This document shows, in pieces, positions 1 to 64,000 of a DNA stretch of 64,000 nt. Position numbers and translations under genes: made by a program. Under the pieces are notes generated by a model. That model had not been told where the DNA came from. It was given only the letters and a program-made list of their open reading frames with translations, and did no database searches. Location of the stretch: the NCBI RefSeq assembly GCF_020382885.2, contig NC_058495.1, positions 5,015,627-5,079,626 on the forward strand, given 5' to 3'. This DNA is from Scatophagus argus. Lineage: Eukaryota; Chordata; Actinopteri; Scatophagidae. Within the stretch, counting starts at the first letter, position 1, and every line of letters starts with the position of its first letter.

Positions 1-607
1 TGCATATTGTGCTGATAGGTAAAATATTTGACCTTCAAGTAAAAAAATTGCTCAAATAAAATTTAAATAACTCAGAGACCTAAATTTTTACAATAAACCT
101 ACACGGGAGCGACCTTTGGCACTGAGTTCTTTAAGTTTTTTGCTTTTTGGACTAACTAAGCCAGAGGTACTGACTTCTGAGTTCTCTTTGGTTGTTTACT
201 TTACTAAATTAATTTTATTTATTAAGGACCATGTAAAATATTAAACTTCATCAACATCATCATCTGATGCACAACAGTTAGCTTAAATGTTCATGTGTAG
301 TTCCAATGTGCATTTCAGTTTTTGCACAGATTAAACAAAGAACATGTGACGTATTAATTAGTGAGCTTTGGCAGAGCAGGTTGGAAAATATATGCCAGGT
401 TGTTTCCTCCTTTTCAGGCTTTATGTCAAACTAAGCTAAGCATCCTGTAGCTGTAGCTTTTGTATCCTTCCTACAGAGTGGTATTGATCTTCTCATTTCC
501 CAATTACTGAACTATTCCTCCAAGATAGGTGCAAAATGCCAGCATGGAAAATCTGCATGAACAACCAGATTTTTGAGACACTTTCTGTGTCTTTAACTTC
601 CTTCCAG

Positions 608-1586
608 ATGTCACTACAGTAACCTTGCATTCTCGCTGCTGGCTCATGTGATGGCTGAGCGAGTGGCTGCAGTTGACTACCAGCGATGGATCACAGACAA
701 CATCCTGGACCGGCTGGGGATGGAGGACACTGGCTTTGACATCACCCCAGGGCTCCAGGGGCAAACAGCGGTGGGAGTGTACTCTAACGGAAAACCAGCT
801 CCACTCTATGACCTGGGCTGGTACCGACCTTCTGGTCAGATGTTCTCCACAGCAGCGGACATGGCCAAGCTCGCCATGATGCTGCTGGGTGCTTATCACC
901 GCAAGCTGTTGGAGCCAGACTCTTTGAAGATCATGTTGACCCCACTCTTCAGGTGCGATAAGGACTACTTTGCCAACCATACTGGGACACCATGGGAGGT
1001 TAACGAACAGATGGGCTACGAGGTGGTGCGTAAAGATGGTGATCTCGATGGCTACTCAGCCACCTTCTCCTTGGTGCCCAGACTGAAACTTGGCCTGGTG
1101 GTTCTAATGGCTGGTAGCCGGTCTCAGAACCAGGATGTGGTCACCAAGGCCTACAACCACATCATCCCAGCCATAGAAAAAGCCTTCAGGGAGGCCAAAA
1201 AGGTCCTCTTTGCTCCACCAAACCCAGATCCTTATATTGGATTTTTCACCTACAGCAACATCACCTTCTATGAGATCAAAGTTGGGCCAGACAGAGTTCT
1301 GATCATGCAGCAGTTTGGGCCTCAGATTGAAGAGCTGATCCCAGAGAAGTACAGGACAATAAAACTCAACTACCTGGTTGATCGGGTTTTCAGAGTGGTT
1401 TTTGAGAAAGAGTACCCTTGTGTTTTGCAAGTAGGCACGGCCTCAGTGTCCTTGGAAGCCCAAGATGGCCAGTTATTTAACTTCTATATGTTTGACAAGC
1501 AGGGTTTGTCTCCTGGTTTTGATGCACCAGGACTGAACACATATAATGTGGTCAGAATAGCCCGCAGGCCTTCCTTCTCAAGTTGA
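608..1586 (+). CDS. lactbl1: LACTBL1-like beta-lactamase-fold protein, last coding exon (5' partial)
   Basis: This exon follows an AG acceptor at 606-607. It opens with the third base of a codon and then reads about 325 codons to TGA at 1584-1586. The translation is a serine beta-lactamase/penicillin-binding-protein-like domain. A Tyr-Ser-Asn triad (615-623) matches the YxN motif of class C beta-lactamases, and an Asp-Leu-Asp-Gly-Tyr-Ser stretch near 1040-1065 sits where the third active-site box is expected. The nucleophile box SxxK must lie in upstream exons outside the window. The remaining C-terminal part is the accessory region typical of vertebrate LACTBL1. The molecular function of LACTBL1 is not established as far as I know, and antibiotic hydrolysis should not be assumed. 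The first in-frame Met is not a real start, because similarity runs upstream of it to the splice site. The 3' UTR runs into intergenic DNA, and the nearest AATAAA I see is about 1 kb downstream (2549). Confidence 0.87.
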
Positions 1587-3288
1587 ACTGCAGCAATGAT
1601 GCATCCTACAGACAAATGGTATGTCCTTGGGATATGTGAAGGTCAACAAAAAGGTTGTGAATGTATAAAACCAAATGGAAAAGTCTGAGTTGAAGGTGGG
1701 ATTGTGAGAGCACAGAGAGAGACAGAAACCTGTATAATGTCTTGCACAGAAAATTAATCCTTTCTGCTGAATGATGTATATGACTGTCCTTTATTATGCC
1801 TCCTAATGAACATCCACATTATGGTGATATGGTACATGTGTTTTTCTGGCTTGCATTTAAACCACTCAAACATAGTCTTGACCTCTTCTGTCTTTGAGTT
1901 TTTATGAGAGAAAACAGCAGAACTGGCTCACAACAAACTCCTGTTGTGGTCATTTACATGAATATTTATGCACATTTAATTATTTTCAATTCTTGGGCAG
2001 TTCCACGAACTCATCGGCTCATACATATTCATCCTTCATTGGTGAGAGGAAAACAATTAATAGAATTTCTTTATTAAACTATGAACTATGGTTGTTAGAA
2101 GGTTAAATTAGGATATTTTCATGGCACTTGAATATGCATCACTTTCACAACAATACAGATGTTGTTAAGGGTAGGTTACAGAACTGCTGATTTAATCTTA
2201 ACAATCACACACCTACATGTGACTAAGATGCAAAATATTTTGGCTCCCCAATATGACATGATTGAGGACAGAGAGGCTTTTGGCTGCCTGTGTGACTCTT
2301 TGCTGTTTAATCCCCAAAAATGGACTAGAATTTTTTTCCGACCTCTAACACCAAAATGAGACTGCTGCAGGAAAACGACAGATTCAAGTGTACAAAAATA
2401 ACCCTCATAACGCAAAGGCTGATGTTTCACTTTTCATATGAAATTGCCTGTCTGGCAGTGTGATGGAAATGGAACAGATATTGGAAATGTTACTCTTGAA
2501 GCATCAGGTGCAACAAGTTGACGGAATGTGAAGTCAGTGCTGGCTAAAAATAAATCTATTGTATCCACTTTATTTGGCAGTGGATGATTGAAACCACCAT
2601 TGAACTATGTAATGCATTGTTGTCGCAGCCCAAGGATTGAAGCTCATTCTGATGGATGGAGAGAGGAAAAAGTAATTTGGGTCATGCAGTAGTGTAAGCC
2701 AGTTCTGAAACAAAATTGTTCCAATATGCAAAAGAATCCATGTGTTGATTCTCTGCTGTTATTGGGGCTTGTTATTTTTGGTAAGATGTCAGATGGTGCT
2801 TATGCAGCCTTCAGAAAGGCAACAATCACACAATGCAATCATGATGATGAATAAAACTCTTCAGCATTATGCTACATTCACATTTCAATCATCAAAGTTA
2901 CAAAACATCGAACACAGCCAGGAATTACCTTGAAAATAGAAAATAACAAGAAAATAATAGCTATGTGTGGACAGCTTTGACATTTATTACTGTAGCTTTT
3001 AAATTAAGCATTATACAATAGCTTTAATCAGTTTTCAACCTTAAAACGACAGTGAACAAGAGCTCAACAACCAATCTAACCATGTACATGATTGCTGGTC
3101 GTGCAAGAAGAGAAAAAACAAGCTCACAATGAAGCATGACATCCCTTTTTTGTTTTTTTACTAAAACATAGAGAATTACTTGACCTGCTGCCCAGCAATG
3201 TACACATTTGTGAAACAAGAACAAAAATAAATTATCATTCCAGTCAGATATGATTGTCTTATTTTCCCTCTGGATTCACTCTCTAAGG
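1587..3288. other. 3' UTR and intergenic DNA between lactbl1 and nmur
   Basis: AT-rich sequence containing the lactbl1 3' UTR of unknown length. The open frames here are short, overlap on both strands and look like nothing known. I see no exon with splice sites and no RNA gene. Confidence 0.6.
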
Positions 3289-4147
3289 CAGGGGTCAGCA
3301 ACCTTTAGCATAAAAAGAGCCATTTGCCCTGTTTCCCACCAAAATAAAACCCACTCAGAGCCACAAAATCTATTTAACCACTAAACTGAAAGCAACACCA
3401 CATTGTAGCTTCCTTAAACTTATGCTTTATATATGAAAACTATAGTATGTTACTTTTATGAAATCAATAAACTTAAAACAGTAAACGACAGATTTTTATT
3501 CTCCATTTTTAACAACTCAAAACACTTAATTCTTTTGTACTTTGAGAGAAAAAGACACCGGCACTTATACATTTGTTTCCAAATAACATAATGTATAAAT
3601 ATATTAGGGCTGTACCAACGTTAACGTGTTAACGCATTAGGGCTGGGCAAGCCAACCTGTTAATTAATTAACATCGACAATTATTACTTTTAAATTTTAT
3701 CCCGCATTCGCAGTTTGTTTTTGTGAGCAAGTGAGCGACGGTTAGGTAACTAGTGAGCAACGGACTTTAAAAATAATTATTATGACAAAAACAACAGCGC
3801 GGTAAAATTAATTAATTTAATTTAAAGCGTTAAATTGTACAGCCTTAAAATATATATGAAATAAAATAAAAAAATGTTTGCTACTTTCTCACCACATATT
3901 AAGCATACCGGTAAACCAGTTTTGACAGCAGCAATAGCAAACAAATCTGTCCATGAGGGATTAAACGATCTATTTTCGTCTGAAACTTTTCTCTTCTTTG
4001 ATTTGTCCATTGCTAGCTTACCGGGGGCCAAAATAAGTCACTTTTTTGGCAGCAACAGGTGTCGCAAACAGGACGTCGCGGATATTTTGATCGACAAAAT
4101 ATTAAAACAAGGCATGTGGCTCCGGAACCGTGGGTTGCTGACCCCTG
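3289..4147 (-). mobile_element. Non-autonomous hAT transposon with ZBED/GTF2IRD2-type transposase start
   Basis: The terminal inverted repeats begin CAGGGGTCAGCAACC at 3289 and end with the reverse complement at 4147. Near-identical 8-bp target duplications flank the element (ctctaagg at 3281-3288, atctaagg at 4148-4155; one mismatch). On the minus strand a transposase N-terminus starts in the MDKSKKRK region near 4010 and includes a Cys-x-x-Cys half of a BED-type finger near 3890. It then runs into stop-rich sequence, so the transposase is truncated. hAT elements make 8-bp duplications, in agreement with this. A second element at 3605-3847 has inserted in it; without that insertion the copy would be about 608 bp. 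Confidence 0.88.
3605..3847. mobile_element. hAT-like MITE nested inside the hAT element
   Basis: The ends are near-perfect inverted repeats (tagggctgtac at the left, gtacagcctta at the right; one mismatch). Identical 8-bp target duplications aaatatat flank it (3597-3604 and 3848-3855). It is 243 bp with no coding capacity and holds a small internal GTTAAC-rich inverted motif near 3620. Its position inside 3289-4147 makes it the younger insertion. Confidence 0.85.
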
Positions 4148-4574
4148 ATCTAAGGCATACAGCAGACCCAGTAAGACAGCAGGTGGAATATACAGGCACT
4201 GTTGAACTATGTTACCCATAATAGCCTAACAAACAAATTGCATTCTCCTACAAGCTCTTTAATGACATCTAATAAGTTCATCAATCTGACATTTTGGACA
4301 GATTAAACAAACACAATATAATTTGTTAATTAATGTGTTACTGAGTGAGATTTAAAAGTGCTAGTTGGTGGCTTTTGTTACCTTCGGAAAGAGCCAGGGT
4401 AGCTGTCTGCCCCTGTGTCCAGTCTTTGTGGCAAGCTACGCAAACCATCTCCTGATGTTCATTTCATTCTTGATAGATAAGAGAGTGGTATCCGTATCTC
4501 ATCTGACTCTATGTAAGAAATCATTTAAGCATATATCCCAAAATGTCCAAACTATTCCTTTTAAGTGATTTCTG

Positions 4575-4580
4575 TTTATT
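4575..4580 (-). terminator. Candidate poly(A) signal for nmur
   Basis: AATAAA on the minus strand, 24 nt beyond the nmur stop codon. It would give a very short 3' UTR, so a more distal site is equally possible. Confidence 0.4.
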
Positions 4581-4603
4581 AGCTTGTTCAAAACAAATCT
4601 CAG

Positions 4604-7278
4604 TTAGAACACAGAGGTCTTGCAGGTCATCTCTTTACATGTGCATGTCAGGATTGCAGTGTCCATGCTCAGTGTCATGTCAGAAGACAGCAAAGGGATG
4701 AAAGTATTGGAATCCTTACCCTCAGGGTGAGCTCGGGAGCTTGACAGAGAGGGAGCCAGTAAAATCTTAGGGGATGGCGGAGAGTCTCTGACAGAGCTAT
4801 TGTCCTCTGCCTGGGAGCACATGAGTTCTCGAAAACACTCCCTGAACCTTGTGGAGAGTAGACTGTAGATGATAGGGTTGACTGCTGAGCTGAGGTAGAA
4901 TAGGACACCTGACAGGAGGTGGACGTACTGATAAATGTTGTGCATCAAATCGGTCCACTGGGTGATGGAACTCCACAGGAGCCGCTCGATGTGGAAGGGC
5001 GCCCAGCAGACTCCAAATACTGTGACCACAATTGCTAAAGGAAAGAAAGAATGAGGCTGTTTAAAAGATGTTAAAATCTAATATTGGCTTAACAGTCACA
5101 AGCCAAAAATGTCAAGCCCACAGCATAGACCACCCAAAATCACTTCAATAACACATTTAAACTTAACTCATAAGATTTGGTTATGTAGATTTAATTTATG
5201 AATAAAATTATTGATGTGAACACAAAATTTGATACAAAGCTTAATACAGTGAAGCCTTAAAAACTTTACAAACATGTCACTGAGAAGCAGAGGTTGCTGC
5301 TGCTTTACTTGCTGAAAACGCACTCTTACATTCCTCTCCTCATAATCCATGCATAAGGCTCTCAGCATGTCCTCCCTGTTGGTGGTGCAGCAGATGCAGG
5401 CTGTTTGGCTATTTACAACGGTAGACATATTGCAGCAAGCAAGCTGACTTTGCACTGGACTTTCTTGCAGTCCACACAGTGACAAGATGATGTGAGAAAT
5501 GCAAAATATTAGACACGTTGGTTCTTTCTTTGTGAGATCACTAAGTCTTCCCCTTAGTGATTGGAAAAATCATCTTATTCCACAATGTTGTGTATTTTTT
5601 TTGTAAATTTTCCGCTAGAACTGGATGACTTTGAGCAAGCGTTGGCTGCACAGTACAATTTTGTCTTGACTGACCCACAGAAACAGGTAAGTAACATTTA
5701 AATGAGGAACTCGGATATAAAGGGAAACAAAATGCTACACCTTAGCAAAACCTTTGTATTGTAACCTTCATCTCAAACAGATAATTATATTTTGTGAACC
5801 ATACTTTTCAAATAGGTCTTAAGAACCCAAAATCTGTTTCAAATCAAGCATGTTTTAATCAGATTTGACTGATACTCACGTCTCAATGGTAACGTGAACT
5901 AATAGCTGTTAGTCTGATTTTTATATTGCTAAATTCCGATTGGCTTTAGAAATACCTGACATGTCATTTGTGAAAATACTAATTATGCTCCAACCTTGGC
6001 AGATCATATTAAGCTGATGTGGATATCATTACTTGCACAAAGAAAAGTTCAGATGAATTCAAGTGTTGCTTGATGCTTATTTTGTTTGTGGCAGAATAAT
6101 ATTTAAATGATGGATTCATCAGTCTAGAATGAAACTCCTCATAAAGAATTGACTGTTAAGAAAGAAAACTTAAATTCTGTGAAATCTCATCTCATCATCT
6201 CGACTGCAAAGGTAATAGCATGTAAAACAAGAAGACACCCTTCAGAATACAAATGATCCATACAAAGAGCAGACAAACCTTTTTGCTCTTTGTTTTTCTC
6301 ACGTTTTGTCTTTGTGAACATGTCTTGACATAGACAATATGGATTAGAGGGGATCTGCTTACAGATCACAGCAGCCGTTCACAGTAAGGCATGTTATTGG
6401 AAGAGACAAAGAGAGAAAAAAAAAAAACAAAACTCACAAAGCATCTTGTTGACCTGCCTCCTGCGCCCGTTCATGTTCAGCTTCCTTTGGATATTGCTGC
6501 CACTGTTTTTTCCCAAGTTCCCACTGGGAAGTCGCCTTTCTCTGCCCAGATGAAGACCCATCACCAGGTACAGCACGCTGATCACCATCATGGGCACAAA
6601 ATAGAAACACACTGTAGTGATCTGCATAACCATGTTATAGATCCACAGTGGCTTCAGCACAGTGCATATGGCCGACTCCTCCATCCTCTCTGGCAGGTAG
6701 AAGATGCCATGCAGAGAAGTGTTTGGGATTGCGCAGATCATCGACACAAGCCACACGATGGCGATGACCCGCTTGGCGTGCTGATTAGTCGACAGGTACC
6801 GCGTTTTGAGCGGGTGCAACACTGCTATGTACCTTTCCACGCTCAAAGCTGTGACATTGAGGATTGAGGCAAAACAGACCGTCTCAAATAGGAAGGTCTT
6901 GAAGTAGCAGCCACCCTCCCCAAAGGGGAAGGGGTAGTTCTGCCACAGGTCATAAATCTCAAGGGGCATCCCGAACAAAAGCACAAGGAGGTCTGACACA
7001 GCCAGACTCACCAGATAGAGGTTGGTGGGGTTGCGCATCTTCTTGTGCCTTGCTATCACTGTGCACGTGAGCAGATTTCCTGATAGGCCGATGAGGAAGA
7101 TGAGAAGGTAAACACTAGTCACAGGGAGGAAGAAGGGAGACTGTTTTGGGCCCAGGATGTCAAGGAGGTTGACTTCATTGTCTTGGTCGCTGGTGTAGTT
7201 CTCAGTGGCGTTTTGTAGCATGCTGGTGTTGTGGAGTTTAGATATGTTAGAAAGGGAGCCGTGCAAAGAGAGTTCCAT
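4604..7278 (-). CDS. nmur1-like: Neuromedin U receptor (class A GPCR), complete two-exon coding region
   Basis: Coding exons are 7278-6438 (donor GTGAG) and 5034-4604 (acceptor TTTAG), which join in frame to give 423 residues, close to the 415-426 of human neuromedin U receptors. Exon 1 encodes an N-terminus with four N-glycosylation sequons, then TM1-TM5 with the TM3 motif Glu-Arg-Tyr in an LNVTALSVERY context. Exon 2 starts at TM6 (FGVCWAPFH) and continues through TM7 (NPIIY) and a Ser-rich cytoplasmic tail. The split just before TM6 matches my recollection of this receptor family. The SQWTD loop and LNVTALSVERY resemble NMUR1 more than NMUR2. Teleosts also carry nmur3, and nearness to alpl and lactbl1 makes nmur3 a real alternative. 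The ATG at 7278 was chosen because the in-frame upstream extension is interrupted by a splice acceptor at 7361-7360. The receptor binds neuromedin U/S peptides at the plasma membrane and signals through Gq/Gi. Confidence 0.93.
5035..6437 (-). other. nmur1-like: nmur intron between TM5 and TM6 exons
   Basis: A 1.4-kb intron bounded by GTGAG at 6437 and TTTAG at 5035. It contains an opposite-strand exon-like unit at 5619-5686 (separate entry). I recognise no other feature. Confidence 0.85.
5619..5686 (+). other. Exon-like unit of unknown gene on the opposite strand, in the nmur intron
   Basis: A 68-nt segment lies between a CTAG acceptor (preceded by a T-rich tract) and a strong donor CAG|GTAAGT. 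One frame is open throughout and reads, after two leading bases, LDDFEQALAAQYNFVLTDPQ followed by Lys-Gln. The acidic, amphipathic composition looks protein-like. I cannot name the protein and find no partner exon on the plus strand nearby. It could be an orphan exon, a fragment moved by transposition, or chance. Confidence 0.35.
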
Positions 7279-7358
7279 CTCAGAGAGGAAAACCGGAGGA
7301 ACAACAGCAGGTGTTAGCACATCCTGCACTGATTTCTGGGTTTGATCAACACTGAGAA

Positions 7359-7361
7359 CCT
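7359..7361 (-). other. nmur1-like: Splice acceptor of the nmur first coding exon
   Basis: On the minus strand, TTTTTATCACAG precedes the exon, which then carries 81 nt before the ATG at 7278. This shows that at least one 5' UTR exon lies upstream. Confidence 0.65.
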
Positions 7362-8147
7362 GTGATAAAAAGAAGAAACAAAAAGTGCTATCAGATGAGG
7401 ATATCACTTAATTAACAGCTATATGGTGATTCATAATGCAGTCAAACTCCAGTTAAATACTTTTTTGTCATGTTTCATAAATGGCATAATCAAAGCACCT
7501 GGGATCTAACTGTGTCTTAACAAAATCCCTTAAAAGACCGAAATATTTTCTACAGGAATTTAGGATATTAGTGTGATATCTGAATACATGTTACTACAGC
7601 TGCCTCACGATTATTTTCATTATCATATTCTAAACAAGGCTTCATATTTCAGAATTTTAAATCAGATAATTGTTGGGAATTTTTCAGAGACTGAATGATT
7701 GTCACCAGTCTAAGTAAGTAAGGTTGTTTTGATGCCAATATCAGTACTGGAAATGCCTCCAATACAGCCTAAAAACACTGGATCAGGTATCAGTGAGCAC
7801 ACAAGTCTACGCACCAATCGAATTACACGACCCTGTTACTTCCCAGCAGCATCCCACATACTCCTATGCAACACTGTAGATTTTTTACTGCACAGATAGC
7901 CAATATCTTTAAACGTCAAGCAACTTGTGTAACTTGAACATGTCAGCAAAACTTGACATCTGTCTTTTGCATATCCTTTGGGTGACAGGGGAAATACGCT
8001 GAGCCAAAAATGCCAGTAAAATCAACCGCATCTTAACTTTCTGGAAATCAGTTCTTCTTTGCAGCTCTAAAACAGCAGCCGACACAGCATGTAGAGCAGT
8101 GGGGCCACTTGCGGCCACTGTTTAAGAGCAGTGCAGAAGTGCCAACC

Positions 8148-8390
8148 GGACTGTATTTAGTCTGACTCAAAGTGCTTTACAACATGGGCCAGCAGCCACC
8201 CATTCATGAACACATTCATACACTACAAAGGCTACCATGGAGGATATCATAACCATTCATATGAGCTCTCACACACAGATGGTACAGCCACTGAGAGCAG
8301 TTTGGGATTCAGTATCTTGCCCAAGGACATTTTGACAAATAAACTGCCCCACTGACCTTGGAATGTAGTGGACAAATACTCCACCTAGCA
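8148..8390 (-). repeat. Dispersed teleost repeat with CACTTTGAGTCAGACTAAA-type tail
   Basis: It reads as the reverse complement of part of the copy at 33385-33670. It shares the caaagtgctttac motif and the phrase around gcagtttgggattcagtatcttgcccaaggaca (about 8300-8330). I recognise it as a common fish interspersed repeat but cannot assign a class. Confidence 0.6.
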
Positions 8391-8626
8391 AAATGCCAGC
8401 AATCCGACAATATATTTCTGTGGAAAATCCCACCAGCAAAGCAGCAAAACAGGCTTTTTGAAAAAAAAACAATTGTTACTTATTCCAATAGCTAACTTAT
8501 AACAGTAATGCAATGCTCTCTATGAGGGTGCATTGTCATGTTATATATATTCATTATATCGCTCTAATGTAATAAAGACATGGTTCAGGAATTAGCCTAT
8601 TCTGACCGCTGCACCACTATGCTGTA

Positions 8627-8690
8627 GGTACCATTTGTAGTACTTGTACTATTGTACTATTGTACTATTTGTACTTGTACTATTTCCATT
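8627..8690 (+). repeat. Short tandem TGTACTATT-type repeat
   Basis: Several imperfect copies of tgtactatt/ttgtacttgtac follow one another. Confidence 0.6.
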
Positions 8691-9552
8691 GTTCAAATAA
8701 AGGGATTAAAACAAACTGATGATGATGTTGATGTCATCAGATGTCATCTGATATATCAGTAATCCAACAAACCTGTTGGATTCCATTGCTGTTGGATCTC
8801 CATGGTTACACCCATGTTTATCAATCAAAATACATTTTGGATGTGTTTGATTGTTAAGAAAAACAATTCTTATTGCACTTTCACTTTTCACGTAAGGAGG
8901 CTCCGTAGCTATAATCTTCTCTAAATTACATAATTTCCGCACACAGATCCCTTATGAGAAAAGACATTTTCTTTTTCAATTGTTTCTTCATGACCCATGA
9001 AGTAACAACTGAGTAAAAAAATAGTCATTGAGGTGGTAGATTCACTCTGTGCGCTGAGAATTATTGCTTTTGCTGCCACACTAATGTGGTTTAAAACATT
9101 CTCATCAGCTGGTGAATGCTGAGAATAATTGCCATTTCACACCCTGCGCTAATAACTGTTAATGGCTTCTCAGAAGGTTAATTATGTTGCCGCATCTCAT
9201 GCATCACCTTACAAATCCAAGGTTATGTGACTTGCACGGTATGAGCTGCGTTGTTGAAATTAACCTTAACAATTCTACATAATGTTCATCTAATATTTCT
9301 TTTGGCAGTGAGCTGGCAGTGAGATTTCATGAAATTCTGACAGTTTTTCATCTGTGTAAAATGTTTAAAATGTTTTTCTTTAAGATGTTTAAGATCGATT
9401 AACGCGTTTTGGATAATTAAAGCCTCAACCAAAGAGTAGACAAAGATAAAAAATACGACGATAATATGCAGAATATTTCAAACCTGATAACACATGATAG
9501 TAGCCTGTAACTTTTCATATCGAGTAATACTGAAAATGAAAATGAACCTCAC

Positions 9553-9620
9553 CTTGACGATGCTGGTCTGCCACCGGCTCCTCACAACGCGCTCTCTGCG
9601 TGGTCATGATTGGAAATGAG
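9553..9620 (-). other. nmur1-like: Candidate nmur 5' UTR exon with a short upstream ORF
   Basis: On the minus strand a GC-richer segment ends in CGTCAAG|GTGAGG, a good donor, and can splice to 7359. An ATG at 9608-9606 opens a frame that would cross the junction and stop at TGA shortly after 7359, giving a 22-residue upstream ORF ahead of the receptor start. The right edge (transcription start) is not defined. This rests on splice consensus alone. Confidence 0.45.
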
Positions 9621-10557
9621 GAAAGTAAGCAGCGCACATGAGGCGAATTATACACATATATATGGATATATTGTGCATTACAAAAAAACAAAAACAAAAA
9701 CGGCGCATGCAAAAGTTGTAGGACCCGCTTCTGGTCTGCACAGAGAAAGAGGAGAGATGGAGGCTCCACAGAGGAGGATGGCAAGTGCGCTGCAGCCACG
9801 TCCCTCTCCAGATCCAGATCTTAAACTGGTGATATGTAAAGGATGGGAGAGAGAAAGAGAGGAGAGGGGGAGACAGAGACCATGCATACTTTATTTAGTT
9901 AAAAAATAAACATAATACATAATACGTCTAAAATAACATTTCTATACAGTGTAGCTACTGTACTTTATTAGGCTGCTAGTTCTTCTTTTCAAGTCTTGTT
10001 AATATTCTGTTATGCGCCCTGGAAACACTAGGGACCGCACACAAGTTAAAACGGGGGGAAGGGGGCAGAAAGAGGGAGAAAATTGTGTCTTTTTAGTTTT
10101 GATCAAGGCATGATAGTCTAGATTATTTGGGAGAGCAGTGGAAGGTGTTTCAGTGCTTTCTCATCTCCATTATTAGTACTACCAAATAACAAATTCTACA
10201 ATATCATCTAAAAAGATAGGATATAAATAGGGATTTTTGGAATTTTGATGAAATGCCAGTTAATTTTTATGAAACTGGCATTTCGTGATGTTTCCAGTTT
10301 GACCAGTGTCTTGTCACATTACTTCACTGCAAATGTAATGTTGGAGGCATAGTTCTCCCAGTATCATTTATTGATTGATTTATTTTTGCTTTGGAAGTAT
10401 GACATTACTCTTGTTATTCTCCCAGCCTGACTCTTTGTCAGGAGCACTTTGAGATGTGGAGGACGATATGCTTGTGATCCAGGTTAGAATACAACAGGGT
10501 GTTTGTGCAGTACTGCAGACTTTGCTTTCATTTGTATGCTGCTGCATTTTGACCAAA

Positions 10558-10637
10558 CCAACTAGCGAGCAGCATATGTACTGCTCACTAGTAGACCAAC
10601 CAACTAGCAAGCAGTACGTATGCTGCTCACTAGTTGG
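10558..10637. repeat. Near-palindrome with 35-bp arms and 10-bp spacer
   Basis: The left arm 10558-10592 and right arm 10603-10637 are inverted copies matching at 31 of 35 positions. Each arm is itself partly palindromic (gagcag ... ctgctc). It could extrude a cruciform or be a MITE remnant; no target duplication is clear. Confidence 0.75.
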
Positions 10638-11220
10638 TTGGTGTAGTAGGTGGGTTTGAATAATCTGCCATGGTGTCCTGGGGCAAAAAAATGTTATGCT
10701 TTATGTCTTACATGAGCCTGCATGTTGGCTGTGTGGTTATTTTTTTTTAAATAGACATTAATAATGAAGTACTGTGAACCCATTCTTTAGATGTACACAG
10801 ACCAGTTGACATACAGTGAGTCTATGTTTCTGTGGGAGCTTTGGGCCACCAGGGCTGTTACTTGTTTTGCCATCTGATAATCCGGCCACATGCCTGCATG
10901 TGTAGGACAAAGATTTTGAGCCAATAAGTGCAATTTCAGTTACATCATTTTGAACATCTTTCAGAGGTGGGACACCTTGAATAAATAGGCCTAATTAAAA
11001 GTAAAACCTAAAATTAGAACACCAAGAATATTTTATGAAGGCTGCTCAAAACAGCTTTATTTCAAAATATTCAAGAGTACTCGAATGAAAACTGAGTTGT
11101 GTGTGCGTCGATAGAATTTATTGGAATTACAGTAGAATGAAGATGTTTAAAAGCACATCAGGAAAAAGTGACTGTTAGCAGTATCAAGTTTCACAATTTA
11201 TTTCCCTTTGTGAAAGAAGA

Positions 11221-11430
11221 TAAAATAAGATAGTCCATTATTGATCCCTACAGGGGAAATTTGAGTATTGCAGCATCTCAGGACAGAATAAGTACAGGGA
11301 GCAAAAGATAGTGAAAAATAGAAAATGGACAGAAACTATAATGTATTATATACAAAAAAACAATACATACAATAAAAACAAAATATATACACATACATAA
11401 AAGTAAACAATAATGTATTCAATACTAGCA
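11221..11430 (+). repeat. Dispersed fish repeat (attgatccct...ggggaaattt type)
   Basis: It contains the phrase tattgatccctacaggggaa, which recurs in degenerate form at 23240-23350, followed by an A-rich tail with many ATAC/ATAA units. It is a common teleost interspersed repeat, class uncertain. Confidence 0.6.
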
Positions 11431-14400
11431 AAATATACACACACTGTATATCCACCAAAGTAGATGTAAGGCGTCCTATCAAAATTTTATTCAACTGCAT
11501 GTCCTTCACTTAATTAGAACCTGCAAAACACTATGCAACTTTTAGCATCTAGTTTAAAAAATCATTATAGGAAGAAAACAAGAAGCCTTATCTGTAGCTT
11601 AGCTTCAGTTAAACCAAACAAACCATGATTAAAGCTGGTGCTCATTATGTTTTATGATTAATACACTTTAAATAAACCCATCAGTCTGGGGGAGGTTTGT
11701 CACTGGAGGCTTCCTGCTTGCATGATGATGAGAAATGTCGATGAGGTGGTCATGGGCATCCTTTCTAAACACACAGGAAGTGACAAATTTCACACCATGT
11801 TTGTGTTTATATGAATCAGTAATATCATGGGGATTTAAATATGCAACATACTGAGGCATCTTTCCCTCTGATAACTATGTGAGCTGACTAGCATGACTAG
11901 CTCTACTTAGGGCACCACCTTGCAGTAGAATATACAGTATAATAAATCTGTTTTTTATAATCCCGAGATAAGTTGTCATTGCTCAGATCACAATCTTATT
12001 GTCTCTATTTTGACATTGCGACAGCAGCCTCGGCTTGACAGAGTGTCACAGAACTGAACACACGGAGTCATGTTAGTCGCTCTGACAGTTTGACTTATCA
12101 CAGTAGAGCATTGGTGATGCCATCGATATAGTACACTCTCATGTTCTTTTTGAGCTAACAGACCTAACAATTCCCTCTTAATATTTCATCAATCAACAGC
12201 TTGTGTTATAGTAGACTGGTAGGTTGAAAAGCAGAAATCTTTGTATTAAACATTTGACTAAAATAATCTGTGATTGTGTAGAAGTGAGTTCAAGTGAGTT
12301 TAATTTGTAGTAGACACAACTGTGTCAGGTGTGAGATCTTACATGAACACCCACTAAGTCAGTGATGCTACCATTCCCGGGCTCCACCATAACTGATTAA
12401 AGTCTGCATGTCTGTGTTAACTTGTTTAGTTATTAGATTTATCTGAAGCGAATAGAAAAACTGAGAGTCTTTTAATTCAGCCACCAGAGTTAATTAAAGA
12501 AAAACTCTAGTCCCTTGGATATTTGTATTTTCACTCAAAGGAGAAGTAGCTGTACATTTTGATGTATAAAAATTGTTTATGGAATCAAATTGTATTGTTT
12601 TGTTTTGACACCACAACTGAAGAGATTGATGATGTGATGCAGTTCGAGGGCATGCAATGCATCACCAAAAACCAAAATGGTGTTTGTATACATTCAAAAT
12701 GTATGCTCTTCTAGGAAATTCAAACCACACTTTGATGTAGTACACTCCTGCAGTATCGTATATACAATCTCTGGATCTCAGCAGACTGCGTGACATTTTT
12801 TTCTCAACCACAGAGATTTGTGATTGTACCTGCTTTCTGGAAAGTTTTACTGCTTTTGTCCCTGAAAAACCAAATTGGGCAGTTTCAGCTTATGGTCCTT
12901 GTATGGTGTTTCAAACAAAATGAACATGACAGTAAGCATGAACATGAGAGTCAATGAAAAATCTCTACATCCCACACTGTCTGGCTTAAATCCAGCGATA
13001 CTGAGCCCATGACTGAGACGCTCTTGGTTCTTTTGGCCGCTCTTTTTCACAGCAAAGGTTAAACGCACGAGCACTCCCAGTTCAGAGGCACCCATTCATC
13101 CGTAACCCTTCACACAGTTTTATTCTCAGTTTGAAATCAACCACCCTCTAACCAGATTTGTTCTGCTCTGTCAACATTTTGGTGTCCAAGGTGATGTAAA
13201 TTAGACTAAGTGCTACATTTCTGTGTGCATAATTATTCAGGCTGCGTCATTATCCTGCTAAGAGTGAATGACCTACTTACTTCAAATCCATTCTCTCCTC
13301 AAAGGTTATTATGTTTTTAAGTGATATGCAGGAAGTTGTGGTTCCTCTTATTATTCAGTGCTGGTATTGCCCTCCCCATATACTGCAATGAATATATAAT
13401 ACTTTTTTATCCACAGTCTGTTTTCTCCAAGTGTATAGCATAAAAACACTAAATTACAGAAAGCAAAGGTATTTAGTCTCAGTCAAGATAGTCTTTATTT
13501 GAATGCACTAGAATGAAAGGGTGTTTGAACAGGTGTAAGTGAGGGTGTGCTGTGAATACAACACTGACATATTATCACTTTTCAGGTTATGATATGGCAA
13601 ACATTTAGCAGCTAAAGAGCAACATCATTATTAATTTAGTCCCCTTTGTATAATATTGCTTACATTAATGTAAGAATTATTTAATTATAAGAGCAATGCT
13701 GTTGTTTTCTGTCCATCAATCATCATCTATCAGCCAATCAGTCTTTTGAGGTGATTGCAAAGTTCAAATACTGACAAAAACCAAAAGACACCATTAGTTT
13801 AATAGCCACTACAGTGGTAGATACAGAGACACACTTTGGACAAGTGTTCTTTTTGCTCAGCTGAACCACTTAAGCATGTTCTGCAAATATACAGTCTGAC
13901 CATAGCGGCAACATCTGCTTTAGTGATACAGCTTTCCATTTGAGTGAGTTCAAAAAGTACATAAGTACAATGCACTCAAATCCTGAAAGCAGAACAGCTA
14001 ATAAGGACAAGGCAACTCTAAACTGAGCTGTACTGGAGCAGTTACAGGATCAGTAGCTATTCAAAACAACCTTGAAAAATCCCAACAATCTGAATGTTCA
14101 TGATAGGAAGCTGAAAAAGTCATTTAGAGCCTTTGATAAAGCACTCAATCACTGCTTTTGTTATGTTTGCCTAAATAAAAACAAAGAAAGAAAGAAAAAG
14201 TAATAAAAAAGAAATGAAGACATTTATGTCAATACAGCTTTTACTTTTAACCATATGTAGCGTTGTGAAATTAATCAATTTGGGGACTTTAACACGAAAA
14301 TTTGGTGTTCAGCAGAGATAAAAAATAATAGATGAAAAAAACTAAAAGCTTTACATGGTCAAGGTTCTCTGCCGTTCACTGCTATGAGCCACTGTGCACC

Positions 14401-14741
14401 AGTTGCTGTAATCACTTATCAAAATGTTGTTTCTTGACTTTATTATGTGTTATCAGTGACATTATTATACTGTAAAACATCATTAAAATATTGAGGAAAA
14501 AAAATTTGTATTTACTTTGCTTAACTTGATTAAAAAGGTTTAAAACAAAATGAAAAGTGTGCAAGTGTGTATGTGTAAACTGTAAAAAACAGAATTAAGA
14601 AAAAATAAAGAGGACACAGAATTGAGTAAGATCAAAAAAACAAACAAACAAAAACACTTTGGTGTCTCAGTTGTCTCAGTGTTTGTCCTCAGGTCCTTGT
14701 GTCTTGAAGCCACTTTCAACTCTGATGAAAGTTTGGTCAAA

Positions 14742-14825
14742 CAGTGGTGGAAAGTGTCTGTAATTTCAACCTCAAAGTACTTTTATTTCCAAACTATACT
14801 CAGCTGAAGTACTTCAGTATTTACT
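14742..14825 (+). repeat. Short fragment of a dispersed repeat (gtggtggaaagt... type)
   Basis: It begins cagtggtggaaagtgtctgt and continues with alternating aagtacttt motifs, resembling a widespread fish repeat. A related fragment lies at 40171-40235. Confidence 0.5.
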
Positions 14826-16149
14826 ATAAAAATGTTGCTTTGTCACTTTAAAACGCGGTTCACTGTTTAATACTTCGTGTTCCTATGGACAGAAACTCTC
14901 AGTCCTGCTTTGTGTTAAGCTTCGCTGTAAGCTGTTAGCTCTGATATCTGTTCTCTCCCTATGGAGCCAAACCAGGGCCAAGTAAGTAAACTGAAAAAAG
15001 TTGAAATTTCTATTTTGAATACAGCATTGTACTCAAACTTTAAATATAATTTTTATTTGGTTCCGAGATTCTTTTGAATAAATTATCTTTGTTCAATTTT
15101 TACTTTTATATATATTTCAATAATTGAGAATTATTTTTTCCGTTGCAGATTTCGTGTTTTGGCCCTTCAGTGAATTACTGATTGAGAACACGAGTACTTG
15201 GCAATCACTACCAGACTCCATTAAGAAAAACAGTAATTTCACTGAGCAGTTAGTTAGTTTGTGTTATTATGAGACTTTCAGTGGTGGAAGAAGTATTCAG
15301 ATTTCAAGTTCAAATCTTTTCTTCAAACTAATAAAACTTTTGGCCCACGAGTCGATTTCAATGTTGCTTTATTTAACATATTTGTGAGATCCTGCCAGCA
15401 AGTCATATATGACTGACTGGATAGAGGGACTGGTACCACAGCATTTCAGAACTTCATATTTTTTGACCTCATGCTGAGCGGCCACCCAGTGTAACCGTCA
15501 TAACTCACTCTGATTGCTCAGTTAGCCATTTGCTAAGCGATCATTCAGAATTATTCTCTGTAGCCAAGTTGGCTCAAGATTCTGTCTGTGTGATTGAGTA
15601 GTGTTACTACCGTAGCCATGGAGATGCTACCTAAGTGCTAATTCAGTCCACACCGGCTCTAGCCTGTATTCATCATTTCTGTCCGGAGAAGCATCCGTCT
15701 GTCAGCAGCAGCTCCTAGGAAGATGAGAGGGTGGCGCCCGGCCAAAGTGTCTTCATCAGGCTGACTGACAGCTTATACTTACTGAACCACATTATTTTTC
15801 ATGTGAGCTCCATGGGAAGAAATCAACAGCATTTATCTTGATAGGCTTACTGATTTCATTTCCCAGTATTGAGTGGTGACTGGGGGATATCAGCAGGAGG
15901 TCTCTGGTTATCATGAAAACGATTTATCACTGAAGCAAAAATTGGAACTGTCAAGCAACTCTCATCAAATATGTCAAGCAACATACCACAATGTGGCCAT
16001 GGAAGTATTTTAAGCCATTTTCTAATAGCCATTGCGCTCATGGCGGTACCCAGTTTGAGACAGTGCCATCTGGTGGTTCCAATACTTCCTGACAGATTTT
16101 CCCACCTAGTTACACTTACAGTAAACAGATCAGTATTCTTTACTGAATA

Positions 16150-16265
16150 CTCGCTGGAGGGACTATGTCACTTGGCTGGCCTGGGAACGCCTTGGGATCT
16201 GCCCGGAAGAGCTGGAGAAAGTGTCTGGGGAGGTCTGGGCATCCCTGCTCAAGCTGCTGCCCCCG
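16150..16265 (+). mobile_element. 3' end fragment of a non-LTR retrotransposon
   Basis: The segment around ggctggcctgggaacgcctt, aagagctggagaaagtgtct and ctgctgcccccgcgacccgg is the recurrent 3'-terminal coding tail of a fish LINE. It is truncated on both sides, and the clade is not assigned. Confidence 0.6.
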
Positions 16266-17172
16266 CGACCCGGTTTTGCTGTTGTCCCACAACACCTCAT
16301 TTGAAGAGGACTCTTCGTGTCAGTTGTCTCAAAGCTAAAGCTCCAGCTCACATGCAGAACTGTAGCTTTTGAAAACGCAGGAGTCCTTTCACCTATAAAA
16401 ACAATAGATGGCCTTAGCACCCAAGGTCGCCAACAGAGGGCACAGTAAGTTCAGGTTATGACATTTACTGTCCACACTTCCAGAGTGAGTGTGTGTGTGC
16501 ATGACATAATCACTGTGTGTTATCTACTGTCAGATTTATTTTAATACATCATTGTCTGGTTAGGCGGTTGTAGTATCCAACAATTAATCATGATAAAGAG
16601 TTCTATATCTAACACTGTGTAAAGTCTGGCAACACACCGACATTAAAAATTGCCAAAAGTCTACAGACGCCACACACTGTTTTGGTCTCAGGCTGTTTTT
16701 CATGGTTTGCATTGGGGCCCTTAGTTCAAATCAGATGAACTCTTAAAGCTGTACTGATCAATATTTTTATATTTACAGGGGGAAAGAAATGACTGCATGT
16801 GGGAGGATGAGTTCATATCAGCATCATTACAGCTTCTTTCATCTCACTTGGTTTTTTGGCACACAGCATTACTGTTTCGGTTTACTCTCACCCCTCCCAC
16901 CAGCCCTTCAACAGCAGCAACTGTTTTCAGGAAATTAAGCTCAGATAAACTCATTAAACTCTATCTCATTAAACATCAAACAGGACACACAGTTTGAAAC
17001 AACATTATCTTAATGAGATGGTGAAGACCAAAACATAGATTAAGGAGAGGACTCACATTCATTGAATGGATGCAAACATGATTCTAAATGAATGCAAAAA
17101 TTCTTGCATAGCAGTTGCATATGTAAAGGTGCCACTGTTTGCTAATATGGTTGTTCCACTGCCATCATGTGG

Positions 17173-17190
17173 TTAATATATATTAATATA

Positions 17191-17221
<31 letters not shown>

Positions 17222-17222
17222 G
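17173..17222. repeat. TA-rich microsatellite
   Basis: Three TTAATATATA units are followed by an uninterrupted (TA)n run. Confidence 0.95.
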
Positions 17223-17229
17223 CATTGTT

Positions 17230-17625
17230 AAAGTTACAGCATACACTGATATATTATGGTTCCAACTTTGTGGCACCACTTTCTGTTTCAACATGATAAT
17301 GTCCCTGTGCACAAAACCAAGTCTATAAAAAAAATGTCTTTCAAAGGTTGGTGTGGAAGAATTTGTTTGACCTGCACAGAGCCCTTTCAAAGGCATCCAA
17401 CACCTCTGGGATGAATTGAAACATCGAATGCAAGCCTGGCTTTATCGCCCAACAACAGTGGCCAACCTAATTAATGCTCTTGTGGCTGAATGAGTAAATC
17501 CCTGCAGCCAGGTTCAAAAATGGAGGTTGTTATGGCAGCAAACGAATGCTGATGGTTTCAAACTGAGTTTGTCAATAATCAGATATAGCTGCAGTTTACA
17601 CTTATTTTTGGTCACGCTGTATGTA
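17230..17625 (+). pseudogene. Tc1/mariner-like transposase relic, C-terminal part
   Basis: Broken plus-strand frames encode FQHDNVPVHK-like sequence and then HLWDELKHRMQAWLYRPTTV, followed by ANLINALVAE, the familiar C-terminal block of Tc1-like DDE transposases. In-frame stops and frame changes show that it is dead. The right end at about 17600-17625 (acttatttttggtcacgctg) looks like the element's terminal sequence. A relative in the opposite direction lies at 62700-63060. Confidence 0.75.
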
Positions 17626-18954
17626 CTGTTTGTCCAGGTACTGATGCTGCTGAGCATCAAAAATGTGACAAATAATATTTAAGAGGCTGATGCAGGAAAC
17701 ATAGCCATAGCCTTAGACTAAAGTCTTTTTTATTATGCACATTTACAGAATTTATGATTTACAATAAATACAGAATGCTTCATTAAACTGAAGATAAAAA
17801 AACAAAAAGAAAAAAACAAGTCAAATATTTAAACTTATGACAAAGTTCAAGAAAGTGTAATAAATGTCAAGGAGACAGCAGGGCTATTCATCTTGAGTAT
17901 GTATCTTTCCCAGGTTGTTCATCTTATCTTTATCATATGAACATGTATGGCCTTTCACTACACACCTGTTTTCACAGGTGTCCTTTAAAAAAGGATCTGA
18001 AAGGCTAGAGACATAAATCAAAAGGGCTGTGCTCTTTGCTTTGAGGTGATGATTTACAGAAAAACAATCAGGATTGTCCGTTTGAAAATAAAAATAAGCT
18101 GTATGGTCTAAAGCATGTTTTGTTCCTTCAGTGAAACGCTGATGATGATTGTATCAAACCGGAATGGGCCATGGGTTATACAAATTGGTGCAGCCATCGG
18201 GTCATGTAATAGGCTACATCAGCATCGACACGAAAGGTTTAAACTGCCTGAGTAACCATGGCAGCGCAGGTCACAATGACCCTAACAGAATGAAATCCCT
18301 CATGTACAGATTTTTATGGGTCAACATAAACACAAAACACATAAAATATGATTCACTACATTTGAAATGGCTTTTTGAACAGACTGAATTTACTGGACAG
18401 CTAGAAACACGTCAACCAGAAACAACACGTCAGAGCTGATAAGGTTAGTGATGGCTAACTGCTGGAAAGGCAGAAGAAATACAGAGTCATTTACCATAGA
18501 CACGTGTAGTAAATGAATTTACATATGAACAGCTTTTTGCTATTCAAGATGTAGTGAAGTAATGGTGTCCTGAAACAGAGAATGACTGTCAGGTTCCATG
18601 TGTGTTGTAATATGAGTATCTCTGTTATTTGTTTTGGTAGCCACTCTGACCATGCAGGCAAGTTAGCACATGTGAATGTGCAAATCCTTGCCTGACCTGT
18701 CTGTTTTTGTTTTCATCAAGGTGATACTTTCTAATATTGCAGCCATACAGTACACTAAAATATGTTCAGAAGACATTGGCAGTTAGAAATAGCCAATGCC
18801 GTAACAGAATTGTGATTGATATTTGGTCAGCACTGCCTGACAGTACCCAAAATGGCCACCTACAGGTCACAAAATCTATAATGCTACAGTTTAAAAGTGC
18901 AGTAAAGAGAACATCTGAGGCAAGAAATGAGCAATGCAGCAACTGAATCTTGAT

Positions 18955-19050
18955 TCATATTTAAGCAGCACTGTCTATTGTTTTATTGGGTAAAGCACTT
19001 TGGGCTACACAAATGAAGCTTGATTGATTGAGTGATTGATTTTTTAAAAC
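18955..19050 (+). repeat. Retroposon tail fragment ending in TTGATTGATTGA
   Basis: It holds taaagcactttgggctacac, then aagcttgattgattgagtga, typical of the 3' tail of fish LINE/SINE elements with a short tandem terminus. Confidence 0.5.
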
Positions 19051-20121
19051 TTTTCTATTTCAAATATATTCAGCTGCTTGCTCAAAATTTCTACCTACCT
19101 TTGATATGGCTTAAGGTTATCTCTTTCTTACTGCTACTGTCACACCAATAAAAAGCTTCATCATCAATATGCAGATATTGTGATGTCACCCAGCAGCTTT
19201 TAGCGACTTTTGGAGTTAGTGCTGGCTACCTTCATTTCTTTCTTTTGGCAACACGGTTTGTGTGGTGAGAGAAAAATACACTATATGTTGGTTTTGATTG
19301 ACATTCACTAGGTAGCTAACTTGTGCTGTTAACAAAGGGCCGACTACACAGAAAAACAAGTTTACAACTCGTAGAGTGATAACCGTCACCAGCATCATTC
19401 ACTTTACAACTTGTTTTGATTGCTCAGATGTGGACCCAACAGATTGACTTTTGTAACCAACTATTAATTACAAGCAATACATTTAAAAAAAATAATCCAG
19501 GTCCAACTGAAAGGCTATGTTAACCAAGACTATGAAATATTTGTGACCATCTCCTGTTCCCTCATGAGATAAGAGTTTTTCTGACTCTTTCTACTTCACA
19601 CTACAACAAAAGAACACTTAAAACACTTAAATACATTTGTGAGTGGTTATGACTAATAATAGTTGTAGTTATAGTAGTTAGTTGTTTATTTTATCTAAAG
19701 AATAAAAGAATGAAAAGACTGGTTAAGATGAGAGGCACCCAAAGCGGAATCACACCCAGGACTTCAACAAATTAGGATCTCAAAGCAGTCCCAAACTGTG
19801 TCTGCCCATAGGTTATTGTAGCATCAACAAATAAACAAACAAACAAAAGCACATTGCAGCTTGTGTATCTGTCCCAGATACACAAGAATGCTTATTATCA
19901 ATGCAGCTAGATAATAAGTTACTTCACTGTGTCAGATAAACACGGCTCTGGTTGTTTTGTACAAGGCATTTACAGGAACAACTTTTTAATTCCTTTAGCA
20001 GATAAGATAACATCAGCCCCCACAAAAATGCAACTGAACGTGCACGTTGTCACAGTTGTCACACTTTCATCTTTCTGTGGAAATCATGTTCTCTCAATCA
20101 TGTTCTGTGGAAATCATGTTC

Positions 20122-20148
20122 TCTTGTGATTTCAAAGAAATCACAAGA
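20122..20148. repeat. Perfect inverted repeat, 12-bp arms
   Basis: The arms tcttgtgatttc and gaaatcacaaga are separated by AAA. Just upstream (about 20080-20122) a tctgtggaaatcatgttctc unit is tandemly duplicated. Confidence 0.8.
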
Positions 20149-21336
20149 AAAGAAGCTTTCTCAGACAATGCATTCATTTAGTTAGGTGAATGAATCAATG
20201 AATCACAGGTCAAATGAATTCATGTGATTCTGGATATTTCCAGATCTTTTTCAGATTCTAAAGTTGAGAATTACATTTAATAAAGCAGCAGCAATGATTT
20301 TTACTTTTAAACATTTTTATAACTTTTTTTTTAAAAAAATAATTGACATTAGTTATATGTCTGCTGTTTTTTCCTCATATTTTCCAGGCTTAAACTCATA
20401 CTCAAAATTCTGATAAAATTATTCTTCAGAAAATACAGTTTTGCTTCTCATGATATTCATAATTTGGTGAGCCCCTCAAATTTATCACACATAATTTTGT
20501 TGATTAGAATTCACAGGACTAGATTAGTCATCACACATTAAGTTCAGATGTTTTTCTTTTGTTGTAAAGGCAGCACATATGGTCTTAGTTTAACTTTTAT
20601 TATATTTTTATGTTATACCTTATCACTATATAGTTATCTCAAAGGCTGACAATAATAATACTTGACATCAAGTATTATGGCTGTTATAACTCATGAAAAA
20701 AGTCACATTATGATACCTAAATGTACAACAAGTACCTCAGTCTCATCCTTCTGATTTGCTGTTTTTTCTCACATGTTTTAGATTTTCTAAGCAGATGTAA
20801 GTGGACGGCAAAGGGATGGGAACAGTAGCAGTAAATACAGCACTAACGAGTGTGACGCCCAGCCTGCCCCTGAAATAAACAAGGCTGATTTATTGGCTGG
20901 GATTAACTCAGTCGAACATAAATCTGCCACTTCTGATAAATCTCCACAAGTTTAGTCAGCAGGAACTAGAGGAGCCATTTATGTCAATTTATGGCTTTGT
21001 AGTAAAGCCACCACTGTTGGCCCTTGTCTAATAAACAATGTAAACTAAAATACTGCAAGAGAGACTTAATATTAGTGATGAGATTCTCTATAGCGCATTC
21101 AGTTTTTTTGTGTGAAAAGATTGTTAAGAGTTAAGTTAATAAGTTAATTAAGGATATTGTAGGTATGGACAGCAGGTTGAGAGCAAAATGTTGACACAGA
21201 ATTTTTTAACAATATCGTTATTGTACTTTTCATATGATATTTATATTTCTTAAGGAAATTTACTCCCAGAATCATATTTTATGAAGAAAACAGCTAACTG
21301 AGCTATGCAGTTAGTGGTCATATTGGCCTACTCTCC

Positions 21337-21374
21337 CCACTGGATCCCCGAACCAGTGGGGTTCGGGGAATCCC
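21337..21374. repeat. Two overlapping potential stem-loops
   Basis: The arms cccactgg/ccagtggg (8 bp) overlap the arms ccccgaacc/ggttcgggg (9 bp), so only one stem can form at a time. The structure abuts the 3' end of the SINE at 21386. Confidence 0.65.
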
Positions 21375-21385
21375 AAGAAAAAAGT

Positions 21386-21691
21386 AATCCCAGCTGACTA
21401 CGGGCGAGAGGCGGGGTTCACCCTGGACTGGTCGCCAGTCAATCGCAGGGCCAACACACAAAGACAGACAACCACAACACACACACTCACACCTAGGGGC
21501 AATTTAGAGTAGCCAATTAACCTAATGTGCATGTTTTTGGTATTGTGGGAGGAAGCTGGAGTACCCAGAGAAAACCCACGCAGGCACAGGGAGAACATGC
21601 AAACTCCACATAGAGACCCAGACCGGGATTCGAACCTGGAACCCTCTTGCTATGAGGCGACAGCGCTAACCACTGCACCACCGTGCTGCCC
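21386..21691 (-). mobile_element. tRNA-headed SINE with L2/Maui-like tail
   Basis: On the minus strand the element starts gggcagcacggtggtgcagt and carries A-box-like and B-box (ggttcgaatcc) promoter motifs. It continues with the conserved body (catgttctccctgtg, gggttttctctgggtactcc) and ends in the cgcctctcgcccgtagtcag tail shared with 28951-29052. The tRNA-like head argues for a Pol III-transcribed SINE that borrows a LINE tail. It could alternatively be the 3' part of a LINE. Confidence 0.75.
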
Positions 21692-22678
21692 TCAAGTCAG
21701 TGTACACGACTGCTAACTGCACAGCTAACTGAGCTAACTAGCCCAGCAACTAGTACAGCTATCTGTCAATCATGAAAGTCAGTTATGTTCTCCATTTTTA
21801 CCAAAATCATGAAATGAAGTTATGAAGTGAGGCCAGGCCTCATTAAATTTAGGGGACATATTACTATTTTTCAAGCTGCCACTGAGCACACTGGCAAGAG
21901 GAGGAGACGGTGCTCACAAGCACTGGGAGCTGCCCCTCAGTAGGCTTCCAGAAGTTTGTCCAATCAGGAGAAAATAGCCTTTTAGGGATACAGTAACTAA
22001 ACCTGCTTGTTACTGAGAGTCTTCATGAAATGCCAGTACAATTAAGGATTTTTTAATAATGAATTATCCAAGGCCACTCTAATGGAGTCCCAGAATAAAC
22101 ATACAGCACCAAAAATGAACATAATAGGTCCTCATAAAGTTAAACATTATACACCAGTGATGGAGGGGTTCTTTCTTGTTAGACTAATCACTAAAACATT
22201 TGGTCTGTACTCACTTGACATTTCTGTTTCTATTTCTATATTGAAGCCAATGAATGAAATGAGCTTCATTGGTCTTTCAAGTGTTTTGACATTTCAGTGT
22301 GTAGTTGCTGTTTGAGACAAGTCCATTCTCTCTTTATTTGTTGTGCTATGACATAACATGTTCGTCAGGGATGATTTGTCCATCTTACAGCTTCAGACAA
22401 TTACGTCTCTGTTTTACAAATGCAAACGCAAAGGCTTACATAAGAAGATATTACACGCACCAAACCTGTGACACCTGGTTAATTTAATATGATTCATTTT
22501 TATGTTCCTGACATTCAGTGAGTTTATAAATCAAATACAGAGATTTAGATTTGTATAATTAATAAAAAGATTGTGATTCCTATAAATGTCAACACTCCTT
22601 TGTTTCATGCTTTCACCTTTCTAACTGCAAACAGCTCATTAGTTCAGAAAAATGGCATCTCTAAAGATCAGTTATTAG

Positions 22679-22681
22679 CAC

Positions 22682-22722
<41 letters not shown>
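22679..22722. repeat. CATA/TA microsatellite
   Basis: catacatacatacatatata followed by a (TA)n run. Confidence 0.95.
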
Positions 22723-22726
<4 letters not shown>

Positions 22727-23239
22727 TGTGTCTCCCAGGACCTGAGCTTAAGGAAGACACACACACCACCCCAGAGAGGGTGAGAGAGAGATCTTATATA
22801 CACAATAGACACTAACAACATTTACAGTCCTGCAGTTTCTATCTTATCAGTTGTAAAATGATATCCTTAATCACTGAAGGAAGAAAACCATTGCACAGAC
22901 ATTTGTGGCCTTCATGCCTGACAGTATGAGCCCTGTTGGAAAAAGGGTAATAAACTTCTAAAACAGTAGGGTTTATTGCTATTTTAAAGGAAGCACGAGA
23001 CAAAATCAAGTCAATTTTCCTCTACTGGAAATAATGCTACTCATTTTTGGCTTTGTTATAAAGGATGTTATGACTCACTCTGTTTTGAAATCATGTTTTC
23101 ACTTCTTGGAGCGTTTCAGCATGGATCTAATGGTGGTTGGCCTGAGTATTAAAAATGAGAAATGGAATTTGATATCAAGTTTGGATGCTGTTCTAGATTT
23201 TTTTTTTTCTTTCATTCTTACAAAAACCTGTGCAGATTT

Positions 23240-23350
23240 AGAATAGAAGAATAGAACAGAATAGAACAGACTTAATCAGGATCAGAATCTTATTGATCCC
23301 TGGGGCATATTGGGTTTGTTACAGTTGCTCCAACCAAGACTAGAAATCTA
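23240..23350 (+). repeat. Degenerate dispersed repeat related to 11221
   Basis: A tandem gaatagaaca start precedes cttattgatccctggggcat. It is the same family as the copy near 11.2 kb, more diverged. Confidence 0.5.
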
Positions 23351-25021
23351 CAGGCCAAAGAATTATAATAAGATGGAAGTAAAAAATATACCTAGTATCT
23401 AATATATCTAATATATCTGATAGATTAGATATATCTGACTTAATGCTTTCTTGTGTCTGCTTGATGTGAAAGTAAACAACTGTTTTGCCAACATTTTTAC
23501 TGTAACAAATGTAAAAGGGGTTAATATGTCACAGCTTGTTACGCTGCCAAAAAATGAATTGCACATGATCATCTTACCCTTCATGTTCAGGTATAAAGAG
23601 AGGTGGATGAAGTGTCAGAAACTCTGCTTGCTGACCTAATTGACAACAAATACTGAAAGATATTCTATTCACACTCAGGCTGATGATTTACTTTGCTCCA
23701 GCCCAAATGGTCCTCATCAGTCTTACCTGTCTGACTGATTGCCCTTTCCCATGACTTGGAGACTATTTTTCACTTTTTGGTTCAACACAGAACCTTTTGG
23801 ACAAACAGTACATTTTTGCCAAGCATAGACCAACAGTGACTTGGTTGAATTATGAAGTCAGATAGATGTTTTTTTTTTTTTTGAATCATAACAGCTAGAG
23901 CAGCACAAGCTGTTCTAGCTGAGGGCACTCAGTAAAAGTTAAATCCATCATCTATACACTTCACTCATCACTTCTTCACATCACATAAGAGTAGAAATGC
24001 TGAGTTTTGAGTATTTCAAAAAACTTAAATTGTTACCGTGTCTGGCTGCACCCACACCACCCACACATTTCCCCTGGAGAGTCTCCCTGATTTTGAAACT
24101 CTTGATTGGGAAAAGCCTCGCCTGTCTGAGGTAAAAGTTATTGATTAACAATACAACCTCAGCATATATTCCACACCCACCTGTCTGCTTAGACTGCATG
24201 GTGTATACAGTGCAACTAATGATGACTAATACAGACTATAAAAGATAATTCTAGGATTATCTCTTAGTGTCTCACCGCTTATATTGTGCAGGGATCCACA
24301 GGGGCTGAAGATTACCCATCATCCATTGGGCAAGGGCTGGGGTTGGAACATATAAACTGATAATTATTCACAAACTCAAAATGCTGGAAATTCAAGTAAG
24401 CCTGTTTGAATTAAACCAACCCTTTAAGATTATGCCTTAAAGGGAAACTTTGTCGATTTTGAACTATCTTGTACTATTACAGAGTGAATAATATATGCAA
24501 ATGAACAACGTTTGACTTGACAGCCCATTTTTTCTGTTTGCTGTAGTCATGTAGCAGCAATTTAAAAAATATCTGTATTTTTCTGTTGCGTGTTGGCAAA
24601 ATAAATGTATTGTCAATTTTGCTTTCTTCTTTGAAGCACTTAATAATTAAAAAACTTAAAAGAATATATATATTTATCATAGTATTATCATTTATGGGCT
24701 AGAATCCTCTCATACAAACACATTAACAACAAACACTAAAAATAAGCCACCCAGATGATTTCTATTCCCCATTTCTATCTGACTGAAATTAAGGTCTGAT
24801 GAGCACAATACTGTTGAGATACACTGTTCCACTTCTGGCCTGTTCAGCAGATAGATCCTTCATGTGCTGCATAAAGAATTATCTTTAATGAGCTCATTAA
24901 AAACTTCACAGATATGTCTCTGGCTTGCCATACCCTTAAACGACTGTGTATGGGGGTGCATGCTTGGAGCCACTTATTGGTGAAGTGAATTGATTTTTTT
25001 CGCATCATCCTGTTATCCTTG

Positions 25022-25085
25022 AGACCCATGGCGATTAGTCAGTCGTGCTATCACTGGAAGGTCACAGATTTGATTCCTGCGGCAG
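25022..25085 (+). mobile_element. Degenerate tRNA-derived SINE fragment
   Basis: The sequence gcgattagtcagtcgtgcta, then ggtcacagatttgattcctg, resembles A- and B-box regions of a tRNA-derived head. It lacks a closed acceptor stem, so it is not a tRNA gene. Confidence 0.4.
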
Positions 25086-25683
25086 TCAAGGTGTCTATTA
25101 GTTTATTCTGGAGTGTTTTTGACCTTTTCAATCTACTAAAAGGACAACTCTTTAGAGAGAAGCTCAAGAGAAAAGCATGTAGGCATTCGTGTTTTTTTCA
25201 GCAAAGTGATGTAGAAACTTTTTTCTTAATCTTTTTTGTATAATTTTGGAATTCCACTCACTTGCTCATGAAAGCTTTTACAACTGTGAGTGTTTAGTTG
25301 GTCTGTTTGTCTTAGCCTAGTTAGATGTTTTAGTGTGCTTAGTTAGGTGTTTTAAAACAGTAGGAAAGACCAGGAAAAAACAGTACCTGCCAGGACATTT
25401 AGCAGCATATTTTTTGTAATATTTTCTGTAATAAATAACGTACTGTGTGAAAAGATTACATTTATATATAAAAACATTGATAATCATGTGATCCGGGTCT
25501 TTTTAAACAAAGTTAAATAACTTTCACAGGTTCGAGTAAAAGGATTTTCTAACAATAGGCTGCTGTGGTTTCAACGTCATCAGTGGAGTAAATGTTTAAC
25601 TCGCCAGAGGTGTGATCAATTCTGCAAGACAGAGAAGTCAAGTGAGCCAGAGATCCATAAAATAATCAGACAGGTGATCAGGT

Positions 25684-25820
25684 CAAAGTGGATTTATGAA
25701 TTTCTCTTTACAACTCTGTAAAACCGTCACTACTTATTAACCTGTGAGAAAAACTTTGTTCCTATTTGTAGCACCGCTGGTCACATGACTGGCACTTTGC
25801 ATGACAGAATTGTTTAAAAG
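25684..25820 (+). promoter_or_regulatory. guca2a: Proximal promoter candidate of guca2a
   Basis: A TATA-like TTTAAAAG lies at 25813-25820, about 100 bp before the ATG. An HNF1-like half-site (minus-strand GTTAATAAGTA) lies at 25729-25741 and an HNF4-like CAAAGTGGA at 25684-25692. Mammalian guanylin promoters are known to use HNF1; the sites here are inferred by eye. Confidence 0.4.
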
Positions 25821-25915
25821 GAGGCTTGTGGACGGAGGGAAAGCAGACTCTGAGCATCTGCTAAGAACTGCAACAGGAAGAAACAAAGAAGCTGCAAGAA
25901 AAACAAGTTGTCACC

Positions 25916-26865
25916 ATGAAGATGACCACACTAGCTACCATCGCTGTCCTCGTCCTGGCTCTCGGCTGGAGCTCTGAGGCCGTGCAGGTTGAAGTGAGTA
26001 CATCACTTCATTTTTCTGTGTGACTGACTCTTCATGTTGAGAATGCCCAGCTTGGGCTATTTTTTTTTTTTTTAGAAGAAGCAGTGTCAGTATTTATCTT
26101 TAAGGCATATAGGTTATGTTACAGAGCAGAAATGATACAGTGACTGTATTCGTAGAAGAGCTTAAGTTGAGGGAAATGGACTTCATTTAAAAACGAAGAC
26201 ATTTTACCTCTGATCCAGAGGGCTTCTTCAGTTCTGAATTCTGATCCAAAAGCTGGACTTCACTTCTGAACTGAAGTCCAGTTGCCCCGATCTAAGCTCT
26301 TCTACGCAACATGACCTGGATGACTGAGAATCTACACATGCATACAAGCCTGCATTCTTTACTCTTCTGGAAGCAATCTGTGGCTTACAAACCACGCTAA
26401 AGCTGTGTAAACCTTTGCCATGTGCTTTTGTATTGTCACATTACTTTACCGAATGCTACAATAGCATTTTTTTTCATTCTAACATCTGCCATTTCTTACA
26501 GGAGAATGGTATGTCTTTCTCACTGGAAGGTGTGAAGAGGCTTCAGGAGCTGACAAAGAGCAGAGATGCTATAGGACAAGAAAACCCACGACTCAGGGCG
26601 AGCCCCATGTTCATCTGTGCTGACCCCATGCTCCCACAAGAGTTCCTGCCCCTCTGTAAGCAGAGAGGAGCATCTGCATCCTTCACCAGACTAGGTGAGA
26701 CCTTTATGTATTGAATAGCTGGTCTTTGTGATGGAATGGTAACACATTTGGCTACAGGTGATTTAACAGTGTACCTTTTCTTTTCTGATCCCTGCATTTA
26801 TTTCAGGTGCGGTTCCCATGGACGTCTGTGAGATCTGTGCCTTTGCTGCCTGTACTGGCTGCTAA
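25916..26865 (+). CDS. guca2a: Guanylin precursor (preproguanylin)
   Basis: The exons are 25916-25993, 26502-26694 and 26807-26865, all with GT-AG junctions, and they join to 109 residues. Residues 1-22 or so form a signal peptide (Leu/Val/Ala-rich core). The prosegment has the family FSLEGVKRLQEL motif and a conserved Cys pair (ICADPMLPQEFLPLC). The C-terminus is CEICAFAACTGC followed directly by the stop, the hallmark four-Cys peptide with 1-3 and 2-4 disulphides. Ending exactly at the last Cys is guanylin-like, since uroguanylins and renoguanylins usually carry a further Leu. The secreted peptide activates guanylate cyclase C on epithelia and raises cGMP to drive chloride and water secretion. 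Intron 1 contains a hairpin element; intron 2 is only 112 bp. The next gene downstream is its tandem paralogue. Confidence 0.95.
26151..26306. mobile_element. Hairpin MITE-like repeat in guca2a intron 1
   Basis: Perfect 14-bp terminal inverted repeats (cgtagaagagctta at 26151, its complement ending at 26306) bound a 156-bp unit. The unit contains a second inverted repeat, ctggacttca/tgaagtccag. The text around aacatgacctggatgactga just after it recurs in many fish genomes, so the full repeat may extend to about 26335. Confidence 0.65.
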
Positions 26866-27299
26866 ACAAACGCAGCATGCCAGAAACATTTTGCCTAGCT
26901 TAAGACTTGTGATTTTTTTCCCTCCCCCTCAAAACTATTTCAGGAAATTTCTAAAAATGTTTGCCTGCAATGATGAGACTGCAGTGGATTTATGTTCCAT
27001 GAATACAGAGGTTGTGACTCTGATCCATTGGGCACTTCATACATTATTAAGTCACTACTTGACCAAAAAAAAAAAAAAAGCCAAAAAAGAAAACAGTCAA
27101 AAACTGAGGTATGTTTTGTGTTTTGTATTGTTTTGTTTTTTATTTGGCAAACTGTTACTTTTAAGCCTATTTCCCACAGTACTTTATTATGCATTATATT
27201 TTTGAAATTTAGATTGTTACATTTCTATTACCAACCTTTATATACATATTTAAAAGAGAACTTTCTTTTTCTTTTTTCTTTATCATCAGCATTGTTTTG

Positions 27300-27305
27300 A
27301 ATAAA
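27300..27305 (+). terminator. guca2a: guca2a poly(A) signal
   Basis: AATAAA 435 nt after the stop codon, the first canonical signal downstream. Confidence 0.65.
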
Positions 27306-27989
27306 AAGCCTTCTCTGACAAGTTATGTGTATATTGTGCTCTTTCTTGCAAATCCAAACTCTCAATTAAATATCACTATTTGCAGATCATTTCCTGTTGT
27401 GGAAACTCTTTTGTGAGAAATATACTTAAAGCTTCCAATAGGGTCAATAGGGACCAGAAAACATTAAAAAGCTGAGGTCACCAATATATCTCTGCCATTT
27501 GCACTAGTCACACATCTTGTGAATGCTGAGTTTATGTATAGCTTTTCTTGTCTACTGGCTAGGGGTGTCATGATTTTTACTGCATGATTATCGTGGCCAA
27601 AAGAATAATAATGTCATTGCAATATCTGAAAAGATATGAAAACAAAAACGCTAACAGTCAAATTTCTACAGCTTTGTTTATTGTGTGTTTTGTCTCCTCT
27701 TTTGGCATATGAGTCACATTTAAAATACAAGTATAGGGTGGTGAAGAGAGAGTCTGTAACCATAACCGTAGTGAGAGTACAAATGAACCATTTCACCTAG
27801 TGAATAATGAAAAGACAGGTAGATGAACTGAAAAGGCAAAAATCCAGAAGATCTGCACTGGATCATTTGCACCATTATTGGTATACTGCAACACCCAAAT
27901 TTCAATCACTCAAAACGTTTTCAAGAGCATTCTCCTATTCATACACTGATGGTATGCAAGAGGGCATCCTGCTCATCAGGAATGGTACA

Positions 27990-28082
27990 GTGCTGTCTAT
28001 CTAAAGCCACACGCTCACATTCACATGCACTCATACACTAATGAAGCATCAGGAGCAATTTGGGTTTCAGTAACTTGCAGAC
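27990..28082 (-). repeat. Fragment of the dispersed repeat seen at 8148
   Basis: It shares the cacattcacatgcactcata and ggagcaatttgggtttcagt phrases with the 8.15-kb copy, in the same direction. Confidence 0.5.
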
Positions 28083-28950
28083 TGGAAGAGATGAGTATCA
28101 ACACAGAGCAACATTAGTATTCATTCATTTGGAGTCATGTCAGTGGTGGTCTCTGCTTGAAAAATTTATGAAGGTCTTTAGCGACTAGATGCTCAACTTT
28201 CTTCATAAGCTATTCACTGTCTTTATCCTCCTGTGGCTGCTGATCAGGTAGTGTACTAAAGGTTTATCAGAGATGGGGTACATAGTGGCTTTTACATTAT
28301 TTGGTTCATTTTTAGCTTATTTTCTATTTTTGCAACAGAATTTTATTCTACAAATAGCCTAAAGCTTTCAAACATTTGCACATGAACAAGTTCACTTAAC
28401 TGTATAATGCGTCATACATTCTTGAGAAAGTCTCGGGGATTAAGGGAGTAACAATAAATAACAACCTAGGGGAAAAGAAAGATTTATTAATAAGTTTAAG
28501 TCTGAAGTGAACACGTCTAACAATCAAGAACTGAACCTTAACTTAAAATACTAAATCAAACACATAACACACAGACTCCTCCTTAGCACCTCCTTAGCAC
28601 CACTCAAGCTGCACACACAAGCATCTGCCATGTGTTTGGGAGTCGGCACAAGGCCCACTGGTACCATATGCTGTTCCTCTCCCACTCTTTGTACTCTGAT
28701 CCTGAAGAGTATGTGGGCACAGCTGCACCCAGTCACCCTCTGCAGGAGAGCGGGAAGGCAGTTGGAGCACGGTAGAGAAGGAGAGAGTGATAGAGCAGAA
28801 CTTAACATGGTAACACACACAAACAGTGCTATGGCAGTAACACTGTATAAATGCGCTGACTTCCTCTGCATCACTGACTACTGCTTATTATTGTCTTCAC
28901 TCATGTCTTTTTTTGAGCACATATAACATTATTTAGTAACTCTAACACGA

Positions 28951-29052
28951 CCAGTCCAGGGCGAACCCCGCCTCTCGCCCGTAGTCAGCTGGGATAGGCT
29001 CCAGCTCCCCCGCGACCCTGACGGATAAGCGGTATAGAAAATAGATGGATAG
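28951..29052 (+). mobile_element. L2/Maui-like retroposon 3' tail
   Basis: It reads ccagtccagggcgaaccccg, cgcctctcgcccgtagtcag, gctgggataggctccagctc and gataagcggtatagaaaata, ending in a tggatag-type terminus. It corresponds to the tail of the SINE at 21386-21691. Confidence 0.75.
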
Positions 29053-29809
29053 TAACCCTAACACCCACAGGTCCACCACTAGTAGTTACAGCTACCGCCC
29101 CTGTGCATCCTGTTTTAATTATGCTTAAGCCTCCTTTCCTCTCATTTCAGTTTAATATATAGGCTCCATCTAACCATGCTTCGTATTGTGAATAATTTAT
29201 TTTTTGCATTTCATCTGACTCAGCTTAACTACATCATTATGCAGATATACTGTCAGTCCATGGCACCAGTGCACTCTCCATATTCCCGCTTCAACAGCTG
29301 TATAATATACTGTACAGCTTTGATGTCTGAAGACAGATAATTAATGTAATGATGAGTGCGTGTATATGTGAAGTGACACATACATTAGTCAGTGTAGACA
29401 GTACATAATACATGGCACACAAGTGCAGCAATGCTAACATCCTGGTATTTGTTGCTTATAGAAAAACCAAGTCACTGTATTTCACTTTTTCTTCTATATA
29501 TTGTGTTTACAAACAGATACATTTTACACTAAGAACAATTTGACCACTGTTACTTTAAATAAAAGGGACCTTAAAGGTACTCTCCACCCATTTAACATCC
29601 TGGAGGTGTGGATAAGAGATAAAAATTCAATACAAAAGAAGTAATAAAATAAGAAAACAATTGCCAGAGAATACAACCCTTTAGTGAAGGCCTGTCAAAG
29701 CGTCCCTGAGCTGCAGACAGAAGGATGCTGAAGCCATTTTCTTCTCAGTTCTGGATTATGAGGATTTCAAAAATCAACATGCTGAGCCTTGTATCCTTGT
29801 AACCCTGAG

Positions 29810-31318
29810 AAACAATGACTTTATGACCTTTAAAATGACAAGATTTTAAACATTAGAGACAGAATTCAACACATACTGACCTCAGTTGGTACTGATCTAC
29901 CTTCAAACACTTGAACCTTAGAAACAGCAGTTCAACCAGATAATTATCTTGACTGCTTTTCTCCCATTGACCTTCATCAGTTAAATTCACTCATATTTTC
30001 ATCTAAAACAACAACATGCCTCTTAGACCCCATCCCTACTAAACTGCTAAAAGAAGCTTTACCCTTACTTAGCACCAGCAGTTACAAATCAAGGTTACAA
30101 GTAAAAAACTTCTAAATTCATACAAAACTGAAGTTATTGTTCTGGGTCCTAAACACCTTAGAAACAAATTATCCAATGATATAGCAATGCTAGATGGCTT
30201 AGCCGTGGCCTCAAGCTCCATGTAAGGAATCTAGGAGTTATCTTTGATCAGGACATGTCCTTTAACTCACACATAACACACATTTCAAAGACTGCATTCT
30301 TTCTTCTCTGCAATACTGCAAAAATTAGGCACATTCTGAGTCAGAAAGATGCAGAAAAATTAGCCCATGTCTTTATTACTTCCAGACTGGATTATTGTAA
30401 CTCCCTTTGATCAGGTTGCCCCAATAAGTCTCTACATTGGCTACCTGTAAAATTCAGAATAGAGTTTAAAATTCTTCTCCTCACATATAAAGCCCTGAAC
30501 AGCCAGGCACCATCATGTCTTAAAGAGATTAAGAATCTCCCATGATGCACTGAGCTTCTCTCTCTCCTCCTCTCGTTCTGCACACATTTATGTCCCATTA
30601 ATGCATGTTACTAACTCAACTTCTTCCCTGGAGTCCTTGTGCTTTCTCGTCTCGCAGGTTCCCATGGATCGTGGTCAGACTTCCTGCAGTGGTCCTGCTC
30701 GAAACCTACTGCAATTACTACTGTTTAGTCATAATCTATTTTAATTTTATTACTACTCTGTACAGCTACTACCATTATTATTGTTGCTTCCATTGTTATC
30801 ATAATCACCATAGTACCTTCTGTATACTTCATCTTTATCGTTATTTACAGTTACTGTATAGTTACTGTATTTATTCTGTTCTGTTCCAGTAACAGTGCAA
30901 ATAAGGTGTCAACAGAAAAAGACTGTGTGCAAGCAGATAAATAACACTGCAAATTAGGTAACAAAGAAAATACAATGTGCAACCCCAGATGAATATCACT
31001 GTATGTGCTCATATGGCTTGATTCCACCAATTTTACTAATTTTTTCGAGGTACCGAGCCTTTGGAACAGGGTCCAGCTTGTCTTGGCACGGTCCATTGCC
31101 TTTCTCTTTTGTACGGTCCATTTTTTCATGGTGTGTCTCTCTCTCTTGCAGAACCATATGTAATGCCAAGGGATATAAACAAAAACGTTTGCCATCCAAA
31201 ATGGCGACCGCAGCACACAATGCATTGCAAGATCACGTGCCCTTTCGAGCCCTATTGCTTCTGCTACTCATCTCTGTTTGTGTATTTCTTCCCTCGAGCC
31301 CCACCCCCCTCTCCCTCA

Positions 31319-31377
<59 letters not shown>

Positions 31378-31617
31378 ACCGGTCAAGGCAGATGGCCGCC
31401 CATCTCAGGGTTTACTCCGAGGTTTCTGCCTTCTAAAAGGCAGTTTTTGCTCACCACTGTCGCCAAGTGCTTGCTCAAGGGGGAAAGTTGAGTTCTCTGT
31501 ATTATAAAATTTAATTAAAGAGTTTGGTCTAGACCTGCTCTGATGGAAAAGTGTCATGAGCTAACTTTTGTTGTGAACTGGCGCAATATAAATAAACTGA
31601 ATTGAAAATTGAATTGC
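29810..31617 (+). pseudogene. Dead L2-clade LINE (reverse transcriptase remnant plus 3' UTR)
   Basis: Broken plus-strand frames give recognisable L2 reverse-transcriptase blocks in order: DKILNIRDRI, CLLDPIPTKLLKEALPLL, KTEVIVLGPKHLRNKLS, GVIFDQDMSFNSHI, KDAEKLAHVFITSRLDYCNS and WLPVKFRIEFKILLLTYKAL. Stops and at least two internal deletions separate them. The 3' UTR follows (tcccatggatcgtggtcaga at 30660) and the tail resumes at 31372 with caacccaaccggtcaaggca, ending in aattgaa repeats near 31617. About 420 bp between 30890 and 31310 does not look like L2 and may be a later insertion. Confidence 0.8.
31317..31371 (+). repeat. (TCTG)n(TC)n microsatellite
   Basis: A pure TCTG run passes into a TC run just before the LINE tail. 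Confidence 0.95.
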
Positions 31618-33384
31618 TGCGTCCACACTGAAGCTCCTACATGCAACATATCACTAACTCAGGCCAGGAGGTCATGCACTGTTCTGTGTGATGAAGCTGA
31701 TTGGCCTTCCTTAACTGAACAATGGCACCTTTTATCTACAAAGTCCTTGCAGGTAAGTGGTCATATATCTTGCTGTTTTAGCCAATATTGATCTGATCTG
31801 CATTTGGAGTCAGGACAGCAGTCTGCCTTTTCATATCATTTATGAAACAGGAGACTTTTGACTGGGTGTTGTTATTGTGCTGTCAAATTCTTCCACAACT
31901 TGTGAATTATGCAAAGAATTACAACAACTCCCACTGATAATATTTTTGAAATTTCTGATCCAGCTGTTACCTTGAGGTTTACCACAGACTTACTCACCCT
32001 GCATTCTGTTTGCTGCACACTTGGGAAATATTTTCCATTGTCAGTCTTATCTGTCTTATTCTGTCTTTCTTACTCACAACTTTTAATATGCATCTGTGTA
32101 ACGGTGAAGTTCATCTCCTGCTGTGCATATTGTCTTTTGTCATACTTTGTCATAAAACAACATGTCTTTCCAACACAAGTCTTTGCATTAAATGTTGAAG
32201 TGTGCTGAAACTTATTTCAGCTTGTAGGGACATTATTTCATTTTACTTGTGTGCCGTAAGCCACACTAGATCTTTCCATCAGTGAGAACTGAATTTACGT
32301 CTTGCATTTGCTATAATATTTAATTCCTTTAATTGAACTTAATTGAACTTAATTGTACTTTGGAACATGTACTGGTACAAATAGTGCATTTTTCAATAAC
32401 TCACCAGTTTTAGTTTAAACTCCATATTACATGTTACATCACACACTGCCTAGAACAGACGTTTCATTTTTTTCACTATGATTTTTCCATGAGATAAAAT
32501 CAGTTCAGATTTTTTTTTTTAAATGATTATGTGTTTAAATGTCCTCCTAGATCTCCATACACAACTCATTTCAGAGTTACATAATGCATATTCAATGAAA
32601 ATCAATGAAAATTGATTTTTCAATACTTGAGTATTTACTTTATAGTTTTTAATTAACAGCTATTTTGTGTGAGTGGATGTGTGTCTTGTGTGTGTGTTCT
32701 AAAGGGACATTTCTATATTATACACAGAAGATTGTTTTTATTTATTATTAATATATTGACAATGGTGATTTGAATCAGAAGATTAAGGAATATTTGAAGG
32801 GCAGAGATTTTGCACAATTCTAGTTCTCATGGCTACTAGTAGATGATTGAAACAATCCATTTTAACTCCTGTCTCTTTGCCCAAAATAGAAACAAAATCT
32901 GTCTCAAAGTTCTAAAAAATAAAGAAGATAGTTGAGGCTTCGATTTTCTCTTTTAATTCAGCAGAGCCAGACCAGCCAAAGAGGTCAATTTTGTGACTTT
33001 GATGTGACTTCTGAAACAATGCCTCCGAGTTCACACAGTCAGGCTACAATTCACAGATGGAAGAGCTCCAGGCTGTGATACACAATGACGTCATACATGT
33101 GACCCTTATCTGTTATACAACTTTGAGAACGAGTTTCTCACAAAGTTGACTTAAAGGAGCAGTTCACCCAAACAGTTCATTATCTACTCTACTCACGCTA
33201 ATGGAAAGTCAAGTGAAGTTTCTTATTCCTCAAAACATTTCTGTAGCTTTACAGAATTGCAGCATTCTCCTAAATACCTAAAGTGGATGCAGCAAAACAA
33301 CATAAAATGGATTGATATAATCCAAGTCCACAGAACCACTGACATCCCAAATTTATTTGATATTTACACCATTTTTAAGTCTTG

Positions 33385-33670
33385 TTAATCTAAAAGCATT
33401 AGTGCACACCCTTCCTGAAGTGGGTGCACACGTGGTGGCCAAGGTGGAAGGGAGGTCATCCACCGATCAGAAGGTTGGTGTGAGGATGTTCGTGTGAGTG
33501 GTTATCACTCCTGATGAACAGGTGGACTCATGGTGCTTGCATGGTATCCACTGCCAACATTGTACAAATGTGTGTGCGAATCAATGAATGCTGTCTTGTG
33601 TTGTAAGGCACTTTGAGTGGTCAGTCAGACTAGAAAAGCTCTTTCTAAATACAGTCCACTTATTCCATTT
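33385..33670 (+). repeat. Dispersed teleost repeat, forward copy
   Basis: It ends ggcactttgagtggtcagtc, agactagaaaagctctttct, aaatacagtccacttattcc, a very common fish retroposon tail. It is the same family as 8148-8390 and 27990-28082. Confidence 0.65.
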
Positions 33671-34274
33671 ACAAGCTCAAACGTCCAAATAAATAACATC
33701 TTCAATTCACATTTTGCATCGTGGGGGCCTCTGCAGACTTGGATTAAGCCAGACGAGCTGTACTAAGCTATTTCATTGTTTTTGTTTGTGTGTCTGTTTG
33801 TTTCATTTCGAAACAAATCCCCACTTTCTTTAGTTGTTTCTGGGCGAAAGCTACAATGCTGGTTTGCTGTGAAGACCCAGAAATGTTTTATGGACAAAGA
33901 ACTTTACCTTGAACCAACTTTCCATTGGCATGGGGGTAAGATAGATAATGACTGAATTTTCATTTTTGGGTATACTGTTCCTTAAAGCAACTTTTTTTTT
34001 CATTAGTTCATATGTGTTTATTTTGAAATAAAGGAGTTAAAGCATCTTTTTAAGTGGCCTTTTTCTGACTGCGTCACCAAACAAATTTGCTTCTAGAAAA
34101 GCGTCATAATTTGCAAATATCACAGCCCTTAAAAGCAGTGACCTGTATAGATCAGCTCTGTACATATATGGCTGCTCCTTATCAGACAGCTCTGTGACGA
34201 ATATCTCTGGGAGAGAGACAAGGGTCGAGATTTATTAGGTGTCACTGAAGCTTTGGTTGTGTTTGAATGAAACC

Positions 34275-34499
34275 CAAAGTCAATAATGAAATAATGCTGA
34301 CGGAAGAAACAACGGAGATAGAGGTCATAAACAAATTTAGTGGGTAGTGGTTATAAACTAAAAAAGAGGATCCAGTGCAGCTCCAGTTTGGTTATCCCTG
34401 ACTGGTTGGTATTCCCTCCGTACATTTACTCCCTTCACCCTGCCAGTTGTCTTTGTTAATAAATCACTCACTAATCTGTCCAGGCACCTTATAAGAAGC
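34275..34499 (+). promoter_or_regulatory. guca2b: Proximal promoter candidate of guca2b
   Basis: The TATA-like CTTATAAG lies at 34488-34495, about 70 bp before the ATG. An HNF1-like GTTAATAAATCAC (34455-34467, 10 of 12 defined consensus positions) and an HNF4-like CAAAGTCAA (34275-34283) lie upstream. The same two kinds of motif occur upstream of the guca2a paralogue. This is by-eye inference. Confidence 0.4.
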
Positions 34500-34562
34500 A
34501 AGGGCAGTTAAACAGCGAGCACAGAAGACACACTCCTCTCAACTGAGAAGCATCATCTCAAG

Positions 34563-36639
34563 ATGAAAGTGCTCAGCGTTGTCCTTGTTTTGGTGCTATG
34601 TGTGTGCAGAGGAGCTTTAGGTGTGCAGGTTAAGGTGAGTATCACTTGTTCTTGGAAATATTGCTGTATTATCTCATCTGTCAGGCTGTTTGGTTCGTTT
34701 CTTTCTATTTTTTTCTTACTTTTAATCCTCTAACTGCATCTTAGAAATAGTTATGGTTGACATCAGGTGGTCCTTTTTTGGAGGCTTTGCAATCCATACA
34801 GCATGCAACACTTACTGTCCTTAGACAAGAAACCTAAGGTAGAGCAACATGTCTCTCTGACCTCTCCCAGTACCACATGCAATAGATATAATGTATACAG
34901 AATTTTAAAAAAAATACACAAATTTTGATCACAAAAATATAGATATAGGTTGTAAAACATAAGCCAGCCAGATAGGTAGAACCTGAGATACACACCCTCC
35001 TCTCCAACATGCAGAGCTGGAAAGAAGGCCACACAAACACGGAACAGACTGTCCTGTGTTTGAAGCATTCACACTGATAGGAGGGACGGGTAAACACACA
35101 GAGGGGGAGAGAGATAACATGCAAAGCAGGTAGACAGGAGAGGCTGAATCTGCTGAGCAACAATGACCTAGATCCAAACATGTGGATGAGGTGCCAGCAG
35201 GCTCATGTTCTCTCTAAGCTGCAAAGCCACAACTAAAGTGGTTCTCCAGTCTTCTCTTCCCATTCAATTTTGAGAGCTCAAGACCTTTACAGCACACACT
35301 GTCTCTCTAGCACCTGCACTTGGAAGATTTTAATTGTTACCGGTATAGGTTTTTCTCTTTGTGCCTCATAGTTCTTATTCCTTCCCCTTTCCAGGTTGGA
35401 GACAAGAGCTTCCCCTTGGAGGCAGTGAAGGAGATGAAGGAGCTGTTGGATTTAGATGACAACATTAGCCCTCACCTTGCTGAGACGAGCATTGTAGCCA
35501 TCTGCGAAAACCCTCTCCTGCCTCAGATCTTCCAGCCAGTGTGTCAGGGGAAGGGAGCAGGCATCGTTTTCTCCAACCTAGGTGAGACTGAGCCAAGGAC
35601 AAACAAATGAAAATGAAATGAGATATGTTAAATAGAGGACATCAGAATTGTTTTGGCACAAACAAATATTTTTATTGTGTGTTGCTCCCAAGTCTTCTGA
35701 TTTAGAAAGAAAGAAAGAAAGAACATGCCATGTTTGGATTGTATGTTCTTGAAACTATTAACATTATAGAAAACATTTGGTAATGTTTTACACTTTTGTT
35801 ATTGCAAATTATTCCCATGAAAAGACAAAGCCCTAACAGCAACTGTTAATATCTTCCAACTTTTTCACTCAGCCCCAAGGCCTCTGGTTCATAATGATGA
35901 CATGAAGCCTTTACAAACAGGTCAAAAATATACAGTTTAGGTCTAAACAATGTCCTCAAACAGCTGGGCGTCGTTATTCAAACAGGAGTGCAATTCTTGG
36001 TCGTTATTGTCAGCTGTGGTTGGTGCATTACTGAGCATTCATGGCACCATATCAACAGTAGCCACTTTCATTATAATTTCACAGAGTTTAGTGATGTGTT
36101 TGCAATAGTTTCTGGCCTTGATTTAATCTTTTCAGCAGTCAATGCAGACGTCTAAACAAGAAATTACCACACCGCCTCTGAGAGACATTACACAACAATT
36201 TTATTACTCGGGCAGTGGTTCTCTTGCAGACTTGATGACAAACACATTGACAAACAGTCACAGGCTCGCTCAAGGATTAGCTGTGTACACATCCTACTAT
36301 GCACGTCCTGAAAATGTTGCATGATAAAGTGGCACTAGAATGATAATCCGAGACAAGAGGCCTGTGGAAAGCTGTGCAAATAGACTCTGGGGACAGTTAA
36401 AGGTCATTAGACACAGATGGAATCATTGTAGCTGTACTCAGACGATACAGATCACAATAACTGTATTAGCATTTTAGAAATCTGAAAAACTGGGCCTTAG
36501 GTGGTACAAGAATATCCTTTAGGTCAGATGAATATTTATGTTTCCTTTTTTTTCCTTATATCTTACAGTGTATATTATCACGCCTTTGGATCCTTGTGAA
36601 ATATGTGCCAACCCCTCTTGCTTTGGGTGTCTGAACTGA
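34563..36639 (+). CDS. guca2b: Uroguanylin-like precursor with unusual C-terminal peptide
   Basis: The exons are 34563-34634, 35395-35581 and 36569-36639, joining to 109 residues. Both intron phases (0, then 1) equal those of the upstream guca2a, so the two are tandem duplicates. Residues 1-20 or so form a signal peptide. The prosegment carries FPLEAVKEMKELLD and a Cys pair (ICENPLLPQIFQPVC). The C-terminus reads PLDPCEICANPSCFGCLN and then stop. The Asp-Pro before the first Cys, the Asn-containing CEICAN core and residues after the last Cys are uroguanylin traits. The usual Ala-Cys-Thr-Gly-Cys, however, is Ser-Cys-Phe-Gly-Cys here. All four cysteines remain, so the disulphide frame is intact. 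The expected role is a guanylate cyclase C agonist secreted by gut and kidney; the Thr-to-Phe change could alter potency or receptor choice. The reading frame is intact with no sign of decay. Confidence 0.9.
35703..35722 (+). repeat. (GAAA)n microsatellite in guca2b intron 2
   Basis: Consecutive aaag/gaaa units. Confidence 0.85.
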
Positions 36640-36955
36640 GGATGCCATCTGCTAGACATAATCACATGAACTACGATCACCTAATCCTCTATAGTTCCAC
36701 ATCTCATGTATAAGGGACCCATGGACAAAACACGTCCTGTCACCCAGCAACGAAGCTCGACACATCTCAAGGCTCAGTGGTCAACAGAGTAGATTTAGCT
36801 GATGAGGCATTCAACTATTTCATAAGCTTTGGAAGAGACTGTTAATATGCACATGGTTCTGTGTTAGTAAAGTAGATGTTCTGTGGTGTTTGAACATTGC
36901 TTTCATATCGAACTTCTAATTTATTGATTCTGTTGTATCTTTGCATCTTCATTAT

Positions 36956-36961
36956 AATAAA
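36956..36961 (+). terminator. guca2b: guca2b poly(A) signal
   Basis: AATAAA 317 nt after the stop codon. Confidence 0.65.
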
Positions 36962-37039
36962 AATATGTATTATTTGCATCACTGAAAGTGTTTGTAGTTT
37001 CAGCTAGTTACAGTAATGCTTGCACACTGTGTCTTCCTT

Positions 37040-37111
37040 TTACACACACACACACACACACACCGCACACACACACACACACACGCCGCACACACACACA
37101 CACACACACAA
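37040..37111 (+). repeat. Interrupted (CA)n microsatellite
   Basis: Three (CA)n blocks are separated by cCGCA and CGCCGCA interruptions. Confidence 0.97.
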
Positions 37112-38094
37112 AGGTAGTATTCTGTTTCAAAACTAATAAGAGGGTAAAAAAAAAGGACATTAAGCTGAGTCTCATGGAAGCAATAGCAACACCAAAGTGA
37201 GTGGGAATGGAAACTGATTCCACCTCAAGGTAGTGCAATAACCTGAAATGAGATCAGTTATCATCCATTGATAACCAGGCCCACATAGAATCTGCACCCA
37301 CAGAAATATGACAAGATCATTCATCAGCATTAAATGAATAGAGATACTGCTTGTAAAAATCACGATGTAAACACAACTCCACCTGGGTGCATATGCGTGA
37401 CAGTCATTTGTTGTTTTCATGTGTGGCATTAAAATCAAAGTTAGTGGTGTGACAGTATATCAAAAATTAGATTTACTTCTGAGGAACTTAGGAGACACCA
37501 TTTGTCACCACGACAACTGCTAGGGATCAGGTGAATACATTTTCGTTATCAAATTACATGAAGATTAGGTACAAAAAAGGTCAGGATACATACAGATACA
37601 CTGCTGCAATCAAATCTGCAGATTCCACACTCTTCCACTGTAGTTTCGGAGATCTGCGTTTTTCATTTAAAAGCTGTCATTACAAAGTTTCAATTTGTCC
37701 TAGATGTCAGCATTATAATAGTCCAAATAATAATAATCTGTGCTGCCAGTGTTGCAAAATTTTCTCAGTAACCTATCACATGGATTTCATAGGCTTTATG
37801 GAAATCACATTCACATGCATGTACACATGACATGCATCTTAGATTTCAGTAAAACTGAATCTGGCAGGCTAACCAACTAGAGCAGCTAATTTATGTCAGC
37901 TAACAGCACAGGAATGCGCATTACTGACATCAGAGACCAATATGTGCCACATCAGTGACCTGCTTTTCTACCCACAGTGCTTCACAGGTCATCGGCGGTG
38001 TTCCGTTATTAATTGAACTCCTATTTGCAATTATTTTAAGCAGGTCTACGTCCTGCATTGTGTTCAGTTTGCCTCTGATGACACATACACCCCT

Positions 38095-38215
38095 TCATGG
38101 TTCAGTTGGTGGACTGGGCTGAAGGTTATCAACCCCTGTATACACATCACACATGTGTTCCCTGATAGTGGATTTATGTTTTATCTCCATTGTGGGACTA
38201 ATAAAGGATTATCTC
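38095..38215 (+). repeat. Possible retroposon 3' tail
   Basis: It ends gtgggactaataaaggatta followed by short TCTC/CTCC repeats, as in some fish LINE 3' ends. The identification is weak. Confidence 0.35.
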
Positions 38216-38749
38216 TCTCCCTCCATAATGTGCATTAAAATAATGAGAAATAAAACTGACTCTATTTTTGTCTAAGGCAGTGACTCACACAAGCAGTTAG
38301 AAAATGCATGGTAATCCACAGGAAGTGACAAAAACGTGACACTACAAGCCTTTGTTTTAACACAGTTCGTGTTTCTTGTTTTGTTTGTTCTTTGTAATCT
38401 ATGCTGGTTTTGGTAAAGAAATAATATTTTACTGAAGTGTATTCATCTACAAAAGTATGGTTTATTAAATCATAGGACCAACTTCATCTAGTTGAAAAGT
38501 TTACATAGTAAAGGAAATCAAGCACAATCAGAGGAAATAATCAGACAATGTGAAAAGAAATAAAGAGAAAACAGACTAACTTAAGATGATGAAATGCAAA
38601 CCCATAGACACAAAAACAACAACTAAAGACACAATAGTTTGAGCATAATAATAAAAAAAATGTGGTGAAATAATTCTGTTTAAAAAAAACAAAACAAAGA
38701 AACTGACAAATGGGCTCAGACAACATCGTCTGCTCAACAGGATTCAAAC

Positions 38750-38935
38750 GAAAACGGAAGTAGGCGGAAGTGAGACCTCTTGTTTGAATGCTTCCTTACG
38801 GCTTTTCATGGACAGCGCGTGACGACCTCTGGCGTCAAATTTAAATTAACAGACATTAACATTTCATAGTGACAGGTCCAGCCGTCAATTAGACATATCC
38901 GAAGTAGTTCATACATATTTTGGTGAGTATGTTTG
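38750..38935 (+). promoter_or_regulatory. ETS-motif cluster, possible promoter with a downstream splice donor
   Basis: Two CGGAAGT motifs (in aaaacggaagtaggcggaag) occur within 20 bp in a locally GC-richer patch. A donor-like TTTTG|GTGAGTATG follows near 38921. A further CGGAAGT occurs near 39160. It could start a noncoding transcript; there is no direct evidence. Confidence 0.3.
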
Positions 38936-39302
38936 GGTTTTTAAGTTGAGCTTTCCCTCAAAACACAGATTTATGATGAAAGAAATTTCATGCCAATATG
39001 TCGACCCTCCCCCGTACTTATTTTGTGTGTTGCCTTTTCTCTCTCCCCGTGTCTTTGTATTTGTGTGCTTCTCTTTTATGGCTGTGCTGCCTCTTAACTG
39101 TAGCCTGTTTCACTTTCCTGTTGCGGAAAAATAAAACACTTAAAGGCCGCCAGTTGACACGGAAGTTTTCTTTTTTAAGGCGACTGCTTCTTTGTCAGAA
39201 CTGCTACAAACAGGCAACAGAAAGTCACCATTATCTGATCACCGTCGTCATTCTTGGACATCCTCTGGTTTGATGTTAGAGATGTGCTTTGGCTTGTCAC
39301 GT

Positions 39303-39374
39303 GGCTCGTTGGTCTAGGGGTATGATTCTCGCTTAGGGTGCGAGAGGTCCCGGGTTCAAATCCCGGACGAGCCC
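39303..39374 (+). tRNA. trnP-AGG: tRNA-Pro (anticodon AGG)
   Basis: This 72-nt gene has a perfect 7-bp acceptor stem (GGCTCGT with ACGAGCC) and discriminator C. Box A is TGGTCTAGGGG. The anticodon stem CTCGC/GCGAG encloses TTAGGGT, with anticodon AGG at 39335-39337. The T arm and box B read GGTTCAAATCC. No intron is present. It looks identical to the vertebrate tRNA-Pro(AGG) as I remember it. CCA is not encoded, as normal for eukaryotes. Transcription is by RNA polymerase III from the internal boxes. Confidence 0.97.
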
Positions 39375-39380
39375 ACTTTG

Positions 39381-39387
39381 TTTTTTT
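39381..39387 (+). terminator. RNA polymerase III terminator
   Basis: A run of seven T starts six bases after the tRNA 3' end. Confidence 0.9.
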
Positions 39388-39680
39388 AGAACAGAATAAA
39401 AGTTTTTATTGTCACTATACAAGTATAGTGAGATGTCGTTCAGAGCCGGATAACAGATGCAAAGAGTAAGAAGTAGTAGATAAGAGTGGTTAAATAGAAT
39501 AAAGGTTCTAAAATGTACAACAATATATACAGCAAAAAAATATAAACAGATATACAAACCTACCTAAGAAAAATTTACAGTTGCTCAGAATAAATAGATA
39601 AGGTGCAGAGTATGTAGTAGTATTGCACAATTTCAAGTATTGCGCGATAGAGTAGTATTATTTCAGAGTAGTAAGAAAGT
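39388..39680 (+). repeat. Dispersed repeat (ttattgtcactatacaagta type) directly after the tRNA
   Basis: It begins agaacagaataaaagttttt, attgtcactatacaagtata, gtgagat, followed by an A-rich tail, as in a common teleost interspersed repeat. Its junction lies at the tRNA terminator. Confidence 0.55.
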
Positions 39681-40170
39681 TTCTCCTCCATTATGCTTGC
39701 ACACACAAGGGTTTGGGGTAGGATGGTAGTCTCAGTAAGAAAACAAACTAAAATATGCAGGAAAAATAATAATAATCCCCATGACATGCAAGTTTCCCTT
39801 TTTATGTCCAAATAAGTAGTTTTAGGTTTGCTACATCTGTATGCTGCATGACAATATCACAAATAGTAAAATAACTAAAATAATCAAACCCAAGACATAA
39901 GATATGCACTTTTCCATCAAATGAAAATAAGGTACATATCTTGTGTATCATTTTACACACATTTCTGGCAACATTCCTACACAAGCTTTAGCTCAGTAAT
40001 AAGCAAGTAATTTCCATTAACATAAATCTAAATTAAAGAGCAAACAACTGGAACAACAGTTCAAATAGTTAAAGGTAATTATGTACATAAACAAGCAATA
40101 AACAAATGAGACTGGTTCTAAAATGATTATTGGATACATTTATTAGTCAACAACATTTCGCATAACAAAT

Positions 40171-40235
40171 TGTAGTGGGAAGTAAGTACAGTTACTCAAG
40201 AAGTGTACTTAACTACAGCTTTTAGGTAGGCCATT
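40171..40235 (+). repeat. Fragment of dispersed repeat (gtagtgggaagtaagtacag type)
   Basis: It shares the alternating aagtac/cttaac pattern with 14742-14825. Confidence 0.45.
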
Positions 40236-40974
40236 TGTGCTTTACTTTTACACATTTCAGTGATATTACCAAACAGCTACAACCTTAAATTATTCCATTA
40301 ACCCTTGAATGCATTAATATAACATATATAACACTATAAGACGGGTCATTCCTTCAAAATGCCTTTATCTTTGATGCATTTTGGCAGTAATATTTTTGTA
40401 CTGCTGACCAGTGTGTTCATTGCTTTCAATACCCACAAGAGGGCACAATTTACTAAACTATTTTTATTACATTCTGCAGGCTTTATTGTATGTTTGTAGC
40501 ATGTGGATGCTACAGGATGCATCCTCTTCACAAAAATATAATTTTCATGCAATATTGGTACATTGGTACACAAAACTGGTACAATTTCAGGTATGTAATT
40601 ACATTTTTATTTGCTTTATTTTTTTTTTTTACCTAAAAGGGGTAAGCAACTGCTTTTTTTGCATGTTGCCATGAGAAAAGTATTAGAAAAAGAATGTTGT
40701 TTGACAGAAATCAGGTGACACATATAGTACTGTAATTGTCCATATCCCTTTTTTATTTCTTGTGCCATGTTCTTGCCCCTTTTTATCAAAAAAAAAATGC
40801 AAACTTGAAAATAACTTGATCAGCACACAACATGCTCAAGAGAACTGAGTGAAACTTGTCCATGCTAACATCTGTACCAAATAACTATGGGAGCGACATT
40901 CCTGTTTTTTAAGTGACTTGACACCATTTTCACAGGTTTTTTGTTTTTTTTTTACGAGTAAGAGAAAGCACCCC

Positions 40975-41042
40975 TCCATTCCCTATTTGGCCATCCTGCT
41001 TATCTTGTTCAGGGTCGAACTACAGAAGCTTATCCCAGTACA
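40975..41042 (-). mobile_element. Degenerate L2/Maui-like tail
   Basis: catcctgcttatcttgttca, gggtcgaac and agcttatcccag resemble the reverse complement of the retroposon tail at 28951-29052. Confidence 0.4.
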
Positions 41043-42465
41043 CACTTAGGAAGAAGCATGTTGACACTTGTATATGCAGATAAACACAGTCACAATCCCA
41101 GCTAAGATTTAAAGTGAAAAATGCGTGCCTTGTTGCTTTGGAAGGACTTAAATCAGTTGTTAGAATTCGGAGATATTTTTAATGCAGGCTTTTCCCCTGC
41201 TTTAGTCATAATCCAATGTAACTCAGTTACCCCACAGGCTGCATTACAAACATGAAAGTCAATCTCAATTTCAGCATGTTGCTGTTGGTCACATCAGATG
41301 AGTTAAATTCCCATACTTTCCTGATCTTTCCACTGCAAACATATCTTCATTAATTGCTTCATCTTACTGGAAGTACACACAGTGAGGAGTCAAAATTAAC
41401 TTGGCAAATTAAAAAAAAAGCAGTGAGCAAAAGCTTTTGTCATATTATAATGTCAAGAAAAGAAAACTGACGCATTTAAAATGGAACCATCAAATATTTC
41501 TCTTTTTTGCTTGAAAAATTACTTAAACAATTAATTAAAATAGTTATATCATCTTGCTAGCTATAGCCAATTAAGATAGCTCCATGAGTTGTTGGAATAC
41601 AGTCTCTGACTGAATTTTTAAAAATAAAAGAAAAATCCTGTAAAAGGGTTTGTAAATGTGTTTTAATGGCTCCATTCAGGTTATTGTGCTATAAGACCAA
41701 CTGATACCCGGGACACATTGCATGCCTCACGGAACGTCTTGCCTTTCATTGTGGCGTTTATGCTAACCTCAAGCATAAATGCGCACAACATCTCTATTAA
41801 TGAGATTTTTTTTAGCATAGTACTTATTAATATAGTTAGGTAATGAGATGTGTCTTGGCCTTTGATGTAACAGGTAGTAAGCCAGTTAGGCAGACATACT
41901 AATGAGTACAATTTGTGTTAGAGCAAGTAAATACACCAAATTAACCATTCCTTACACTTTTGCTTTAGTGCTTTTTTGTTTTGTTTTTCTATATGCTTAA
42001 ACTGCTGAGTATTGCTCTTAATAAAGCCCCCCCATGCACACTGCTTCAGGATGTTCTGGAATCCAAATGAACAGATCTGGTCAGCATAGTTTCAGTTACT
42101 AAGCTGTTACTGGACAATTACTGTTTGGGGAGGGATTTAGAAAATGGTGGTAATAGTCAATATCCTGTTCCTTCTCACATCTGTCTCCTGTTTTGGTAGA
42201 TAACAAACTGTACTTACCTGTGAATGTGTACTATGGTCACATACGAGTTTCTAGGTCCAGTAGATATAAAGTGGATGTTTTCAGAATTTCAAACGACTTT
42301 CAGGAGGATCAGGTGTAACATCACTGAATTAGTATAGATGTGTATTTATTATTTTGTCAGTTCACTTGCCATCACACTCAACAAATTGGCTGTGACTGTG
42401 GGACCTCTAAATTGATGTAAAATTATTGTTCCAAGTGTCAGTGCTTCTGGTCAGATTTTGAAAGG

Positions 42466-42722
42466 CTGCAGCTAATAATTATTTTCATTATAAATTAATA
42501 TGCTGATTATTTACTTGACTGGTGAATTTTTTGGTCTACAATGAACCAGAAACCAGTGAAAAATATAATTAATTTTGGGTAATTAATTTTGTTAAGCTCA
42601 AGACAGTTTGACTGAAACAGTCAGATATTTTCTGCTTTTGCGTGAGAAAAATAACTTTTGGAGTTAATCAGTAATAAAATAACTAAACAAAATAGTTGAT
42701 TATTTGACCAATTGCAGCTCTG
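42466..42722. mobile_element. hAT-type MITE
   Basis: It starts aggctgcagctaataattat and ends tgaccaattgcagctct, giving inverted aggctgcag/ttgcagct ends. The interior is typical of a common fish MITE (gattatttacttgactggtg near the left, atagttgattatttgaccaa at the right). The target duplication could not be assigned. Confidence 0.65.
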
Positions 42723-44679
42723 GATTTACCAACAGCAAAAAATTAATACCATATCAACTGAATGTTACGGAAATTTTACCCAACCAAAAAACAAGTCAGT
42801 ACTGCAGTTGTCAGTCACAAATTTTACTACAAAACTTTGTCTTGATCCAGTTTATCAGTCCATTGTCTTTGAGGTGAACAACTCCTATTAGGTACTATTA
42901 GTTGGCTTTTATGGGAAATTGTGGGATACCACAAACCACAAACAGTTCAAATGCTTGGTAGTAGCTCAACTTACAAAACTGGTCTGGAATGCAAGTTAGT
43001 TTTGTCTCATCTACTTTTTATTTCAACCTGTTGTCTAAACACATTTGAGGCAGTTCAACTGGCAAAAGACATGATGAAATTCCTTAGTTTCTGATTGATA
43101 AACAAATGCTTATGTATATTAACTTATCTACTTGCTGCTTGTTGTCAGCCCACTGTCATTTCACCATGAATCCATCTTCAGTTGCCATTATACCTTGACC
43201 CAAGACATTGTTCACACCATTGAAATTTCAAACAATTTTGCAACAGAACCACTACCCAGTCTGAAGAAGGATGCTTATTTTCTGAATGATAATCAGAGTT
43301 ATCAGATTGATCTGTAGTGTTTCAGTGTGTGGGAATAAACACATAAAGGTTGTTTATGTTTATCTTTGTCTATGGCAAAGGTGGACAGAGCAAAGAGTGC
43401 TAGTTGAAGAGCAATGCCAGAATGAGCACCAGCGGCAATCGACATCACGACAGAAGACTCTGACAGAAAAAGCTAAGATGACAGAAAGAGATAGCGGCTT
43501 TTAGTTGTTGGCAAGAGCATCATGAAATAGTAGGTTGCAAGAGAGAAGTTGAGTTGGACTTACTATTGGACTCTAAATAATATTAGCTCACTTGCTATGT
43601 CATCTATTGTTAACACTTACTTGATGTTTGGCTTTGTTAGCAAAGTTGTCAACTTGCTAGTTTTTTATCATAAGCCAAATGAGCCCATCTCAACGGGAGT
43701 TTAGCTGTTAGCATTTTATATCCAAGTGTTAGTTCTGGTTCATGTTGTGTTAGCTGCTTACATTTAAGTGAGCATTCTAATAATTTAATTATCAGACCAT
43801 TCTGCATTTCCATTTGTAAACTGGCAATAGACAAGTTCTTTGCTCTAACTTTACATTATGAAGTAAATATTAATTGTACAGTGTAACCAATCTTGGTTCC
43901 CTATGAATTATTTCATGGTGCAGTTTTGTCTGCCACCGGGGAGCACAAATTCTCTTGGGAAAATGAAGGCTGGTTGGCAGTCTAGCATCATTTCAAACAT
44001 TTCAGACTTTAGTCCTGTGTTGTTGGTAGTTCCTACTCAAAGGAACATGGAAAGTGATCCAGTTGTCTTTGCGACAGTAGCGTAACATACATGACAGTGG
44101 AACCCAGAATTGTTTTCGTTTATCTTTTTAAATTTCTTGTTATTCATCTTATCTGCTGCTTCTGGTGCCTTAGCAGTGCCAGCTTATAGTGTACTGCTAA
44201 GAGATTTATTCCTCAAAGTTCATCCAAATAATGTGTCAGGGCAAGTGGCATGACCAACAAACTTCATTTTTTAAATGATTGGCATGAGCGACTTTTCAGG
44301 CTTTGTGTGGTTTGGCAAGCAGAGATATCTTGGTTCACAGCCATAATACAAGAAAAATGAAACATAACCACATACACTGAAAGCTGAATCAACAGATTCT
44401 GCAAACAGTTGTTCTCTTTCCTCCAGAGTTCTCAAAAATGGGAGATTTATTTTTCCCCCCAAGAACACCGTGTGGCTAAGAAGAGATCTGAGATGACATA
44501 AGAACACACACATCAAAAAAATCTTTTGTGGTTAACCTGAGACAGACTATCAGCTTTGAAGCAGAAACTGAGGTAAGAGGTCTGACTCCCCCACTGTCTT
44601 TCCATTTTTCTTTTATATTTGCTTGTTTACTTATTTCTGTCTTTCATTTTTTGACATGTTAGCAAATGGTTGGTCATTC

Positions 44680-44860
44680 TACCACTTTGGTCCAAACTGA
44701 AGTGTCTCAGCAACTATTTAATATATTGCTATGAAATCTTGTACATTCATAGTCCTAAGAGGATGCAACCTATGGACTTTGGTGAATCTCTGAGTTATGA
44801 TTTAGCCCTGCCATGAGGTTGACATTTTTGGTTGATAGTGAAATGTCTCAGTGCTATAGC
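44680..44860 (+). repeat. Dispersed fish repeat (gtgtctcagcaactatttaa type)
   Basis: Phrases such as tgctatgaaatcttgtacat, tatggactttggtgaatctc and tgccatgaggttgacatttt form a recurrent teleost interspersed repeat of unclear class. Confidence 0.55.
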
Positions 44861-45357
44861 CAATATTGGCTATGGTCAACTAAAGGAAATCTTGGTCAAC
44901 TGAAATTCTCCCTACTGTTCAGCTAATTTGCTCGATGGGGGAAAAAATCCTGCATGTTATCTCTGGACTAGCTAAAACGTGCTACTGTGTGACTCTGATG
45001 CAGTTGCCTCTCTCTCGCACATACACTACATCCCCTCATGCAGGAGGCATGATATACTGAGAAATATAGGGGGATTTTCCTGGCGGCGATGAGCCTAATC
45101 ATTGTTGTGTGTGTAAAAATTGTTGGCAAGGGCAGTGCAATGGACATTAACTGATATGTAAAAGTCCCACATTAGAGATTTAAGTAAAATGTAACTTTTG
45201 TGTGAAAATGTTATTCAAAATGTACATACAATATAAACCTATTTGGGAACAAACATGACAATAGAAAAAAATAAAGCCATCAGTGGAGCGGGCCCTGTAA
45301 AAGCTCATTAAATGGACTGTCATTCCAGTGGTAGCAATAATAAATAGCTGTAGTGGT

Positions 45358-45376
45358 GATAATAATAATAATAATA
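45358..45376 (+). repeat. (AAT)n microsatellite
   Basis: Six consecutive ATA/AAT units. Confidence 0.9.
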
Positions 45377-48300
45377 TTGTTACAGTTACAGTCTTCATTT
45401 TGACAAATTGTCACCACATAAGCATGCCAAATTACCTATTAATAGCATAAGCTGTTTGCAGTGCACCCATTTGCAAATGCCTGCATCACTGTTTTCATAG
45501 CAAAGAAAGCTTTAAAAAGTGCTGCTTCTCAAGCAGAGATATGATATCCTCAGCAAGTGGAGGTCATGCGGTTCCTGTCTTTGTGTTAAGATTTGACTGT
45601 ATTATGATTCTGAAAAGGAGTATGACTTTTGGCTCAGATTCACTTCAGTATCTTTGCCTCACGTCTTTTTTCGTGCTGCTAAATTTCCATGTATATTGCA
45701 GGTCATAGCCACTAATTTCCTGATGCAAATGCCATCCAGACCAATGAATTAAATCACGGAGGAGCACAGTGAGCATTTCATTCCCCACCATCCCCTGTAA
45801 TGTTAATCTAGCCTTGTCAGATAATTTTTTATTGCAGATACTTAGTTAGATTTAAAAAGATGCAACTTTGGTGCTGGAACCTAGCCATGGTTCTCGTCTT
45901 TGAAAAAATAAAAATAGAAACGGCAATTGAAAACAATCAATTATGTCTAGGTTATTGTCTGTTCTCCCTTGTGTATATTTGCCATCATTCCTTCTCACTT
46001 TCTTTGGTTCTGTCACCCCTCCCCCTTTTTCCCCCAGTAATCAGTGGTTAATCCCATTTTATAGCCAGATGGACAGATAGTAGGTCTTAGCTTCAGCAGC
46101 ATGGGACTACCGTCTGATCACCTTCTGATTATAAACATGTTTTGCAGTGGCGTTTTACTCTCCAATGCTTAGATGATTTGGATGAAATAATACTTTATAG
46201 GAAATGTGACTGATTACAGTAATATGAAGTCTGTATAACCAGCCACAAAAATTAAATCTTCATGGTCAAAAACATGCAAATGTGTGACAGAGCTTACAGA
46301 ATTTACTGAAAACTCTGCTTTCATTTATGTATCCAGTCAGTTTAAGGGAAGAATGTATACATAATGATTAACCATTGAGGTTTGTTTAGAAATAAGTGGA
46401 TCTCAACAGTCACTCATTAGCACACATCAAAGAGTCCTTTGCTTCACCAGAATTTCAAGAAGCCATTCACATGCTGCCATCTTGAATAAGCAAATGGAAG
46501 CTATTTGCTCTAACGAAGAGTAACTGGACCTTCTGTTAATTGCCATGTAATGAGGAAAAGGCCCCAAATATTGTGTTTTAATTGGAGGCATTATCAACAG
46601 TAGCAGCCTGTGGGAGGAGGGATTTAGGTTCAGCAGTCAGGTTAATTGGATATTAACTGTACTTGGCAAGTTATTCTCTTGGCCGATCATCAGATGAATA
46701 CAGCAGTTTTGGGACATTGGCCAAAGTAAAATGCACAGCTGAAACCAACACTGCTGCAAATTATGTAAGAGCCAGCCATCCGGACTGTGACGTGTGATTA
46801 CTCAACAGGAAAATAGAGGTGTTGAGGGAACACAGGATGATTGGCTTTCTAAGCACGTATTGGGTACTGCTGTGTTTTATCAGTTCAAAGAGCAGATCAG
46901 TGTTGAGTGGGTAATGAAAAACATTCTGATTCCATTGCCCATGAAAACACCTTGCTGCTTCGGCTTTCTGGTTCATACCAGATCTGGTGATTAGAAAGAT
47001 GTTGCCTGTTTTAGTTTATCCTCTCTTGAAACCCCAGAGGATTGTTACAGTAAAGCTGGATGAAACCAGAAGGTCACTTCATCTACACCGGATAAAACCA
47101 CTAATCCACAACCAATGGTATGTTCACTCGATTGATTTTAAGTCATGCAAGAGCTGATAAAGATTCGTTAGAGTGGATTTTTGCCAGCAGACATTGACTC
47201 AACATTGCCTGTCTTATCATGTAGGATAGGTGTAGTAGAAAAACATGTTGTTTTATATAACATGCCTGTATATGAAAGGCAGTATTTTACATCCTGGATG
47301 AGCGGAAGAAGACGAAGATGAAGCATTTTACATTTTCACTTACATTACATTTATATTTAATGTAATCTAATTATAAAGTAGATTATGCAAATCTCCAGAA
47401 ATGTCTAGTCCTGCCTGAAAATGTAAACTTCCTGGAATTCCTTCATCCTGCATCTGTGATAGTAAATGTTCTTTGACCTCAGATACAGAACTTCATTTAG
47501 ATTTTTGTCTTTCCTGGTTAATCTATTGTAGTGTCAGCTTACTGGCTGAAAAAGGTCATTAAAGAATAACTTGGTGTCCACTTGCAAACTTCGAGGTAGG
47601 GAGGGGAGTAGTTCTGCGTTCACTGTGTGGATCAACTTATGCGTGCAGCTGTGGAGGGAGAGCTGAGACACTGGGTGGGGGAGGATAGTGAGGGCCAAAA
47701 GGAGAGGGCAGGGGGAATGTGTGGGAGCCAGGAGACTACAAAAGAGATCAGCTCTCTTTCGTTTCAATGCTCTGCTCTCATGAAATGGAGAGAGAAAGCT
47801 GATGCAGAGATGTAGCGTCTAATCCAAACAAATTAATCTGAACAAAATGTTGTTGCAGTTTTGGAAATACATCATAATCTTAAATTCACTTTTCAGTATT
47901 GCCAAGGTAAGTTTGTCTATCATAATGGTTAAGTTTTTGTTTTTGTCAGTACTTACGTTTCTGAGAAAATTCTGACTTTACTGCAACAGCAAGCACAGTC
48001 CTGCAGAGAGAATATTCAAGATGACGTACAGCAGAAAGCCATCTAAGAAAAAGCCATAATTTCACGACTGCTCATGAGCAAAACTTGTGGCATCAGTGAA
48101 CACTTCAATCAAATCTTTACGAGCAACTTCAAGAGATTGAGCTCAAAATTTCGCATGTGGAAGAGAGGCTGGGCAAAGTGCTCCTCTCAGACTTCCTCCA
48201 AGATGAACATTTGCTTTTGATTAGCCATGGGTGCTTCAACATCAGAACTGTGGTGGTCTTGTTACACTGCTGCCCAACAACCTATGCTGAAGGTTTGCTG

Positions 48301-51300
48301 CACTGTGCCTGAAACACCTAAACCCCATCGTCTCTCTGACTCTTTCTGTCTCTGTGGTTGTCTCGTCAACAACGCTGAAACAGTGGTGACCTGTGTGCTG
48401 ACTGCCTGAGCCATAAATCTGTTTAAAAAGAAGTCTCCTCAGGAAGTCAATATTGTGTAAACTTTACAGCACATTACTCTTCAGGCATACCAGAAGTAGT
48501 TTGTGTGGATGTGTACGTGTTTATGTGTGTGTTTGTGAATGGGGGGCTATTTAGCACAGTATGATTGGAATAGCTGTCATGCTTAGTTTAATTATTCTGC
48601 CAGGAATGTGGTGATAAACAGACAACAAGAAGTTGTCTTACTCCCTGTGTATTTAACCCATACCCCTACTGAACATCACATGCTTTGGTATTCAGGTAGA
48701 GATGAAAACAATAGTTGGAAGAATAGGACTGGCATATCTATGGCACATTATTTATGGCACTATTCAAAATATTTCAACTTCAGTCCCAACATCAATCCAA
48801 TGCATGTAAATATGAAATATGTCACCTTGAGTAGGTTTATCAAGTAAATGTAAATGAATGTGCTAGCATTCGTCAAGTGTCATATTCTTTGTTGTGAGTG
48901 GCAGGTTATTATACCTTCTCATACTGACTGGAAGTACATCCCTTTTTAACTATATTTTCATGTATCTGTCATTCAGTTCTCTTATATTTTAAGAAAATAA
49001 GAAGACACAAATCAGTCAATGACAGAACAATTCATCAAATTCTTTAAATTATAAAGAATACCTTTACTTTTCTCTTCATCATTAGTCTCTCCCATCAAAC
49101 TTATTGCTATTTTTGTCTCAAAACTTACTCCAGATAAATGAAAATAAAATAGAAGGCATTATATCGGGTCTTCCGTTTTAACCCAAACACCAGTACATGT
49201 CAGGTATTGAGTAGTGAACATTTGAAAGGAATGATTACGCACACCAAGTCAGATCAAAAACCCACACAGTTGTACCTGAAATCTACAGCTGTTCTCATGC
49301 ATCAACGACAAACTTGTCTTTATGTCCAGTGTTTATGTACATGCAGAAGCCTACCCCTAGTTTGAAAACTGTTCTAGGACTAATCTGTGGTGCCATCGAT
49401 CGACTCTCTCTCAAGCCGCTGCACTGACAGTTAATGGGAGACTGACTTTGGCTCTGTGTGACAGTATGATAAGAGACAGCAAAGCAGACAAATAAGAGCT
49501 ACCTTATCAATGGCTAACAGTTGGTCATCCCAGTAGGTGAAATGAGTTTGGCTGACACACAGACAACACAAAGGGGGAAGCTCAGAAGTCATTCTTTGTT
49601 TACACTAAAAGCCACAAGAACAGAGTGACAAGCTGCCAACCTAAAGCACGTATGTTTTTGAAAGGGCTCTGTAACTGTTTTCATTTCTGTGGTGAGATAT
49701 AGATGATAGAATATTTTGTGTAAAGTTAAAAGCTGGGTTTCATGTGCTTCTAATTAGTTTGTAAATTTTCTGGTGTCTGACGTCTTTCCCTGACTTTATT
49801 GCAGATTTTTCCTTCCATAAATTTGACCACTGCAGGTCTCACTCTCACATTCATTCATTTCCCACAGTCCCTGCACATTTTGGGAGCATTTTAGGTCAGT
49901 ACATTTGTGGCAGCGAGGCTGTTCAGAGAATTGGAGAAACCAAATGGAAATATGTGCAGAAGTCAAGGTCCAGGCCTGATTTTTTTTCTGTCCTCATTAG
50001 CTGATTAGATCTCATGTTGGCTGCCCCAAGAGAGGTGATGGGATGATGGGGGTGCTGAGAAAGGCGATTAGGACATGTTCACCTCTTCCCTGCAGGAAAT
50101 TATCAGAGACTATGGGATTATGAACACATCCAGAAATGGGCCCAGCGGATAACAAAAGTACTAAGTACTGGTATCCAAAAAATAGGTGTAACACTTTGTG
50201 GTAACCTTGGTAAAAAAAAAAAATTATTGCAAATACAAAACAAATGATTTGAATTCATCAAAATTAAATGGAGGTTTATTTCCTGTGATATGAGTAGGTT
50301 GCATAGTGAATCAGGTTGTGGATCATTATGGTGTTCATTAAAAGCACTCAGCTGAATTAGATTACCCAAAGGAGGGGGGGGTCATTGACTCCATTTTTGC
50401 TCAGAGAAGGATCTCTGCTTTGAAAAGGGGAGAATTAGCATCTTCTTGCAGCCTCACTGCTTCTTTTATACAGCAGCCCGGAGCTGTCAGCCTTGCCTCG
50501 CTTTCTCAGTTTGATCTGCCTGAGGCTCTGAATCCCAACACACTCCCTTTTTTTCCACGATTATTTAACCATACCCACAGTGAATCAAAGGGCTGGAGAT
50601 CATGACAGAGATTGAAGAGAGAGCTCCTGCTATAGAGACCGAGAGATTGATTGATATAAAACATCATCACTCAAAGTAAAATTGGCCAAATCAAAGAGAG
50701 GGAGAGAGATAAGACAGCAGAGTCAGTGAAATGGAAAGCCTCGAGCTGTCACACCACACTGCTCAGAGAGGTTGAGGTGATGTGTTTGATGAGTTACTTG
50801 ATGTCAGTGGTGTCATGGCGAGTGATGCTTTGATGACACAGTCATAACTTTTCAGGGTCAATCAAGATCCATATCTGCAGCAGAATGACTGCAGTTTTTC
50901 TGTTACACTTGACTTGAACTGAGGCTCTGATGAACAACTGGAGATGAAGAACTTCTACAGAGAGCATTACATAGACAAAATTTAATATGCAAGCAATTTT
51001 TCAGATCTCGTTTTAATAGGAGTTAGCAAGGACAGAGATTGTATCTGAAAATGTCAAGACTGCTTTGTAATTTCTTAGATTAAAGAAAAAATACATTAGC
51101 TTTTCCCATTTCCCCCCCAAAGGGAGCTTCAAGTATGGAGATTGCTTAATTCTGTATCACAAACAGAATTAATCAATTACAAACTAAAGGATCCCCGAGA
51201 ACTAAAAATGATGTTTAGTGGGTTTGAACAATACTTAGCTGCAGACAGGAAGAGTTTGTAATGACTGGGCCAGTGGTGGGTCATTGAGGCTGCATTTGCT

Positions 51301-52054
51301 AATTTTAGCCCTTTAATTACAAATTATTCATACTTTACTTTTGCTAACAATTATAAATGTATTCTGTACTGTCAAATATTTTGGATGTATACTTGACACA
51401 TTTGAGTTCCTTTTACATGCATTTCTATAAGACATGCAACGTACTTCTAAGCAATGTTACTCAATGGCAAGTTTTTACAACTGTTGCAAATTGTCAGACT
51501 CATCTGAAAAATCTGCACCACCTCACAACAGTTTGATACAGACCTCAGGCTCATGTGATGAACTACACAACTTAAGTGACTTTATTTTCATATTAGATGG
51601 GAACGAGCTGCATCCAGTGATTGCCCAGACAAAACGGTCTTTTCTTTTTCACTTTATTCGCTCTGCCTGACAGCATAGGTGTTATCTGATATCTTGTTGC
51701 TATCAGTCAGTTGCAAGTGATGTAGCCATCATCTCAGTGTAATTTTCAGTCAAAACAAAAGTTGCCAGCAACACTAAAAGGTTTTAAGTTGTTGGCTGAT
51801 TAGACCTCTTCTCAGGACTGTGAGGGCATTTAGAGATTGTGTTCCAGCCAAGCTTCACCTTTATTAACCTTATACACATTGGAGTCCAATGACATTGTGT
51901 AATAACTACCATACCTCTAACCAAACTTAACAGGCGTCAATCAGCCAACAATAACTGATAGTATCTATGTGGGTCTGCAGGGTCTTTAAGAGTTAATTCT
52001 CTAAGTCAACTTAGTACAGTTGCCTCAGTCTCATCCATGCTGTATGCAGCAAAT

Positions 52055-52365
52055 TTTATAGTGTTAAATCAACTCTGGGAGGGACAGTTCTAATACTGTG
52101 CTGGTGTTTATTTTGTCTCAGTCTTTGCAGAGTTAATTTAACAAAATAAAATAACTCTCGCCAAAATGAACTCTGTGAAACACTAGAGATAGAAATCCAT
52201 GAGGCTGTGTTAGGAGAGGTGTGGTTTCATAACTCTGTGGGAGTTGAGTCCCAAACATTACCCTATGACACCAACTCTCATACACAGTTGAGTTAAATTA
52301 ACTTTTAACAGTGTAATTTCAACTCTATATTTTAACACTTTTGATTAACACTGGTGGAAAATTTC
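52055..52365. repeat. Repeat rich in AACTCT/AGAGTT motifs
   Basis: The ends carry tagtgttaaatcaactctgg and, inverted, ttgagttaaattaactttta plus acagtgtaatttcaactcta. AACTCTG/AGAGTTA motifs recur in both directions. It resembles fish MITE-like elements. Confidence 0.45.
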
Positions 52366-52790
52366 TCTGAAATTTTTGCTTCTTCTGAAATTTTGTTCTT
52401 TCATGATCAAGGTCTAAACTGATTGGTCAATTGTAAACAGCCTTCATTTGACACAGTAGCTGACCTCATGAATCACTGAGCATTTCAGAGATATGGGTGA
52501 TTCAGATGTCCAATCAGACTGCTGACTGGAATGAAAAGGTCTGGCTTTTAAAACATATCAGCATGCTTTGCAAAATGTTTACCTGCAATGTAATGTAGAG
52601 AAGGATTGTAGTAAATGGAGTGAAATAAGCACATTGTGCAGCCCCTGATATGGTCATTTTAAAAGGTCAACAGGCAAATGGTTTAGCTACTGTACACTAA
52701 TTATGGACATTGTATATATGATGGCTGGATAAAAGGGAAGGTCTCCTATGGGGAGAAATAGGAAATTACGGTGTTTCTGGTGTGAAACTT

Positions 52791-53292
52791 TATACCAATC
52801 AACCACAACATTAAATCCACCTGCTTAATATTTTGTAGGTCCCTGTGCTGCCAAAACAGCTCTGATCTGTCAGGGGAAGGGACACAGGACCTTTGGGGTA
52901 TTTAGTGGTCATTGGCATCAGAATGTTAGATCCTTTGGGTCCTGTGCAATGAGGCTGGGGCCTCCAGGTGGGAAAGTATATTCAGCTTATGCTGGTACAT
53001 CTCACAGATTCTCAATCAGGTTGTGATCTGGGGAGTCTGCAGGCCTTTGTTGTGGTCCTAGAGACATTCCTGAGCTGTTTTTGAAATATGAGGTGGTGCA
53101 TTGACTAGCTAGAGGGAGGCTGCTGGTGATGGGAAGAGTCATTGCCATAGTGGGCTATACTTGGCATGCAATGTTTAGGTGGGTGGTGTGTGTCAAACTT
53201 CTACATGATTGCTGCAGAACATTGCATTGTAAACGGATGATGAATGTTACTCACTTCACCTGTAAGTGGTTTTAATGTTGTGGCTGACCACC
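52791..53292. mobile_element. Internally deleted Tc1-like element
   Basis: The left end tataccaatcaaccacaaca-ttaaatccacctgc is mirrored by the right end gtggttttaatgttgtggct-gaccacc, giving inverted repeats of about 25 bp. Interior phrases (tgccaaaacagctctgatct, atctcacagattctcaatca, aacattgcattgtaaacgga) match the transposase-coding region of a common fish Tc1-like family on the minus strand. Most of the gene is missing. Confidence 0.75.
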
Positions 53293-53671
53293 TCAAGCAT
53301 TTCTATAGACCTGACTCATGATGTGTGAGTGAAAAAGGAGACTTCACCGGCTGTTGTTCTTCATCCTAAATGCTTGCTTTGTCAGTAATTTATTGAATAG
53401 CAAAGTTTCTAAGGCCAACACTTTAAAGTACCTTGCAAACAAGATAGCACTAAGGCCTAGTCCTGGTTTCATCACCTATTTCCTCCTTTTATAGAATAAA
53501 AGATTTCATTATTCAGGAAATATAAGCACAAAAGTCATCACAAAAAAACTGAAAGCAAGTTCTGCTTTGAAAGCTCACTTGACCATGCCATATCCACACA
53601 ATCTAATGCTCAACATCATTTCTAAATATGAAATGCAAAAGATAAAACAGGATTACAGGATAATGTTTTTT

Positions 53672-54145
53672 TTAGCTGCCAAGAGGAATAGAATAGAATA
53701 GGTGGAGTAGAAGAAAAATGCTAAACAGTAAGGTAATAGTAGGATTACACAAAAGCATGAAGTGGCCCTCCAGGCCCTCAGTGAAGCCCAAGAAGCCACT
53801 ATGTGTGCTGATATTTAGAATGTAGTGACACCATGAGCACTTCATCTTATTCTCATTTAAGCTGAACCTCCCCTTTTCATTCTTCAGCCAACATGAGTCC
53901 TTGTCTGTTTTCCCAGTGACCACATGATGCCAAGGAATGAGTGGCTTCAGTCTATTCACATTCCACACAAGCCACAATAGAGCAGATGGAAAAGTACAAC
54001 ATACAACATATGTGGCACGAAAAGAAAAAGGGGCATGCACTGAGAGCGAGGTTTTTCTGGGCAGATGGGTGACATATCCCAAAATTGTGTGGCATTTTAC
54101 ATGACAGAACCACAAAACTATGTTTTTGACCTTGTGTTGAAGCAT
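53672..54145 (-). other. Unexplained 157-codon open frame
   Basis: A single uninterrupted minus-strand frame of 474 nt lies downstream of alpl. The predicted product is Cys-, His- and Trp-rich with a hydrophobic C-terminal segment (LLFSIFLLLHLFY). I recognise no family, no signal peptide at the start and no splice context. Chance is possible. Confidence 0.2.
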
Positions 54146-54149
54146 GGTC

Positions 54150-54500
54150 TGCAGCAGTTACATGAACATGTGATGAAAATGGTTCTTTTCAACTTCAGAC
54201 TTTCCTTATCCTAAAGTGTAAACTAAGTGTTCCATTGTTTTATATACACAGTTCTCCCTGTAACATTTTGCTTCATCATAAAAAGTCAGCCATCATTAAA
54301 TTTGACTTTTATGTTTTTTTTTTAAATACAGTTGCAAATCATTAATGTTGCAACAAAACAGACAAAAGGCTATCAGAAAACAGCATATTTCCTTTATTGG
54401 TTAAAATGTTTCACAACTTCTGTTATTGGACACAGCAATGTTAGATATGCTTTTTCAGTGCTTTTTCAAGAATGCAAGAATGCACATTGTGCATGACAAG
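54150..54500 (+). repeat. Duplicated segment, copy 1 (3' of alpl)
   Basis: It shares in order with 56575-56945: a ggttc.tttcaactt start, a tcattaaatttgact block, catatttccttta.tggtt, tttcacaacttctgt and a caagaatgcaagaatgca block. The copies differ by many substitutions and indels, so the event is old. Confidence 0.6.
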
Positions 54501-55042
54501 AAATAGTTATTTCTTACTCTTTTTTTTTTCAATTATACATTCAGTTGCCTCTGGTTTCGGCACAGAATTTATCCACTGAAATGTGTCTCTGAACACACCG
54601 TAATTATGTTAGAGACCTTTTGCAAGCTTATGAGGTAGATTTTGTTAACTGCACATTTAAGATATGAAACATAATCAAACATTTGTAAATCCATCCAATC
54701 TATCTATTCAAACCTGAAAGGTTTATATTTAACAATAACTATTTAAAAGACAAATCACAACTGAGATCTCTGATTTTGTGGTGACCTCTGCAGCACCACT
54801 TTTCATTTCAGTGCATTGGGGGCGTTTGATTTTCTAGTTTTATATGCCTGAATAGACTAAAACTGATACCTTATATTTGTGTCTGTTAATTACTGTAACA
54901 CAAAAGTGCCCTAATAGTGCTCCCACAATCAAAATAGTGAAGAGTAAAATTAGAGCATCTAAAAACAACAATAAGAAATTAAAATCTTAAAATGTATGAC
55001 TGGTCACAACTGGGGTTTGACAGGATAAGGTAGGAAGGAAGG

Positions 55043-58000
55043 TTAGCACAGAAATCGGGTAACTGTGACAAGAGCTGCGATGCTGGACAGGATGGGGCGC
55101 AAACCAACAGTCCCGCTGCGGGATGTACAGTGTTCCCTGTTCTGGCCAATACAGCCTGCATATGCCATTACATGGGGGATGTAGTTCTGCTCATGGACCC
55201 CATGCAGCAGGTGAGCCATGGGACCTTTAGCAAACACAGCCACATCCTCTCCTCCATGTGTCTCCATACTCAGAGGTACTGCTGACTGGGCCTGGTAGTT
55301 GTTTTCCTCTGAAAGGCAAGGACACAGAGAAAGGGTGTTAAAATATTGGTTTGTTTTTTCCTACTATTTGTTATTCCTGAGACTCCTGAGAGATGAATGG
55401 GGAAGATCCACCCAAAGTTGAAGGTTTCCCATGGAGTTTTTGCCATCTGTGTTCTAAAGTTGAGTCCCACTATCTTTTGATAGCCAGTCCTGACAATGGT
55501 TTTACCCTATTCCCCTTACCTGTGGGTGGCAGCAACATAACAGATATACAGCAATTTGACAATAAAGGCAAGGAAGAAGACTGCCAGAAAAAGATTATAT
55601 TCAACATAATATGATGATGGACTGATGCCGCAACATGTCACCCAATGGTGGCTCTGGCTGTTGACATCTTTGCTCCCAGCTAATCATGCTTACCACAATT
55701 AACCACTCAGCAAGCCATATTATTTTTTATATAATAATAAGCCTTATTATTATTTGTCTGATGTTTGCTTAAAAAAATCTCCAAAAGGCACCAACAGTAC
55801 AAACAAGGCCAAAAGCTCTGTTTCAGGCACCAATCAGCTAAAATGATGCTTAGCAGACATCCTGTACATTTGTCATGAATAAGGAAATTCCTAAAACTGA
55901 TTTTTGTACTGGGCTGTAAACATGGGCTGTAAACATGAGTATTTGTGCTGTAAAGTTTGGCATTTTAACATAGGGTTCTATGGGGACTGAGTATTTTTTT
56001 GGAGACAGCCTCAAGTGGCTATTCAAGGAACTGTGGTTTTTAGCAATTACAGCTTCATTTGTCAGTTCCTTACCATGTACGTGCAAAAAAAAAAACATTT
56101 GTTAGAACTCAAGGATATAGATAATAAATTTTGATGAGTAACACTGAAAGTGAATACAACTTTTGTTTGTGTACAGTGAAAATCTTCAGGGCACCTTTAA
56201 CCTTATTTATGCAAGAGTAATCTGAGATTACATAGTAACCACTCAACTCCTCTAACAAGTCACTTTGTGATATCATAATGTAATTAGATGTGTTATTGTT
56301 CCCTCAATCGTTTCCATAATGCTTGCACTTTACATTATGCCAGGTACCTCAGGTGAAGAAATTAGTAGTTACTAGTGTGACTGAAATAACTTGTGATATC
56401 AGAACTATGTACCTTTGTAAGGTTATTTATGGGCAGTAACAGCAAACAAACTTTTATAGAGCAATGAATGGAGATGTTTTTTTCTAGATAGTAAAACAAA
56501 TTTAGGGTTCGTTTTTCTTTTAACAGTACTCTTTCCTCTTAATGTACTGTGGCCTAATATTACTGACACTGGACAACAGTAGAAGAATGTGGTTCATTTC
56601 AACTTTCAGGTTTTACTTGGTCTAATGTGTTAATAAGTCTTTTTTTTTCTTTCTAGAAACAAATCTCCTCTTAACCTTTTGCTTGGTAAAAAACAAGGTC
56701 AACTGTCATTAAATTTGACTGTTGTATTGTTTTAAAGAAAGGTTTACACTCAAAGCACAATACTGATGACAAATTAAGGGAGACAAGATGTGAGAAAAGT
56801 AGTACAGTTGCCGCTAATTTTGCAACGAATCTGACAAACGGTACATATTTCCTTTACTGGTTGAGAGGTTTCACAACTTCTGTAACTTGTGACAGTGTGA
56901 CAGTGTCAAGAATGCAAGAATGCAAGAATGCATGACAAGAATGTGCTCTTAATGTACCACAAACTAATTTTACTTACGGTAGTCAATGGTAGAGACATTC
57001 TCTCTCAGACCGTTAACTACTTTGTAACCTGGTCCATTCCCATATAAGATGGAGGTGAAAGGCTTCTGGTCAATATCACTCAACATTGGGGCCAGACCTG
57101 TGGATGGAGAAAGAGCATTAAACTCCATCATCACAATAGACTGAAAATGTAATTTAACAGATCATACATAAGGTATACACACTAGTGGATGTGCATGAAT
57201 ACCATCACATACATACCAAATATAGTGTTTCCCCTGGGGGTGTAGCCTCCAAAGTTGAACACATGAGAATGGTCTGCAGTAACTACAGTCAGTGTATCAT
57301 GGATGCTGGTCATGAGATCTGCCCGGCCGATGGCTCTGTCCATTTCCACAGCTTCATGCAGAGCCTGCTTGGCCTTGCCCTCATGGTGTCCATGGTCAAT
57401 ACGTCCTCCTGAGAGGAACATACATTCCCAGTTAGCCAAAAAATAAGTTATAAATTCTAGTGTCTCGTTCTCGCCCTCGTAGAATTCTGTTCTCATAAAA
57501 ATGTTTTTGGTAACTCATCTTGAACTTTGGGGCAGTTACATAAATGTATGCAATCAAATGCGTTTTAAGATGACTAGCTCCCACCCATCACATAAAACAT
57601 CTGACAGTCTGACAAGCTGCAAGATACAAAGATTGTCAGATGCAGCCATCACAGCTCTATCAAGGTGCCTTCCTGCACCTTCTTTCAGACAGTATTGAAG
57701 GATCCGACAAGCACTACAGAAATATATTGACTCCTTTTTTCTCGGGCAATCTCACTGAATAGTCCCTGTCGTACAGGTGTTTACCCTCAACAACGACTGC
57801 AACCATGCTGCTTTGAACAGATCTGGCCAAGGACACCAGCCTTCCTGTGTCCTTTATAAACTGCAACAAAACCCCTTCCCTTGAAGAGACAATTACATGA
57901 CAGTGGCAGCAAGCCAACACACTTGCTTTTGCCATAACTGTAGAAGGTGCTGTTTTAGTGAAACAAAGAACTTCTTGGTCAATCTATTGATTTTTGTTGG

Positions 58001-61000
58001 TATGTAAATGGATTTAGACAGAGAATCTGTAACAATGACATGTTCACCTATCAGGTTTCATAAGTTTTACAGGTGGAAAGGTGGAACATTTTTGTCCACA
58101 CTTATAAACAAGACATTATGTCAATTGCTAGAGTACTTTTTATAAAGACAAAAAGATTCAGGGTCCTTTTGTAAACATGGTGTCAATATGTAAAACTGGC
58201 AGGTGATTCAGGAACAGCGTGTGTTTAAAAGGGGCACATGTTTACAAAGTTGTCTAATTCTTGACTCTCCAAGTACATCATGATCAATAGTTTGGATACA
58301 TTAAGACTGTTTAAAGTTAAACTAAAAGCCATGAACCTATCAACAGATTCAAGCTTCAAGTCTCTCTGAACACTTAGTCAAGAAAAAAACTTTCGCCTTG
58401 CAAAAGTACCTTGAAGGTTTGAAGAATGTGTTTCTGGGATAATTCAGTGACAAGTATTTCCAAAGGGTTCAAGTTGTCTTCTTCAAACAGCTTACCTTGT
58501 CACTGTGTTTCATGCCTATTTGTCACCTGTCTTCACTGAACTTTAAATTGCTGTTTGTTGAACTGTCGGTGCTGCACTATGAGTAATGTAGGCACTAGGT
58601 TTTGACAAGACAAATGACTAGTTGGAATAAAAAAAGACAATATCAAATGGGTAATATACGCAATATTTCTTTTAACCATACAGATTAAATTGCGCTCAGT
58701 TTTGACTGTTTTGAGTCCTTTCATACTTGTAGACTTGTCAACTAAGTTTAAACGTCAGAGAAATTAATCGTTAGGAACAACCCTAATCCTAATAACAACA
58801 CTGGGCAGCAATTTTGGAAGGCAAACTGTTCAAACACAACACAACATATCATTTTATATCCTAGCTGTCAACACCAACTGGTCTTGACTATAACAGACTT
58901 GCTTAAATTGATCAGTAGTGACATCCTGATATAATAACTATAATCATCCCAACAATCACAGTGTGTATCCCACCATTGAAATATGGTGTCTCCAGCAAAG
59001 ACTATAACCAACTCAGTGGGGCAGTGTGAGACATATCTTTGTGAAACCCCAAACCCAAAGGTGATAGTCCAGTTCCACCAAGAGGTTACACTGTCACCTT
59101 CTACAAGCAGGTAAAATCCACTGGGATTTTTCCTCAAGATCTTGATGGCCACCTCCACCATCTCTGTCAGTGAAGGATCAGTCTCAGTGTTCCTCTCCAA
59201 GTCATATGTCAGATCCCCAGGTTCGAATAGACCTGGAGCAACAGAAGGCACAGTTCAAGGAGAAATAGGTTACTCTAAAACATGCAGAAAATAAGACTAC
59301 ATCAAATACATGCACCTACGGCTCTTCATTTACACTTCAATGAGACTTTCATAATGACAGTGAGACTTGAAACTCACCCAATAAGTAATCCACGTTGTTA
59401 GGGTTCAGCGATAAGAGCTGCTTCTTATTCCATACATAATGGCCTTTCTGCTCATTTAAAAAAAGATACAAATGTACAGACCAGCGTGAATGGAAACAGT
59501 CACTTTGAACTCCTACATATGTAAATGTTACTGGGAAGATAAAAGAGGGAGCAAAAGAGCAAAGAGGGGGAAGAGGAGGAGAAATTTACTTTATCCTTCA
59601 TTCTGTCGCTCCATTCCTGCACCAGGTTTCTTCCATCTTTTCGTGTGCCGTTGTGCTTCAGAATGCCAGGATACTCAACGTCTGGCTGATTTTTAGGGAA
59701 CATGTACTTCCTCCCTCCACCCATAATAACCTGCAATGCCACAGATCGGAATAAAAAGTTACAATTTTAATCCTAACTGTTTCAGGACAAAATGATCACA
59801 TGCCCTGAGTGTGAGACAACAATAACTGACTATTAGCTAAGCCCTGCTCCCCTTGGTTACTACTGCTGCCCCTGTCAAGTTCACATATGCAGTTTGTAAC
59901 AATAAAATAGATAGACCATTTTTCTTTATTTTTGAGACAATGGGCTGCTTTCAGAAAGCTGTAAACAAAAGCTTCTGATTGCAAAACAGACAAGGGCAAT
60001 TTTTTTTTGGCTGGAATGACAATTACTAATTGAAGGCTTCAATATAGCTAGCTCGCAAACTAATTAAGGCAGGTTCATGAGTTGTTTGAAACTGGGGTCT
60101 CCATCTTAAATTTTAATGCTGCAAGCTGATTAGATTTAAAGCACGAACCTTGTTTCACCCGTGTGGTGAAAACTTGCTCGGAAAATCTTAAAGTTTAATG
60201 GATAAACATCCCCAGATCTAACAGAGCTGGACTGAGCCCCTAACGTCTGTACTGTTTTATGGCCTCAGATGTAACACTGGCTTTGTAACACAGGTTTTTC
60301 TGTTACTAGAGGTAGTAATCAGGTTATCCAGACACTCATAACACTCTCAGCTTTTGCTACAGCAGACAAACACACTTTTTAATCCATTCTTTACTCCTTT
60401 GCTCATGTTTTTTATAGTTTTGGAATATTGCAGAGTATTGATCTCCAAGCTTCATAGGTCTGTGTGTCTTGTTATGGGTGCCAAGGTCAGACTGGACAAA
60501 GGCTTCTGGGAGGGCTTTGATAAAAAATAAATTTATACTCACATTAATGTTGGGAATGTTTTCAAAGAGTTGTCTGGCAATATCCTTGCAGCCAGCTTGC
60601 AGTGCTTCAGCTGGCATCTCATTGTCGGAGTACCAGTCTCTGTCCACGCAGTGGGCATAAGCAGCACTGGGAGTTGCATGGTTGACACGGGTCGTTGTCA
60701 CTATTCCCACTGACTTACCTGCAGCAGACACACATGAATTGTATTGTATGAATGTATAAAATTAGAAAAAAAGTCAGAACCTATACTACTATCATGGGAA
60801 AGAAAAGTGAAAACCATCTCAGAAAGTTCAGTTCAAAAGTACTAATGTTCTTTTAACACAAAAAGTTTTATAGTACATTGCAATTTTTCATTGGAATTTT
60901 TATTTTAAAATATGAAAGGGAATACCAGCAGAGACCAGCCTTGCAAAATGACCTGAAGAAAAACATCTCTCTACTCCTATTTGCTTTTAGCAGGAGGTCA

Positions 61001-63662
61001 GGCTTGTCATGTTTTATTATTTGTGACACCTGAACCCACACACTTTCTCACACACTCCCACATCCTGACCCTTCATCCAACCCTAACTTACCCCCACCAC
61101 CGCACAGTGAAAATCCGTGACTCACTCCTTTCACATCTGTCTTCTTCTTTGTGTTGCCATTTATTATTTTGTCTTTAAAGTGTTGTATTCAAGCTGATTT
61201 TATGGTGTACTCTTGATGAATGAAAAAAGATTCTTAAAGAAAATCAGATGTAATTCATTGGGAGCCTTGACAAAGGTGGTTTGATATGTCATTTTATGTT
61301 CTGTTATGTTCTGTTCTGGCTCTATGGATAAGGAAATAAACTGATTATTACAACTGAAGCCACTCATAAACTCATGTAAACTTGGACACAGGATGCAGAC
61401 ACATCAGGAATGTGTCAGGAGTCGAAAAAAAAACAAAACAATGAAAGGCCTGACGAAACCTCATAGCAACGATGGACAAAAACAAGTGTTTAAAAGTTAG
61501 TCTCTTGTCATTTTAAATGGGAAGACATCAAAAAATAACTCTTTGGGTCAAGTTAATGCCAATTACAAAATGCTCTAGGGAGAACTTTGGTTCAAAAGAT
61601 GAAAAAGGGAATGAGCGCAGTGAAAAAACAGAAGATCACTTTCAAGAACACTTCAAAGTCATTGCTTTGAGCGATCAAGTCGCCCCGGAGAGTATTCCCA
61701 ATTCCCATGAACACAGCATTAACTACAGTCACAATTAGGTTTCCTCAGACATGAATCATGACATGCAATCATAACTGATTGCAAATATCTGCAAAAATTC
61801 AAATTCAGCATCCCTGTAGGCAAAAAAAAAAAGAAAACCTGCGTGATGTTTACTTAAGGATACTCTACCTGCATCTTTAGCCCATTTGAGGATGGAGGTG
61901 ACCTCATTGCCCTTTGTGGTGTTACACTGGGATCGGACAGAAGCTGCACTCACTCCCACCGTGCCCTCATTGGCCTTGACCCCGCAGAGGTAAGCTGTGG
62001 CCGTGCCAGCGCTGTCTGGCACCTGTGCATTCGTGTTGTACGTCTGCAGAGTTGCAGCCCATTGACATGTGGTCAAAATTCAGATATCAAACAGGATAGT
62101 TTATTGTCATTCTGATATGCTTGTAATGAGTTGTTTGCGTGTTGTTGTGTTGTTTACTGAGATATGCTATTCCAGTATGCCACCCCATGAAAGGACCAAA
62201 GTCAGCAATGAGTTGGTTCATTTATGTGGCTCTGAGCACTTGGCTCATTTGTTCTATTGAAGATATAAATGTTTAAAAACAGTTTTAACTTAAAAGGTTT
62301 GTTAAATTAAATAATTACACCAGCTGGGAACTGGTTAAGCAAACAAGAGGAAATATTACCGTTGTTGAGGACTATTTTGAGCCAAGGATTAATACACATT
62401 TATGTTTATATTTAGACTGTTTATCAGACAAGCATTGGTTATACATCCTCAGGCTGTGGGAAACTGGGATAAAAAAAAAAATAAGAAGAAGAAGAATAAA
62501 ATGATCAGAAGATTAATCAATAATGAAAATAAAAATGACTGTTTTTCAACTTTCAACTGCAAAAGAAAAACATAAATTATATTTTTGACTGATGATTGGC
62601 CAGTGTAATGTGTTTGTTTTCGTGTGAGCTGCTCCACATCCACTATGTGTATTTTGGGACGCCTGGCCATTGCACCAACAAGGACTTTCATGACTACATT
62701 CTAAATACATAGATAAATGCATCTATAACAGCTTCCATTCCTCTGGGAATGGAAAATCCACCAGATTTTGGAGTGTTACTGTGAGAATGTTTTCCCATTC
62801 ATGCAGTAGAGCATTTGTGAGATCAAACACTGATCTATGACCAAAAGGCCTGCCTCGCAATCTCCGTTCCAGTTCATCTCAAAGGTTTTTGATGGGGCTG
62901 AGGTCAGGGCTCTGTGTAGGCCAGTCAAGTTCTTCCACACCATTGTCCAAAATGTCTTGGTATGCTGAAGCATTAAGATTTCCCTTCACTGGAAGTAAGG
63001 GGGGGCAGCCCACCCTTGAAAAACAGCCCCATACTTTTGTCTATGTAGTGTATATACCAAGTTTATGTATTAAGACTATTTGCATTAACTTACTTACTTT
63101 AAGCAAATGTCCGATTCCTGTTTAAGTGGTCATATTGCTTTTTTCCACAGTATTCACAGCAGAGACATTGTTCTGCACTTGTGGCCTGATTTGACTGAAT
63201 AATATTTGTAGCTAACAGCAACAAGGAACTATGTTTTTAAAGTCCTTCAGTGCAAATGCATGGTTCATGTCTAGGCTTTGGCTACAAAGAAAACACTTTG
63301 TAGGATCTGTTATGTTAATTGTTGGTTTTGGTCTTTCCATAGGATTTGTTTGCAGTACAAAAAATATGCCTATGGCTGAAATGATGGTTTAAGTGCTTTT
63401 TTATCAGACCTGTAACATAATGCAGATGTTACAGCAAGCTGAATGAACTGTTCATGGTCACAGCCCTTGACAGGAAGCCAATAAGAGCCACGGTATGATC
63501 AACACATTGTGCCATACTGTATGATCAAACAAAGACTAAGCCAGACCTTGGCCAAAGACAAAAAAGGGAACTTGTCCATCTCCAGCTGTGTCTCCTCTCC
63601 ACTCTGTCCGTTCATCTGACCCTTCAGAATTCGAGCAGCTGTCACTGTGGGCACGCCCATCC
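55043..63662 (-). CDS. alpl: Tissue-nonspecific-type alkaline phosphatase, nine exons (5' partial)
   Basis: Exons in transcript order: 63662-63547, 62043-61869, 60718-60543, 59730-59590, 59447-59378, 59232-59098, 57408-57217, 57097-56978, 55308-55043 (stop). All join in frame to 462 residues. The start and roughly 61 residues (signal peptide, first metal-binding Asp) lie past the right edge. The catalytic Ser is in [10 protein letters not shown] (codon 62013-62011). HATPS with Thr after His-Ala is the bone/liver/kidney form rather than the intestinal one. Metal ligands are in [13 protein letters not shown] and TADHSHVF, and the last His is in [21 protein letters not shown] Cys pair and a short hydrophobic tail after SRSGT predict a GPI-anchored ectoenzyme. 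It hydrolyses phosphomonoesters, including pyrophosphate and pyridoxal phosphate. Resemblance to human ALPL (for example [22 protein letters not shown]) is strong throughout. The AAA|GTAAAT donor at 59589 is the weakest junction. Confidence 0.95.
56575..56945 (+). repeat. Duplicated segment, copy 2 (alpl last intron)
   Basis: Partner of 54150-54500 in the same direction. It contains an extra 100 bp or so and a short gcaagaat tandem (about 56910-56935). Confidence 0.6.
57409..59097 (-). other. alpl: alpl intron with no recognised content
   Basis: A 1.7-kb intron between the exon ending LLVEG and the exon starting GRIDHG. A 73-codon minus-strand frame at 57714-57935 has no known resemblance. 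No repeat is identified. Confidence 0.7.
62700..63060 (-). pseudogene. Tc1/mariner-like transposase relic in alpl intron
   Basis: Minus-strand frames, broken by a stop, read [20 protein letters not shown] then [20 protein letters not shown], the C-terminal block of Tc1-like transposases. The terminal sequence near 63035-63055 (acttttgtctatgtagtgta) fits the element's end. It is the same family as 17230-17625, in the opposite direction. Confidence 0.75.
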
Positions 63663-64000
63663 CTAGACACCAAAAACAGATCGACCGTTAGGGTTACACT
63701 GATTTTCCCTCAGCATGCGCCATAAAGAGATTGCACAACTCAAACATTGACACATTTAATGCCCTGCCGTGCACAGTTTGCATGAAAAATGTATGTTTTC
63801 TTTGGCTTTGGCTTTTTAGATGACTGCTGCTAGGCAAAACATTTTCTTAGACAGAACTTAATCCAAAAGACCTTTCTTTCTGTGAATTTTAGGTCACAGA
63901 AAGAAAGGCCCTTGTGTGGTTGATCTGTGATGAAACCCAGGGTTTAAATGTCTTGCCTAAAGACACTTTCTCAACATCCTGAGGCACAGCTGCCCTGTTT
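63663..64000 (-). other. alpl: alpl intron running off the window
   Basis: It begins at the acceptor (GTGTCTAG on the minus strand). I find no exon encoding the expected LGDG end of the previous exon, so that exon lies outside the window. Confidence 0.7.

What the first reader, a model, noticed from the sequence alone, without database searches (positions are those of the whole stretch)
36569..36639. Uroguanylin-like peptide without the canonical Ala-Cys-Thr-Gly-Cys end
All four cysteines are kept, but the last loop reads Ser-Cys-Phe-Gly-Cys-Leu-Asn after an Asn-Pro. In the guanylin family the Thr between Cys 3 and Cys 4 is nearly always small and polar and contributes to guanylate cyclase C binding. 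A Phe there, in an otherwise intact gene with conserved prosegment and splice sites, suggests a functional shift (weaker agonist, other receptor subtype, or a lineage-specific hormone) rather than decay. The Asn-Pro before Cys 3 is not usual for guanylins; from memory an Asn-Pro also occurs there in enterobacterial heat-stable peptides that act on the same receptor.
Basis: partly seen in the sequence, partly recalled or inferred. Interest (0 to 1): 0.7.

Follow-up and report, generated by a model that had tools for sequence, protein, structure and literature searches.

The report
Fish uroguanylin with remodelled receptor loop
An apparently intact fish gut-hormone gene of the uroguanylin type has an altered receptor-binding loop that resembles, in one turn, the bacterial diarrhoea peptides acting on the same receptor, which makes it an interesting but untested variant of a known hormone.

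Summary
An intact three-exon uroguanylin-type gene lies at 34563-36639 (+); exon 3 (36569-36639) ends LDPCEICANPSCFGCLN-stop. Pfam assigns the precursor to Guanylin (E 1.7e-24). An intact tandem paralogue with a canonical ring lies at 25916-26865. No other guanylin-type ring exists in six frames of the window, so a hidden canonical exon 3 is unlikely here. Pro10, Ser11 and Phe13 occur in none of the 13 published peptides in one review. The peptide matches Pfam Enterotoxin_ST only below cut-off and lacks the third disulfide, so it is a hormone, not an ST. Most likely it is a working GC-C agonist with altered tuning. The functional shift is inferred: no orthologue, transcript or receptor data could be reached, and the own-genome search did not complete (9 attempts). 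Whether this is one species' oddity or the norm of a fish group is open and decides how surprising it is.

The parts
34563..34634 (+). guca2b-like exon 1: start codon and signal-peptide-like stretch; donor gtgagt, phase 0
   Evidence: signal peptide judged by eye
35395..35581 (+). guca2b-like exon 2: conserved prosegment with two cysteines; acceptor ccag, donor gtgaga, phase 1
36569..36639 (+). guca2b-like exon 3: end of prosegment, variant hormone ring, stop
36586..36636 (+). probable mature hormone LDPCEICANPSCFGCLN (N-terminal cut inferred by analogy with eel uroguanylin)
   Evidence: processing site is inference
34488..34495 (+). TATA-like CTTATAAG upstream of exon 1
   Evidence: position; resemblance judged by eye
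34455..34467 (+). HNF1-like site (10 of 12 consensus letters; 9 places in the window score 10 or more), weak
   Evidence: consensus and role recalled
36956..36961 (+). poly(A) signal AATAAA
25916..25993 (+). guca2a-like paralogue exon 1
26502..26694 (+). guca2a-like paralogue exon 2
26807..26865 (+). guca2a-like paralogue exon 3 with canonical ring MDVCEICAFAACTGC and stop

Best explanation
This is a functional teleost uroguanylin gene whose hormone has a remodelled receptor-binding face. Shown: intact precursor, splice sites, stop and ring cysteines; tandem canonical paralogue. Inferred: the precursor is secreted from the gut epithelium, folded by its prosegment and cut before the ring; the 1-3/2-4 disulfides form; the peptide binds guanylyl cyclase C and raises cGMP. 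Asn-Pro-Ser probably forms the type I turn that the literature describes for STa (the Asn side chain can still bond to the backbone amide of the small residue after Pro). The Pro and the two-residue Leu-Asn tail should hold the peptide in its active topological form, partly doing the work of the missing third disulfide. Phe13 adds a hydrophobic side chain on the last turn (Gly14, needed for that turn, is kept), tuning affinity to the fish's own GC-C, or to one of two GC-C paralogues if it has both as eels do.
For: Pfam Guanylin 86.4 bits over the full profile, E 1.7e-24, cut-off 25. Solved proguanylin 1o8r matched over residues 22-107, E 5.7e-08. Intact GT-AG exons with the same phases as the paralogue. 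Precursors 39 of 91 columns identical; NG86 dN 0.55, dS 3.25 over 104 codons, dS saturated: old duplicates still constrained overall. Ring closest to eel uroguanylin (11 of 15, next best 9 of 15). Central Asn-Pro-Ala turn is the STa receptor site and Gly at the third place of the last turn is required (PMC9920858 passages). C-terminal residues and central side chains control topoisomer exchange (PMC3153297 passage). Eels have GC-C1 and GC-C2 (PMC8215749 passage).
Against: No transcript, peptide, receptor or orthologue evidence. Position 11 is Ala in 13 of 13 published hormones, and changing the matching Ala of STa is reported to cost more than 100-fold in toxicity (to Thr) or to abolish receptor binding (Leu, in a combined analogue) (PMC9920858 section), so Ser may weaken binding, at least to mammalian GC-C. 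dN/dS between old duplicates cannot rule out recent relaxation of exon 3. Exon 3 taken alone scores 22.1 bits for Guanylin, under the cut-off of 25 that the whole precursor passes.
Confidence: 0.62

Rival explanations
1. Relaxed constraint: the tandem guanylin covers the function, and the uroguanylin ring is drifting while the frame is still open.
For: Replacements at positions 1, 10, 11 and 13 and one added residue at the end against eel uroguanylin, one of them at an otherwise invariant Ala; a canonical paralogue starts 8.6 kb upstream; a preprint finds only guca2a expressed in zebrafish best4+ cells, with the authors' caution about annotation (PMC12724568 passage).
Against: All cysteines, Glu5, Ile6, Asn9, Gly14, frame, splice sites and poly(A) signal are kept. 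Going from the paralogue's Thr codon ACT to Phe TTT takes two base changes (codons). The changes form a plausible turn (inference).
Confidence: 0.18
2. Changed target: the peptide now acts mainly as a weak or partial agonist or antagonist, or on another receptor (a GC-C paralogue or non-GC-C receptor).
For: Changes cluster at the receptor-binding turn and last turn; a change of the matching Ala in STa is costly; a non-GC-C receptor for these peptides has been reported in mammalian kidney (PMC3153297 passage).
Against: No receptor data; the ring scaffold is that of a GC-C ligand.
Confidence: 0.15
3. Gene-model error: another exon 3 with the canonical end is used.
For: None found.
Against: Only two ring-pattern places in six frames of 64 kb, the other belonging to the complete paralogue; in the 40 best tblastn rows with both precursors there is no third exon copy.
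Confidence: 0.02

Closest known systems
Eel uroguanylin (PDPCEICANAACTGCL, printed in PMC4045495 Table 1)
   Same: 11 of the first 15 residues, including Asp-Pro before Cys 1, CEICAN and Gly14, and a Leu after the last Cys
   Different: Ala10 to Pro, Ala11 to Ser, Thr13 to Phe, first residue Leu, one more residue (Asn) at the end
Tandem guanylin/renoguanylin-type paralogue in this window (25916-26865)
   Same: Precursor layout, exon phases, prosegment (39 of 91 columns identical)
   Different: Canonical ring AFAACTGC, no tail; 13 of 15 like eel renoguanylin
Bacterial heat-stable enterotoxins of the STa family (Pfam Enterotoxin_ST)
   Same: Asn-Pro at the receptor-binding turn and an aligned stretch over the whole ring; same receptor expected
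   Different: Two disulfides instead of three; a vertebrate three-exon precursor; Pfam ST score below cut-off (14.6 against 21.1 bits). From memory one Vibrio ST (NAG-ST) resembles this ring more closely than the E. coli ones; not retrieved, letters not given

Membership tests
Guanylin family (Pfam PF02058) | Profile score above curated cut-off | tested here: met
   86.4 bits for the whole precursor, cut-off 25
Guanylin family (Pfam PF02058) | Three exons, two introns | tested here: met
   structure stated for GN and UGN in PMC4045495 passage
Guanylin family (Pfam PF02058) | Four ring cysteines at C-x2-C-x4-C-x2-C with Gly before the last | tested here: met
Guanylin family (Pfam PF02058) | 1-3/2-4 disulfides and GC-C activation | not testable with these tools
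   Needs peptide chemistry and a receptor assay
Uroguanylin subtype | Asn at position 9 (guanylins have Tyr or Phe) | tested here: met
   Asn9; Asn in 6 of 6 listed uroguanylins
Uroguanylin subtype | Two acidic residues before Cys 1 (pH sensor of the human hormone) | tested here: not met
   One (LDPC), as in eel uroguanylin (PDPC); 5 of the 6 listed uroguanylins have two, so eel fails it too. pH role from PMC5368960 passage
Uroguanylin subtype | Thr at position 13 | tested here: not met
   Phe; Thr in 6 of 6 listed uroguanylins
Heat-stable enterotoxin STa family | Six cysteines, three disulfides | tested here: not met
   Four ring cysteines; criterion from PMC3153297 passage
Heat-stable enterotoxin STa family | Pfam Enterotoxin_ST above cut-off | tested here: not met
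   14.6 bits whole precursor, 17.6 bits exon 3 alone, cut-off 21.1
Heat-stable enterotoxin STa family | Asn-Pro-Ala receptor-binding turn | tested here: inconclusive
   Asn-Pro-Ser: two of three residues; criterion from PMC9920858

The most novel reading that the evidence does not exclude
The hormone and its receptor in this fish lineage have moved, under pressure from ST-making aquatic bacteria or by convergence, to a toxin-like ligand; or aquatic STs were modelled on a fish uroguanylin of this kind rather than on mammalian hormones, so the Asn-Pro turn thought to tell toxin from hormone is a host feature in some fishes.
Probability: 0.12. Interest if true: 0.8.

Novelty: new variant of a known kind. 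Interest (0 to 1): 0.48.

Why it matters
The Asn-Pro-Ala turn is described as a site by which antibodies could tell STa from host hormones, because guanylin and uroguanylin differ there (PMC9920858 passage). A vertebrate hormone with Asn-Pro-Ser there is a natural test of what the turn does, with only two disulfides. A review reports that STa peptides vary in host range and that guanylins and GC-C appear to co-evolve, with primates and bats as examples (PMC11308195 passage, citing Carey et al. 2021, not read); a fish case would extend that.

Tried and rejected
Alternative canonical exon 3: searched by pattern in six frames (the first pattern had a wrong spacing and found nothing, the relaxed one and one search found the two rings) and by tblastn of both precursors (40 best rows printed); none found. 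Relatives by exon 2 in genome contigs (141 pattern matches, 0 confirmed) and viral contigs (9 matches, 0 confirmed); these are not fish collections, so this says nothing about fish. NCBIfam, a prokaryote library: no match for either precursor. The PDB sequence search holds only chains of 20 residues or more, so solved mature peptides of this family could not appear. The bacterial promoter and terminator scan upstream of exon 1 gave 0 promoter-like and 2 terminator-like sites and means nothing for an animal gene. Printed sequence fragments of this ring: one search found 44 papers, and none of the 20 listed concerned guanylins by title; one search found 188 papers with 2 or more terms, and none of the 25 listed paired guanylin with the fragments CFGC or NPSC. 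Fish guca2b papers: searches gave no fish uroguanylin sequence besides the eel's in the listings or in the passages I read. Four primary eel and toadfish papers cited were looked up by id and are not held. Structure prediction was not tried: the stated rule asks for proteins read letter for letter from the DNA, and this one is spliced. YN00 failed with a math error; only NG86 is reported.

Considered and dropped: counting the Pfam ST score as membership. In the same precursor the ST score is 14.6 bits with the natural ring and 11.3 with the eel uroguanylin ring put in (which also drops the final Asn), while the Guanylin score is 86.4 against 91.3. The shift towards ST is real but small. The paralogue gave no ST match.

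Full report
What is there. The window carries two complete guanylin-family genes in tandem on the + strand. The finding's gene has exons 34563-34634, 35395-35581 and 36569-36639; the paralogue has exons 25916-25993, 26502-26694 and 26807-26865. Both use GT-AG introns with the same phases. Each precursor is 109 aa and scores far above the Guanylin cut-off (86.4 bits; 93.4 bits for the full paralogue; cut-off 25). A PDB search with the finding's precursor hits solved proguanylin 1o8r (E 5.7e-08); the other four listed matches have E-values of 0.62 or more and are unrelated by name. That library leaves out chains under 20 residues, so mature peptides could not appear.

Is exon 3 the right one? 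The ring pattern C..C....C.GC occurs at two places in six frames of 64 kb, one per gene, and on average 0.0 times in 60 mononucleotide shuffles (places). In the 40 best rows of a sensitive tblastn with both precursors there is no third copy of any exon. A poly(A) signal follows at 36956.

How unusual is the ring? A review prints 13 mature peptides. Against these, the window hormone is closest to eel uroguanylin (11 of 15), the others at 7 to 9 of 15; the paralogue is closest to eel renoguanylin (13 of 15). Pro10, Ser11 and Phe13 are each seen in 0 of 13; the tail Leu-Asn is longer than any listed (0 or 1 residue). The only fish among the 13 is the eel (three peptides), so rarity among fishes is not established. 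That the source is a teleost is inferred from this closeness; no tool named the species.

Meaning of the changed residues. [quoted passage not shown] The window hormone has Asn-Pro-Ser. The last turn needs Gly at its third place; it is kept. C-terminal residues and central side chains control exchange between the active and inactive topological forms of the hormones (PMC3153297 passage), so Pro10 and the Leu-Asn tail may hold the active form (inference). Asn9 is said to protect uroguanylin from chymotrypsin (PMC4045495 passage); Phe13 could offer a new site (inference). Only one acidic residue precedes Cys 1, as in eel; two are linked to pH dependence in the human hormone (PMC5368960 passage), so weaker pH dependence is expected (inference).

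Results against a strong agonist. The Ala at position 11 is invariant in 13 of 13 hormones, and changing the matching Ala of STa is reported to lower toxicity over 100-fold (Thr) or, in a combined analogue with Leu there, to abolish receptor binding (PMC9920858 section). Ser is smaller than both, but a loss of potency at mammalian receptors is quite possible.

Toxin-like or hormone? The ST profile matches residues 96-107 at 14.6 bits, below its cut-off of 21.1. Exon 3 alone gives 17.6 for ST and 22.1 for Guanylin, both below their cut-offs. Swapping in the eel ring lowers the ST score to 11.3 and raises the Guanylin score from 86.4 to 91.3. So the changes move the peptide a little towards ST, but it lacks the third disulfide. 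Of the features tested it meets those of the guanylin family and misses two marks of the uroguanylin subtype (Thr13 and the acidic pair, the latter also missing in eel).

Selection. Between the two old duplicates dN is 0.55 and dS 3.25 over 104 codons (NG86, dS saturated). This fits long constraint of the precursor and says nothing specific on exon 3. No orthologue could be reached: the prokaryote and viral collections gave nothing, and the own-genome search did not complete.

Literature. Ten searches showed, in the listings and passages I saw, no report of this ring or of an Asn-Pro uroguanylin. Several listings were capped (for example 20 of 235, 25 of 188), and the library lacks most subscription papers; four primary eel and toadfish papers that I looked up by id are not held. 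Fish databases may well hold the same ring in many species. A review passage reports co-evolution of guanylins and GC-C and variable host range of STa (PMC11308195). Of no paper did I read the whole text: passages only, and one section of PMC9920858.

Verdict. Observation confirmed; hormone gene very likely functional; altered tuning likely but untested; the arms-race or mimicry reading is open and is the interesting one.

Noticed in passing
window 597-1586 (+): Open frame with a beta-lactamase-type serine hydrolase domain (Pfam PF00144, E 4.1e-20), probably a LACTB-like gene (name recalled).
   Followed up: partly
window 4604-7407 (-): Two open frames of a rhodopsin-type GPCR (PF00001); sequence looks like a neuromedin U receptor (recalled).
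   Followed up: partly
window 57182-60761 (-): At least three open frames matching alkaline phosphatase, probably exons of one gene (PF00245).
   Followed up: partly
window 39303-39374 (+): tRNA-Pro (AGG) gene, found by ARAGORN and as a tRNA by Rfam.
   Followed up: no
window 21387-21434 and 28948-28995: 48-base inverted repeat pair, 98% complementary, 7.5 kb apart, flanking the guanylin paralogue; perhaps a dispersed repeat.
   Followed up: no
window 26151-26306: Imperfect 43-base inverted repeat inside intron 1 of the paralogue.
   Followed up: no
window 37042-37110: AC microsatellite with a 23-base higher-order unit just beyond the poly(A) signal.
   Followed up: no
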